A DNA stretch of 38,860 bases, from contig JARKSE010000019.1 in NCBI GenBank assembly GCA_029974315.1, forward strand, positions 1 to 38,860, in the 5' to 3' direction. Source of the DNA: Paludibacteraceae bacterium (GTDB lineage: Bacteria > Bacteroidota > Bacteroidia > Bacteroidales > Paludibacteraceae). Below, one piece after another: positions 1 to 38,860 of the stretch. Position 1 is the first letter of the stretch. Every line of letters begins with the position of its first letter. A program made the translations under genes and the position numbers. The notes beneath the pieces are model-generated. The model was given only the letters and a program-made list of their open reading frames with translations. It was not told the DNA's origin and ran no database searches.

Positions 1-1353
1 GAAAGATTTCAAGAGTTTGAACAAATGATAGAGCGCACCCACAAAGCAGGACTGAAAGCCTTTATTGATTTTGTCCCCAATCACGTGGCACGCGAATATT
101 GCTCTTTGGCAAAACCTGCCGGAACTGCCGATTTAGGCGAAACCGACCGTAACGATTGGCATTTTTCACCACAAAACAATTTTTACTATTTCCCGCACAC
201 GCCGTTCGCTCCGCAATTTTCGTTGGAAGGTTACGAAGAAAATCCTGCTAAAGCCACCGGAAACGACTGTTTTTCGCCCTCTCCGTCAGTAAATGATTGG
301 TACGAAACAGTCAAACTTAACTACGGTATCGATTATTTGGGCGGAGGCTGCGGACATTTTAATCCAATTCCCGACACATGGTTTAAAATGCGAGATATTT
401 TGTTGTTTTGGGCGGGCAAAAATGTAGACGGTTTCCGTTGCGATATGGCAGAAATGGTGCCGGTAGAATTTTGGCATTGGGTGATTCCGCAAGTCAAACA
501 AGCGTTTCCAAACATCATCTTCATAGCCGAAGTATATAATCCGGCACTTTACAGAAGTTACATTTTCGACGGCGATTTCGATTACCTCTACGACAAAGTG
601 GGGCTTTACGACCAGCTACGTGCCGTGACGTGCGGCACCGATTCTGCCGCCCACATTTCGCAAAGCTGGCAATCGGTAGCCGACATACAGCCACACATGC
701 TCAATTTCTTGGAAAATCACGACGAACAACGTTTGGCTTCCGATTTTTTTGCGGGAGATGCACAAAAAGGCAAAGCTGGCATGATTGTTGCGTCGTGTAT
801 GAATACCAACCCAGTGATGATTTACGCAGGACAGGAATTGGGCGAACGGGGCATGGACACTGAAGGTTTTAGTGGACTTGATGGGCGTACTACTATTTTT
901 GATTATTGGTACGTCGATACGCTAGGACGTTGGTACAATGAAGGCAAAATAGGCAATGCACTTTTAACAGTAGATGAGCAAGAATTACAACAGTTTTATA
1001 GCAAACTACTCAACACATGTTTGCATGAAAAAGCATTAAACAAAGGCAACTTTTTTGATTTAATGTACGCCAATAAAGATGGCGGCATAAATCTAGATCA
1101 ACATTACGTGTTTTTGCGAAGTTATGAAGATGACGTTGTTTTGGTTATCGCAAATTTCTCAGATCAAGCACACACTATTGCAATCAATTTGCCACAACAC
1201 GCATTCGATTATTTGGAACTAACACAACAACATCAATGCGAAGCTATCGATTTATTGACTAATGAAACAGAAACTATTTGTATAAGTCCAAACCAACCCA
1301 TAAAAACACATATTTTCCCCTTGGGTGGAAAATTACTTAAATTTAAACGTTAA
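1..1353 (+). CDS. GH13 alpha-amylase family glycoside hydrolase, 5' end missing
   Basis: This gene hydrolyses or rearranges alpha-1,4-glucans through the GH13 TIM-barrel mechanism. The reading frame is open from base 1, so the N-terminus lies outside the window and ATG 25 is only an internal Met. All four GH13 signature regions are visible: region I DFVPNHV, region II GFRCDMAE (nucleophile Asp), region III FIAEVYNP (acid/base Glu) and region IV FLENHDEQR (third acidic residue Asp). A C-terminal beta domain without further motifs follows. The patatin gene starts 6 bp after the stop, so the two are probably co-transcribed. The exact substrate cannot be told from the sequence. The domain call is secure; whether the enzyme is secreted is unknown because the start is absent. 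Confidence 0.93.
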   Translation, partial: ERFQEFEQMIERTHKAGLKAFIDFVPNHVAREYCSLAKPAGTADLGETDRNDWHFSPQNNFYYFPHTPFAPQFSLEGYEENPAKATGNDCFSPSPSVNDWYETVKLNYGIDYLGGGCGHFNPIPDTWFKMRDILLFWAGKNVDGFRCDMAEMVPVEFWHWVIPQVKQAFPNIIFIAEVYNPALYRSYIFDGDFDYLYDKVGLYDQLRAVTCGTDSAAHISQSWQSVADIQPHMLNFLENHDEQRLASDFFAGDAQKGKAGMIVASCMNTNPVMIYAGQELGERGMDTEGFSGLDGRTTIFDYWYVDTLGRWYNEGKIGNALLTVDEQELQQFYSKLLNTCLHEKALNKGNFFDLMYANKDGGINLDQHYVFLRSYEDDVVLVIANFSDQAHTIAINLPQHAFDYLELTQQHQCEAIDLLTNETETICISPNQPIKTHIFPLGGKLLKFKR

Positions 1354-1359
1354 GCACTT

Positions 1360-2211
1360 ATGAAAAAGATAGTATCCCTTACACTGATATGCTTTTTTAG
1401 CATATTTTCAGCACATGCTGAAAATAAAAAAGTTGGGCTCGTACTTAGTGGTGGTGGCGCATTAGGATTTGCACATATTGGTGCTATACAAGCTTTAGAA
1501 GAACACGGAATTCTGCCCAACGTAATTTCAGGATCGAGCATGGGAGCTATAGTGGGTGTTCTTTATGCCGAAGGATTACAGCCTGTAGAAATGCTACAAA
1601 TTATTAAAGATGAAAAACTTTACAGAAAAAGCAGATTGCTTAAGGTAAAACCTTCTACCGATTCAAAATTAGGCATTTACAGCCATATAGCAGCACGCAA
1701 CTTACTCACACAACTGATACCACATAATTCTTTCGACTCTCTTCCCAAAGAATTTTATGCCTGCGTCACCAATTTAGACAAATCGAAGTGGGAAATTATT
1801 TCTACAGGGAACCAATTGAAAGAGTTTGTGATTGCATCGGCAGCTATCCCCGGCGTATTTGAAGCTGAAATTATCAATGGTACCACCTACATCGATGGTG
1901 GAACACTCAATAATTTACCCACACAAGCCATACGCCACAAATGTGATGTTGTAATAGGTGTTGATGTGATGCCCATTACCTACCAAAAAGCAAATAAAAC
2001 AGTTGACGTTTTATTTCAAGCACTACGCGCAGCGCAACACCAAAATTCATTAGAAGGTCGCAAACAGTGCGATTATCTTATAGAATCGTATGCCGTAAAC
2101 GAATACAATGAATTTGACTTTGAAGCGTACCTCGAAATTTATAAATATGGCTACTCTGCCATGAAATCATACATCAGCAAACATCCTGAAATGCTGAAAC
2201 AATGTAAATAA
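1360..2211 (+). CDS. Secreted patatin-like phospholipase
   Basis: This is a serine acyl hydrolase of the patatin/RssA family, expected to cleave acyl chains from phospholipids or related lipids. It has an N-terminal signal peptide (residues 1-20, cleavage after SAHA), so it is exported. Next come the glycine-rich oxyanion loop (SGGGALGFAHIG, about residues 30-41), the GxSxG elbow as GSSMG (58-62, nucleophile Ser60) and the DGG catalytic Asp (Asp179). All catalytic residues are present. At 283 aa it is a compact single-domain member with no surface-antigen or POTRA domain. It follows the amylase by 6 bp and has no promoter of its own. Its stop is 8 bp from the stop of the converging thioesterase gene. 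Family call strong, substrate unknown. Confidence 0.9.
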   Translation: MKKIVSLTLICFFSIFSAHAENKKVGLVLSGGGALGFAHIGAIQALEEHGILPNVISGSSMGAIVGVLYAEGLQPVEMLQIIKDEKLYRKSRLLKVKPSTDSKLGIYSHIAARNLLTQLIPHNSFDSLPKEFYACVTNLDKSKWEIISTGNQLKEFVIASAAIPGVFEAEIINGTTYIDGGTLNNLPTQAIRHKCDVVIGVDVMPITYQKANKTVDVLFQALRAAQHQNSLEGRKQCDYLIESYAVNEYNEFDFEAYLEIYKYGYSAMKSYISKHPEMLKQCK

Positions 2212-2219
2212 ATGGTGGT

Positions 2220-2645
2220 TTAAAACGAGCGACCTTCAAAGGCAGAGATGGACTGACGCCAGTCGTCGGAAATTAGTTTGGATTCGTTGTTTTTAAAGTC
2301 AAACCCTACCATAATGGTTTTACAAACACATTTTACCGCCTGCGTGTTGGCACACACGATGCGTTGCACCAATTCAAAACTTTTGTTTCTAATTTCGCAC
2401 ACCGCTGTCTGAACCGTAATTTCGTCGGTTAAAAACACGGGAGCCACAAAATCAACTTCGGCATGTGCCACCACAATGTCGATGTCTTTTGGTGCAATAA
2501 CGCCGCCACGAACCGCTTTAAAATATTCGGTTTTACCTAAATCATAAAACGAAAAATAAACAGAATTGTTTATATGTCCCAGTGAATCAGCATCATTAAA
2601 ACGCAACTGAACAGGGATTGTGTGTTTGAATGTAATCTCTTCCAT
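2220..2645 (-). CDS. Acyl-CoA thioesterase, hotdog fold (4HBT type)
   Basis: This predicted thioesterase hydrolyses acyl-CoA or a related thioester in the cytoplasm. At 141 aa it is the size of a single hotdog domain. The N-terminal stretch LRFNDADSLGHINN matches the 4-hydroxybenzoyl-CoA thioesterase pattern (Asp followed by GHxNN), and FSFYDLGKTEYF resembles the helix that follows. The gene is preceded by a TACCTTTG -7 element (2664-2671, minus strand). That element lies just beyond the terminator of the upstream acyltransferase-like gene, so it is probably a separate transcription unit. The physiological substrate (medium-chain acyl-CoA or an aromatic CoA ester) cannot be predicted. Confidence 0.85.
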   Translation of the reverse strand: MEEITFKHTIPVQLRFNDADSLGHINNSVYFSFYDLGKTEYFKAVRGGVIAPKDIDIVVAHAEVDFVAPVFLTDEITVQTAVCEIRNKSFELVQRIVCANTQAVKCVCKTIMVGFDFKNNESKLISDDWRQSISAFEGRSF

Positions 2646-2663
2646 AGTAAAAAAATTAAGTCA

Positions 2664-2671
2664 CAAAGGTA
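2664..2671 (-). promoter_or_regulatory. -7 element TACCTTTG of the thioesterase gene
   Basis: The minus strand reads TACCTTTG, an exact match to the Bacteroidota TAnnTTTG element. It is about 20 bp upstream of the start codon. No good TTTG -33 element is seen at the expected distance. Confidence 0.55.
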
Positions 2672-2679
2672 CAAAAAAT

Positions 2680-2710
2680 AAGACTGCTTTCTTGTAAAAA
2701 AAGCAGTCTT
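2680..2710 (-). terminator. Rho-independent terminator of the E2-like gene
   Basis: A perfect 11-bp stem (AAGACTGCTTT with AAAGCAGTCTT) encloses a 9-nt loop. On the minus strand it is followed by a T-rich run at 2672-2679. It sits directly downstream of the minus-strand gene ending at 2733. Confidence 0.85.
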
Positions 2711-2732
2711 AACTTATTCGTAAGCCAATCGA

Positions 2733-3650
2733 TTATAAATCAATGCGTTTTTTACCAACACCATCGTCCACTATAACTTGTGCTGGCGGAACGAGTAACA
2801 CCGATGGATTTAAGAGAATCTGATTCAACATGCGCATAGAAGAGGCATAGTAATAACCATCGCAAATACGTTCGTCGAGCACAAATTTAAGCTGAATACT
2901 TTTTTGTTCTTCGATATTTCCTTCTTTGTCAATAATATTTTTGCGCGATTTGCGTCCCATAGCCGTAAACATACTACACGTACCAAATTCGTACAAGTGA
3001 TGATAGATAGATTCTACACCAATAGAACCGATATTGGTCAAGAAAATACTACAATGCCACGGACTCACTTTATTGATGAATTTTGGCATCCAGCCCACTT
3101 TATCCAAGTTCAACAAACAAAAAACTACGGTACGCATAAGCCACGGCGGCAAAAATCCCATAATCTTTGACACGGCATCAGAGCCATTTTGCTGACCTTG
3201 TTTTTGGTTGGCATTCAGTTCGTCACGGGTAATACGCACCACATCCTGCAACGTAGCATCGGGCATAAAATAAGGTTTAATCAAGGTTTCTTCACCGTCG
3301 GCCGTCAACGAACGTTTCACGGCAATAGAGATATTTATGTGATTGCGCGCATAAATTTTATTCCACATCACAAAACGATTTAAACGAGGACGCTGCGAAA
3401 TCAAACGGGTCAAAGCCGCCATAATGACGTGCATAATAGACAAACCGGGAATATCTTCTTTGTGTTCTTTAATAAATTCTTCGATATGATCGATGGGCAG
3501 ACACTCTTCAAAGAAATTTTGTGCATCCATACGTGTGCGCAAAAAGTAAGGAATAACAGCAAAAACTGGGTCTACTTTTTTGACACGCCAGCCATCATAC
3601 CTATCATTAATGCCTTTTCGCCAATACTTCAGTGTGTGTTCTTTTGTCAT
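2733..3650 (-). CDS. E2-like (2-oxoacid dehydrogenase acyltransferase / CAT fold) protein with altered active site
   Basis: This 305-aa protein resembles the catalytic domain of lipoamide acyltransferases (E2) and chloramphenicol acetyltransferase. Visible matches are the segment FLTNIGSIG (about 203-211, compare the E2 ISNLG region) and the C-terminal active-site strand LKFVLDERICDG (about 254-265). It has no lipoyl domain and no E1/E3-binding domain, and no dehydrogenase genes are adjacent, so it is not a pyruvate-dehydrogenase-type E2. In E2 and CAT the catalytic motif is DHRxxDG or HxxxDG. Here it reads DERICDG, with Glu260 in place of the general-base His, while Asp264-Gly265 remain. It may be a non-acetyltransferase homologue or a structural protein. 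It has its own promoter and terminator. Fold call good, activity unknown. Confidence 0.7.
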   Translation of the reverse strand: MTKEHTLKYWRKGINDRYDGWRVKKVDPVFAVIPYFLRTRMDAQNFFEECLPIDHIEEFIKEHKEDIPGLSIMHVIMAALTRLISQRPRLNRFVMWNKIYARNHINISIAVKRSLTADGEETLIKPYFMPDATLQDVVRITRDELNANQKQGQQNGSDAVSKIMGFLPPWLMRTVVFCLLNLDKVGWMPKFINKVSPWHCSIFLTNIGSIGVESIYHHLYEFGTCSMFTAMGRKSRKNIIDKEGNIEEQKSIQLKFVLDERICDGYYYASSMRMLNQILLNPSVLLVPPAQVIVDDGVGKKRIDL

Positions 3651-3675
3651 GGTAGTTTATTGAATTTTAATTGTC

Positions 3676-3707
3676 TAAAGATACAGGTTTCTTTTTTGAT
3701 ACACAAA
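3676..3707 (-). promoter_or_regulatory. Promoter TTTG-N20-TATCTTTA of the E2-like gene
   Basis: On the minus strand a -33 TTTG (3704-3707) is followed after exactly 20 nt by TATCTTTA (3676-3683). This is one mismatch from the Bacteroidota TAnnTTTG element. It lies 25 bp upstream of the ATG at 3650. Confidence 0.6.
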
Positions 3708-3753
3708 CGTTTAAATTTTCGTTCCGCAAAAGATGAAATGCTAATAAAAATAG

Positions 3754-3761
3754 TAACTTTG
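3754..3761 (+). promoter_or_regulatory. -7 element TAACTTTG of mtnN
   Basis: This is an exact TAnnTTTG match located 30 bp upstream of the mtnN ATG. No clear TTTG -33 element lies at the usual 19-20 nt distance. Confidence 0.55.
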
Positions 3762-3791
3762 CATCAAATCATCTCTTTAATATAATAACGC

Positions 3792-4478
3792 ATGACAATT
3801 GGAATTATCGTGGCCATGAGTTCTGAACAGGAATTAGTGAGTCATCTCTTAGCAAATAAAACGGTCACAAAAACAGCTAACCATACGTTTACCGAAGGAA
3901 CCATTGGGGCACATCGCATCATTCTTTTACAAAGTGGTATTGGAAAAGTGTGTGCGGCGGTTGGAGCCGTAGAGCTGATTCACAACTATCAACCTGATTG
4001 TATTATCAACTCGGGCGTGGCGGGCAGTTTGGATAAAAAAGTGGGCGTGATGGATGTAGTGGTGGGCGCACGCACCGTATATCACGACGTGGACTGCTTT
4101 ACCGATAATCCACACGGACAAATTCAAGGTTTACCACTCTATTTCGAAGCCGACCCAAAATTACTCAAAGCGGCAACCCAACTAGCTGTACCACAAAAAG
4201 TGCACATCGGACTCACGTGTAGCGGCGATCAATTTATTTCAAATTACGAAACATTACAAACAATCAAAAACTATTTTCCGCAAGGGTTAGCCGTCGATAT
4301 GGAAAGTTGCGCCATTGCACACGTTTGCTACATGTACCAAGTGCCATTTTTGAGCCTGCGCATCATTAGCGATACGCCAGGCATTACCGATCACGAAACA
4401 CAATATTTTGATTTTTGGAAAGAAGCTCCCAAAACATCGCTCGTAGTTATTGAACAAATGCTGACCAACTTAAATTAA
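3792..4478 (+). CDS. mtnN: 5'-methylthioadenosine/S-adenosylhomocysteine nucleosidase
   Basis: MtnN (Pfs/MTAN) cleaves the N-glycosidic bond of methylthioadenosine and S-adenosylhomocysteine. It releases adenine and thereby recycles SAM by-products in the cytoplasm. The 228-aa length is typical. Visible family motifs are the N-terminal GIIVAMSSEQE with Glu12 at the conserved acidic position, SGIGKVCAA, INSGVAGSL, SGDQFIS, the ribose-binding AVDMES Glu, and RIISDTPG with the catalytic Asp. All catalytic positions are intact. An aldehyde dehydrogenase starts 7 bp after the stop, which suggests co-transcription. LuxS is not visible nearby, so nothing points to AI-2 production. Confidence 0.95.
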   Translation: MTIGIIVAMSSEQELVSHLLANKTVTKTANHTFTEGTIGAHRIILLQSGIGKVCAAVGAVELIHNYQPDCIINSGVAGSLDKKVGVMDVVVGARTVYHDVDCFTDNPHGQIQGLPLYFEADPKLLKAATQLAVPQKVHIGLTCSGDQFISNYETLQTIKNYFPQGLAVDMESCAIAHVCYMYQVPFLSLRIISDTPGITDHETQYFDFWKEAPKTSLVVIEQMLTNLN

Positions 4479-4485
4479 ACAACGT

Positions 4486-5856
4486 ATGACACCAGATTAT
4501 ATCCACGCTTGTGTGCAAGGACATCGCGATTTCTTTGCGACCCAAAACACAAAATCCGTTGCTTTTCGTAAAGAACAATTGTTACGATTGCGCACGGCTA
4601 TTCTAAAATACGAAAAACCGCTTTACGAAGCACTGCAAGCCGATTTACACAAATCGGAAGAAGAGGCTTTTTTGACCGAAATTAGCATTGTATTACAAGA
4701 AATTAAACATCACTTGCGCCACATCGACCGCTGGGCTAAACCACAACGTGTAGGTTCCACCTTGGCGATATTACCGTCAGAAAGTTATATCATCACCGAG
4801 CCATTGGGCGTGGCACTGATTATGGCACCGTGGAATTATCCGTTCAATCTACTGATTTGTCCCCTCGTAGGTGCCATTTCTTCGGGCTGTTGTGCCGTGC
4901 TCAAACCATCGCCTTACACGCCACATACCGCGGCTGTGATGGAACAAATGATTTCGGAAACATTCCCACAAAATTATATTTCGGTGGTACAAGGCGACCG
5001 CCACGTGAACACGTTATTACTCGCCGAGCGTTACGATATTATTTTTTTCACAGGCAGTCCTTCGTTAGGAAAATTGGTAATGGAAGCTGCCGCTAAAAAC
5101 CTCACACCTTGCGTACTCGAATTAGGCGGAAAAAGCCCATGTATTGTCGACAAAGAAGCCAATATAAAAATTGCTGCACGCCGTATCATGTGGGGAAAAA
5201 CCATCAATGCTGGGCAAACGTGCATCGCTCCCGATTACCTATTTGTGCATGAAAGCGTAAAAGCGGAGTTGTTTGTCGAAATGAAACAAGCCATTCGCGA
5301 TTTCTTTGGCGAAAATCCAGAAACAAGTCCGTTTTTTCCACGCATTGTGAACGATAAAGCGATGGAACGGCTATTGCCACTTCTACAGCAAGGCGACATT
5401 GTGTTTGGCGGCGAAAACAATCGCGCCGAACGCTACATAGCACCAACGGTGATTGATAACGTGCAACCCGATTTTGCCATTATGCAAGAGGAAATTTTTG
5501 GCCCCATTTTGCCTGTGCTGACGTTTAACGATATAAACACAGTTATCAATTACGTGAACACGCACGAAAAACCGTTGGCCTTTTACTATTTTGGCAACCA
5601 CACAAAAGCCAAAGCCGTGTTAGCTCAAACCACCTCTGGCGGCGCGTGTGTAAACGATGTGCTGATGCATATAGCCAATCCAAAACTACCTTTTGGTGGC
5701 GTTGGTAATAGCGGCATGGGACAATATCATCATCACGAAAGTTTTATCGCATTTAGTAATCGCCGAGCAGTAGTTCATTCGTTTAATTGGTTCGATCTCA
5801 AAGTCAAATACGTACCGTTTAAAGGACTCAAACCATTGAAACGCTTTTTAAAATAG
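4486..5856 (+). CDS. Aldehyde dehydrogenase (class 3-like, NAD(P)+-dependent)
   Basis: This enzyme oxidises an aldehyde to the carboxylic acid with NAD(P)+. At 456 aa it lacks the longer N-terminal part of class 1/2 enzymes and resembles class 3/fatty-aldehyde dehydrogenases (YwdH-like). Seen in the sequence: the cofactor-domain APWNYPF motif with Asn117, FFTGSPSLGK, the general base Glu212 in LELGGKSP, the nucleophile Cys246 in NAGQTC, and EEIFGPILPV toward the C-terminus. All catalytic residues are intact. The start ATG is 7 bp after mtnN. The C-terminus (LKVKYVPFKGLKPLKRFLK) is basic and amphipathic, which could allow membrane association as in long-chain aldehyde dehydrogenases; this is inference. 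Substrate unknown. Confidence 0.93.
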   Translation: MTPDYIHACVQGHRDFFATQNTKSVAFRKEQLLRLRTAILKYEKPLYEALQADLHKSEEEAFLTEISIVLQEIKHHLRHIDRWAKPQRVGSTLAILPSESYIITEPLGVALIMAPWNYPFNLLICPLVGAISSGCCAVLKPSPYTPHTAAVMEQMISETFPQNYISVVQGDRHVNTLLLAERYDIIFFTGSPSLGKLVMEAAAKNLTPCVLELGGKSPCIVDKEANIKIAARRIMWGKTINAGQTCIAPDYLFVHESVKAELFVEMKQAIRDFFGENPETSPFFPRIVNDKAMERLLPLLQQGDIVFGGENNRAERYIAPTVIDNVQPDFAIMQEEIFGPILPVLTFNDINTVINYVNTHEKPLAFYYFGNHTKAKAVLAQTTSGGACVNDVLMHIANPKLPFGGVGNSGMGQYHHHESFIAFSNRRAVVHSFNWFDLKVKYVPFKGLKPLKRFLK

Positions 5857-5898
5857 TTGAAACGATTAACTGATTATTAACCTAAAAACACCAAATTT

Positions 5899-6435
5899 AT
5901 GATGAAAATTATCGCCTTTGGCGCTTCGTACAGCAAACAATCTATCAACAAACAGTTTGCCGAATTTGCGGCTAGTCAATTTAATGATGCCACCATAGAA
6001 GTATTAGATTTGAATCAGTACCTATTACCGCTCTTCACAGTGGATATAGAAGCTGAATTGGGTTCGCCTGCGCCAGTAAAAGCATTTTTGGAAAAAATAG
6101 ACGAAGCCGATTTACTCATCATCTCGATGGCAGAACATAACGGAAGTTATACGGTGGCTTTCAAAAATTTGTTTGATTGGACATCACGCTTGAAGATGAA
6201 ATTATTTGAACACAAAAACATCCTATTACTAGCAACTTCGCCTGGCCCAAGAGGCGCCATCAGTGTGTTAGAAGCAGCGAAAAATCGGTTCCCAATACAT
6301 GGCGGTCATATCGTCGCATCATTTTCATTACCCAATTTTGAGAGTAATTTTGACCGCCAAAGAGGAATTATAAACACGGCGTTAAAACAGGAATTTGATG
6401 CCATGATTGAATTAGCCAAAACCAAATTGCAATAA
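5899..6435 (+). CDS. NAD(P)H-dependent FMN reductase, flavodoxin-like
   Basis: This predicted NADPH-dependent FMN reductase/quinone reductase has 178 aa in a flavodoxin-like fold. The FMN phosphate-binding loop GASYSKQSINKQ is at residues 8-19, the loop SMAEHNGSYTVAFKNLFDW around 75-94 is typical of the family, and LLATSPGPRGA matches the second flavin loop. Two adjacent ATGs (5899 and 5902) are both possible starts. An AraC regulator gene begins 2 bp after the stop, and pirin, DoxX and an extradiol dioxygenase follow. This suggests a joint role in redox or aromatic/quinone stress. The electron acceptor cannot be determined. Confidence 0.88.
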   Translation: MMKIIAFGASYSKQSINKQFAEFAASQFNDATIEVLDLNQYLLPLFTVDIEAELGSPAPVKAFLEKIDEADLLIISMAEHNGSYTVAFKNLFDWTSRLKMKLFEHKNILLLATSPGPRGAISVLEAAKNRFPIHGGHIVASFSLPNFESNFDRQRGIINTALKQEFDAMIELAKTKLQ

Positions 6436-6437
6436 CT

Positions 6438-7283
6438 ATGGAAGGCGACTATCTGAATCAATTGTTTCGTATTTCGCATCTCAACGTGGACGATGCGCTG
6501 CGCATTCATGCGTCACCGCACGAACCTCATCAACATGATTATGAAACCCTGATTATAGGAATTCAAGGGCAACTGGAACATTTTGTCGATTTCAAAACCA
6601 CCATTATAGAAGCACCTTTAATCAGCTTTATTGCCAAAGGCAAAGTGCACAGCATCAATACACAATTGGTGAATGGGCAATTTGATGTGTGGGTGTTACG
6701 GTTTAAAAGCGAATTCATTGCCGAAACGGTTTTTCAACTCTATGCTAGTTACCACAACAATGCCAATCACCTATTGCATAAAGATACTTGCTTCGATAGA
6801 TTATCTCACGTTTGTGAACTCATGAATCACGAAATGGCTGTTCCTTCACCCGATTTATCCGTAGTGCGGCATTTGTTAAGTGCACTCATCATTATGATTG
6901 AGTCGGAACGCAAAAAACATAGTCCCAGCGACCAAAGCACAGCCATCAATCAGAACGAAACATTTATCAACTTCTTAAAAATAGTAGAAGCTAATTTTCG
7001 CCGACCTGTGGGCGTTGAATTTTATGCCGAAAAACTGTTTATGTCGGCCAGAAATCTCAATTTGATTTGTCAACGCATTATGGATCAGAGCGTCACAGAG
7101 TTGATAGAAACACGCAAACTGACCGAGGCCAAAAACCTACTAGCCAGCACCAATAAGTCGATATCCGAAATCGGTTTTGAACTCGGATTCAACGAAAAAG
7201 CCTATTTTTCGAATGTTTTCAAAAAGAAAACAGGACAAACACCGACCGAATTCCGTCAAGAAATACGTCAACTGATTTCCTAA
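6438..7283 (+). CDS. AraC/XylS family transcriptional regulator
   Basis: This 281-aa regulator has an N-terminal cupin-like effector domain (PHEPHQHDYETLIIG, about residues 26-40, then a beta-rich region to about 130). The C-terminal double helix-turn-helix spans about 183-278: FYAEKLFMSARNLNLIC is the first HTH, and KSISEIGFELGFNEKAYFSNVFKKKTG the second, carrying the family signature with GF...YFSNVFKKKTGQTPTEFR. It is coupled to the FMN reductase (2-bp gap) and lies just upstream of the pirin promoter. It probably controls this gene group; the inducer is unknown. Confidence 0.92.
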   Translation: MEGDYLNQLFRISHLNVDDALRIHASPHEPHQHDYETLIIGIQGQLEHFVDFKTTIIEAPLISFIAKGKVHSINTQLVNGQFDVWVLRFKSEFIAETVFQLYASYHNNANHLLHKDTCFDRLSHVCELMNHEMAVPSPDLSVVRHLLSALIIMIESERKKHSPSDQSTAINQNETFINFLKIVEANFRRPVGVEFYAEKLFMSARNLNLICQRIMDQSVTELIETRKLTEAKNLLASTNKSISEIGFELGFNEKAYFSNVFKKKTGQTPTEFRQEIRQLIS

Positions 7284-7334
7284 TATTACAACGCTTCTTC
7301 TGAAAAGTATTACCATTTGACCTTCAAGCCATTG

Positions 7335-7342
7335 TACCTTTG
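7335..7342 (+). promoter_or_regulatory. -7 element TACCTTTG of the pirin gene
   Basis: This is an exact TAnnTTTG match 26 bp before the pirin ATG, in the 85-bp gap after the AraC gene. A TTTG occurs at 7316-7319, but only 15 nt upstream, so the -33 spacing is off consensus. Such a weak promoter fits activation by the neighbouring AraC protein (inference). Confidence 0.5.
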
Positions 7343-7368
7343 TATCATCAATTATAAACAGTACAATT

Positions 7369-8085
7369 ATGGCAAATCAACTTATTCATAAAGCCGCAAC
7401 TCGTGGACACGCAGACCACGGCTGGCTACGAACCAATCACACATTTAGTTTCGCCGATTACTACAACCCAGAGCGTATTCACTTTGGTGCATTACGCGTG
7501 CTCAACGATGATTATATCGCTGGAGGCATGGGTTTTGGGACACATCCGCACGACAATATGGAAATTATTACCATTCCACTTGAAGGTGATTTAGAACACA
7601 AAGACAGTATGGGCAATGGAACCGTGATTAAACATGGCGACGTACAAGTAATGAGCGCAGGAACGGGTATTACGCACAGCGAATATAACCACAATAAAAC
7701 AAAACCGGTGCAATTATTGCAGATTTGGGTATTCCCCAATAAACGCAACGTAACTCCGCGCTACGATCAAATAACACTAGATGTAAACCAACGGCACAAC
7801 AAATTACAACAAATTCTATCGCCCAATAGCGATGATGAAGGCGTTTGGATACATCAGGACGCGTGGTTTCATATTGGTAGATTTGACCAGAACTTTGAAA
7901 CAACCTACACCTGGAAAAAACGAGGAAACGGCGTGTATGTATTTGTTATCAAAGGTGATATTACAGTAAATGGCACCGCTCTCAACGAACGAGATGGCAG
8001 TGGTATTTGGAATACCGATACCATGACCATACAAGCCAACTCGGCCAATGCCGAATTATTAATTATGGAAGTTCCTATGCATTAA
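7369..8085 (+). CDS. Pirin family protein (YhhW-like bicupin)
   Basis: This 238-aa pirin-type bicupin resembles E. coli YhhW, which has quercetin 2,3-dioxygenase activity in vitro. The N-terminal cupin contains the metal ligands: His59 and His61 in GTHPHDNMEIIT, and His103 and Glu105 in GITHSEYNH. RTNHTFSFADYYNPERIHFG is the usual pirin N-terminus. The C-terminal cupin (about 130-235) shows no second metal site, as in YhhW. It is followed 17 bp later by doxX and then by an extradiol dioxygenase gene, which is consistent with a role in oxidation or sensing of aromatic compounds. The true substrate is unknown. Confidence 0.92.
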   Translation: MANQLIHKAATRGHADHGWLRTNHTFSFADYYNPERIHFGALRVLNDDYIAGGMGFGTHPHDNMEIITIPLEGDLEHKDSMGNGTVIKHGDVQVMSAGTGITHSEYNHNKTKPVQLLQIWVFPNKRNVTPRYDQITLDVNQRHNKLQQILSPNSDDEGVWIHQDAWFHIGRFDQNFETTYTWKKRGNGVYVFVIKGDITVNGTALNERDGSGIWNTDTMTIQANSANAELLIMEVPMH

Positions 8086-8102
8086 CAAAAACAATTACAA
8101 CA

Positions 8103-8546
8103 ATGAAAACAATTATTAAAACCATTTTCAATTCGGGTTCAAACCAAACTCAATTATCAGTTGCATTATTAATCATGCGTTTAGCCATCGGCTCATTTAT
8201 GTTGACTCACGGCGTGGGTAAACTCATGATGCTCTTAGCCGAAGGTCCTGTACAATTTGCCGATCCTATTGGCATCGGTATGACTTTATCGTTAGTCATG
8301 GCTGTTTTTGCCGAATTTACCTGTTCAATTCTTATTATTTTAGGTTTTGGCACACGCTTAGCGACTCTTCCACTACTCTTTACCATGTTTGTAGCAGTGG
8401 CAGTAGTACATGCTGCCGATCCATTTGCGGTAAAAGAATTAGCGGCTTTATACGGCGTAGTTTATCTTATACTCTCTATTACAGGAGCAGGAAAATATTC
8501 ACTCGATTACTTAATTGGGAGGAAATTACATGCCAGCCACTCATAA
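8103..8546 (+). CDS. DoxX family membrane protein
   Basis: This 147-aa integral membrane protein has about four hydrophobic helices. The first contains the family motif RLAIGSFMLTHGVGKL (about residues 24-39), followed by SLVMAVFAEFTCSILIILGFGTRLATLPLLFTMFVAVAVV. The frame is open upstream to 8007 inside the pirin gene, but ATG 8103 gives a normal DoxX length and leaves a 17-bp spacer, so it is preferred. The last 17 bp overlap the start of the extradiol dioxygenase gene, so translation of the two is probably coupled. DoxX proteins are linked to thiol and redox homeostasis in some bacteria; the role here is inferred from neighbours. Confidence 0.9.
   Translation: MKTIIKTIFNSGSNQTQLSVALLIMRLAIGSFMLTHGVGKLMMLLAEGPVQFADPIGIGMTLSLVMAVFAEFTCSILIILGFGTRLATLPLLFTMFVAVAVVHAADPFAVKELAALYGVVYLILSITGAGKYSLDYLIGRKLHASHS
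8517..8522 (+). promoter_or_regulatory. Strong Shine-Dalgarno GGGAGG inside the end of doxX
   Basis: GGGAGG lies 7 nt before ATG 8530 and is embedded in the doxX coding sequence. It decides the start of the dioxygenase gene in favour of ATG 8530 over the in-frame TTG at 8515. Such a complete SD is unusual in a genome whose other genes mostly have AU-rich leaders. Confidence 0.7.
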
Positions 8547-9321
8547 AATGCCACTACTCTTTCTTGGGCACGGAAATCCGATGAATGCCATTAGTGAGAA
8601 TGAATTTATCGCAGGTTTTCGAGAAATTGCCAAAACCATTCCAAAACCCAAAGCCATTGTATGTATATCGGCTCATTGGGAAACGGATGGGACATTTGCA
8701 ACGGCTATGGAACATCCACCGACTATTCACGATTTTGGCGGATTTCCTAAAGCATTATTCGATGTTCAATATCCAGCTTCAGGAAATCCAACATTAGCCG
8801 AAAAAATTCGGGCATTGAGTAAAAACCAAATTCAACTTGATTTTACATGGGGCTTAGACCATGGCACGTGGAGTGTGGTGAAACACTTATATCCTGAAGC
8901 TGACGTGCCGATAGTACAAATAAGTCTTGATTACAAGAAATCATCGCAACAACATTATGAAACTATCCAAGCCTTGGCACCGTTACGCTACGAAGGTATT
9001 TTAATTGTTGGAAGTGGGAATTTGGTTCATAATCTACAACGTTTAGCGTGGGATAAACTAAATCAAGATGCGTATGCTTACGATTGGGCAGAAGAAAGCA
9101 ATGAGCAGATAAAAGAGGAAATTCGTGTACAAAACCACCAACAGCTCATGAATCACCCAACAGAAGAGAACCATTTTAAGTTATCAATACCAACACCAGA
9201 GCATTATTTGCCTTTGTTATACCTGTTGGGATTACAAGAAAAAAACGAACTAGTTCACTTTTTCAATGACAAAATCATTGGTGGCTCATTAAGCATGACA
9301 TCATTAAAAATAGGTAAATAA
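8530..9321 (+). CDS. ygiD: 4,5-DOPA-extradiol-dioxygenase-like protein (LigB family, YgiD)
   Basis: This is a class III extradiol ring-cleavage dioxygenase of the YgiD/DODA type, a metal-dependent enzyme acting on catechol-like substrates such as DOPA. The 263-aa length fits. Conserved features are the N-terminal LFLGHGNPMNAI (metal-ligand His14), ISAHWET (His49), HDFGGFP, the segment DHGTWSVVKHLYP with GLDHG, GSGNLVHNL, and a late His in TPEHYLPLLYLLG. The start chosen is ATG 8530, preceded by GGGAGG. It overlaps doxX by 17 bp, so the pirin-doxX-ygiD genes form one unit. The natural substrate is not known. Confidence 0.9.
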   Translation: MPATHKMPLLFLGHGNPMNAISENEFIAGFREIAKTIPKPKAIVCISAHWETDGTFATAMEHPPTIHDFGGFPKALFDVQYPASGNPTLAEKIRALSKNQIQLDFTWGLDHGTWSVVKHLYPEADVPIVQISLDYKKSSQQHYETIQALAPLRYEGILIVGSGNLVHNLQRLAWDKLNQDAYAYDWAEESNEQIKEEIRVQNHQQLMNHPTEENHFKLSIPTPEHYLPLLYLLGLQEKNELVHFFNDKIIGGSLSMTSLKIGK

Positions 9322-9343
9322 GTGTAACTATATAAAAAATAGT

Positions 9344-9351
9344 TATATTTG
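9344..9351 (+). promoter_or_regulatory. -7 element TATATTTG of mscL
   Basis: This is an exact TAnnTTTG match. The leader that follows contains a small hairpin (CAGAAG at 9352-9357 pairing with CTTCTG at 9362-9367) of unknown significance. The distance to the mscL start is about 76 nt. Confidence 0.5.
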
Positions 9352-9427
9352 CAGAAGACTTCTTCTGTAATTAGTCTCCTAAAAATACTATAAATCATTT
9401 ATTATCAACCTAAAAAAAACGAATGCC

Positions 9428-9850
9428 ATGAGTGTAATTAAAGAGTTTAAAGAATTTGCCATGCGTGGCAATGTGATTGATTTAGCGGTCGGTGTTGTTA
9501 TTGGTGGCGCATTTGGTAAAATTGTGGCTTCCTTGGTAGCAGACGTCATTATGCCTCCTATTGGATTGTTAATCGGCGGAGTGAATTTTACCGATTTAAA
9601 ATGGGAAATGAAAGCCAAAGAAGTAGTGGATGGCGTAGAGCAAGCAGCCGTCACACTTAATTATGGCAATTTCTTACAAGTAACGTTCGATTTTTTGATT
9701 GTTGCGTTTGCTATTTTTCTATTCGTCAAAGGTATAAACACACTAAACAAAAAGAAAGCAGAAGCACCTGTAACACCAGCAGCTCCTCCTGCACCAAGTA
9801 AAGAAGAGTTATTGCTCACCGAAATTCGTGATTTATTAAAGAAGAAATAA
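9428..9850 (+). CDS. mscL: Large-conductance mechanosensitive channel MscL
   Basis: MscL is the homopentameric inner-membrane emergency valve opened by membrane tension during hypo-osmotic shock. At 140 aa it is of normal size. Seen: the N-terminal amphipathic helix ([14 protein letters not shown]), TM1 with the pore-lining [23 protein letters not shown] pattern (about 20-44), a periplasmic loop (about 50-75), TM2 ([24 protein letters not shown], about 80-103), a proline/alanine-rich linker ([16 protein letters not shown]), and the C-terminal helix [12 protein letters not shown]. It is a single-gene unit with its own promoter and terminator. Confidence 0.96.
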
Positions 9851-9877
9851 GTTAAACTACACGTACAATTACAGAAA

Positions 9878-9908
9878 AAATCCTCGTCACACAGCGGGGA
9901 TTTTTTTC
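9878..9908 (+). terminator. Rho-independent terminator of mscL
   Basis: AAATCCTCG (9878-9886) pairs with CGGGGATTT (9895-9903), with one G-T wobble and an 8-nt loop. A T-run follows. Confidence 0.85.
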
Positions 9909-9930
9909 GTTTTAAGCAAAAGAACGATTA

Positions 9931-9962
9931 TTTGTGCATTACACCTTTTTTTCGTAATTTTG
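9931..9962 (+). promoter_or_regulatory. Promoter TTTG-N20-TAATTTTG of ileS
   Basis: A -33 TTTG (9931-9934) is followed after 20 nt by TAATTTTG (9955-9962). The predicted transcription start near 9969 gives a leader of about 55 nt. No T-box-like structure was recognised in that short leader. Confidence 0.7.
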
Positions 9963-10023
9963 CGAGCTTATAATTGCACACGCAGAAAAATTAAGTACAA
10001 CAACACTTTAAGTGCTTTTTACA

Positions 10024-13000
10024 ATGAAAAAATTCACAGAATACGCCCATTTCGATTTGTCGGACATCAACAAAACCATGTTGAAACAATGGAACGAAAA
10101 AGATCTGTTTCACAAAAGTATTTCTACACGCGAAGGTGCTCCTGCATTCGTTTTTTTTGAAGGTCCTCCAAGTGCCAACGGCATGCCTGGTATTCACCAC
10201 GTGATGGCGCGTACTATTAAAGATACGTTCTGTCGCTACAAAACCATGCAAGGCTTTCAGGTAAAACGTAAAGCGGGTTGGGACACACACGGATTACCAG
10301 TGGAACTTGGCGTAGAAAAAGCATTAGGAATTACCAAAGAAGATATTGGTAAAAAAATCACGGTCGACGAGTACAATAATGCATGTCGTGCCGATGTCAT
10401 GAAATATACCAAAGAATGGGAAGACTTAACCACTCAAATGGGTTATTGGGTGGACATGGAAAATCCCTACATTACGTACGACAATAAATACATCGAAACG
10501 TTGTGGTATTTACTCAAACAGTTATACAACAAAAACTTATTATACAAAGGTTACACTATTCAACCTTACTCGCCAGCGGCGGGCACAGGTCTTTCTACGC
10601 ACGAACTCAACCAACCAGGCTGCTATCGCGATGTAAAAGACACCACCTGTACCGCACAATTTAAAATAAAAGATGCTAAGTTTGGCAACAACGCTTACTT
10701 CCTAGCATGGACCACCACGCCTTGGACGTTGCCTTCGAACACCGCCTTGTGCGTAGGGCCAAAAATCACCTACAATATCGTAAAAGCAGACAATCCTTAC
10801 ACAGGAACACCTTGCACTTATATTTTAGCAAAAGATTTGGTGGCTAGCTATTTTGGCGAAAAGAAAATTGCCACCTTCAAAATCATCGGTGAATGTTCTG
10901 GTAACGATTTAGTCGGTTTAGAATACGAACAACTCATTCCGTGGGTAAATCCTGGCAACGGCGCGTTCCGCGTAATTGCTGGCGATTTTGTGACCACCGA
11001 AGATGGTACTGGTATTGTGCACATTGCGCCTACATTTGGTGCCGATGATGCTTTTGTGGCAAAAAAAGCAGGCGTTCCAGGATTAATCATGCTAACTAAA
11101 AAAGGCGAAACCCGCCCTATGGTGGACATGACTGGAAAATTCTTCTTGTTAGAAGATTTAGATGAAGCCTTTGTGCAAGCATCGGTTGATACTGAAAAAT
11201 ACCAAGAATTTGCTGGACGATTTGTGAAAAATGCCTACGACCCAACACTCACAGATCAAGATGAAACTCTTGATGTTGCCATCTGCATGATGCTAAAACA
11301 GCAAGGATTGGCATTTAAAATCGAAAAACATACGCACAATTATCCACACTGCTGGCGTACCGACAAACCTGTATTATATTATCCGCTAGACAGTTGGTTT
11401 ATCAAAACCACCGCTTGTCGCGAAGAGATGATGGAGCTCAACCAAACCATTAACTGGAAACCAGAATCGACAGGCACAGGACGTTTTGGAAAATGGCTCG
11501 AAAACTTGAACGACTGGAACCTCAGCCGAAGCCGTTATTGGGGAACACCACTCCCAATTTGGCGCACCGAAGATAGTTCAGAAGAAATTTGCATTGGCTC
11601 TATCGAAGAGTTGATAGCAGAAATCGAAAAATCAATTGCCGCTGGATTCATGACCGAAAATCCGTATAAAAACTTTGAAGTGGGCAACTACTCCAAAGAA
11701 AATTACGACCCTAAAAATATCGATTTGCACCGTCCTTACGTGGATGATATTATGTTAGTTTCGGCTACAGGTAAACCAATGAAGCGTGAACTTGATTTGA
11801 TTGATGTCTGGTTCGATTCAGGTGCTATGCCTTATGCACAATTACACTATCCTTTTGAAAACAAAGACGCCATTCGTACTGCAGACTTTATTTCTGAAGG
11901 CGTGGACCAAACACGTGGTTGGTTCTTTACCTTACACGCCATACACACCATGATAGAAAACCAAGTGGCGTTCAAAAATGTTATTTCTAACGGCTTAGTG
12001 TTAGATAAAAATGGCAATAAAATGTCGAAACGTTTGGGTAATGCAGTCGATCCATTTTCAACTATTGAACAATACGGTTCCGATCCACTACGTTGGTATA
12101 TGATGACTAACGCCTCACCTTGGGATAATTTAAAATTCGACATTGAGGGCGTTGAAGAAGTGCGTCGTAAATTTTTTGGAACACTTTATAATACCTACTC
12201 ATTCTTTGCACTTTACGCCAATATCGACAAATTTGAGTATTCTGAAACCGATATCCCGTTAACAGAACGTCCAGAAATTGACCGCTGGATTTTGTCACTA
12301 CTCAACACTTTAATAAAAGAAGTTACAGAACATTATGAAAACTACGAACCTACACGTGCAGGGCGTGCTATTAGCGACTTCGTTGGCGAAAACTTGAGTA
12401 ACTGGTATGTGCGTCTCAATCGTAAACGTTTCTGGGGTGGAACTATGGACGCTGATAAACTGTCGGCTTACCAAACGCTTTACACCTGCTTGGAAACTGT
12501 TTCGAAACTCATGGCGCCGATTGCTCCCTTCTTCGCTGACCAACTCTTCTTAGATTTGAATGCAGTAACAGGTAAAGACAAATCAGAATCGGTGCATATT
12601 GCCAAGTTTCCAACATACGATATAACAGCTATTGACATGCATTTAGAAGCCTGCATGCAGTTGGCACAACAAGCCACGTCCATGATTTTGGCACTCCGTA
12701 AAAAAGCAAATAAAAAAGTGCGTCAGCCACTTCAAAAAGCCATTATCCCTGCATCCGACAAAAAAACATTGGAGGAACTGTTGTATATGGCTGAATTGAT
12801 AAAAGCGGAAGTCAATCTGAAAGAATTAGAAGTTGTTTCGACCGAAACTTCTACGGTAAAATTAATCAAGCGCATCAAACCAAATTTCAAAACATTAGGT
12901 AAAAAATACGGCAAGCAAATGAAAGAAATTGCCGCCACACTTGATGAATTTACGCAAGAACAAATTCAAACCGTAGAAACAAAAGGCGACATAACACTAC

Positions 13001-13389
13001 CTTTACCAAGTGGCGAAGTAACTATTGAACTCGATGATGTTGAAATTGCTACCGAAGATATGCCTGGCTGGTTGGTTGCCAACGAAGGAACACTAACTAT
13101 TGCGCTTGACATCACTGTAACCGAAGAGTTACGTCAAGAAGGTATTGCACGCGAATTGATAAATCGTATCCAAAATTTACGTAAATCAAACGGATACGAA
13201 ATCACGGATAAAATTGCTATTCGAATCGAAAAACATGATGAAATAAACGCTGCCATAGAGACATTTAATGCGTATATCTCATCGCAAGTTTTGGCTACTT
13301 CTTTAGTTTTAGTTGAGCAACTCGCAGAAGCTACCGAACTTGACTTTGAGGATTTTGTAGTTAAAATAGTAATCAGCAAATCTAAATAA
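10024..13389 (+). CDS. ileS: Isoleucyl-tRNA synthetase, type-2-like with GIHH signature
   Basis: This cytoplasmic class I synthetase charges tRNA-Ile. It has 1121 aa. Order of domains: catalytic Rossmann fold interrupted by the CP1 editing domain (threonine-rich editing segment FLAWTTTPWTLPSNTA, about 230-245, and GTGIVHIAPTFGADD, about 330-344), KMSKR (666-670), the anticodon-binding helical domain (GRAISDFVGENLSNWYVRLNR), then a long C-terminal extension. No C-terminal zinc-finger Cys cluster of type-1 IleRS is seen, which fits a type 2 enzyme. The HIGH signature reads GIHH (residues 56-59), with the first and third positions swapped. The start chosen is ATG 10024; an in-frame GTG at 10012 is less likely. 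It is monocistronic, with its own promoter and terminator. Confidence 0.96.
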   Translation: MKKFTEYAHFDLSDINKTMLKQWNEKDLFHKSISTREGAPAFVFFEGPPSANGMPGIHHVMARTIKDTFCRYKTMQGFQVKRKAGWDTHGLPVELGVEKALGITKEDIGKKITVDEYNNACRADVMKYTKEWEDLTTQMGYWVDMENPYITYDNKYIETLWYLLKQLYNKNLLYKGYTIQPYSPAAGTGLSTHELNQPGCYRDVKDTTCTAQFKIKDAKFGNNAYFLAWTTTPWTLPSNTALCVGPKITYNIVKADNPYTGTPCTYILAKDLVASYFGEKKIATFKIIGECSGNDLVGLEYEQLIPWVNPGNGAFRVIAGDFVTTEDGTGIVHIAPTFGADDAFVAKKAGVPGLIMLTKKGETRPMVDMTGKFFLLEDLDEAFVQASVDTEKYQEFAGRFVKNAYDPTLTDQDETLDVAICMMLKQQGLAFKIEKHTHNYPHCWRTDKPVLYYPLDSWFIKTTACREEMMELNQTINWKPESTGTGRFGKWLENLNDWNLSRSRYWGTPLPIWRTEDSSEEICIGSIEELIAEIEKSIAAGFMTENPYKNFEVGNYSKENYDPKNIDLHRPYVDDIMLVSATGKPMKRELDLIDVWFDSGAMPYAQLHYPFENKDAIRTADFISEGVDQTRGWFFTLHAIHTMIENQVAFKNVISNGLVLDKNGNKMSKRLGNAVDPFSTIEQYGSDPLRWYMMTNASPWDNLKFDIEGVEEVRRKFFGTLYNTYSFFALYANIDKFEYSETDIPLTERPEIDRWILSLLNTLIKEVTEHYENYEPTRAGRAISDFVGENLSNWYVRLNRKRFWGGTMDADKLSAYQTLYTCLETVSKLMAPIAPFFADQLFLDLNAVTGKDKSESVHIAKFPTYDITAIDMHLEACMQLAQQATSMILALRKKANKKVRQPLQKAIIPASDKKTLEELLYMAELIKAEVNLKELEVVSTETSTVKLIKRIKPNFKTLGKKYGKQMKEIAATLDEFTQEQIQTVETKGDITLPLPSGEVTIELDDVEIATEDMPGWLVANEGTLTIALDITVTEELRQEGIARELINRIQNLRKSNGYEITDKIAIRIEKHDEINAAIETFNAYISSQVLATSLVLVEQLAEATELDFEDFVVKIVISKSK

Positions 13390-13404
13390 ATTTCATTATA
13401 AATA

Positions 13405-13436
13405 AAAATGCGAGGATAGGCATATCTTCGCATTTT
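13405..13436 (+). terminator. Rho-independent terminator of ileS
   Basis: AAAATGCGAGGA (13405-13416) pairs with TCTTCGCATTTT (13425-13436), with one wobble and an 8-nt loop. It ends in T-rich sequence. Confidence 0.85.
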
Positions 13437-13465
13437 TTGTATATAAACCGATAACTTGCTGATAC

Positions 13466-13496
13466 TTTGAAAATATATTATTTTTCCGTACCTTTG
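13466..13496 (+). promoter_or_regulatory. Consensus promoter TTTG-N19-TACCTTTG of the PlsB-like gene
   Basis: The -33 TTTG (13466-13469) and TACCTTTG (13489-13496) are separated by exactly 19 nt, the Bacteroidota consensus. The start codon is 42 bp downstream. Confidence 0.75.
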
Positions 13497-13538
13497 TATA
13501 CTTTGTGTGACGTTTTATTTAAACCAATGTACTAACCT

Positions 13539-14699
13539 ATGGAACATACGTTCGACAACATTCGCCCTTATAATCCTGACGAGTTACACGATGCTTTTTC
13601 ACGCCTCATAAAGGAACCTACATTTGTAAAGTTTATCAACTATTTTTTACCGCATATACCTGTGGAACAAGTGTCTGCTCAATTATTGAGTCTCCCCAAT
13701 GCCACAGCATTCCAAAAAATATTTATAGAACCCATACTTAATAACATCGAAGCTAAACATTCCAAAGGAATTACAGCATCAGGTACGGACTTTATACAAT
13801 CACCAGCACTCTTCGTTTCTAACCACCGTGATATTGTGATGGATTCAGCCCTACTGAATCTCGTTTTATTCCGTTCAGGATTCGACTCTGTTGAAATTGG
13901 CATTGGTGACAATTTACTCATAGCGCCTTGGATTCGTACATTTGTACGCATTAACAAAAGTTTTATAGTACAACGCTCCTTACCAGTAAGCGAAATGCCC
14001 AAAGCATTTTTGGAATTATCTGGCTATATCCGCCACGCCATTACTAAAAAACAAACTAGTGTGTGGATTGCACAACGCGAAGGACGCGCTAAAGATTCGG
14101 ACGATCACACTCAAGAAAGTATCTTAAAAATGTTTGCGTTAAGTGGTAAAAGTTCCTTTATCAACAATCTTAAAGAGCTAAATATTTCTCCCGTAACTAT
14201 TTCATACGAATATGATCCGTGTGATTATCTTAAAGCAAAAGAATTTCAACAAAAACGTGACGATGAAAATTTTAAAAAATCGCCACAAGATGACTTGCTA
14301 AACATGCAGACAGGAATCATGGGCAACAAAGGACATGTTCACTTTGCATTCACGCCATCCATCAATCCTGAATTAGACAAAATAGCCGCTTCTACTGATA
14401 ATCGTAAGAAACAAGTAGCTGCAGTGGTTACGCTTATTGACAAACGTATTCATAGCAATTACACCATTTATCCCATAAACAAAGTTGCTTATGATAAGTT
14501 GCTTAACACCACACGTTTTACAGCCGAAGTTTCGGAAGAAGAACGCCATGAAGTAACCACTTATTTAGAACAACAACTCAATAAAATAGACTTACCAAAC
14601 AAAGACATAGACTTTTTACGTCACAAACTGCTTGAAATGTATGCTAATCCACTGATTAACTATTTAGCAGCAACAAACAACAGTTTACCGATTAAATAA
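13539..14699 (+). CDS. Glycerophosphate acyltransferase-family protein (PlsB/LPLAT-like)
   Basis: This 386-aa acyltransferase of the glycerol-3-phosphate/lysophosphatidate acyltransferase superfamily is probably involved in phospholipid synthesis at the inner membrane. Block I is seen as FVSNHRDIVMDSALLN (about residues 92-107), and the substrate-binding block as WIAQREGRAKDSDD (about 173-186), which matches the GxxRS-type block of PlsB enzymes. In the usual HX4D motif four residues separate His and Asp. Here the candidate pair is His96 and Asp102, giving HX5D; Asp98 is too near to serve. No transmembrane helix is evident. It is expressed from a consensus promoter, and the POT transporter starts 31 bp after it. 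The family is clear; exact acceptor and donor are not. Confidence 0.82.
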   Translation: MEHTFDNIRPYNPDELHDAFSRLIKEPTFVKFINYFLPHIPVEQVSAQLLSLPNATAFQKIFIEPILNNIEAKHSKGITASGTDFIQSPALFVSNHRDIVMDSALLNLVLFRSGFDSVEIGIGDNLLIAPWIRTFVRINKSFIVQRSLPVSEMPKAFLELSGYIRHAITKKQTSVWIAQREGRAKDSDDHTQESILKMFALSGKSSFINNLKELNISPVTISYEYDPCDYLKAKEFQQKRDDENFKKSPQDDLLNMQTGIMGNKGHVHFAFTPSINPELDKIAASTDNRKKQVAAVVTLIDKRIHSNYTIYPINKVAYDKLLNTTRFTAEVSEEERHEVTTYLEQQLNKIDLPNKDIDFLRHKLLEMYANPLINYLAATNNSLPIK

Positions 14700-14730
14700 T
14701 TTTATTTATAAATTTTCAAAAACTTATTTT

Positions 14731-16230
14731 ATGTTAAAAAAACATCCTAAAGCTCTTATCCCAGTGGCACTAGCCAACATGGGAGAACGTTTTGGTTTTT
14801 ACACCATGATGGCTATTTTGACACTTTTTTTGATGTCAAAATTTAATATTTCTGGTACTGAAGCCGGTTCGTTGTATTCCATTTTTTATGGTGCTATCTA
14901 TATTTTAGCACTTGTTGGTGGTATCATTGCTGACCGACTTCGCAATTACAAAGGAACTATTATAGCAGGTTTAATTGTAATGTCGCTGGGTTATTTCTTA
15001 TTATCAATGCCTTCGCTAATTACTACTAAATACATTGCTTTAGCAGCATTGTTAGTTATTGCCTTTGGTAATGGATTATTCAAGGGGAATTTACAGGCAC
15101 TTGTGGGTCAAATGTACGATAATGATGAATATCGCGACAAACGTGATTCCGGTTTCCAAATTTTCTACATGTTCATTAACGTAGGAGCAATGTTTGCTCC
15201 ATTCTTGGCAACATGGGTACGCAATACATTTGTAAAAATGCAAGGCTACGCTTACAATGCTGATTTGCCAGGACTTTGTCACCAATATCTAGACGGTAAA
15301 ATGAGTGACGAAGTAATCAATGGACGCTTTACCGAATTAGCAACTACCGTGTCAAATGGTGTAACTCCAACAGATTTTACAGTTTTTGCAAACGGTTACT
15401 TAGATGCATTTAATACGGGCTTTCACTATGCGTTTTTAACAGCTGTAGTAGCTATGGCTATTTCGTTAGTTATTTTCCTTGCTACAAAACGTCACTTACC
15501 AACACCTAAAGCAAAACATGTAACCGCCACTAATATTTCGGCTGAAGAAATTAAGGAAAATGCCAAAGAGATAAAACAACGTATTTACGCACTTTTAGCT
15601 GTATTTGGAATCGTTATTTTCTTTTGGTTCTCATTCCACCAAAATGGATTAACGCTTACCATGTTCGCCAAAGATTACACGCAACTAGGTGGAATTTTTA
15701 GTTCTGCTGAAATTTTCCAGTCTATCAATCCTTTCTTGGTAGTATTCCTTACACCGCTAATCATTGCGATTTTTGGACGCCTTGCTAAAAAGGGTAAAGA
15801 GCCTTCAACACCAAAGAAAATTGCTATTGGTATGGGTATAGCAGCTTCCGCATTTGTACTTATGGCTATAGGTTCAATTGGTTTACCTTTACTAAAAGAT
15901 GTAACGGCTCAAGGTGGGTTACCTGATGCTGCCAGAGTAACGCCTTGGTTACTTTTTGCTACTTACTTTATACTCACGGTAGCTGAATTATTTATCTCAC
16001 CACTCGGGTTATCATTTGTATCAAAAGTAGCGCCTCCGCACATGCAAGGACTCATGCAAGGTGGTTGGTTAACAGCCACTGCTATTGGCAATTTCTCACT
16101 TTTCTTGGGAGCTATGATGTATGAAAACATCTCGATTTCTTTAACTTGGAGTGTTTTTGTAGTAGTCTGTCTCATCTCGATGCTTGTTATGCTAAGTATG
16201 GTAAAATGGCTCGAAAAAGTGGCTAAATAA
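14731..16230 (+). CDS. POT/PTR family proton-dependent oligopeptide transporter
   Basis: This 499-aa major-facilitator protein of the POT family imports di- and tripeptides with protons across the inner membrane. The N-terminal family motif appears as NMGERFGFYTMMAILTLFL (ExxER-F-type, about residues 16-34), followed by the SIFYGAIYILALVGGIIADRL signature. About 12-14 hydrophobic helices are predicted. A polar stretch around 240-290 (THLPTPKAKHV... EIKQR) separates the two halves. It follows the acyltransferase by 31 bp and ends at a strong terminator, so the two genes may share a transcript. Confidence 0.92.
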   Translation: MLKKHPKALIPVALANMGERFGFYTMMAILTLFLMSKFNISGTEAGSLYSIFYGAIYILALVGGIIADRLRNYKGTIIAGLIVMSLGYFLLSMPSLITTKYIALAALLVIAFGNGLFKGNLQALVGQMYDNDEYRDKRDSGFQIFYMFINVGAMFAPFLATWVRNTFVKMQGYAYNADLPGLCHQYLDGKMSDEVINGRFTELATTVSNGVTPTDFTVFANGYLDAFNTGFHYAFLTAVVAMAISLVIFLATKRHLPTPKAKHVTATNISAEEIKENAKEIKQRIYALLAVFGIVIFFWFSFHQNGLTLTMFAKDYTQLGGIFSSAEIFQSINPFLVVFLTPLIIAIFGRLAKKGKEPSTPKKIAIGMGIAASAFVLMAIGSIGLPLLKDVTAQGGLPDAARVTPWLLFATYFILTVAELFISPLGLSFVSKVAPPHMQGLMQGGWLTATAIGNFSLFLGAMMYENISISLTWSVFVVVCLISMLVMLSMVKWLEKVAK

Positions 16231-16249
16231 CGCTAATTTATACAGAACA

Positions 16250-16288
16250 AAAGCCTTCTGAAAAATTTTCAGAAGGCTTTGTTTTTTT
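16250..16288 (+). terminator. Strong rho-independent terminator after the POT gene
   Basis: A perfect 15-bp inverted repeat (16250-16264 with 16266-16280, core AAAGCCTTCTG/CAGAAGGCTTT) is followed by a run of seven T. Because it is symmetrical it could stop transcription on either strand. Confidence 0.92.
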
Positions 16289-16291
16289 AAC

Positions 16292-16299
16292 TACCTTTG
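16292..16299 (+). promoter_or_regulatory. -7 element TACCTTTG of the DMT transporter gene
   Basis: This is an exact TAnnTTTG match starting 3 bp after the terminator T-run and 32 bp upstream of the ATG. The -33 region would fall inside the terminator hairpin, where no TTTG lies at the right spacing. Confidence 0.5.
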
Positions 16300-16331
16300 C
16301 AGTCTGTATATTTTATTACTACAATTTATTT

Positions 16332-17231
16332 ATGTGGGTTTTATTTGCTTTTATATCAGCGGCACTACTTGGCGTTTACGATATTTTTAAAAAGATTTCA
16401 CTCGATAAAAATGCGGTTATTCCTGTACTATTCTTAAATGTCGTTTTTTGCTGCCTTATCTTTTTACCGTTATTAATTATCTCGTTCGTAGCCCCAGAAT
16501 GGATTGCAAACACTATGTTTGAAATGCCACCCATTTCAAGCTCACAACACGCATTATTAATACTCAAAGCTGCTATTGTACTCTCATCATGGATAAGTGC
16601 TTATTTCGCACTCAAACATCTACCCATCACCATTGCTTCACCCATTAAAGCCACACAGCCTATTTTAACACTTTTAGGAGCGTTAATAATCTTTGGTGAA
16701 CGACTAAACCTCTATCAGTGGTTAGGCGTTCTAGTGGCAATTATATCGTTTTTTCTATTGTCACAATCAGGCAAAAAAGAAGGCATAAACTTTGCGCATA
16801 ATAAATGGATTTTCTTGATGATAATTTCTATTATTATGGGAACCGTAAGTGGTTTGTACGACAAATTTATCATGACGAAAATTGATAGAATGAACGTGCA
16901 AGTGTGGTACAATTATTATCAATTAGCGATTATGGCTATTATACTGCTCTTTGCATGGTTTCCACAACGAAAAAAAACGACACCTTTTCATTGGAACAGT
17001 GCTATTCCGTGGATTGCAATATTTTTAGTCGCTGCCGATTTTTTCTACTATTTTGCATTGAGCTACGGTTCTGCAATGATTTCCATTGTATCATTAGTAA
17101 GACGTAGCAGTGTTGTTGTCTCATTTAGCTTGGGAGCACTCTACTTTAAAGAGCGCAACTTAAAATCTAAAGCCATCGATCTATTTTTAGTTTTAGTTGG
17201 TATGCTGTTAATTTTCATTGGAAGCAGATAG
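16332..17231 (+). CDS. DMT superfamily (EamA) transporter
   Basis: This 299-aa drug/metabolite transporter-type membrane protein is built from two EamA repeats of five helices each. Conserved features are the end of the first repeat (HLPITIASPIKATQPILTLLGALIIFGERLNLYQWLGVLVAIISFFLLS, about 97-146) and the equivalent end of the second (YGSAMISIVSLVRRSSVVVSFSLGALYFKERNLKSKAIDLFLVLVGMLLIF). The Glu in FGERL and FKERN is characteristic. The substrate cannot be inferred. It is monocistronic, converging on the M16 peptidase gene with a shared terminator. Confidence 0.88.
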   Translation: MWVLFAFISAALLGVYDIFKKISLDKNAVIPVLFLNVVFCCLIFLPLLIISFVAPEWIANTMFEMPPISSSQHALLILKAAIVLSSWISAYFALKHLPITIASPIKATQPILTLLGALIIFGERLNLYQWLGVLVAIISFFLLSQSGKKEGINFAHNKWIFLMIISIIMGTVSGLYDKFIMTKIDRMNVQVWYNYYQLAIMAIILLFAWFPQRKKTTPFHWNSAIPWIAIFLVAADFFYYFALSYGSAMISIVSLVRRSSVVVSFSLGALYFKERNLKSKAIDLFLVLVGMLLIFIGSR

Positions 17232-17236
17232 ATAAA

Positions 17237-17267
17237 AAAAAGGCTGAAGTAAATCAGCCTCTTTTAT
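17237..17267. terminator. Bidirectional terminator between convergent genes
   Basis: The stem AGGCTGA/TCAGCCT (17241-17247 and 17254-17260) is flanked by an A-run on the left and a T-rich run on the right. It therefore serves both the plus-strand DMT gene and the minus-strand M16 gene. Confidence 0.85.
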
Positions 17268-17294
17268 TTTCATTATGATATTGAATCTTTTCTA

Positions 17295-20108
17295 TTATTC
17301 AGCAGGTAACATAACTACCTCTATCACATTACCTTGTTGAACCAACTGCTTCAATGTTTCTTGAACAGTTACAACAGTAACAGCTTCAACTGCGGTTTTA
17401 TAGTCATTGTAATAATCAATACCATCTGTATAATAATTGTACAACACGGTATTATTCCACCAATCATTTTGCTCCAAATTCTGCGCAAACTTTTTCAGCA
17501 TAATCTCTTTTACTTTTTGTAAATCATCGGCACGAGGTCCTTTTTCTACAATCGTTTGCACTTCTTGGTGAATTATGCCCATAAGTTTCGCTTGTTTTTC
17601 TGGATCTGTATCAAATTGCATTAACAGAACAGCTGTTGGCACTGGTTTATTGCGTAAAATACCTCCTACACCAACACCATAGCTACCGCCCTCTTTTTCA
17701 CGAATATTTTCCAAATAGCGAATGTCTAAAATGTCTCCAATAACAGACATATTCAAATCATTAGCCAGCGTGTAAGCCATGTCGCCTGTATATTGAATAC
17801 GGTTGGAAGCTGTATGTATCTGCATAGTGCGATCAAAATAATTTTTTACTTCCCCCTTAGGTGCACGCACGCCGTGATCTACAAAATCCTCCGTTTTTTT
17901 CTTCGATTTTAACCCACCTAACCATTTAGCAATTAGTTTTTGTGTAGCCTTATCGTTAGGATCAATATTGCCTGTGAACATAAAAGTAAAATCGGCTGGA
18001 ATCGCAAAACGTTCTTTGTAGATAGCCAACGCTCTTGCTTGATCTACTTTTTCCAAGGTCGCTAAATCAAACAATACTGTACGTGGATGGTGATTAGATG
18101 CAGTCATCTGAATACTATCACTAAAAGCTGCTTTCGGATTAGTTTCTCTGTTCATCAAATAAGTTGTGTACATATTTTTCAACGCTTGGAACGACTTATC
18201 ATCTTGACGTGGCGCTTTAAAATACAAATAGGTCAACTTCAACATGGTTTCAAAATCTTTCACCGACGAATTTCCTGAAAAACCTTCGCTATATCCGCTG
18301 ATTTCAGGTGAAACTGATACATTTTTACCCGACAAGTATTTTTCTAATTCGATTGCCGTGAAATCCCCAATACCATTTGCATTCACAATATCAGCTGCCA
18401 TCATTGCTGATGGTAAATCGGCAATATTTTGAACTTTTGACAAACCACCTTTGCTCGTTGCTGTCATCAAAATTTCATCTTGTTTAAATGTGGTTGGTTT
18501 GATAACCACTTTCACACCATTTTTCAAAATCCACTCGGTAGTTCCTAGAGCCTCATTAGTTTTTATTGATTTAATTTTACTACATTTTGGCTCTTTTTTC
18601 ACTAAAGGTTTATCCAAAGTTTCCTCTTTAGGAGCTTCTAATTCTGTTGCTTTTACTGTTTCAACAATAGACAAAGCCTCCTCTTTTGATGGTATTTCTA
18701 CGGTCTCTTTTTCTGGTCCCATAAAACTGATAATTAAATTATCGTCGGTGACATAACTTTGTGCTAATTCATTTACCATCGCTACATTGATTTGGGGAAA
18801 CATTAATTTTACCATATCATATTCCCACTCAATACCTGGAATTGGAGTTTTATCTAAATAATGGCGAATATATTCCCGCGTAAAAGCGATATTTTCGCGA
18901 TTATTACGCTCATTATAAGCTTTTTCATATTGTTTCAATAAATCAGCTTTGGCACGTTCCAATTCAGCATTAGTAAATCCAAAACGTTTCACTTTTTCTG
19001 CTTCGGTAAGCAAATCCTTCAACGCTTGTTTTTCATGCCCTTCCTTAGGAATAACTATAAGTTGGAAACCATCTTTTGATTTCACTATTTCGCCATAATA
19101 ACCGTAAGCTCCAACAAATGATGCATCTGGATCTTGAGTAATTTCCGAAAAACGATAATTTAACATGGTAGAAATTAAATTATTGAACAGATCTAGTGTA
19201 TAAGCATACATCGTTACTTCAGCTTCTTCTGGCAAGACGTCATGTTTATATTCCAACTCAATACGTGTTTGCTGCGCTTCAGCGTCAGTCACAATAGACA
19301 CAATAGGCTCCACATTATTTTCAATAGGGTAAATAGGACGTTCACCACGATTAGTACGCGCTGGAACATCAGCCCACAACGCTTTAATCTTTGCTTCAAT
19401 GGAATCTACATCAATATCGCCCACCACTACGATGGATTGTAAATCAGGACCATACCATTTTTTATAATAATCACGTAGTGCTTGATAAGAAAAATTGTTA
19501 ATTACAGCAGTATCACCAATCACGTCGCGTTTGGCGTATTGCGAACCTGCATATTTTTTTTTGCTCGACTCTTTCCACATACGACGATTAGCATTAGCAC
19601 CCGTGCGCCACTCTTCACGAATAACGCCACGTTCATTATCAATCTCATCGCCTTCCAACAACAAACCTGTAGACCAATCGCGCATTACAAGTAAAGCACT
19701 ATCGATAATACCAGAACGAACAGTTGGTACGTTTGATAAACGATAAACAGTTTCATCTAACGACGTATAAGCATTGATATCGCCACCAAAATTAACACCA
19801 ACAGATTCAAAATAATGGATAATACCTTTGTCCGGAAAATGTTCCGTCCCATTAAAAGCCATGTGTTCCAAAAAGTGCGCTAAACCATTTTGATGATCTT
19901 CTTCTAAAATAGCTCCCACAGCCTGAGCTATGTGAAATTCGGCACGTTGTTTTGGCTTTTCGTTGTGACGAATATAATAGGTCAATCCATTACTCAATAC
20001 ACCTACACGTACATTCGAATCGATTGGCAAAAGCGGTGCCTCTTGTGCCAAAAGTGTAGTGATACTTACCACACTTAAAAGAATAGTTGTAACAAATAAT
20101 CGTTTCAT
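17295..20108 (-). CDS. Exported M16 family zinc metallopeptidase (PqqL-like)
   Basis: This 937-aa protein has two M16 modules in one chain. A signal peptide (MKRLFVTTILLSVVSITTLLAQ) directs export to the periplasm. The inverted zinc motif HxxEH is HFLEH at residues 78-82, and the third ligand Glu lies in the downstream NERGVIREEW segment. The second half (from about residue 500) is the catalytically inactive M16_C-type half, and the Arg-Tyr region near YGVGVGG is in keeping with M16B peptidases. The frame extends upstream to 20150, but the added 14 residues would precede the signal peptide, so ATG 20108 is preferred. Likely role: degradation of periplasmic or imported peptides. It stands alone between a terminator and a 171-bp AT-rich gap. 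Confidence 0.92.
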   Translation of the reverse strand: MKRLFVTTILLSVVSITTLLAQEAPLLPIDSNVRVGVLSNGLTYYIRHNEKPKQRAEFHIAQAVGAILEEDHQNGLAHFLEHMAFNGTEHFPDKGIIHYFESVGVNFGGDINAYTSLDETVYRLSNVPTVRSGIIDSALLVMRDWSTGLLLEGDEIDNERGVIREEWRTGANANRRMWKESSKKKYAGSQYAKRDVIGDTAVINNFSYQALRDYYKKWYGPDLQSIVVVGDIDVDSIEAKIKALWADVPARTNRGERPIYPIENNVEPIVSIVTDAEAQQTRIELEYKHDVLPEEAEVTMYAYTLDLFNNLISTMLNYRFSEITQDPDASFVGAYGYYGEIVKSKDGFQLIVIPKEGHEKQALKDLLTEAEKVKRFGFTNAELERAKADLLKQYEKAYNERNNRENIAFTREYIRHYLDKTPIPGIEWEYDMVKLMFPQINVAMVNELAQSYVTDDNLIISFMGPEKETVEIPSKEEALSIVETVKATELEAPKEETLDKPLVKKEPKCSKIKSIKTNEALGTTEWILKNGVKVVIKPTTFKQDEILMTATSKGGLSKVQNIADLPSAMMAADIVNANGIGDFTAIELEKYLSGKNVSVSPEISGYSEGFSGNSSVKDFETMLKLTYLYFKAPRQDDKSFQALKNMYTTYLMNRETNPKAAFSDSIQMTASNHHPRTVLFDLATLEKVDQARALAIYKERFAIPADFTFMFTGNIDPNDKATQKLIAKWLGGLKSKKKTEDFVDHGVRAPKGEVKNYFDRTMQIHTASNRIQYTGDMAYTLANDLNMSVIGDILDIRYLENIREKEGGSYGVGVGGILRNKPVPTAVLLMQFDTDPEKQAKLMGIIHQEVQTIVEKGPRADDLQKVKEIMLKKFAQNLEQNDWWNNTVLYNYYTDGIDYYNDYKTAVEAVTVVTVQETLKQLVQQGNVIEVVMLPAE

Positions 20109-20279
20109 ATTTCTAAATTTTTGAAAGTTTCTAAAATCTATTTCATTCATAAAAGGAATACAAAGAAAACTATTATTTTTTGAATATCAAAATGTTTTTA
20201 TCGAAAAACAATAAATTTAACATTTTAACACAAAAAATAATAACTTAAAGAACCGATGTGTTTTTTAGTCTAAAAGAAT
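20109..20279. other. AT-rich intergenic region
   Basis: A 171-bp spacer lies between the S1/P1 nuclease stop and the M16 peptidase start. It should contain the M16 promoter, but no exact TAnnTTTG element was found on the minus strand. No hairpin with a T-run was seen for the upstream operon either. Confidence 0.5.
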
Positions 20280-21047
20280 TTATTTTGCGTAAAGATAATT
20301 AAGCACTGTTGCCAAATGCTTTCCGCCACGCACTAAGCTTTCATCAAGCACGCTTTTAAATTCATAGATGTAGTTATAGGATTTGACGGTTTTGTCTGTT
20401 GATGCATAGATGCGTTCTGTAATTTGATACGTATCCCAAGCCCAATCCAAAATCATAGTTTTATCGAACAATAGTGGTTTTGTTGGTCGCGTACGGCGCA
20501 AATAATCAGCATATTCCGTATAGCTCAGATTTTGTGATTCGATCAGCGCATCATCCCACAAGGCATGTAAATTTGTCTCTTTTTTGAACCATCGTATTTT
20601 TACGCTATTCCCGCCGCGATTTTCAGGACGCCCCATGTGCATAGGACAATGTAAATCTTCTATCAAATGAATCAACAATTTTAATTTTGCCGTATCGTCA
20701 GGATTAGCTTTCAACTCATCAATAAGATAGCCTACACGATAAACTAACGCGCCACGTGTTTCCAACATAGCTAACGAATCAAATGGTTCGCGCGCAACTC
20801 CACCTTCTATATTAGTGTAGTGCCAACTGCTAAACTCTGCATATTTATCGTCACTTTTTACAAAATCGCCCCATGTTGATTCCATGGCTATAGTGGACGA
20901 GTTTAATAAGGCCGTGATTTTTTTGCTTGCTTTTTTGTGTAATTGATTTTGGGCTAATTCCCCAATAATACGATGCCCTGTTTGCCCCCAAGCAAACGCA
21001 ACTAACGGCAAACAAATAGCAATTAAGAGAATAAAAACTTTTTTCAT
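20280..21047 (-). CDS. Secreted S1/P1 nuclease
   Basis: This zinc-dependent endonuclease/3'-nucleotidase of the S1/P1 (phospholipase C-like) family acts on single-stranded nucleic acids. At 255 aa it has a signal peptide (residues 1-19) cut before Trp20, so that the mature protein begins WGQTGHR; the N-terminal Trp of this family is itself a zinc ligand. Further ligands are visible in SSWHYTN, HLIEDLHCPMH and NLHALWDDALI. It is probably periplasmic or secreted and may be used for nucleotide scavenging. It is the last gene of the minus-strand operon, 12 bp after tsaE. Confidence 0.93.
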   Translation of the reverse strand: MKKVFILLIAICLPLVAFAWGQTGHRIIGELAQNQLHKKASKKITALLNSSTIAMESTWGDFVKSDDKYAEFSSWHYTNIEGGVAREPFDSLAMLETRGALVYRVGYLIDELKANPDDTAKLKLLIHLIEDLHCPMHMGRPENRGGNSVKIRWFKKETNLHALWDDALIESQNLSYTEYADYLRRTRPTKPLLFDKTMILDWAWDTYQITERIYASTDKTVKSYNYIYEFKSVLDESLVRGGKHLATVLNYLYAK

Positions 21048-21059
21048 ACCTTCCTTCCT

Positions 21060-21476
21060 TTAAAATTCTGCAACAATGGTTCGACTACCATCTGCATTGA
21101 CCGTAATAAAAACCCGCACGCTTTCTGACGGTAATAACGAACCAATTTGATCAGGCCACTCCATAAAACAGATATGACCACTATAAAAATAATCCTCAAC
21201 ACCAAAATCGAGTGCTTCTTGAGGCGTCTTCAAACGATAAAAATCAAAATGATAAATGTGTTCACTAAGTGTAGTTTCATAGTCATTGACAATGGCAAAT
21301 GTTGGCGAATTGACCACGTCAACCACACCAAGTTCATTACACAAAACCTTGATAAACGTTGTTTTCCCAGCTCCCATCTCGCCGTAAAAAGCAAACAGTT
21401 TATGTTTCCCCATGGCTGACACAAATTGCCGTGCCACTTCGCTTATTTGTTCTATAGATGATATATGAAACTCCAT
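21060..21476 (-). CDS. tsaE: tRNA threonylcarbamoyladenosine biosynthesis ATPase TsaE
   Basis: TsaE is the ATPase of the TsaB-TsaD-TsaE complex that makes t6A37 in ANN-decoding tRNAs. The 138-aa length is typical. It has the Walker A motif GEMGAGKTT (about residues 32-40), the switch region VVNSPTFAIVNDY, YHFDFYRLK, and the family Walker B-like HICFMEWPD. Its gene lies 7 bp after the response-regulator gene and 12 bp before the nuclease gene, in the same minus-strand operon. The close linkage to ybeY in the same operon groups two translation-related factors. Confidence 0.95.
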   Translation of the reverse strand: MEFHISSIEQISEVARQFVSAMGKHKLFAFYGEMGAGKTTFIKVLCNELGVVDVVNSPTFAIVNDYETTLSEHIYHFDFYRLKTPQEALDFGVEDYFYSGHICFMEWPDQIGSLLPSESVRVFITVNADGSRTIVAEF

Positions 21477-21483
21477 AAACTTG

Positions 21484-22635
21484 TCATGCGAACTGTTCGA
21501 CAGCCGCAGCCGAAATTGGCGATGGCGACAAAATAATAAGACGCTCTACAACATTACGTAATTCACGAATATTACCTTTCCACTTGCGTTTTTGTAATGC
21601 TTTTATAGCTTCATTCTCGAATGATTTCAATGCAATACCTTGCTCTTCACAAATGAGTTCTGTAAAATATTCAACCAATAATGGAATATCTTCTGTACGT
21701 TCTTCAAGCGATACTACATGAATTGGAATTACATTGAGACGATGAAATAAGTCCTCGCGGAAATTGCCCACTTCAATCTCTTTGCGCAAATCTTTGTTGG
21801 TTGCAGCAATAACACGCACATTAATTTTAACCATTTTATCGCTACCTACAGGCGATATTACATTTTCTTGTAACGAACGTAAAACTTTTGCTTGTGCCGA
21901 GAGACTCATATCTCCAATTTCATCGAGAAAAATTGTACCTTCGTTGGCTTGTTCAAATTTTCCGATACGAGTTTTTATAGCTGAAGTAAACGCCCCTTTT
22001 TCGTGACCAAACAACTCGCTTTCTATCAATTCTGACGGAATAGCGGCACAGTTTACCTCCACAAATGGCGCATTTGCACGGTGACTTTGTTGGTAAATTT
22101 GACGTGCTACGACCTCTTTACCTGTTCCATTGTCACCAGTAATTAGGACGCGCGCATCAGTTGGAGCTACCATGTCTATCATTTGACGCAATTTACGCAC
22201 TGCCAATGATTCACCAATCATAGCATATTTTTTATCCACTTTTTTCTTTAAAATTTTTGTTTCCGTGACCAATGTGGATTTATCCAAGGCGTTACGAATA
22301 ACTACTAAGAGGCGATTCAAATCAATTGGTTTTTCGATAAAATCGTAAGCACCTTTCTTAAGACACTCCACGGCAGTTTCAATATTGCCATGTCCCGAAA
22401 TCATTACAATAGGAGTTTCAACACCGTTTTCACGCATTTTTTGCAACACTTCAATGCCATCCATTTGAGGCATTTTTATATCCAAAAAAATAGCATCGAA
22501 TGTGGTGTTTTTTGTCAGTTCAAGTGCCATCAAGCCATCTTCGGCTAACTCCACATCATATTTTTCAAACTCTAAAATATCCTTCAGTGTGTTACGGATA
22601 CTACGTTCGTCGTCAACAATTAAAATTTTTGCCAT
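21484..22635 (-). CDS. NtrC-type response regulator without DNA-binding domain
   Basis: This 383-aa two-component regulator has a receiver domain (1-120) with Asp8/Asp9, phospho-acceptor Asp52 and Lys102. A sigma-54-type AAA+ domain follows (about 140-370), with Walker A GDNGTGKE (167-174), Walker B FLDEIGD (around 236-242) and the R-finger region REDLFHRL. Two features are atypical. The sigma-54 contact loop reads GAFTSA (214-219) instead of GAFTGA. The protein stops at residue 383, right after the AAA+ lid helices, with no Fis-type HTH. No histidine kinase is adjacent. Similar short forms occur in other Bacteroidota as far as I recall, so it is probably not a recent truncation. Confidence 0.88.
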   Translation of the reverse strand: MAKILIVDDERSIRNTLKDILEFEKYDVELAEDGLMALELTKNTTFDAIFLDIKMPQMDGIEVLQKMRENGVETPIVMISGHGNIETAVECLKKGAYDFIEKPIDLNRLLVVIRNALDKSTLVTETKILKKKVDKKYAMIGESLAVRKLRQMIDMVAPTDARVLITGDNGTGKEVVARQIYQQSHRANAPFVEVNCAAIPSELIESELFGHEKGAFTSAIKTRIGKFEQANEGTIFLDEIGDMSLSAQAKVLRSLQENVISPVGSDKMVKINVRVIAATNKDLRKEIEVGNFREDLFHRLNVIPIHVVSLEERTEDIPLLVEYFTELICEEQGIALKSFENEAIKALQKRKWKGNIRELRNVVERLIILSPSPISAAAVEQFA

Positions 22636-22637
22636 AA

Positions 22638-24512
22638 TTATTTTGTTTTCTTTTTATTCATGGAAGATTTAATCAACTCTTCAGGTTTTTGTTTTAATAT
22701 AGGTAGTGCTTTGTAATCCCAATTTTCTTCAACCTCCCAAAAAGCACGTAGTGTAAATTTGAATGGAAAATAGTAAACATCTTCTGCCTGTTTTTTAGAG
22801 GTATAATCTCCTGTATCCCATTTATTATTCCCGTTTTCATCGACAAAAAGTCGTAAATAATAGTCGTCAGGATTCAAATATTCAAATGCAGTTTCTTTAG
22901 TCGCCTTTACGGTTCTAATCACTTTCTCATTTTTATCAAGCAACTCTAAAATCTCTCCACCCGACAGCTTATCCATCATAATAAACAAAGTTGCATAACT
23001 TTCGAGCGATTTTATTGTAAATGTTGCCTCATAAGCATTTGTATGCAAACCATCTAATGACACAAAAGCCGCCGAATCCACTGTTAATCGATACGTCTTT
23101 TCTGGTTGCCAACTGTACGATAGTGAATATTGCAAGCCTAATGAATCGTCTTGATACAATGTAGTTTCAACTTTTTTCCACAAAGAATCGACTTTTAGCT
23201 CTACCAAAACAGATTTGGAGTTTTCATACTTGGTTGGTTTGTCAAACGACAGTACAAATGGATTATACACATCAAAATTTGCCGATGAATTGGTCTTAAT
23301 TGGTAGAAACTCTATTTTCTTTTTATCATCTTTCTCTTTTGAACGCGACGACCGACCAACTGCTGCTCTATCTGCGACATCGACTTTGCGACGTACAATC
23401 GAAATAAGCGTGTCGGTTTGTGGCGATAATTGATTTAATGAATCTGTTTTTAAATAGGTCAACGCATACGACAGTGTATCGATTTCAGAAATTAACGTGT
23501 CCGTAAACCAGTACGTTAACGTATCGCGCAGAGCGCTTTGTTGTAACAAGTAATTATTATCTAATTTAAAATTCAACGGTTCTAAAATTGGTAAAGTATC
23601 AAGTGGTGCATTAAAATAGAAGGACAGTTTATATGGTTCCAAACGTTCTGATTTTACCAAATATTGACGTACAAAATCGGGAGTAAAATAACGCAACAAA
23701 AGGTTGTTTGGTGTAAACCTTGTATGCTGATGTCTCACAATAGTATCGATGGTTACGCTATCTTTCCAAATCGTATCGAGATGCTCTTTAAACGTAATAT
23801 CAGGCATAATCACCGAATCGAGAAATGCTATTGGCTCGATGGGTTGATCATACATATAGTTACTATTGAGATCGCCCAAAGCAAACAGTTTGTAAGTGCC
23901 TTTCTTTACGCCTTTAATCCAAAACTCTCCTTTGTCGTTGGTTTTAGAGACACGTTCAAAAGGCAATGTTTGAAAAGCCGAATCGTTCAAATTACTATGA
24001 ATTCCCACTAACACACCGCCCTTTGGATTCAAATTGCGCGCATCAATCAGCGTGCCGCCAATCATGAGTGAATCAATATCATTACCGGTCGAAAATGTGA
24101 AGTAATAGTCAACCAATTTATTCTTTTCATTATTATCCACAATCGCATCGGAAAAATCGACAATGTACGTTGTATTTGCTTTCAAAGAATCAAGCAATTC
24201 TACAGAAACTTTACGCCCATAGGCTTTAACCACTGGCGATTTTAATTGAGGAGGAGATACTACAATTTTTTCATACGACTTCTCTAAAAGCACAATTTCA
24301 TCGAAATAAATATCGATTGTCGGGTTTGTATGATTTGTAGCTCCGTTAGTCGGAGTACTTTTGATTGGAATTGGCGGCGCAATATCCTTAGGACCACCTT
24401 GAGGACCGCCTCCACGATTAGCACACCCCATAGCTAACAAGCACGCTAGTAGATAAAAAAAGCACGCCCGCCCTCCACCAAATATATTTAAAAGTCTTTT
24501 TATTCTACTCAT
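22638..24512 (-). CDS. Ig-like domain lipoprotein
   Basis: This 624-aa predicted outer- or inner-membrane lipoprotein has a hydrophobic signal ending in the lipobox LLAMGC with the lipidated Cys at residue 30. It is followed by a Gly/Pro-rich linker (GGGPQGGPKDIAPP). A bacterial Ig-like (Big_5/SbsA) domain covers about 45-145 (PTNGATNHTNPTIDIYFDEIV...). The rest is beta-rich with segments such as KGTYKLFALGDLNSNYMYD and DDYYLRLFVDENGNNKWDTGDY, which resemble small beta-sandwich or carboxypeptidase-regulatory-like repeats. No enzyme motif is seen. Its ATG overlaps the ybeY stop by 4 bp (ATGA), and the regulator gene begins 2 bp later. Function unknown; a cell-envelope role is likely. Confidence 0.8.
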   Translation of the reverse strand: MSRIKRLLNIFGGGRACFFYLLACLLAMGCANRGGGPQGGPKDIAPPIPIKSTPTNGATNHTNPTIDIYFDEIVLLEKSYEKIVVSPPQLKSPVVKAYGRKVSVELLDSLKANTTYIVDFSDAIVDNNEKNKLVDYYFTFSTGNDIDSLMIGGTLIDARNLNPKGGVLVGIHSNLNDSAFQTLPFERVSKTNDKGEFWIKGVKKGTYKLFALGDLNSNYMYDQPIEPIAFLDSVIMPDITFKEHLDTIWKDSVTIDTIVRHQHTRFTPNNLLLRYFTPDFVRQYLVKSERLEPYKLSFYFNAPLDTLPILEPLNFKLDNNYLLQQSALRDTLTYWFTDTLISEIDTLSYALTYLKTDSLNQLSPQTDTLISIVRRKVDVADRAAVGRSSRSKEKDDKKKIEFLPIKTNSSANFDVYNPFVLSFDKPTKYENSKSVLVELKVDSLWKKVETTLYQDDSLGLQYSLSYSWQPEKTYRLTVDSAAFVSLDGLHTNAYEATFTIKSLESYATLFIMMDKLSGGEILELLDKNEKVIRTVKATKETAFEYLNPDDYYLRLFVDENGNNKWDTGDYTSKKQAEDVYYFPFKFTLRAFWEVEENWDYKALPILKQKPEELIKSSMNKKKTK

Positions 24513-24922
24513 AAAATAATTTGCAAAGCGTCATTCTCTTTATGTGTCATCTCCAATCGAGCTTCAGGTGTTTTATCATCTTGTCCGCACAAATGTAAAA
24601 TCCCATGAATCATAATACGGAGTAATTCATTTTCAAAATCAACCTCAAACTCTTGTGCATTGGAATGCACTGTATCCAAACTAATAAAAATATCGCCATT
24701 CAGTGTTTTCCCTTCGCAATAATCAAACGTGATAATGTCTGTGAAATAGTCGTGCTGTAAATACGTTTGATTTACCTCTAATATTTTGGCATCATCACAA
24801 AAAACATAAGCGATTTCACCGACCTTTTTATCATATTTTTCTGCTACCGATTTTATCCATGCATTGATTTTTCGCTTCTCTAATTTCGGTACTTTCACGT
24901 TCTCGCTTGTGTAAACAATCAT
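24509..24922 (-). CDS. ybeY: Endoribonuclease YbeY
   Basis: YbeY is a metal-dependent ribonuclease involved in 16S rRNA 3'-end maturation and 70S quality control. The 137-aa protein has the family strand LNGDIFISLD and the metal-binding helix MIHGILHLCGQDDKT. In most YbeY proteins the motif is H-x3-H-x5-H. Here His106 and His110 are present, but the third ligand position holds Asp116. Asp can coordinate zinc, and the substitution appears usual for Bacteroidota as far as I recall. The gene overlaps the lipoprotein gene by 4 bp and starts 10 bp after the upstream membrane-protein gene. Confidence 0.94.
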   Translation of the reverse strand: MIVYTSENVKVPKLEKRKINAWIKSVAEKYDKKVGEIAYVFCDDAKILEVNQTYLQHDYFTDIITFDYCEGKTLNGDIFISLDTVHSNAQEFEVDFENELLRIMIHGILHLCGQDDKTPEARLEMTHKENDALQIIL

Positions 24923-24932
24923 ATAGAATCAA

Positions 24933-26165
24933 TTAGTGGAAAAATAGATAACCAATTAAAATAGCTGCTGAAATTCCAGCAAAATCGGCAATTAAACCAC
25001 AAGTGAGTGCATTACGTGTTTTAGTAATACCGACAGAACCAAAATAAAGGGCTAAAATATAAAATGTCGTATCGGTTGAACCTTGTATAGTACATGCCAC
25101 TTTACTTACAAAAGCATCGGCACCGTAAGTACTCATAGTATCTAACATCATACCTCGAGCACCGCTACCACTCAACGGTTTCATCAAAGCGGCCGGTAAA
25201 GCTCCTACAAAATCGGTGTTCAGCCCTACGAAAGCAACCGCTTTTTCAACACCCCAAAGCATCCAATCCATAGCACCCGAAGCACGAAACATACCTATTG
25301 CTACTAAAATCGCAATCAAATAAGGAATAATCCCCACTGCCACTTTAAAGCCTTCCTTCGCACCTTGTACAAACGAATCGTACACATTTACCTTTTTTAG
25401 CAAACCCATAATTACGAAAGCAGACACAATACCTAGTAAAATGATGTTGGTTACAATAGATGAGTAAAACTGAATACTCTCTCTATCCATCGTAGAAAAA
25501 ACAGCAATAAGACCGACAATAAATCCCGTGAGCAGGCTTAATGTCAAAATAATATTTTTTTGGAAAATGTTAATTTTTTGTGAAATGGCTACTGCCAAAA
25601 AACCAACTAACGACGAAAAAAATGTTGCTATAAGAATAGGTAAAAAGACATCACTTGGATTAACCGCACCAAATTGAGCACGATAAGTCATTACCGTAAT
25701 AGGAATAATTGTAAGTCCTGACGTATTGAGTACCAAAAACATAATCATAGCGTTTGACGCCGTATCTTTTTTAGGATTGAGCTCTTGCAACTCGTTCATT
25801 GCTTTGAGTCCCAAGGGAGTTGCAGCATTATCAAGCCCTAACATATTAGCTGAAATGTTCATAAAAATAGTCCCCATGGCAGGATGATCTTTGGGAACTT
25901 CGGGGAAAATCTTACAAAAAAACGGAGCAACTAAACGTGACAAAAAATTGATTGCACCACCATTTTCACCAATTTTTAAAATGCCAAGCCACAATGATAA
26001 AACACCGGTAAGCCCAATAGAAATTTCAAAACCTGTTTTGGCAGAACTAAACATAGAGTCCATCACTGCTGTAAGTGTAGCCGAATCGCCAGACACAAAC
26101 GTCTGAATCGTAGCCACCACTACAGCGATAAGTAAAAAGCCAATCCAAATATAATTCAGTACCAC
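24933..26165 (-). CDS. Nucleoside-recognition-domain membrane protein (SpmA-SpmB-like fusion)
   Basis: This 410-aa polytopic protein is made of two Gate/nucleoside-recognition domains, equivalent to SpmA and SpmB of spore formers joined in one chain. The first half contains GVLSLWLGILKIGENGG and NMLGLDNAATPLGLKAM (SpmA-like). The second half contains GFKVAVGIIPYLIAILVAIGMFRASGAMD and the STDTTFYILALYFGSVGITKTR signature (SpmB-like). In non-spore-formers the role is unknown; transport of a small molecule is likely. The frame is open to 26273, but that stretch covers a consensus promoter, so the start is set at GTG 26165, just before LNYIWIGFLLIA. It is the first gene of the six-gene minus-strand operon. 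Confidence 0.85.
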   Translation of the reverse strand: MVLNYIWIGFLLIAVVVATIQTFVSGDSATLTAVMDSMFSSAKTGFEISIGLTGVLSLWLGILKIGENGGAINFLSRLVAPFFCKIFPEVPKDHPAMGTIFMNISANMLGLDNAATPLGLKAMNELQELNPKKDTASNAMIMFLVLNTSGLTIIPITVMTYRAQFGAVNPSDVFLPILIATFFSSLVGFLAVAISQKINIFQKNIILTLSLLTGFIVGLIAVFSTMDRESIQFYSSIVTNIILLGIVSAFVIMGLLKKVNVYDSFVQGAKEGFKVAVGIIPYLIAILVAIGMFRASGAMDWMLWGVEKAVAFVGLNTDFVGALPAALMKPLSGSGARGMMLDTMSTYGADAFVSKVACTIQGSTDTTFYILALYFGSVGITKTRNALTCGLIADFAGISAAILIGYLFFH

Positions 26166-26217
26166 TGTTTTTTGCTTTATGATAAAATAACTAAATTTTA
26201 AACTATACTTTAACCAA

Positions 26218-26248
26218 CAAAAGTACGTTTTTTTTATCAACTCACAAA
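26218..26248 (-). promoter_or_regulatory. Consensus promoter TTTG-N19-TACTTTTG of the minus-strand operon
   Basis: On the minus strand the -33 TTTG (26245-26248) and TACTTTTG (26218-26225) are separated by exactly 19 nt. The predicted transcript starts near 26211, about 45 nt before the GTG start. This rules out the longer reading frame upstream. Confidence 0.78.
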
Positions 26249-26288
26249 AACTATATTGGTTAAGATATAACACGATAAAAAAAATAAC

Positions 26289-26296
26289 TATCTTTG
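26289..26296 (+). promoter_or_regulatory. -7 element TATCTTTG of rnr
   Basis: This is an exact TAnnTTTG match 23 bp before the rnr ATG. It is divergent from the minus-strand operon promoter about 40 bp away. No TTTG at the right -33 distance was seen. Confidence 0.55.
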
Positions 26297-26318
26297 TAAG
26301 AAGTTAAACCACAAAACT

Positions 26319-28451
26319 ATGGCTAAAAAAACACCTAATACACGTAAAAATGAGATTGCAACAGCAATCATAAACCTATTTGCTGAAGCCCCTAAAAAAT
26401 TGTGGAACTACAAACAGTTGGCTCACGCTTTAGGTATACGCACCCAAGCACAAAAGCAGGTGGTTATTGAAGCTTTAAACTCGCTTTTAGAGCACGGACA
26501 ACTGGAACAAGTTAGCCATGGCAAATTTCGTCTTAATCTCCGCCAAAGTTATGTTACAGGCATACTCGACCGCCAAAGTGTAGCTAAAAAAACATACCTC
26601 ATACCTGATGATGGAGGAGAGCCTATTTTTATTGCTGAACGCAGTATGGGCTGTGCTTTGAACGGCGACAAAGTAAAAGTGTTACTCTATCCGCGCCGTA
26701 AAAACCGTGATGAAGAGGGCGAAGTTGTTGAAGTATTAGAACGTGCAAAAATGGAATTTGTCGGAATTCTCGAAGTAAAACCAAATTTTGCATTTCTCAA
26801 CGTAGATCGCAAACAGCTGACATACGACATTTTTATCCCATACGACAAACTAAATGGTGGTAAAAATGGCCAAAAATGCATTGCTCGCATCACCGAATGG
26901 GAAGACAAGAATAAAAATCCAATTGGAGAAATTGTTGATGTCTTAGGCAATGTTGGCGATAACGACACCGAGATGCACGCTATTTTAGCTGAATTTGGTT
27001 TACCGTACAAATATCCTGAAGAAGTAGAAGAAGCTGCCAATAAAATTGATGCTGGAATTACGCCAGAAGAGATTCGTAAACGTATCGACATGCGCGATGT
27101 GTGTACATTTACCATTGACCCCAAAGATGCTAAGGACTTTGACGATGCCATTTCAATTCGTAAACTTGATACCGGCTTGTGGGAAGTTGGCGTTCACATT
27201 GCCGACGTCACACATTATGTTTCTGAAAACAGTATTATCGAGCAAGAAGCTGTCAACCGTGCTACGTCTATCTATTTGGTGGACAGAACCATACCTATGT
27301 TACCAGAGCGCTTAAGCAATAACATCTGTTCACTACGACCAAACGAGGATAAATTGACCTTTTCTGTGATTTTTCAGCTTGACGAATTTGCAGAATTAAA
27401 AAATTATCAAATTGCACGCACAGTTATTAAATCCAATCATCGCTTTACTTACGAAGAAGCACAAACCATTATTGAAACAGGCGAAGGTGAATACAAAGAT
27501 GAGATGCTAAAGCTAAATGAATTTGCAAAAATGTTACGTGTAAAACGTTTTGCAAAAGGTGCGATTGCTTTTGAACGTATCGAAGTGCGATTTGAAATCG
27601 ATGAAAAAGGTAAACCTATCAGTGTGTTTTTCAAGGAAGCAAAAGAGTCGAATAAATTGATAGAAGAGTTTATGTTATTAGCCAACAAAACTGTGGCCAC
27701 ACACATTGGTAAACCACAAAAACGTGGCGAAAAACCTAAAACTTTTGTGTATCGCATTCACGATGTACCAAATCCTGATAAATTAGCTGAATTTTCTACA
27801 TTCATCAAACGGTTTGGATATAAACTCAAAACAACAGGAAAAAACACAGAAATATCTTCAGCAATCAATCATCTGTTAAACGAAGTTGATGGTAAAAAAG
27901 AGCAAAATCTCATCGAAACATTAGCCATTCGCTCTATGGCAAAAGCCATATATAGCACCGATAACTCCGGACATTATGGACTGGCATTCGATTATTACAC
28001 CCATTTTACATCGCCCATTAGACGCTATCCCGATATGATGGTGCATCGCTTATTGACGCGCTATTTGACCGGCGGACGTAGCGTTGATGCTGCCGAATGG
28101 GAATTGCTTTGCAAACACAGTTCCGATATGGAACAATTGGCTGCTAACGCAGAACGTGCATCAATCAAATACAAACAAGTTGAGTATATGAGCGAACGAC
28201 TCGGACAAATTTTTGATGGCGTAATTTCAGGCGTTACCGAATGGGGAATTTATGTAGAACTCAACGAAAACAAATGTGAAGGTATGATTCCAATCCGCAA
28301 TCTCAGCGACGATTATTACACATTCGATGAAAAAAATTACTGCATCATTGGGCGTCACAAACACAAAAAATACCAATTGGGCGATTCTGTTACCGTAAAA
28401 ATTGCACGCACCGATTTAGTCAAAAAACAATTAGATTTAGCATTAGTATAA
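26319..28451 (+). CDS. rnr: Ribonuclease R
   Basis: RNase R is a processive 3'-5' exoribonuclease that can degrade structured RNA and takes part in rRNA and mRNA turnover. The 710-aa protein has an N-terminal winged-helix (LWNYKQLAHALGI, about 28-40), cold-shock domains (about 70-230), the RNB catalytic domain with the acidic cluster DPKDAKDFDDAIS (about 267-279), which coordinates Mg2+, and HFTSPIRRYPDMMVHRLL. The C-terminal S1 domain starts around SERLGQIFDGVISGVTEWGIYVEL. No Lys-rich tail follows S1. It is the first gene of a plus-strand group, followed 18 bp later by the SIMPL gene. Confidence 0.96.
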   Translation: MAKKTPNTRKNEIATAIINLFAEAPKKLWNYKQLAHALGIRTQAQKQVVIEALNSLLEHGQLEQVSHGKFRLNLRQSYVTGILDRQSVAKKTYLIPDDGGEPIFIAERSMGCALNGDKVKVLLYPRRKNRDEEGEVVEVLERAKMEFVGILEVKPNFAFLNVDRKQLTYDIFIPYDKLNGGKNGQKCIARITEWEDKNKNPIGEIVDVLGNVGDNDTEMHAILAEFGLPYKYPEEVEEAANKIDAGITPEEIRKRIDMRDVCTFTIDPKDAKDFDDAISIRKLDTGLWEVGVHIADVTHYVSENSIIEQEAVNRATSIYLVDRTIPMLPERLSNNICSLRPNEDKLTFSVIFQLDEFAELKNYQIARTVIKSNHRFTYEEAQTIIETGEGEYKDEMLKLNEFAKMLRVKRFAKGAIAFERIEVRFEIDEKGKPISVFFKEAKESNKLIEEFMLLANKTVATHIGKPQKRGEKPKTFVYRIHDVPNPDKLAEFSTFIKRFGYKLKTTGKNTEISSAINHLLNEVDGKKEQNLIETLAIRSMAKAIYSTDNSGHYGLAFDYYTHFTSPIRRYPDMMVHRLLTRYLTGGRSVDAAEWELLCKHSSDMEQLAANAERASIKYKQVEYMSERLGQIFDGVISGVTEWGIYVELNENKCEGMIPIRNLSDDYYTFDEKNYCIIGRHKHKKYQLGDSVTVKIARTDLVKKQLDLALV

Positions 28452-28469
28452 CTTTAAAATAAAACAGAT

Positions 28470-29171
28470 ATGAAACATAGCATTATTGAAGCAACTATTC
28501 TTGCTGTAGGTTTTATCATTTTAGGTTTTCTACTCAAAGCCAGCGTAGATAATTTGTCGAAAAGAGACCGTTACGTGAGCGTAAAAGGATTGTCTGAAAT
28601 GGAATTTCCTGCAGATAAAGTCACTTGCCCGCTGGTTTTTAAAGAAATTGGTGATGATTTATTGACCATTCACACTAATATCAACACTAAAAATGCAACT
28701 ATAGTGACATTTTTAAAATCCAAAGGTATCGACGAGAAAGATATTACCATTGCAGCACCAGAAATTATTGATTTACAAGCTGAACGCTATGGTGTGGAAC
28801 GCCCTCCTTACCGTTACAATGTCACTTCGGTAATCACCATTACATCATCGGACGTACCAAAAATAAAAGCATTGATAACACAACAAAGTGAACTACTTAA
28901 AAAAGGCATCGCTATTATATCAGGTGATTATCGTTATCAAATTAACTATGAATTTACAAAACTGAACAACGTAAAACCACAAATGATAGAGGAAGCAACC
29001 AAGAATGCACGTGCTGCTGCCGAAAAATTTGCGTTAGATAGTGACAGCAAATTGGGCAAAATCAAAAAAGCCAATCAAGGACAGTTTAGCATTACCGACC
29101 GTGACAGCAACACACCTGACATCAAACGAGTACGTGTGGTCACCACGGTTGATTATTATTTAGAAGACTAA
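28470..29171 (+). CDS. SIMPL domain (DUF541) membrane-anchored protein
   Basis: This 233-aa protein has one N-terminal transmembrane helix (residues 6-24, TILAVGFIILGFLLKASV) followed by a SIMPL/DUF541 domain in the periplasm. The domain begins RYVSVKGLSEMEFPADKV and ends with the characteristic EEATKNARAAAEKFALDSDSKLGKIKKANQG and RVRVVTTVDYYL. The SIMPL fold is associated with oxidative-stress tolerance (BP26, YggE), but no mechanism is known. It lies 18 bp after rnr and 1 bp before the next gene. Confidence 0.88.
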   Translation: MKHSIIEATILAVGFIILGFLLKASVDNLSKRDRYVSVKGLSEMEFPADKVTCPLVFKEIGDDLLTIHTNINTKNATIVTFLKSKGIDEKDITIAAPEIIDLQAERYGVERPPYRYNVTSVITITSSDVPKIKALITQQSELLKKGIAIISGDYRYQINYEFTKLNNVKPQMIEEATKNARAAAEKFALDSDSKLGKIKKANQGQFSITDRDSNTPDIKRVRVVTTVDYYLED

Positions 29172-29172
29172 A

Positions 29173-29649
29173 ATGACGATAGATATAGATGTAGAAGAAC
29201 GCGCTGCACAGGCCGAAGCCTATTTTCGTTCAGGTTATAATTGTGCGCAAGCTATTTATATGACTTTTGCAGACTTATATGGGCTTGACCCTAAAATGGC
29301 CAGCATTATAAGTGCACCACTTGGCGGTGGAATGGGACGCTTGCGCGAAGTGTGCGGAGCTTGTAGCGGTATGTTTTTAGTAGCCGGATTACAATTCCCT
29401 GCCGATGAGCCATCAAAAAAAGGTGATAGTTACAAATTGGTACAAGAATTAGCTGAAGAATTTCAAGCTGAAAATGGTTCAATTATTTGTCGTGAACTAT
29501 TGGGTTTAGATTATAAAAAAGATTGTCCTATTGCTGAAGCACGCACCGAAACTTATTATAAAAAACGTCCGTGTGCAAAAATTGTATATAAAGCAGCTAT
29601 TATTGTTGGCAAAAAGATTCAAACCTTAAACAAATTAAACGAAAATTAA
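29173..29649 (+). CDS. C-GCAxxG-C-C family redox-like protein
   Basis: This 158-aa cysteine-rich protein belongs to the C_GCAxxG_C_C family (putative redox-active). The conserved Cys are visible in order: YNCAQAI, EVCGACSGMF, ICRELLG, DCPIAEA and RPCAKIV. A glycine-rich turn (APLGGGMGRLREVCGACSG) is the family hallmark. No signal peptide is present, so it is cytoplasmic. The function is not established; metal or redox chemistry is inferred from the invariant Cys. It is tightly coupled to the SIMPL gene, with 1 bp between the stop and the ATG. Confidence 0.85.
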   Translation: MTIDIDVEERAAQAEAYFRSGYNCAQAIYMTFADLYGLDPKMASIISAPLGGGMGRLREVCGACSGMFLVAGLQFPADEPSKKGDSYKLVQELAEEFQAENGSIICRELLGLDYKKDCPIAEARTETYYKKRPCAKIVYKAAIIVGKKIQTLNKLNEN

Positions 29650-29650
29650 G

Positions 29651-29658
29651 TATCTTTG
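29651..29658 (+). promoter_or_regulatory. -7 element TATCTTTG of dtd
   Basis: This is an exact TAnnTTTG match directly after the previous stop codon and 28 bp before the dtd start. It suggests an internal promoter. Confidence 0.5.
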
Positions 29659-29686
29659 CGTTTGAAAAATTACGCTGTTTTGGTTT

Positions 29687-30139
29687 ATGCGAATTTTAAT
29701 CCAACGTGTTTCACACGCTTCTGTAACTGTTGACCACCAATTAGTGTCAGCTATTCGACAAGGGCTGTTGGTTTTTGTGGGTGTTGAAGATAATGATACA
29801 CATGAAGATTGTGAGTGGTTGACGAGTAAATTGGTGAATCTCCGCATCTTTGATGATGACAATGGCGTAATGAACAAATCCTTAATTGATATTCAGGGCG
29901 CGCTGTTGATTGTGAGTCAATTTACACTACATGCCACAACAGCCAAAGGGAATCGTCCATCATACATACGTGCTGCTAAACCCGAGATTGCCATACCACT
30001 TTACGAAACATTTTGTGACATTGCCTCACAAAAACTTGGCAAACCTGTGCAAACTGGGATATTTGGTGCTGACATGAAGATAGAATTACTCAATGATGGA
30101 CCTGTAACCATTTGGATAGACTCTAAACAGAAAGAATAA
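29687..30139 (+). CDS. dtd: D-aminoacyl-tRNA deacylase
   Basis: Dtd removes D-amino acids (and glycine mischarged on tRNA-Ala) from tRNA. The 150-aa protein starts with MRILIQRVSHASV. It has the catalytic SQFTL motif (about residues 83-87), KGNRPSY, and the Gly-cisPro motif NDGPVT near the C-terminus (about 138-143), which enforces chiral proofreading. All key elements are intact. It lies between a Cys-rich protein gene and deoC (36-bp gap). Confidence 0.96.
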   Translation: MRILIQRVSHASVTVDHQLVSAIRQGLLVFVGVEDNDTHEDCEWLTSKLVNLRIFDDDNGVMNKSLIDIQGALLIVSQFTLHATTAKGNRPSYIRAAKPEIAIPLYETFCDIASQKLGKPVQTGIFGADMKIELLNDGPVTIWIDSKQKE

Positions 30140-30175
30140 ACTTATATTTAATTTATAGCTTTAAAAGATGAAGAC

Positions 30176-31060
30176 ATGGAAAAAATGAAAGAACTGTACG
30201 ATCAGTACAACTGCAACTTAAAAGATGCAGAAGTGAAAAAGGCTGTAGAAGATATTTTAGCTAAAAACTTTGCTAAAAACAATACAGTAGACGTTTATAA
30301 AAAATGTTTTAACTTAATTGACCTCACATCACTTAACAGTACCGACACAGAAGATCAAATTGGTACTATGATGCAAAAAGTAAATGATTTTTCAGAACAT
30401 TTTCCTGAAATGCCTAGTGTAGCTGCCGTGTGCGTTTATCCATCTTTAGTTCCTGTAACAAGAGCCGTTTTGGAAAAAGAGAACGGCGTTAATATTGCTG
30501 CAGTAGCTGCTTGTTTCCCTTCATCACAATCGTTCATCGAGGTAAAAGTTGCAGAAACAGCCTTAACAGTACAAGCTGGTGCTGACGAAATTGACGTGGT
30601 TATTTCAATTGGTAAATTCTTCAGCGGATTCCACAGCGAAGTGTACGAAGAACTACAAGAGTTGAAAGCCGCTTGCGGTAAAGCACATCTGAAAGTTATT
30701 TTAGAAAGTGGAGCATTACGTTCTGCGGTAGAAATTAAACAAGCTTCATTGCTTGCTATTGCTGCTGGTGCCGATTTCATAAAAACCTCAACTGGTAAAA
30801 TGGAACCTGCTGCGACATTAGAAGCCGCTTACATTATGTGTGGTGCTATCAAAGAATACTACGAAAAAACAGGCGTCAAAATTGGTTTCAAACCTGCAGG
30901 TGGTGTTGCCACAACCGAAGATGCCGTAAAATTCTACACGGTTGTGAATACGGTGTTAGGCGAAGAATGGATGAACAACAAATTATTCCGTTTCGGTGCA
31001 AGCCGCCTATCAAATAATTTATTGACTAGCATTTACAATAAAGAGGTTAAATATTTCTAA
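30176..31060 (+). CDS. deoC: Deoxyribose-phosphate aldolase
   Basis: DeoC interconverts 2-deoxyribose 5-phosphate with acetaldehyde and glyceraldehyde 3-phosphate in deoxynucleoside catabolism. The 294-aa protein is a TIM-barrel class I aldolase with an N-terminal extension (about 40 aa) compared with the short bacterial form. Seen: DLTSLNSTDTEDQI, AAVCVYPSLVP, GADEIDVVISIG, KVILESGAL, the Schiff-base lysine in FIKTSTGK, and GFKPAGGVATTEDA. A second in-frame ATG (30185) is a possible alternative start. The gene ends at a strong terminator. Confidence 0.96.
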   Translation: MEKMKELYDQYNCNLKDAEVKKAVEDILAKNFAKNNTVDVYKKCFNLIDLTSLNSTDTEDQIGTMMQKVNDFSEHFPEMPSVAAVCVYPSLVPVTRAVLEKENGVNIAAVAACFPSSQSFIEVKVAETALTVQAGADEIDVVISIGKFFSGFHSEVYEELQELKAACGKAHLKVILESGALRSAVEIKQASLLAIAAGADFIKTSTGKMEPAATLEAAYIMCGAIKEYYEKTGVKIGFKPAGGVATTEDAVKFYTVVNTVLGEEWMNNKLFRFGASRLSNNLLTSIYNKEVKYF

Positions 31061-31083
31061 AGACTTAAGTCAATTGTTTCAAT

Positions 31084-31125
31084 AAAAAAAGGCTGCTTAC
31101 CTCAACGATAAAGCAGCCTTTTTTA
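31084..31125 (+). terminator. Rho-independent terminator of deoC
   Basis: GGCTGCTT (31091-31098) pairs with AAGCAGCC (31111-31118), and the stem is extended by an A-run pairing with a T-run. The loop is 12 nt. Confidence 0.9.
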
Positions 31126-31157
31126 TTTGCACGACTTTGGCAAAACATGTATCTTTG
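31126..31157 (+). promoter_or_regulatory. Promoter TTTG-N20-TATCTTTG of the vanZ-like/dprA/recO unit
   Basis: A -33 TTTG (31126-31129) and TATCTTTG (31150-31157) lie 20 nt apart, directly after the deoC terminator. An ATG at 31147 lies in the -7 element and cannot be the start codon of the next gene. Confidence 0.75.
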
Positions 31158-31173
31158 TCCTACAAAATTTATT

Positions 31174-31554
31174 ATGCTAGTTATGCAGAAATTTGTAACA
31201 ACTTATTGGAAGACTATTATCTGTAGTGTATGCATTTTGATATTATCGATGGCTTCGTTCTCGGGTAATAAACTTCCAACATTTACTCACGCCGATAAAT
31301 TGGTGCATCTAGTGATGTACTTCACATTGACATGTATACTCTTTTACGATTATAGCCAAAAGCACGCTGTCAAAACGTTTCGTTCCTATTTCCTATTACT
31401 ATTAGCACCCATTTTTTATGGTGGATTTATGGAAATCATGCAAGGTTTACTTACGGTAAGTCGTTCTGCCGATAGCTTTGATATGCTCGCCAATAGCGCA
31501 GGGACATTGGTTGGATTAGTTCTTTCCTCTACCATTTATAACGCTCGCCGATGA
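31174..31554 (+). CDS. VanZ-like membrane protein
   Basis: This 126-aa small membrane protein has about four hydrophobic segments and the VanZ-like motif HADKLVHLVMYF (Asp-Lys-x-x-His), with a further Glu in GGFMEIMQGLL. VanZ confers low-level teicoplanin resistance in enterococci, but the family is broad and the role here is unknown. ATG 31174 is chosen as the first start behind the promoter; ATG 31183 is also possible. The stop overlaps the dprA start by 4 bp (ATGA), indicating translational coupling. Confidence 0.82.
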   Translation: MLVMQKFVTTYWKTIICSVCILILSMASFSGNKLPTFTHADKLVHLVMYFTLTCILFYDYSQKHAVKTFRSYFLLLLAPIFYGGFMEIMQGLLTVSRSADSFDMLANSAGTLVGLVLSSTIYNARR

Positions 31555-32663
31555 ATCATCAAGAGTTGAGATATCAAATAGGCGTCACATTAATCAAGGG
31601 AATTGGACCCGTTAACGCGCGTAAACTTATCAGTTATTTAGGTGGAGTAGAGGCCGTATTTACAGAAAAACCTGAATTACTAAAAAAAATACCAGGTATT
31701 GGTGAAGTTTTAGCGAATGCCATATCTACGCAACAAGTTTTACAACGTGCTGATGCCGAAATTGAATTCATCGAGCGTTACAAAATACACACCCATTTCT
31801 TTACCGAATCATCTTATCCGTATCGTTTAAAAGAGTGTGAGGATGCTCCAGTATTAATCTATTCAAAAGGAACGGACGATTTTAACACTGGTCGCTATCT
31901 GGCCGTTGTTGGCACACGTAAAATAACGCCTTACGGCAAAGAATTGTGCCAATCTATCATTCAGTCGCTTGCTCAAACACAACCAGAATTAACCATTGTG
32001 AGTGGACTCGCCTATGGCGTAGACGTGGCGGCTCACAAAGCAGCTATAGACAATGATTTGCGCACATTCAGTGTTGTTGCACACGGTTTGGATCGTATCT
32101 ATCCTTCTACACATCAATCTGTGGCAAAGAAAATCATAGAAACGGGTGGTTCTATCATCACAGAATATCCAAGCCAAACCAATCCCGATGCGCCAAATTT
32201 CGTAGAGCGCAATCGTATTGTTGCTGGTATGTGCGATGCTACTTTAGTGATTGAATCAGGACTCAAAGGAGGCTCGTTAATTACAGCAGAACTAGCTAAT
32301 GGATATAATCGCGATGTATTTGCAATTCCCGGTCGAATAAGTGACACACAATCGCAAGGCTGCAATAACTTAATCTATAAAAATCAAGCCGTTTTAATTC
32401 AAACGGCTAGTGATTTAGAAAAATTCATGAATTGGGATGCACAAATGAATTCCAGAACTGTTCAGCAAAAACTTTTTACATCTTTGACTTCAGATGAAGA
32501 ACAAATTATTAATGTTCTTCGGGCGGAAGAATCGGTATATATTAATGCTTTAGCCACAAAAAGTAAAATCCCATTACAAAAACTATTAGGTTTATTAATA
32601 CAGCTCGAATTTAAAGGTTTGATTCATTCGTTACCTGGCAGTCATTATAAAATTGTATCGTAA
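31551..32663 (+). CDS. dprA: DNA processing protein DprA
   Basis: DprA binds incoming single-stranded DNA and loads RecA during natural transformation; it is also widely conserved in non-competent bacteria. The 370-aa protein has an N-terminal helix-hairpin-helix region (LIKGIGPVNARKLI and KKIPGIGEVLANAI). The extended Rossmann core follows with VVGTRKITPYGKE, SGLAYGVDVAAHKAA, GLDRIYPSTH, ERNRIVAGMCDATLVIES and FAIPGRISDTQSQGCNNLI. A C-terminal winged helix runs from about residue 305 (SDEEQIINVLRAEESVYINALATKSKIP). It overlaps vanZ-like by 4 bp and recO by 1 bp. Confidence 0.96.
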   Translation: MNHQELRYQIGVTLIKGIGPVNARKLISYLGGVEAVFTEKPELLKKIPGIGEVLANAISTQQVLQRADAEIEFIERYKIHTHFFTESSYPYRLKECEDAPVLIYSKGTDDFNTGRYLAVVGTRKITPYGKELCQSIIQSLAQTQPELTIVSGLAYGVDVAAHKAAIDNDLRTFSVVAHGLDRIYPSTHQSVAKKIIETGGSIITEYPSQTNPDAPNFVERNRIVAGMCDATLVIESGLKGGSLITAELANGYNRDVFAIPGRISDTQSQGCNNLIYKNQAVLIQTASDLEKFMNWDAQMNSRTVQQKLFTSLTSDEEQIINVLRAEESVYINALATKSKIPLQKLLGLLIQLEFKGLIHSLPGSHYKIVS

Positions 32664-33379
32664 TGATAAAAACAGAAGCCATCGTTTTACATACTATTCA
32701 CTACCGCGATCATAGTTATATAGTCCATTTATTCACACGCGAACAAGGCAGAATAAACTGTTTAGTGAAAGGTTCTAAGCAAAAGCTAGCATTATCGCCT
32801 GTACTAATGCAACCATTGTCACTTATCGATATAGTGCTAGATAATCGCACCTACAAAACATTTCAATACATACGCGAAAGCTCACCAACTAGCTTATTAA
32901 ATACAGTTCCATACGACCCCATCAAAAATAGTATCGCTTTATTTTTAAGTGAAATTCTCCATAAAACGCTCCGAGAGTCGGATAAAGAAAACGCTTTGTT
33001 TGATTTCGTGAAAGAGTCTATCCTATTTTTCGATACAACCACCAAAGGATTTGCTAATTTTCACCTCGTTTTCCTGATTAAAATGACCTATTTTCTCGGC
33101 TTTTTCCCTAATTTAAGTCAGTTTCACGACGGTGTCTATTTTGATATGCTCAACAGTCAATTCACCGAGCAGAATAACAATCCACACACCCTGAATGTAG
33201 AAGAAACAGAGGCATTTGCTCACCTTATGCGGATGGATTATGATAACATGCAGATTTTTAGTCTATCGCGTAACCAGCGTAATACCATTTTAGAACACAT
33301 CTTAACCTATTATCGGTTGCATTTACCCGAATTCGGAACGGTTAAGTCGTTGGATATTTTGCAACAACTATTTGCCTAA
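32663..33379 (+). CDS. recO: DNA repair protein RecO
   Basis: RecO anneals single-stranded DNA and, with RecR/RecF, loads RecA on SSB-coated DNA. The 238-aa protein has the N-terminal OB-fold (IKTEAIVLHTIHYRDHSYIVHLFTREQGRINCLVKG, residues 2-37) and a helical C-terminal region. The Cys4 zinc finger of some RecO proteins is absent. Its start overlaps the dprA stop by one base (TAATG). DprA and RecO both deliver DNA to RecA, so co-transcription is functionally sensible. It is the last core gene before the tRNA-Arg locus. Confidence 0.93.
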   Translation: MIKTEAIVLHTIHYRDHSYIVHLFTREQGRINCLVKGSKQKLALSPVLMQPLSLIDIVLDNRTYKTFQYIRESSPTSLLNTVPYDPIKNSIALFLSEILHKTLRESDKENALFDFVKESILFFDTTTKGFANFHLVFLIKMTYFLGFFPNLSQFHDGVYFDMLNSQFTEQNNNPHTLNVEETEAFAHLMRMDYDNMQIFSLSRNQRNTILEHILTYYRLHLPEFGTVKSLDILQQLFA

Positions 33380-33384
33380 GTCCA

Positions 33385-33416
33385 TTTGGAAAAACGCCAA
33401 AAATCAGCTACTTTTG
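33385..33416 (+). promoter_or_regulatory. Promoter TTTG-N20-TACTTTTG of tRNA-Arg
   Basis: A -33 TTTG (33385-33388) and TACTTTTG (33409-33416) are separated by 20 nt. The mature tRNA begins 12 bp after the -7 element. Confidence 0.75.
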
Positions 33417-33428
33417 TAGCATTCTAAC

Positions 33429-33500
33429 GCCCCCGTAGTTCAACGGATAGAACGAAAGTTTCCTAAACTTTAAATCTGAGTTCGATTCTCAGCGAGGGTA
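33429..33500 (+). tRNA. tRNA-Arg (anticodon CCU)
   Basis: This 72-nt cloverleaf reads AGG codons. D stem GTTC/GAAC (33438-33441, 33450-33453). Anticodon stem AAAGT/ACTTT (33455-33459, 33467-33471) with loop TTCCTAA, anticodon CCT at 33462-33464. T stem CTGAG/CTCAG with loop TTCGATT. Acceptor GCCCCCG (33429-33435) pairs with CGAGGGT (33493-33499); this includes a G-U end pair and one C-A mismatch at the fifth pair. The discriminator is A33500 and CCA is not encoded. It lies 49 bp after recO, and the accessory island begins at its 3' end. Confidence 0.88.
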
Positions 33501-33507
33501 CTTTTAA

Positions 33508-33552
33508 GCAGGTTAATTTTCTAATTACAAAGTAATTAGAAAATTAACCTGC
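33508..33552. repeat. Perfect 21-bp inverted repeat directly after tRNA-Arg
   Basis: The arm GCAGGTTAATTTTCTAATTAC (in 33508-33528) is perfectly mirrored at 33532-33552 around an AAA spacer. There is no T-run behind it on the plus strand, so it is not a textbook terminator, although it may stop or process the tRNA transcript. It starts 8 bp from the tRNA 3' end. Protein operator or element-end function is also possible. Confidence 0.8.
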
Positions 33553-33570
33553 CAACATTTTACCAGCATT

Positions 33571-33595
33571 AATAGCCACTAAATTAGTGGCTATT
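33571..33595. repeat. Second palindrome, 12-bp arms with 1-nt centre
   Basis: AATAGCCACTAA (33571-33582) and TTAGTGGCTATT (33584-33595) are perfect complements around one A. It lies 18 bp after the first palindrome and about 75 bp upstream of the -7 element of the first island gene. No T-run follows. Confidence 0.75.
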
Positions 33596-33670
33596 GTTAT
33601 AATAGATTATTCTTCCAAATTTACAGTCAACATTTTAATGGTTGTGCCGTATATTGGCGCTTAATGGCAA

Positions 33671-33678
33671 TAATTTTG
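33671..33678 (+). promoter_or_regulatory. -7 element TAATTTTG of the first island gene
   Basis: This is an exact TAnnTTTG match 27 bp upstream of ATG 33706. No TTTG at 19-20 nt upstream was found. Confidence 0.5.
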
Positions 33679-33705
33679 TAGGCAAAACAAATAAATTCAG
33701 TCACT

Positions 33706-34623
33706 ATGGAACCTAAAAAACTACAAAGTCTCTTAAAATCTGTATGCCTTTATGGGTACAATAACAACGATTGGTCAACATTCTTATGTTTAGTGGATTC
33801 TTTGCCTTCTACACTTAATTATTCATTTACAGAAGATTCTGACATATATACTGGATGGGAGAATTTTATCTTTGCTCTCAATTATTTAAACAAACGTATA
33901 CGGCAAGCCGATCAACAAATACCTCGCTACGATTCAGTAGCATCTGCAATTTTCAAGTTCAACACAAGAGGAACGCGTCAAAAAGCCCGAAAAGAGCTAC
34001 AAACAAGACTCCCCTACGTTGCTTACAACGAGCAAGTAAAGATACTGTATGCCTTTCTGAATGGAAGCAAAAAGGATCGCACTTTTGCCTACAAGTATCT
34101 ACAAGAACATTGGGAAGAACGGTTTGAAGAGACTATCATCAATCTCTACGAAAAACATCGCGATGTCGAAGCAGCTTGGCTTATTACTAAACGATGCTCT
34201 ATTGAGTATATCAAATCACACGAAAACGATTTGCTCAGCATGGTTTCCTATCTGTCAATTCGTCTGCGATATCCTGCATCAGAACCAATTAACGCTGACC
34301 GACTGACCGACAATGATCTGTTATACTTATTCGCAAAACAGCGAATCGACCTCGAAAACATATCGCGATATAAGAACTTAACACAAATCATCACAAACAT
34401 CATCCTTAATAGTTATAAGGAAAATATATACACAAAAAAACAACCTGAAATCAAAAGCATACTTACCCTCAAAGAAATACGCAGAATGAATTGGTGTTTA
34501 GCTAAACTCAAGCAAACGGAAATTATATTTCGTATACTAGAAGTTGATAAGTGTACACGAGAATTTATAGCTAAGGATGACTATGAGGGAGTCAAAAACA
34601 CAATTTTATCTATTATATACTAA
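33706..34623 (+). CDS. Unrecognised all-helical protein (island gene 1)
   Basis: I do not recognise this 305-aa protein. It appears almost entirely alpha-helical and soluble, with no signal peptide, membrane segment or catalytic motif. It is rich in Lys, Arg, Tyr and Asn, with basic stretches such as FKFNTRGTRQKARKELQTR (about 89-107). Repeated helical pairs (YAFLNGSKKDRTFAYKYLQEHWEERFEETIINLYEKHRDVEAAW) hint at a TPR- or HEAT-like scaffold; this is a guess. It lies between the tRNA-Arg palindromes and the WYL regulator gene (46-bp gap), in the same orientation as the three genes that follow. It could be a partner or DNA/RNA-binding component of the island system. Confidence 0.7.
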   Translation: MEPKKLQSLLKSVCLYGYNNNDWSTFLCLVDSLPSTLNYSFTEDSDIYTGWENFIFALNYLNKRIRQADQQIPRYDSVASAIFKFNTRGTRQKARKELQTRLPYVAYNEQVKILYAFLNGSKKDRTFAYKYLQEHWEERFEETIINLYEKHRDVEAAWLITKRCSIEYIKSHENDLLSMVSYLSIRLRYPASEPINADRLTDNDLLYLFAKQRIDLENISRYKNLTQIITNIILNSYKENIYTKKQPEIKSILTLKEIRRMNWCLAKLKQTEIIFRILEVDKCTREFIAKDDYEGVKNTILSIIY

Positions 34624-34669
34624 ATTTTCCATAAATTGAATTAACTTTACCTCCAATCAATTTAATACC

Positions 34670-35578
34670 ATGACACCGATTACGCTTTTCAAGCGGTATG
34701 TGTGGTTAATCGATACCATTTATTCCGCTTATTCTATTAGCAAAGAGGAAATCGATCACCGATGGTCTCTTTCGACTCTTAACGATAGTCATGAGAGTCA
34801 AATTCCCCGCCGTACTTTCTTTCGTCATAAGGAAGCCATTCAAGAGATTTTTGGGGTAAATATTGCGTGCGATAAAACCAAAGGTAGTGTTTACTATATT
34901 GAGAACCGAGAAGAAATCGAACATGACACAATACGCCAATGGGTTATCAGTACTTTCTCCGTAAATAATTTACTAACAAAGCGAGAATATCTTCGAGATA
35001 AAATATTGCTAGAGAACATTCCTTCAGGGCAGACATACGTAACGCGGATTTTGGACAGTATCGACCATGGTCAGCAATTGTCTATAATATACCAGAGTTT
35101 TTTTGATGACACTCCATATAATGTTATCGTGGAGCCTTATTGCCTAAAGCTGTTCAAACAACGCTGGTATGTTCTTTCCCATCGCCCCGACAAGATGCAG
35201 CTCAGGGTTTATGCCTTAGATCGAATTTCATCGCTTTCACTTACTGGATCATCTTACACCATTCCTAAAACGTTTGATGCAGAACTATTCTTCAGCAACT
35301 ACTATGGTGTACTGCTTAATCGTAAGGTGGACAAAATTGTATTGCGCGTTACCAATTTCCGTGCAAAGTACCTAAATTCATTGCCGCTTCATCACACTCA
35401 GCAGGTTATAAAAACCGACAAGGGATTCACATGGTTGGAACTTCACGTTGCCCCAACTTTTGATTTCATTCAAGAAATTCGTTCTATGGGTAATGAAGTC
35501 CTAATAGAGGCTCCAAATTACCTTCGAAACGAATTACTCTTTGACTACCAAACATCTCAAGAATTGTATAACAAATAA
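34670..35578 (+). CDS. WYL-domain transcriptional regulator (CapW/BrxR-like)
   Basis: This 302-aa regulator has an N-terminal winged HTH (about 1-80, including SQIPRRTFFRHKEAIQEIFGV, a DeoR-like recognition helix). A WYL domain covers about 120-195: VEPYCLKLFKQRWYVLSHRPDKMQLRVYALDRI, where the Trp-Tyr-Val stands for the W-Y-L core. The C-terminal WCX-like segment (about 215-295) contains KIVLRVTNFRAKYL and IEAPNYLRNELL. WYL proteins bind nucleotide or nucleic-acid ligands, and several (CapW, BrxR) repress bacterial defence operons. It precedes the membrane protein gene by 13 bp, so it probably autoregulates the island. Confidence 0.87.
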   Translation: MTPITLFKRYVWLIDTIYSAYSISKEEIDHRWSLSTLNDSHESQIPRRTFFRHKEAIQEIFGVNIACDKTKGSVYYIENREEIEHDTIRQWVISTFSVNNLLTKREYLRDKILLENIPSGQTYVTRILDSIDHGQQLSIIYQSFFDDTPYNVIVEPYCLKLFKQRWYVLSHRPDKMQLRVYALDRISSLSLTGSSYTIPKTFDAELFFSNYYGVLLNRKVDKIVLRVTNFRAKYLNSLPLHHTQQVIKTDKGFTWLELHVAPTFDFIQEIRSMGNEVLIEAPNYLRNELLFDYQTSQELYNK

Positions 35579-35591
35579 ATCATAAAAGCAA

Positions 35592-37076
35592 ATGGGAATT
35601 ATTGGAAACGCATTTAAACGCGAAATAGGTAAAAATACAGGAAAAACCGTAAGTAATATCATCTTTGGAGACAAATGGTCAACACCATATCGGCGAGCTG
35701 ATGCGGCAAGAGAAACTAGAGCAGAAGCTCAGAGGATTAGACAAGAGGCTGACGCAGAAAGAATATCGGAAAAAGTAAGAGAAGATCATGCTCGATACCT
35801 AAATTCTGTGGACAAAGCTGTTATTCAGAATATAGATCAAGTAATTGCTATTAGATTTGACGATGTTGACCCATCACATTTATGTCATCAACTACAAGGT
35901 CTAATTGTTCAGTTGAAAGTTAATAATTTTAAAGATAACTCTGACGAAGATAAAATTAGAGCAAAATATAGTAACGCCGTATTGGAAAAATCAAAACAAG
36001 GTTTAGAACTACTTGTAGCAATTGACCCACTAAATAAGCAAATTCCTTATTTTGACAAACAAATATTGGAAGCCGAGCGTACAAAAAGTAAGGTATTTAA
36101 ATGGTACTTGATAATATCTATCATTATAGCATTTTTTATAAGCATCCTCAGCCCAATTTTAGCAGTTATTATTTGGGGAGTTGTTACACTCTTTGCACTA
36201 ATTGGTTGTTCTATAATAAGGAAAATTCGTGAAAAAAGATATGTGTACATAGTAAAAGCACAAAAAGAACAGCGTACAAATGCATTGGCGCAGTCAAAAA
36301 AGCAAGACAAGTACGAACATATTATAAAGCAAAAAGAAGATTTAAATTCAGAGTTATTACAGAAGCAAGACGAATTAAGAGCGAGAAAGGAAACTAAAAC
36401 CACACAAAAAGAAACATCGAAAAGCGAAATATTAAAGCAACATGACGCTTTATGGGAAAGGTATTACTCCCTACATCCAATACTCGAGCGTGGCTATCAA
36501 GTCTGCGAAACCACCGAACATAAGGATATTTTAATTATAGGTTTATGCTCAAATTCACCAACGGGCAACAGCCATAATGGATTAAGTGCATACCCCTTCC
36601 ATTCAATGGTTGATCAAAAAATCATAATGGATATGTTGGTTGGACAGGGTTTTAATCTATTTTCAGCAAGCACATACTTAGACCTTTTTAGTTGTAAAGA
36701 GTTAACCGACGTAATTCGTTATGAACTAATACAAAATCCAAAGACATTTGATTATGTTGTTAATCAAGTTAGAGTAGCTCAAAACGTTATCGAAGACATC
36801 ATCACTCCAAAAATAATTATCATTTTAGAGAAAGATGCTTGGGCATTTTTTGGAAGGATAAAAAAACTTACTTGGATGGGATACTCATACCAGATTATTG
36901 GAGACGTAAATGGTCTTGAAATATGTGAAATTACAGGTTTTACAAATGCTAAAGACCGCTTAGCTCAAGACACCAGACATCAAACAAATTTAATTGGCAC
37001 AAAAATAATATTTACCAATTACTCAGAACAAAATAAACTCCCAAAAGCAGAGCAATTGCTTAGTTATTTAAAATAA
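35592..37076 (+). CDS. Membrane-anchored coiled-coil protein with Rossmann/UDG-like C-terminal domain (island gene 3)
   Basis: I do not recognise a named family for this 494-aa protein. A charged N-terminal segment (33-70, RRADAARETRAEAQRIRQEA...) looks like a coiled coil. A helical region follows, then two adjacent transmembrane helices (about 171-188 and 190-209, WYLIISIIIAFFISI and AVIIWGVVTLFALIGC), and a second long coiled coil (about 211-290). The C-terminal domain (about 290-494) begins with KDILIIGLCSN, a beta-strand and glycine loop. It later has TPKIIIILEKDAWAFFG (406-421), resembling the 'PKVIVALG' strand of uracil-DNA-glycosylase-fold proteins. Expected topology: both long domains cytoplasmic, hairpin in the membrane. 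It is co-oriented with WYL (13 bp) and the next gene (22 bp). Confidence 0.65.
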   Translation: MGIIGNAFKREIGKNTGKTVSNIIFGDKWSTPYRRADAARETRAEAQRIRQEADAERISEKVREDHARYLNSVDKAVIQNIDQVIAIRFDDVDPSHLCHQLQGLIVQLKVNNFKDNSDEDKIRAKYSNAVLEKSKQGLELLVAIDPLNKQIPYFDKQILEAERTKSKVFKWYLIISIIIAFFISILSPILAVIIWGVVTLFALIGCSIIRKIREKRYVYIVKAQKEQRTNALAQSKKQDKYEHIIKQKEDLNSELLQKQDELRARKETKTTQKETSKSEILKQHDALWERYYSLHPILERGYQVCETTEHKDILIIGLCSNSPTGNSHNGLSAYPFHSMVDQKIIMDMLVGQGFNLFSASTYLDLFSCKELTDVIRYELIQNPKTFDYVVNQVRVAQNVIEDIITPKIIIILEKDAWAFFGRIKKLTWMGYSYQIIGDVNGLEICEITGFTNAKDRLAQDTRHQTNLIGTKIIFTNYSEQNKLPKAEQLLSYLK

Positions 37077-37098
37077 TCATTTAAAAATAATACACAAT

Positions 37099-37806
37099 AT
37101 GAACAACACTTTTAATCATGTTTTAGAGGTATATTCAAAAGCGGTGGATTTCAATGGGAATAACGAATTTGTAGGATTTGGTAATCCAAATAGTAGTATC
37201 TTAATCATAGGTCAAGAACACACTTTACAAGGTAATGATTGGGAAAAATTCCACAATAATAACTGCGAACAATGGATTAAAACTTTAAAAGAGAGGTTAC
37301 GAGCTCACCGATGGGAAAAAGAACTAGGTGATTATAAATTCCCAGAGTTTTTTAATCCTCGTAATCCATTTTTTCCTAAGGAAATTGATTATAAGGAAAG
37401 TCATACTTGGTTCAACTATCAGAAACTTATGGACGTTGTTTGCCCACACAGTGGAACTACTATAAACTTTTTTGATCATTGCTTTATTACAGAGATGAGT
37501 AATATCTGTAGTACACACAACCCTCAAACAAAAGATGTTGAAAAAAGTATTGCTCATCGTTTTGATTTAATGAAAGAGACAGTCGATTTTTGGAAACATT
37601 TTAAAGTAGTTATATTAGCATGTGGCCCATATGCTAATGCTATCTTCAATAAAACAAAATTCCCCAATCTCGAACGTGAACTTTTCGGAGAAGAAGGTAA
37701 GCTGATTCCTACTCGTCAATTCTCAATGGTATCTAATGAAGAAATTCGTCAAATTCAGTCAGTCATTATCGAGAAATTAGATTTAGTTGCTCCGTTCTAT
37801 TTTTAA
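37099..37806 (+). CDS. Putative UDG-fold-like protein (island gene 4)
   Basis: This soluble 235-aa protein has motifs in the same order as uracil-DNA-glycosylase superfamily proteins: VGFGNPNSSILIIGQE (25-40, compare the G-x-P..ILFVGE strand), FFNPRNPFFP (84-93), CFITEMSNICSTHNP (128-142, compare the 'yitN..kcrP' strand), VVILACGPYANAIF (170-183, compare the 'vivlLG..A' strand) and a late PTRQFSMVSNEEI (204-216), where UDGs have the HPS leucine loop. The His-Pro-Ser loop and the acidic water-activating residue are not evident, so glycosylase activity is doubtful. The fold is inferred from motif spacing only. It is the last island gene, 22 bp after the membrane protein gene, with AT-rich coding sequence like its neighbour. 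Confidence 0.55.
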   Translation: MNNTFNHVLEVYSKAVDFNGNNEFVGFGNPNSSILIIGQEHTLQGNDWEKFHNNNCEQWIKTLKERLRAHRWEKELGDYKFPEFFNPRNPFFPKEIDYKESHTWFNYQKLMDVVCPHSGTTINFFDHCFITEMSNICSTHNPQTKDVEKSIAHRFDLMKETVDFWKHFKVVILACGPYANAIFNKTKFPNLERELFGEEGKLIPTRQFSMVSNEEIRQIQSVIIEKLDLVAPFYF

Positions 37807-37970
37807 AATTCAAGCACAGACACATTACTCAAGTTCGCAACAGCTTAAATTGTATTGGTCAATTTATCACGATTATATTTACAGGGCAAGAATATAAGTG
37901 TTCCGAGACATTTTGCTCATATCATCGTGTTGGTTTTATGGGCATTATGATACAAATAACTCCTTGTTCA

Positions 37971-38002
37971 TTTGGTAAAACGGCAAAAATTAGCTACTTT
38001 TG
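37971..38002 (+). promoter_or_regulatory. Retained tRNA promoter, now upstream of the RNA methyltransferase gene
   Basis: TTTG-N20-TACTTTTG is identical in elements and spacing to the tRNA-Arg promoter at 33385-33416. Transcription from here would start near 38009 and run through the tRNA fossil into the methyltransferase gene at 38122. Confidence 0.65.
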
Positions 38003-38013
38003 TACCATTCAAT

Positions 38014-38082
38014 ACCACATAGTTAAGGCTACGACAAAAGTTCCCGAACTTTAAATTTGAGTTCAATTAATCAGCTAGGACA
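38014..38082 (+). pseudogene. tRNA-Arg pseudogene (fossil copy)
   Basis: The sequence matches the intact tRNA-Arg(CCU), most clearly TAGTT near 38019-38024, AAAGTT, AACTTTAAATTTGAGTTC (38047-38064) and TCAGCTAGGA. The anticodon loop is changed to CCCG, the D arm is disrupted, the T stem is broken by an insertion (TTCAATTAATCAG), and the acceptor arms no longer pair. It cannot fold into a normal cloverleaf. Confidence 0.8.
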
Positions 38083-38121
38083 GCTATTTTTTTGTTAATA
38101 TTTTCAATCATCCACACCATT

Positions 38122-38652
38122 ATGGCTCGTAAATTAAACACTGAAGAGATAATACGTCTTACACCCGAAGAATTTAAGGAAACCCCTAAAATTCCACTCG
38201 TAGTGATTCTGGATAACGTACGCAGTTTACACAATGTTGGATCTGTTTTTCGTACTTCAGACGCCTATTGTGTAGAAAAAGTGATATTGTGTGGAATAAC
38301 AGCAACACCTCCAAATACCGAAATTCATAAATCAGCGCTTGGCGCTGAATTTTCTGTAGATTGGGCATACTACAAAGAAACTACAGAAGCTGTGAATGAA
38401 TTAAAGCAAGCTGGTTATACTATGCTAGCTATAGAGCAAGCGCACGACAGCATCAATATGGACACTTTTAAAGCAGAAAAAGGGAATAAATACGCTGTCA
38501 TCTTAGGCAATGAAGTAAAAGGCGTACAGCAATCTGTTATCGATTTAAGTGATGACTGTTTGGAATTACCTCAATTTGGTACTAAACATTCTTTAAACGT
38601 TAGTGTAACAGCGGGGATTGTTATTTGGGAATTTGCAAAACTATTTCGATAA
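38122..38652 (+). CDS. TrmH/SpoU family RNA methyltransferase
   Basis: This SAM-dependent RNA 2'-O-ribose methyltransferase has the SPOUT (deep trefoil knot) fold and 176 aa. Motif 1 is VILDNVRSLHNVGSVFRTSDA (Asn and Arg catalytic/binding residues), motif 2 is AVILGNEVKGV, and motif 3 is LPQFGTKHSLNVSVTAGIVIWEF. No N-terminal substrate-binding domain is present, so it is a minimal, TrmL/TrmH-like form; target tRNA or rRNA is unknown. The frame opens with a TTG at 38092 just behind the tRNA fossil, but ATG 38122 gives a normal N-terminus (MARKLNTEEI). It probably is expressed from the retained tRNA promoter. Confidence 0.92.
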   Translation: MARKLNTEEIIRLTPEEFKETPKIPLVVILDNVRSLHNVGSVFRTSDAYCVEKVILCGITATPPNTEIHKSALGAEFSVDWAYYKETTEAVNELKQAGYTMLAIEQAHDSINMDTFKAEKGNKYAVILGNEVKGVQQSVIDLSDDCLELPQFGTKHSLNVSVTAGIVIWEFAKLFR

Positions 38653-38723
38653 TATTTATCGTTTTCACTTTCAAAAGCCAATATAAAAACTAAGTATGCG
38701 CTTAAATTTTGGAGTAATAAAAT

Positions 38724-38860
38724 TTATTTTGCAACGCACCGAATCGAGAAGCCTGCTCTACGATAATAAGTAGGTGACATCTCACCGTTAAAATAACGTG
38801 CAAATGATTCAGTATACTTTGTACTTGTCCAATAATAAAACCCATTCTTACTTAATAGCC
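38724..38860 (-). CDS. C-terminal end of a FISUMP (Fib_succ_major) domain protein, partial
   Basis: On the minus strand a frame open to the window edge encodes 44 residues ending with TAA at 38724-38726. The translation contains GFYYWTSTKYTES, ARYFNGEMSP and AGFSIRCVAK. The YWTST...YYRRAGFSIRCV arrangement is the typical end of the 'Fibrobacter succinogenes major paralogous domain', found in surface or secreted proteins of Bacteroidota and Fibrobacteres. The rest of the gene lies outside the window. It converges with the RNA methyltransferase gene; no hairpin terminator was seen in the 71-bp gap. Confidence 0.75.
   Translation of the reverse strand, partial: LLSKNGFYYWTSTKYTESFARYFNGEMSPTYYRRAGFSIRCVAK

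Follow-up and report, generated by a model that had tools for sequence, protein, structure and literature searches.

A four-gene island beside a tRNA-Arg(CCT) gene of a Paludibacteraceae bacterium carries a predicted UDG-fold protein with candidate Brig-like pocket residues

Described glycosylase and WYL systems

The closest described counterparts of the locus analyzed here are the Brig proteins, which have the UDG superfamily fold and are encoded in small operons; according to the consulted parts of the two papers, the Brig1 operon has three genes, and the Brig3 operon includes BapA (PMC11078745, PMC13160076). Brig1 and Brig3 come from soil-DNA screens, and Brig2, a Brig1 homologue, protects Pseudomonas (PMC13160076). 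In Brig1, E147 takes the place of an Asn that is common in related UDGs, and immunity is affected by Y121A, E147A, and E147Q (PMC11078745); in Brig3, E55A, W100A, and D127A/N abolish defence (PMC13160076). The legend of the Brig1 homologue tree names Firmicutes, Proteobacteria, Actinobacteria, Cyanobacteria, and Planctomycetota (PMC11078745); the string "Bacteroid" is absent from the main text of both papers (PMC11078745, PMC13160076). An engineered counterpart is the cytosine-DNA glycosylase UDG N123D, an E. coli enzyme with Asp for Asn at the base-reading position, which, in the consulted text, has cytosine-excising activity and is toxic to E. coli cells (PMC3989344).

Regulators of the CapW/BrxR type (CBASS, BREX) combine WYL and WCX domains with an N-terminal region and lie in or beside putative defence operons; 338 of 347 BrxR homologues are proteobacterial in the consulted parts of the sources (PMC9122588, PMC9122601). 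One figure legend names UDG among predicted domains (PMC13092281). The module described below was not found in the literature searched, a scope with subscription papers and most preprints outside it.

The window, i.e., the whole stretch of 38,860 nucleotides analyzed here, carries four genes (g1–g4) between two copies of a tRNA gene. The g4 product resembles the Brig proteins in its predicted fold and small operon, and g2 resembles CapW/BrxR in its domains and its place in a putative defence operon. Unlike in the Brig operons, the partners of g4 include a WYL regulator, a helical protein, and a membrane protein, and several loci encode a second UDG-fold or UDG-like protein; unlike in CapW/BrxR systems, the neighbours of the WYL gene are UDG-fold and UDG-like proteins.

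Borders of the island and exchange of its cargo

Table 1. Features of the island (window coordinates; strand "." where none applies)
Feature	Coordinates	Strand	Remark
Putative promoter-like region TACTTTTG upstream of tRNA-Arg, part of direct repeat	33395..33428	+	repeat alignment
tRNA-Arg(CCT), intact, left end of island	33429..33501	+	ARAGORN; Rfam RF00005, 62.1 bits
Perfect inverted repeat, 21-nt arms, 3-nt loop	33508..33552	.	inverted-repeat search
Perfect 25-bp palindrome, 12-nt arms, 1-nt centre; candidate operator or terminator	33571..33595	.	
g1, 305 aa, mostly helical by eye	33706..34623	+	frequent g4 partner
g2, WYL + WCX transcriptional regulator, 302 aa	34670..35578	+	Pfam/PADLOC
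g3, full ORF	35592..37076	+	
g3, N-terminal module, ~residues 1–259	35592..36368	+	conserved start, helical/coiled-coil region, hydrophobic segment
g3, C-terminal putative UDG-like domain, ~residues 286–494	36447..37076	+	assigned by motif order
g4, predicted UDG-fold protein, 235 aa, candidate Brig-like pocket residues E40, W104, E132	37099..37806	+	
Decayed promoter + tRNA-Arg copy, right end of island	~37977..38079	+	repeat alignments

Four intact genes lie, as the initial annotation stated, on one strand between recO and a gene for a TrmH-family methyltransferase; the gaps between them are 46, 13, and 22 bp, and Pfam identifies the flanks as RecO (RecO_N/RecO_C) and SpoU methylase (TrmH). 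The 4.5-kb cargo is bordered on the left by the intact tRNA-Arg(CCT) and on the right by a decayed duplicate of this tRNA and its promoter. The direct repeat comprises the tRNA and ~35–40 bp upstream, including TACTTTTG, which is promoter-like, judging by the Bacteroidota promoter consensus. The right copy is 77% identical to the intact one (query bases 2–108 of 114), and the local alignment score of 98, where 500 shuffles reach 32 at most, bears out the proposed tRNA-Arg repeat at both ends. The repeat does not detectably extend into recO, as the score there, 27, is equalled in 26% of 300 shuffles. The G+C content of the island is 34.7%; 4.5-kb windows left of it average 38.4% (sd 1.7, minimum 35.8%).

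The sister genome G001 (same genus) has recO, a single intact tRNA-Arg(CCT), 99% identical to that of the window, and TrmH, with ~160 bp between recO and TrmH. Since this site is empty, the cargo and the second tRNA copy constitute a true insertion/deletion difference. Matches to g4 are seen in 13 of 150 family genomes; the same number have matches to g3, some of them weak or covering one half only. The empty site and this patchiness reject core synteny of the four genes, and the initial description as an accessory island stands. Two hallmarks of a tRNA island are thus observed: the tRNA is directly repeated at the two ends, and a relative has the site empty; the third, an encoded integrase, is absent, as had been noted, with none integrase-like among the listed ORFs between the repeats, of which g2 alone, and not g1, g3, or g4, matches a Pfam family above cut-off.

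The decayed copy differs from the intact one at 19% of aligned sites, while dS between the species of the window and of G001 is 0.09 and 0.16. Because the divergence of the duplicate is at least as large as the interspecies synonymous divergence, yet G001 has no duplicate, the initially suggested exchange of cargo by homologous recombination between the tRNA repeats is plausible, though not proven. Possible, but somewhat doubtful, is that the ends derive not from tandem duplication with homologous exchange but from an integrative element that inserted site-specifically at the tRNA 3′ end and has since lost its integrase. Consistent with such an element, the left junction coincides with the tRNA 3′ end, and at three other loci (L080, L088, L089) the operons are also tRNA-adjacent; however, at those loci no second tRNA copy was found and the operon sits at the promoter end of the tRNA. 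In the window, promoter and 5′ part belong to the right copy, which a usual att core would not include, the promoter of this copy is of the local type and not of the type of two other lineages, and the interval lacks an integrase-like ORF.

The proposal that the tRNA is a hotspot is supported in part: in another lineage, an operon of the g3 N-terminal module, WYL, and g4 lies 149 bp from tRNA-Arg(CCT), and in genome G004 a g3–g4 pair lies 5.5 kb from tRNA-Arg(CCT). Cargo is exchanged between loci, as three species of a single genus show at one site: behind the WYL gene stands a g4-type gene in L063/L107, and genes of the type of the g3 C-terminal domain, g3C, in L075 and L076; g3C is likewise exchangeable between loci. 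Carriage on plasmids or phages was rejected, since plasmid and phage records showed no match to the module; the IMG/VR search yielded two contigs, L151 and L152.

Predicted fold and conserved residues of the encoded proteins

The AlphaFold (AF2) model of g4 (pLDDT 84.7, pTM 0.85) shows a predicted UDG alpha/beta fold, in agreement with the initial suggestion. The best Foldseek match is a family-4 UDG (E 3.7e-5, TM-score 0.46/0.54), the VIA comparison with family-4 UDG gives Z 10.4 over 164 residues at rmsd 3.6, and the best match among viral structures is a phage UDG (E 1e-3). Similar to family-4 UDG and UdgX, g4 has the motif-1 start GxGNPxA...IG; unlike them, it shows ~10–14% identity in structural alignments, has Glu or Asp for the motif-2 Asn, does not keep the motif-3 HPS, and has no Pfam match (among 50 relatives, one matches a Pfam UDG family, at E 0.027). 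No useful hhalign alignment was obtained for g4 and family-1 Ung. A housekeeping Ung was rejected as an identity of g4, as two PF03167 genes lie elsewhere in the genome and g4 lacks a Pfam match.

Residues were counted over 77 g4 relatives and the window sequence, 78 in total (74 distinct), of which 77 cover the sites and the fragment L143 covers none. Because the pattern GNPx[SA][KDS]ILI[IV] served to find the relatives, its conservation is built in; it does not include residues 40, 104, 132, or 154. In 77/77, the acid of motif 1 that follows the first strand in the UDG superfamily is E40; position 132 is acidic in 77/77 (Glu 67, Asp 10); R154 is kept in 77/77 and Q108 in 76/77; position 104 is Trp in 66/77, otherwise Tyr (8), Phe, Cys, and His (one each). 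The same trend is observed in a 50-row alignment of the window and 49 of the 77 relatives, which omits near-duplicates, fragments, overlong ORFs, and others by no fixed rule: E40, acidic 132, R154, and Q108 in all 50 rows, W104 in 45.

The position that aligns, weakly, with the uracil-reading Asn of UDG motif 2 is thus Glu or Asp; this alignment of E132 has an hhalign probability of 13% and a pairwise E of 5e-4. In place of the motif-3 HPS the window has PTRQFS, and the position aligned, again weakly, with its His is Gln in 54, His in 20, and Asn in 2 of 76 sequences. Near motif 3, position 204 is Pro in the window and His in 53/76 sequences (39/50 in the smaller alignment).

The conserved residues of g4 appear to match the pocket residues of Brig3 and Brig1 in kind and order, as compared from the published residue positions, and their positional equivalence is presumed. 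The acid at the Asn site (Brig1 E147, Brig3 D127) would correspond to E/D132, the earlier acid of Brig3 (E55) to E40, and its aromatic residue (W100) to W104; likewise, Y121 and E147 of Brig1 would pair with W104 and E132 (PMC11078745, PMC13160076, residues as given in the consulted parts). A UDG fold with an acid for Asn and an aromatic stacker, the combination that characterizes Brig proteins, is thus seen in g4 if the positions are equivalent. The same kind of change distinguishes UDG N123D, with Asp there and Glu in 67/77 g4 sequences.

The N-terminal module of g3 has a conserved start, FKRExGKNTGKxVSN, and a hydrophobic segment at residues 174–192; hydrophobic segments are present in 13 of 15 rows of g3 relatives. 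Judging by motif order, the g3 protein may end in a second UDG-like domain, tethered to the membrane and degenerate here: the motif-1 GxNP, kept by 13 of 16 sequences, is missing from the window g3, which may therefore be a binding or scaffolding partner. The g3 structure model has a mean pLDDT of 55, with the listed structural matches mostly on helical residues 71–167. Nothing was found for g3C among PDB sequences, and a profile link between g4 and g3C was rejected (hhalign probability 1%).

These features bear on a reading that we find quite unlikely, in which the UDG-fold parts are sensors of nucleic acids or nucleotides, not enzymes, and g3 is the effector of abortive infection by membrane damage. 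The hydrophobic segments of g3 relatives, the degenerate motif 1 of the window g3, and Pro204 in place of the usual His in the window g4 would fit it; retention of E40, E/D132, and R154 in 77/77 g4 sequences argues against it, and so does the absence of a g3 match within three genes of g4 in 61/68 loci, so that most g4 genes have no such membrane partner nearby.

The WYL regulator of the initial annotation is confirmed in g2 by Pfam (WYL 5.6e-13, WCX 4.3e-6), as in CapW/BrxR; a Pfam HTH match, sought for an N-terminal winged HTH, is absent from residues 1–120. For g1, no known family was found in Pfam or PADLOC, and PDB sequences gave two weak matches (E 0.16 and 2.2). Both perfect inverted repeats of Table 1 lie upstream of g1. 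Unlike for CapW/BrxR, upstream palindromes are not enriched in WYL operons as a class (24 WYL operons vs. 450 controls, p 0.22); a common WYL operator is not supported.

Recurrence, gene neighbourhood, and possible function

The 72 loci found with g4 are titled Bacteroidota, except L137 (a Chlorobiota MAG). Removal of the near-duplicates L081, L084, L095, and L125 leaves 68 loci found with g4 alone; related MAGs remain among them (L080/L088/L089, L128/L131, L108/L133), so the loci are not all independent. Up to three genes away from g4, WYL occurs in 20 loci, g1 in 20, and g3 in 7, and in 35/68 all three are absent. By ORF, WYL, g1, and g3 account for 20, 20, and 8 of the 387 within this distance and for 1, 0, and 0 of the 493 farther away (Fisher p 7e-7 for WYL); their profiles matched none of 262 ORFs in 20 random regions. 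All four genes occur together in L149, L145 (WYL truncated where the contig stops), and G165 (g3 lacking its C-terminal domain). In the 150 family genomes, apparently the same draw for both searches, g3 and g4 share 5 genomes vs. 1.1 expected (p 0.002), or 4 vs. 1.0 without the window's own genome (p 0.009). The four genes belong together as one system. For distant pairs, dN/dS was not computable or dS exceeded 1.5 in 7/7 cases.

The initial annotation likened the layout to defence islands and could match no named system. The latter holds: in PADLOC g2 is the sole match among the cargo proteins, so a known defence system was rejected, and Pfam names none either. On the former, the neighbourhood is not discriminating. 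For the two nearest other genes of at least 110 aa on each side of g4 (74 loci), PADLOC matched at least 185 models for 139 proteins and at least 264 for 140; it matched at least 155 for the 128 proteins at the distal ends of these loci and at least 120 for 125 proteins of random regions. The scan covered all 279 near and 128 far genes, and 125 ORFs of random regions, the last three of these being shortened or dropped. The models overlap heavily, and random regions also matched type I specificity, AbiD models, and general helicases; the tallies, somewhat higher beside g4, do not discriminate.

Single neighbours of g4 relatives include HsdR, HsdS, OLD, and RT. Type I HsdR genes immediately precede two of these relatives, and another, at L152, overlaps by 4 nt an RT gene judged retron-type by its motifs; an Rfam search of this contig found no retron ncRNA.

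The explanation that we prefer, with about even confidence, is a WYL-controlled, Brig-like base-excision immunity module in an exchangeable island at tRNA-Arg(CCT). By analogy with CapW, BrxR, and PafBC, the WYL protein would hold the operon low until an infection or DNA-damage signal releases or activates it. The g4 protein, with an acid replacing the uracil-reading Asn of UDGs, would then flip out and remove from invading DNA a base other than uracil, probably a modified cytosine-like one, if its chemistry follows Brig1 and Brig3. The g3 protein may tether another UDG-like domain to the inner membrane, so that it could meet incoming phage DNA there. This explanation is favoured by the insertion, the recurrence of the four genes, the predicted g4 fold with its conserved residues, the cargo exchange, and the RT overlap at L152. 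Points that weigh against it are the PADLOC tallies, Pro204 of the window g4, the loss of GxNP from the window g3, the weak placement of E132 on the UDG Asn, the failed profile link of g4 to g3C, the 35/68 loci lacking all three partners, the lack of an operator class among WYL operons, and the lack of matches in plasmid or phage records.

We regard as unlikely an accessory DNA-damage or repair module, in which WYL senses ssDNA or nucleotides, as do PafBC and DriD, and induces UDG-fold removal of damaged bases of the host. WYL regulators of the DNA-damage response are known from the consulted parts of several papers (PMC11804915, PMC12340889, PMC10693628), and g4 has the predicted UDG fold; however, the genome already has the two PF03167 genes, and the patchy distribution (13/150), absence at the sister's recO locus, and exchange of domains between loci are unlike conserved repair. 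Very improbable to us is an addiction role, toxin–antitoxin-like or selfish, with g4 as a host-toxic base excisor restrained by WYL and perhaps g1. Such a role would agree with the cytotoxicity of UDG N123D, which has the same kind of change (PMC3989344, consulted text), with g1 as a frequent neighbour (20/68), and with the mobile-site location, but the 35/68 loci that lack all these partners argue against it, and the HsdR and RT neighbours suggest an immune role.

A wider form of base-excision immunity, which we offer tentatively and hold to be rather doubtful, would span the phylum and have two parts, a soluble Brig-like g4 and a UDG-like g3 tethered to the membrane, whose base-reading domains are exchangeable and which a WYL sensor keeps switched off; the UDG-fold part of this modular cassette would be swapped as the hypermodified bases of Bacteroidota phages change, and at L152 the fold would have been recruited as a retron effector.

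Glycosylase immunity is a recently recognized kind of defence. If the preferred explanation is true, a Bacteroidota family with a pocket of the Brig kind would extend base-excision defence to a common gut and rumen phylum; glycosylase defence would also gain a regulator of its own, a helical partner, and a second domain held at the membrane, along with natural variants for reading different phage base modifications.

Co-occurrence of the four genes

The four genes of the island, encoding an apparently helical protein (g1), a WYL regulator (g2), a coiled-coil membrane protein (g3) and a protein of the uracil-DNA glycosylase (UDG) fold (g4), form one system. One scan of GTDB genomes with the g4 relatives (alignment A3) as the sole query yields 72 loci, titled Bacteroidota save for one Chlorobiota MAG, and 68 once near-duplicates are taken out. 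Within three genes of g4, WYL is seen in 20/68 loci, g1 in 20/68 (adjoining g4), g3 in 7/68, and none of the three in 35/68. Counted by ORF, WYL, g1 and g3 make up 20, 20 and 8 of 387 near g4, versus 1, 0 and 0 of 493 farther off in the same loci; 20 random regions (262 ORFs) contain none of the three. Among 150 genomes of the family, g3 and g4 are each found in 13, and 5 carry the two together (expected 1.1, p 0.002); with the window's own genome left out, 4 share them (expected 1.0, p 0.009).

The order found in L149, and in L145, where the contig end cuts WYL, is WYL-g1-g3-g4; L145 and L149 are 69% identical in g3, 37% in g4, and 45% in g1. Other orders are g3N-g1-WYL-g4 in G165, with g3 lacking the C-terminal domain (g3N, N-terminal module); g3N-WYL-g4 in L080, L088, and L089; g1-g4-WYL in G001, a sister genome of the same genus, at another place than recO-TrmH; and g3-g4, without adjoining g1 or WYL, in G004 and G368. 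The N-terminal module is fused to the C-terminal module g3C in the window, G107, G368, L145, and L149, to the other C-terminal type (g3Cb) in G004, G066, and G147, and stands unfused, alone, elsewhere; in G026 g3 is split into two ORFs. The g4 of G004 is 67% identical to the window's, yet its g3 bears g3Cb. The 305-residue, apparently helical g1 has no known relatives among known families.

The island at tRNA-Arg(CCT)

The cargo lies on one strand between a tRNA-Arg and its decayed duplicate, as the initial annotation had proposed: the repeat reaches a local alignment score of 98, versus at most 32 in 500 shuffles, and no extension of it into recO is detectable by local alignment against shuffles (p 0.26). 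The left junction coincides with the 3' end of the tRNA, and the TrmH leader follows directly after the right copy. That the island is accessory, with recO and TrmH as flanks, is supported by the empty site of G001, where recO and TrmH stand ~160 bp apart with a single tRNA-Arg(CCT) between them, and the tRNA region is 99% identical to the window's. The G+C content is 34.7% in the island versus 38.4% on its left side, and within it 36-39% in g1 and g2 versus 33-34% in g3 and g4. The source MAG is 82% complete (1.63 Mb, 6% contamination).

Features of the island and of loci with g4 relatives
Feature	Locus	Position	Strand	Remark
recO	window	32663-33379		left flank of island
tRNA-Arg(CCT), intact	window	33429-33501		left end of island
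Perfect inverted repeat	window	33508-33552		21-nt arms, 3-nt loop; just past tRNA
Perfect palindrome, 25 bp	window	33571-33595		~110 bp before g1; may serve as operator or as bidirectional terminator
Four ORFs, g1-g4	window	between intact tRNA-Arg(CCT) and decayed copy	+	
Decayed tRNA-Arg copy, including promoter	window	about 37977-38079		right end of island
SpoU/TrmH methylase gene	window	translated from 38122		right flank
HsdR (type I)	L098	4789-7950		directly upstream of g4 relative
HsdR (type I)	L099	4656-7862		directly upstream of g4 relative
g4 relative and OLD-family ATPase-TOPRIM gene	L141 (Myroides)	7938-12795		OLD-family gene follows g4 relative
Retron-type RT and g4-family UDG-fold gene	L152 (IMG/VR UViG_3300005144_000001)	7039-8756		RT overlaps start of UDG-fold gene by 4 nt
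RNase_T (DEDDh-like), small	L062	10542-11033		between WYL and g4-type gene or near
RNase_T (DEDDh-like), small	L116	7466-7957		between WYL and g4-type gene or near
RhuM family	L129	5790-6776		adjoining or near g4 relative
RhuM family	L138	4836-5768		adjoining or near g4 relative

The promoter of the decayed copy resembles the local tRNA promoter, unlike those of two other lineages, so this copy was probably made locally. Since it differs from the intact region at 19% of aligned sites, versus dS of 0.09 (recO) and 0.16 (TrmH) between the window species and G001, the duplication may be older than their split; G001 would then have lost the cargo, or the window's genome gained an old allele. The lineage of L080, L088, and L089 has tRNA-Arg(CCT) 149 bp from the operon, which lies on the promoter side of the tRNA; by a rough estimate, ~0.016 tRNA-adjacent cases are expected among 67 loci (window set aside).

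Among the upstream regions of 24 WYL operons, the inverted repeat past the tRNA scores highest, and comparison of these regions reveals no palindrome class. G014 carries two TrmH copies (contigs C206 and C100), 73% and 68% identical to the window's, reflecting either contamination or duplication.

Neighbors of g4 relatives

The HsdR genes, from Faecalibacter and Flavobacterium, are assigned by Pfam (L098) and by clustering with L098 (L099); HsdS is seen near the g4 relative in L105. The RNase_T exonuclease, found also in L121 and L129, is another recurrent partner of g4-type genes, and one of the RhuM proteins has a Fic domain. In L152, a DnaB-like ATPase lies upstream of the RT, and a WYL gene on the opposite strand. 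The RT motifs NAAQH, YADD, and VTG we take to be retron-type; the pair may be a retron whose effector has the UDG fold, of which a limited literature search found none.

As single cases, the HsdR, HsdS, OLD, and RT neighbors speak for a defense role, as does the control of CBASS and BREX by regulators of g2-like architecture (PMC9122588, PMC9122601). Against it, PADLOC defense-model tallies fail to tell the surroundings of g4 from far locus ends or random regions and so show no enrichment, no palindrome class is seen upstream of WYL operons, and phage and plasmid records give no match at E 1e-4.

UDG-fold domains and function

No family of Pfam, NCBIfam, or PADLOC matches g4. Its AlphaFold model, built with 49 relatives (pLDDT 84.7, pTM 0.85), has family-4 UDGs as best solved matches (Foldseek E 3.7e-5, TM-score 0.46/0.54; by VIA, Z 10.4 over 164 residues, rmsd 3.6, 12% identity). 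In all relatives at hand (78 sequences, sites covered in 77), Glu40, Phe129, and Arg154 are each kept in 77/77 and Gln108 in 76/77; position 132 is Glu (67) or Asp (10), and position 104 is Trp (66), Tyr (8) or, in the remainder, Phe, Cys, or His. A weak profile alignment (probability 13%) with two Bacteroidales family-4 UDGs places Glu132 on the uracil-reading motif-2 Asn and aligns position 207 (Gln 54, His 20, Asn 2 of 76) with the HPS His; its motif order agrees with the strand order of the model. A role in accessory DNA repair would suit a UDG fold, and is a less probable reading than defense.

Glycosylase immunity itself is already described. For the anti-phage glycosylase Brig1, the authors put Glu147 at a position that is frequently Asn in related UDGs, and immunity is affected by Y121A, E147A, and E147Q (PMC11078745). 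Brig3 requires Glu55, Trp100, and Asp127, and its pocket also needs Asn50, followed by Pro51 (PMC13160076); the Trp-to-acid spacing is 28 residues in g4 versus 27 in Brig3.

The N-terminal module is conserved among relatives of g3 and contains hydrophobic segments in 13/15 rows (one in the window, 174-192; none in the short split g3 of G026); many relatives add a C-terminal domain of ~200 residues. The motif order of this domain, strand-GxNP, YxDxF, PKxIIV, GTKxxF, is that of a UDG fold. GxNP is kept in 13/16 sequences (GxNPS in 9); the three without it are the window's g3 and those of L068 and L190. In motif 2, Asp is found in 12 and Asn in 4 of the 16. Speculatively, Asn50-Pro51 of Brig3 matches the GxNP position. 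Since the full-length g3 model is poor (pLDDT 55) and profile comparison of g3C with g4 finds no relationship, we only infer a UDG-like domain here. Some support comes from one chromosomal site in three species of one genus, with shared flanking genes, where g4-type (L063/L107) and g3C-type genes (L075, L076) replace each other behind the same WYL gene. That the UDG-fold parts act as sensors in abortive infection seems somewhat less probable than repair.

When the uracil-reading Asn of a UDG is changed to Asp, the enzyme excises cytosine and proves toxic to E. coli cells (PMC3989344); an activity of this kind would account for tight regulation. Toxicity would also suit an addiction module, the least probable of these readings. 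The most likely function of the four genes, held with middling confidence, is a Brig-like base-excision defense module under WYL control.
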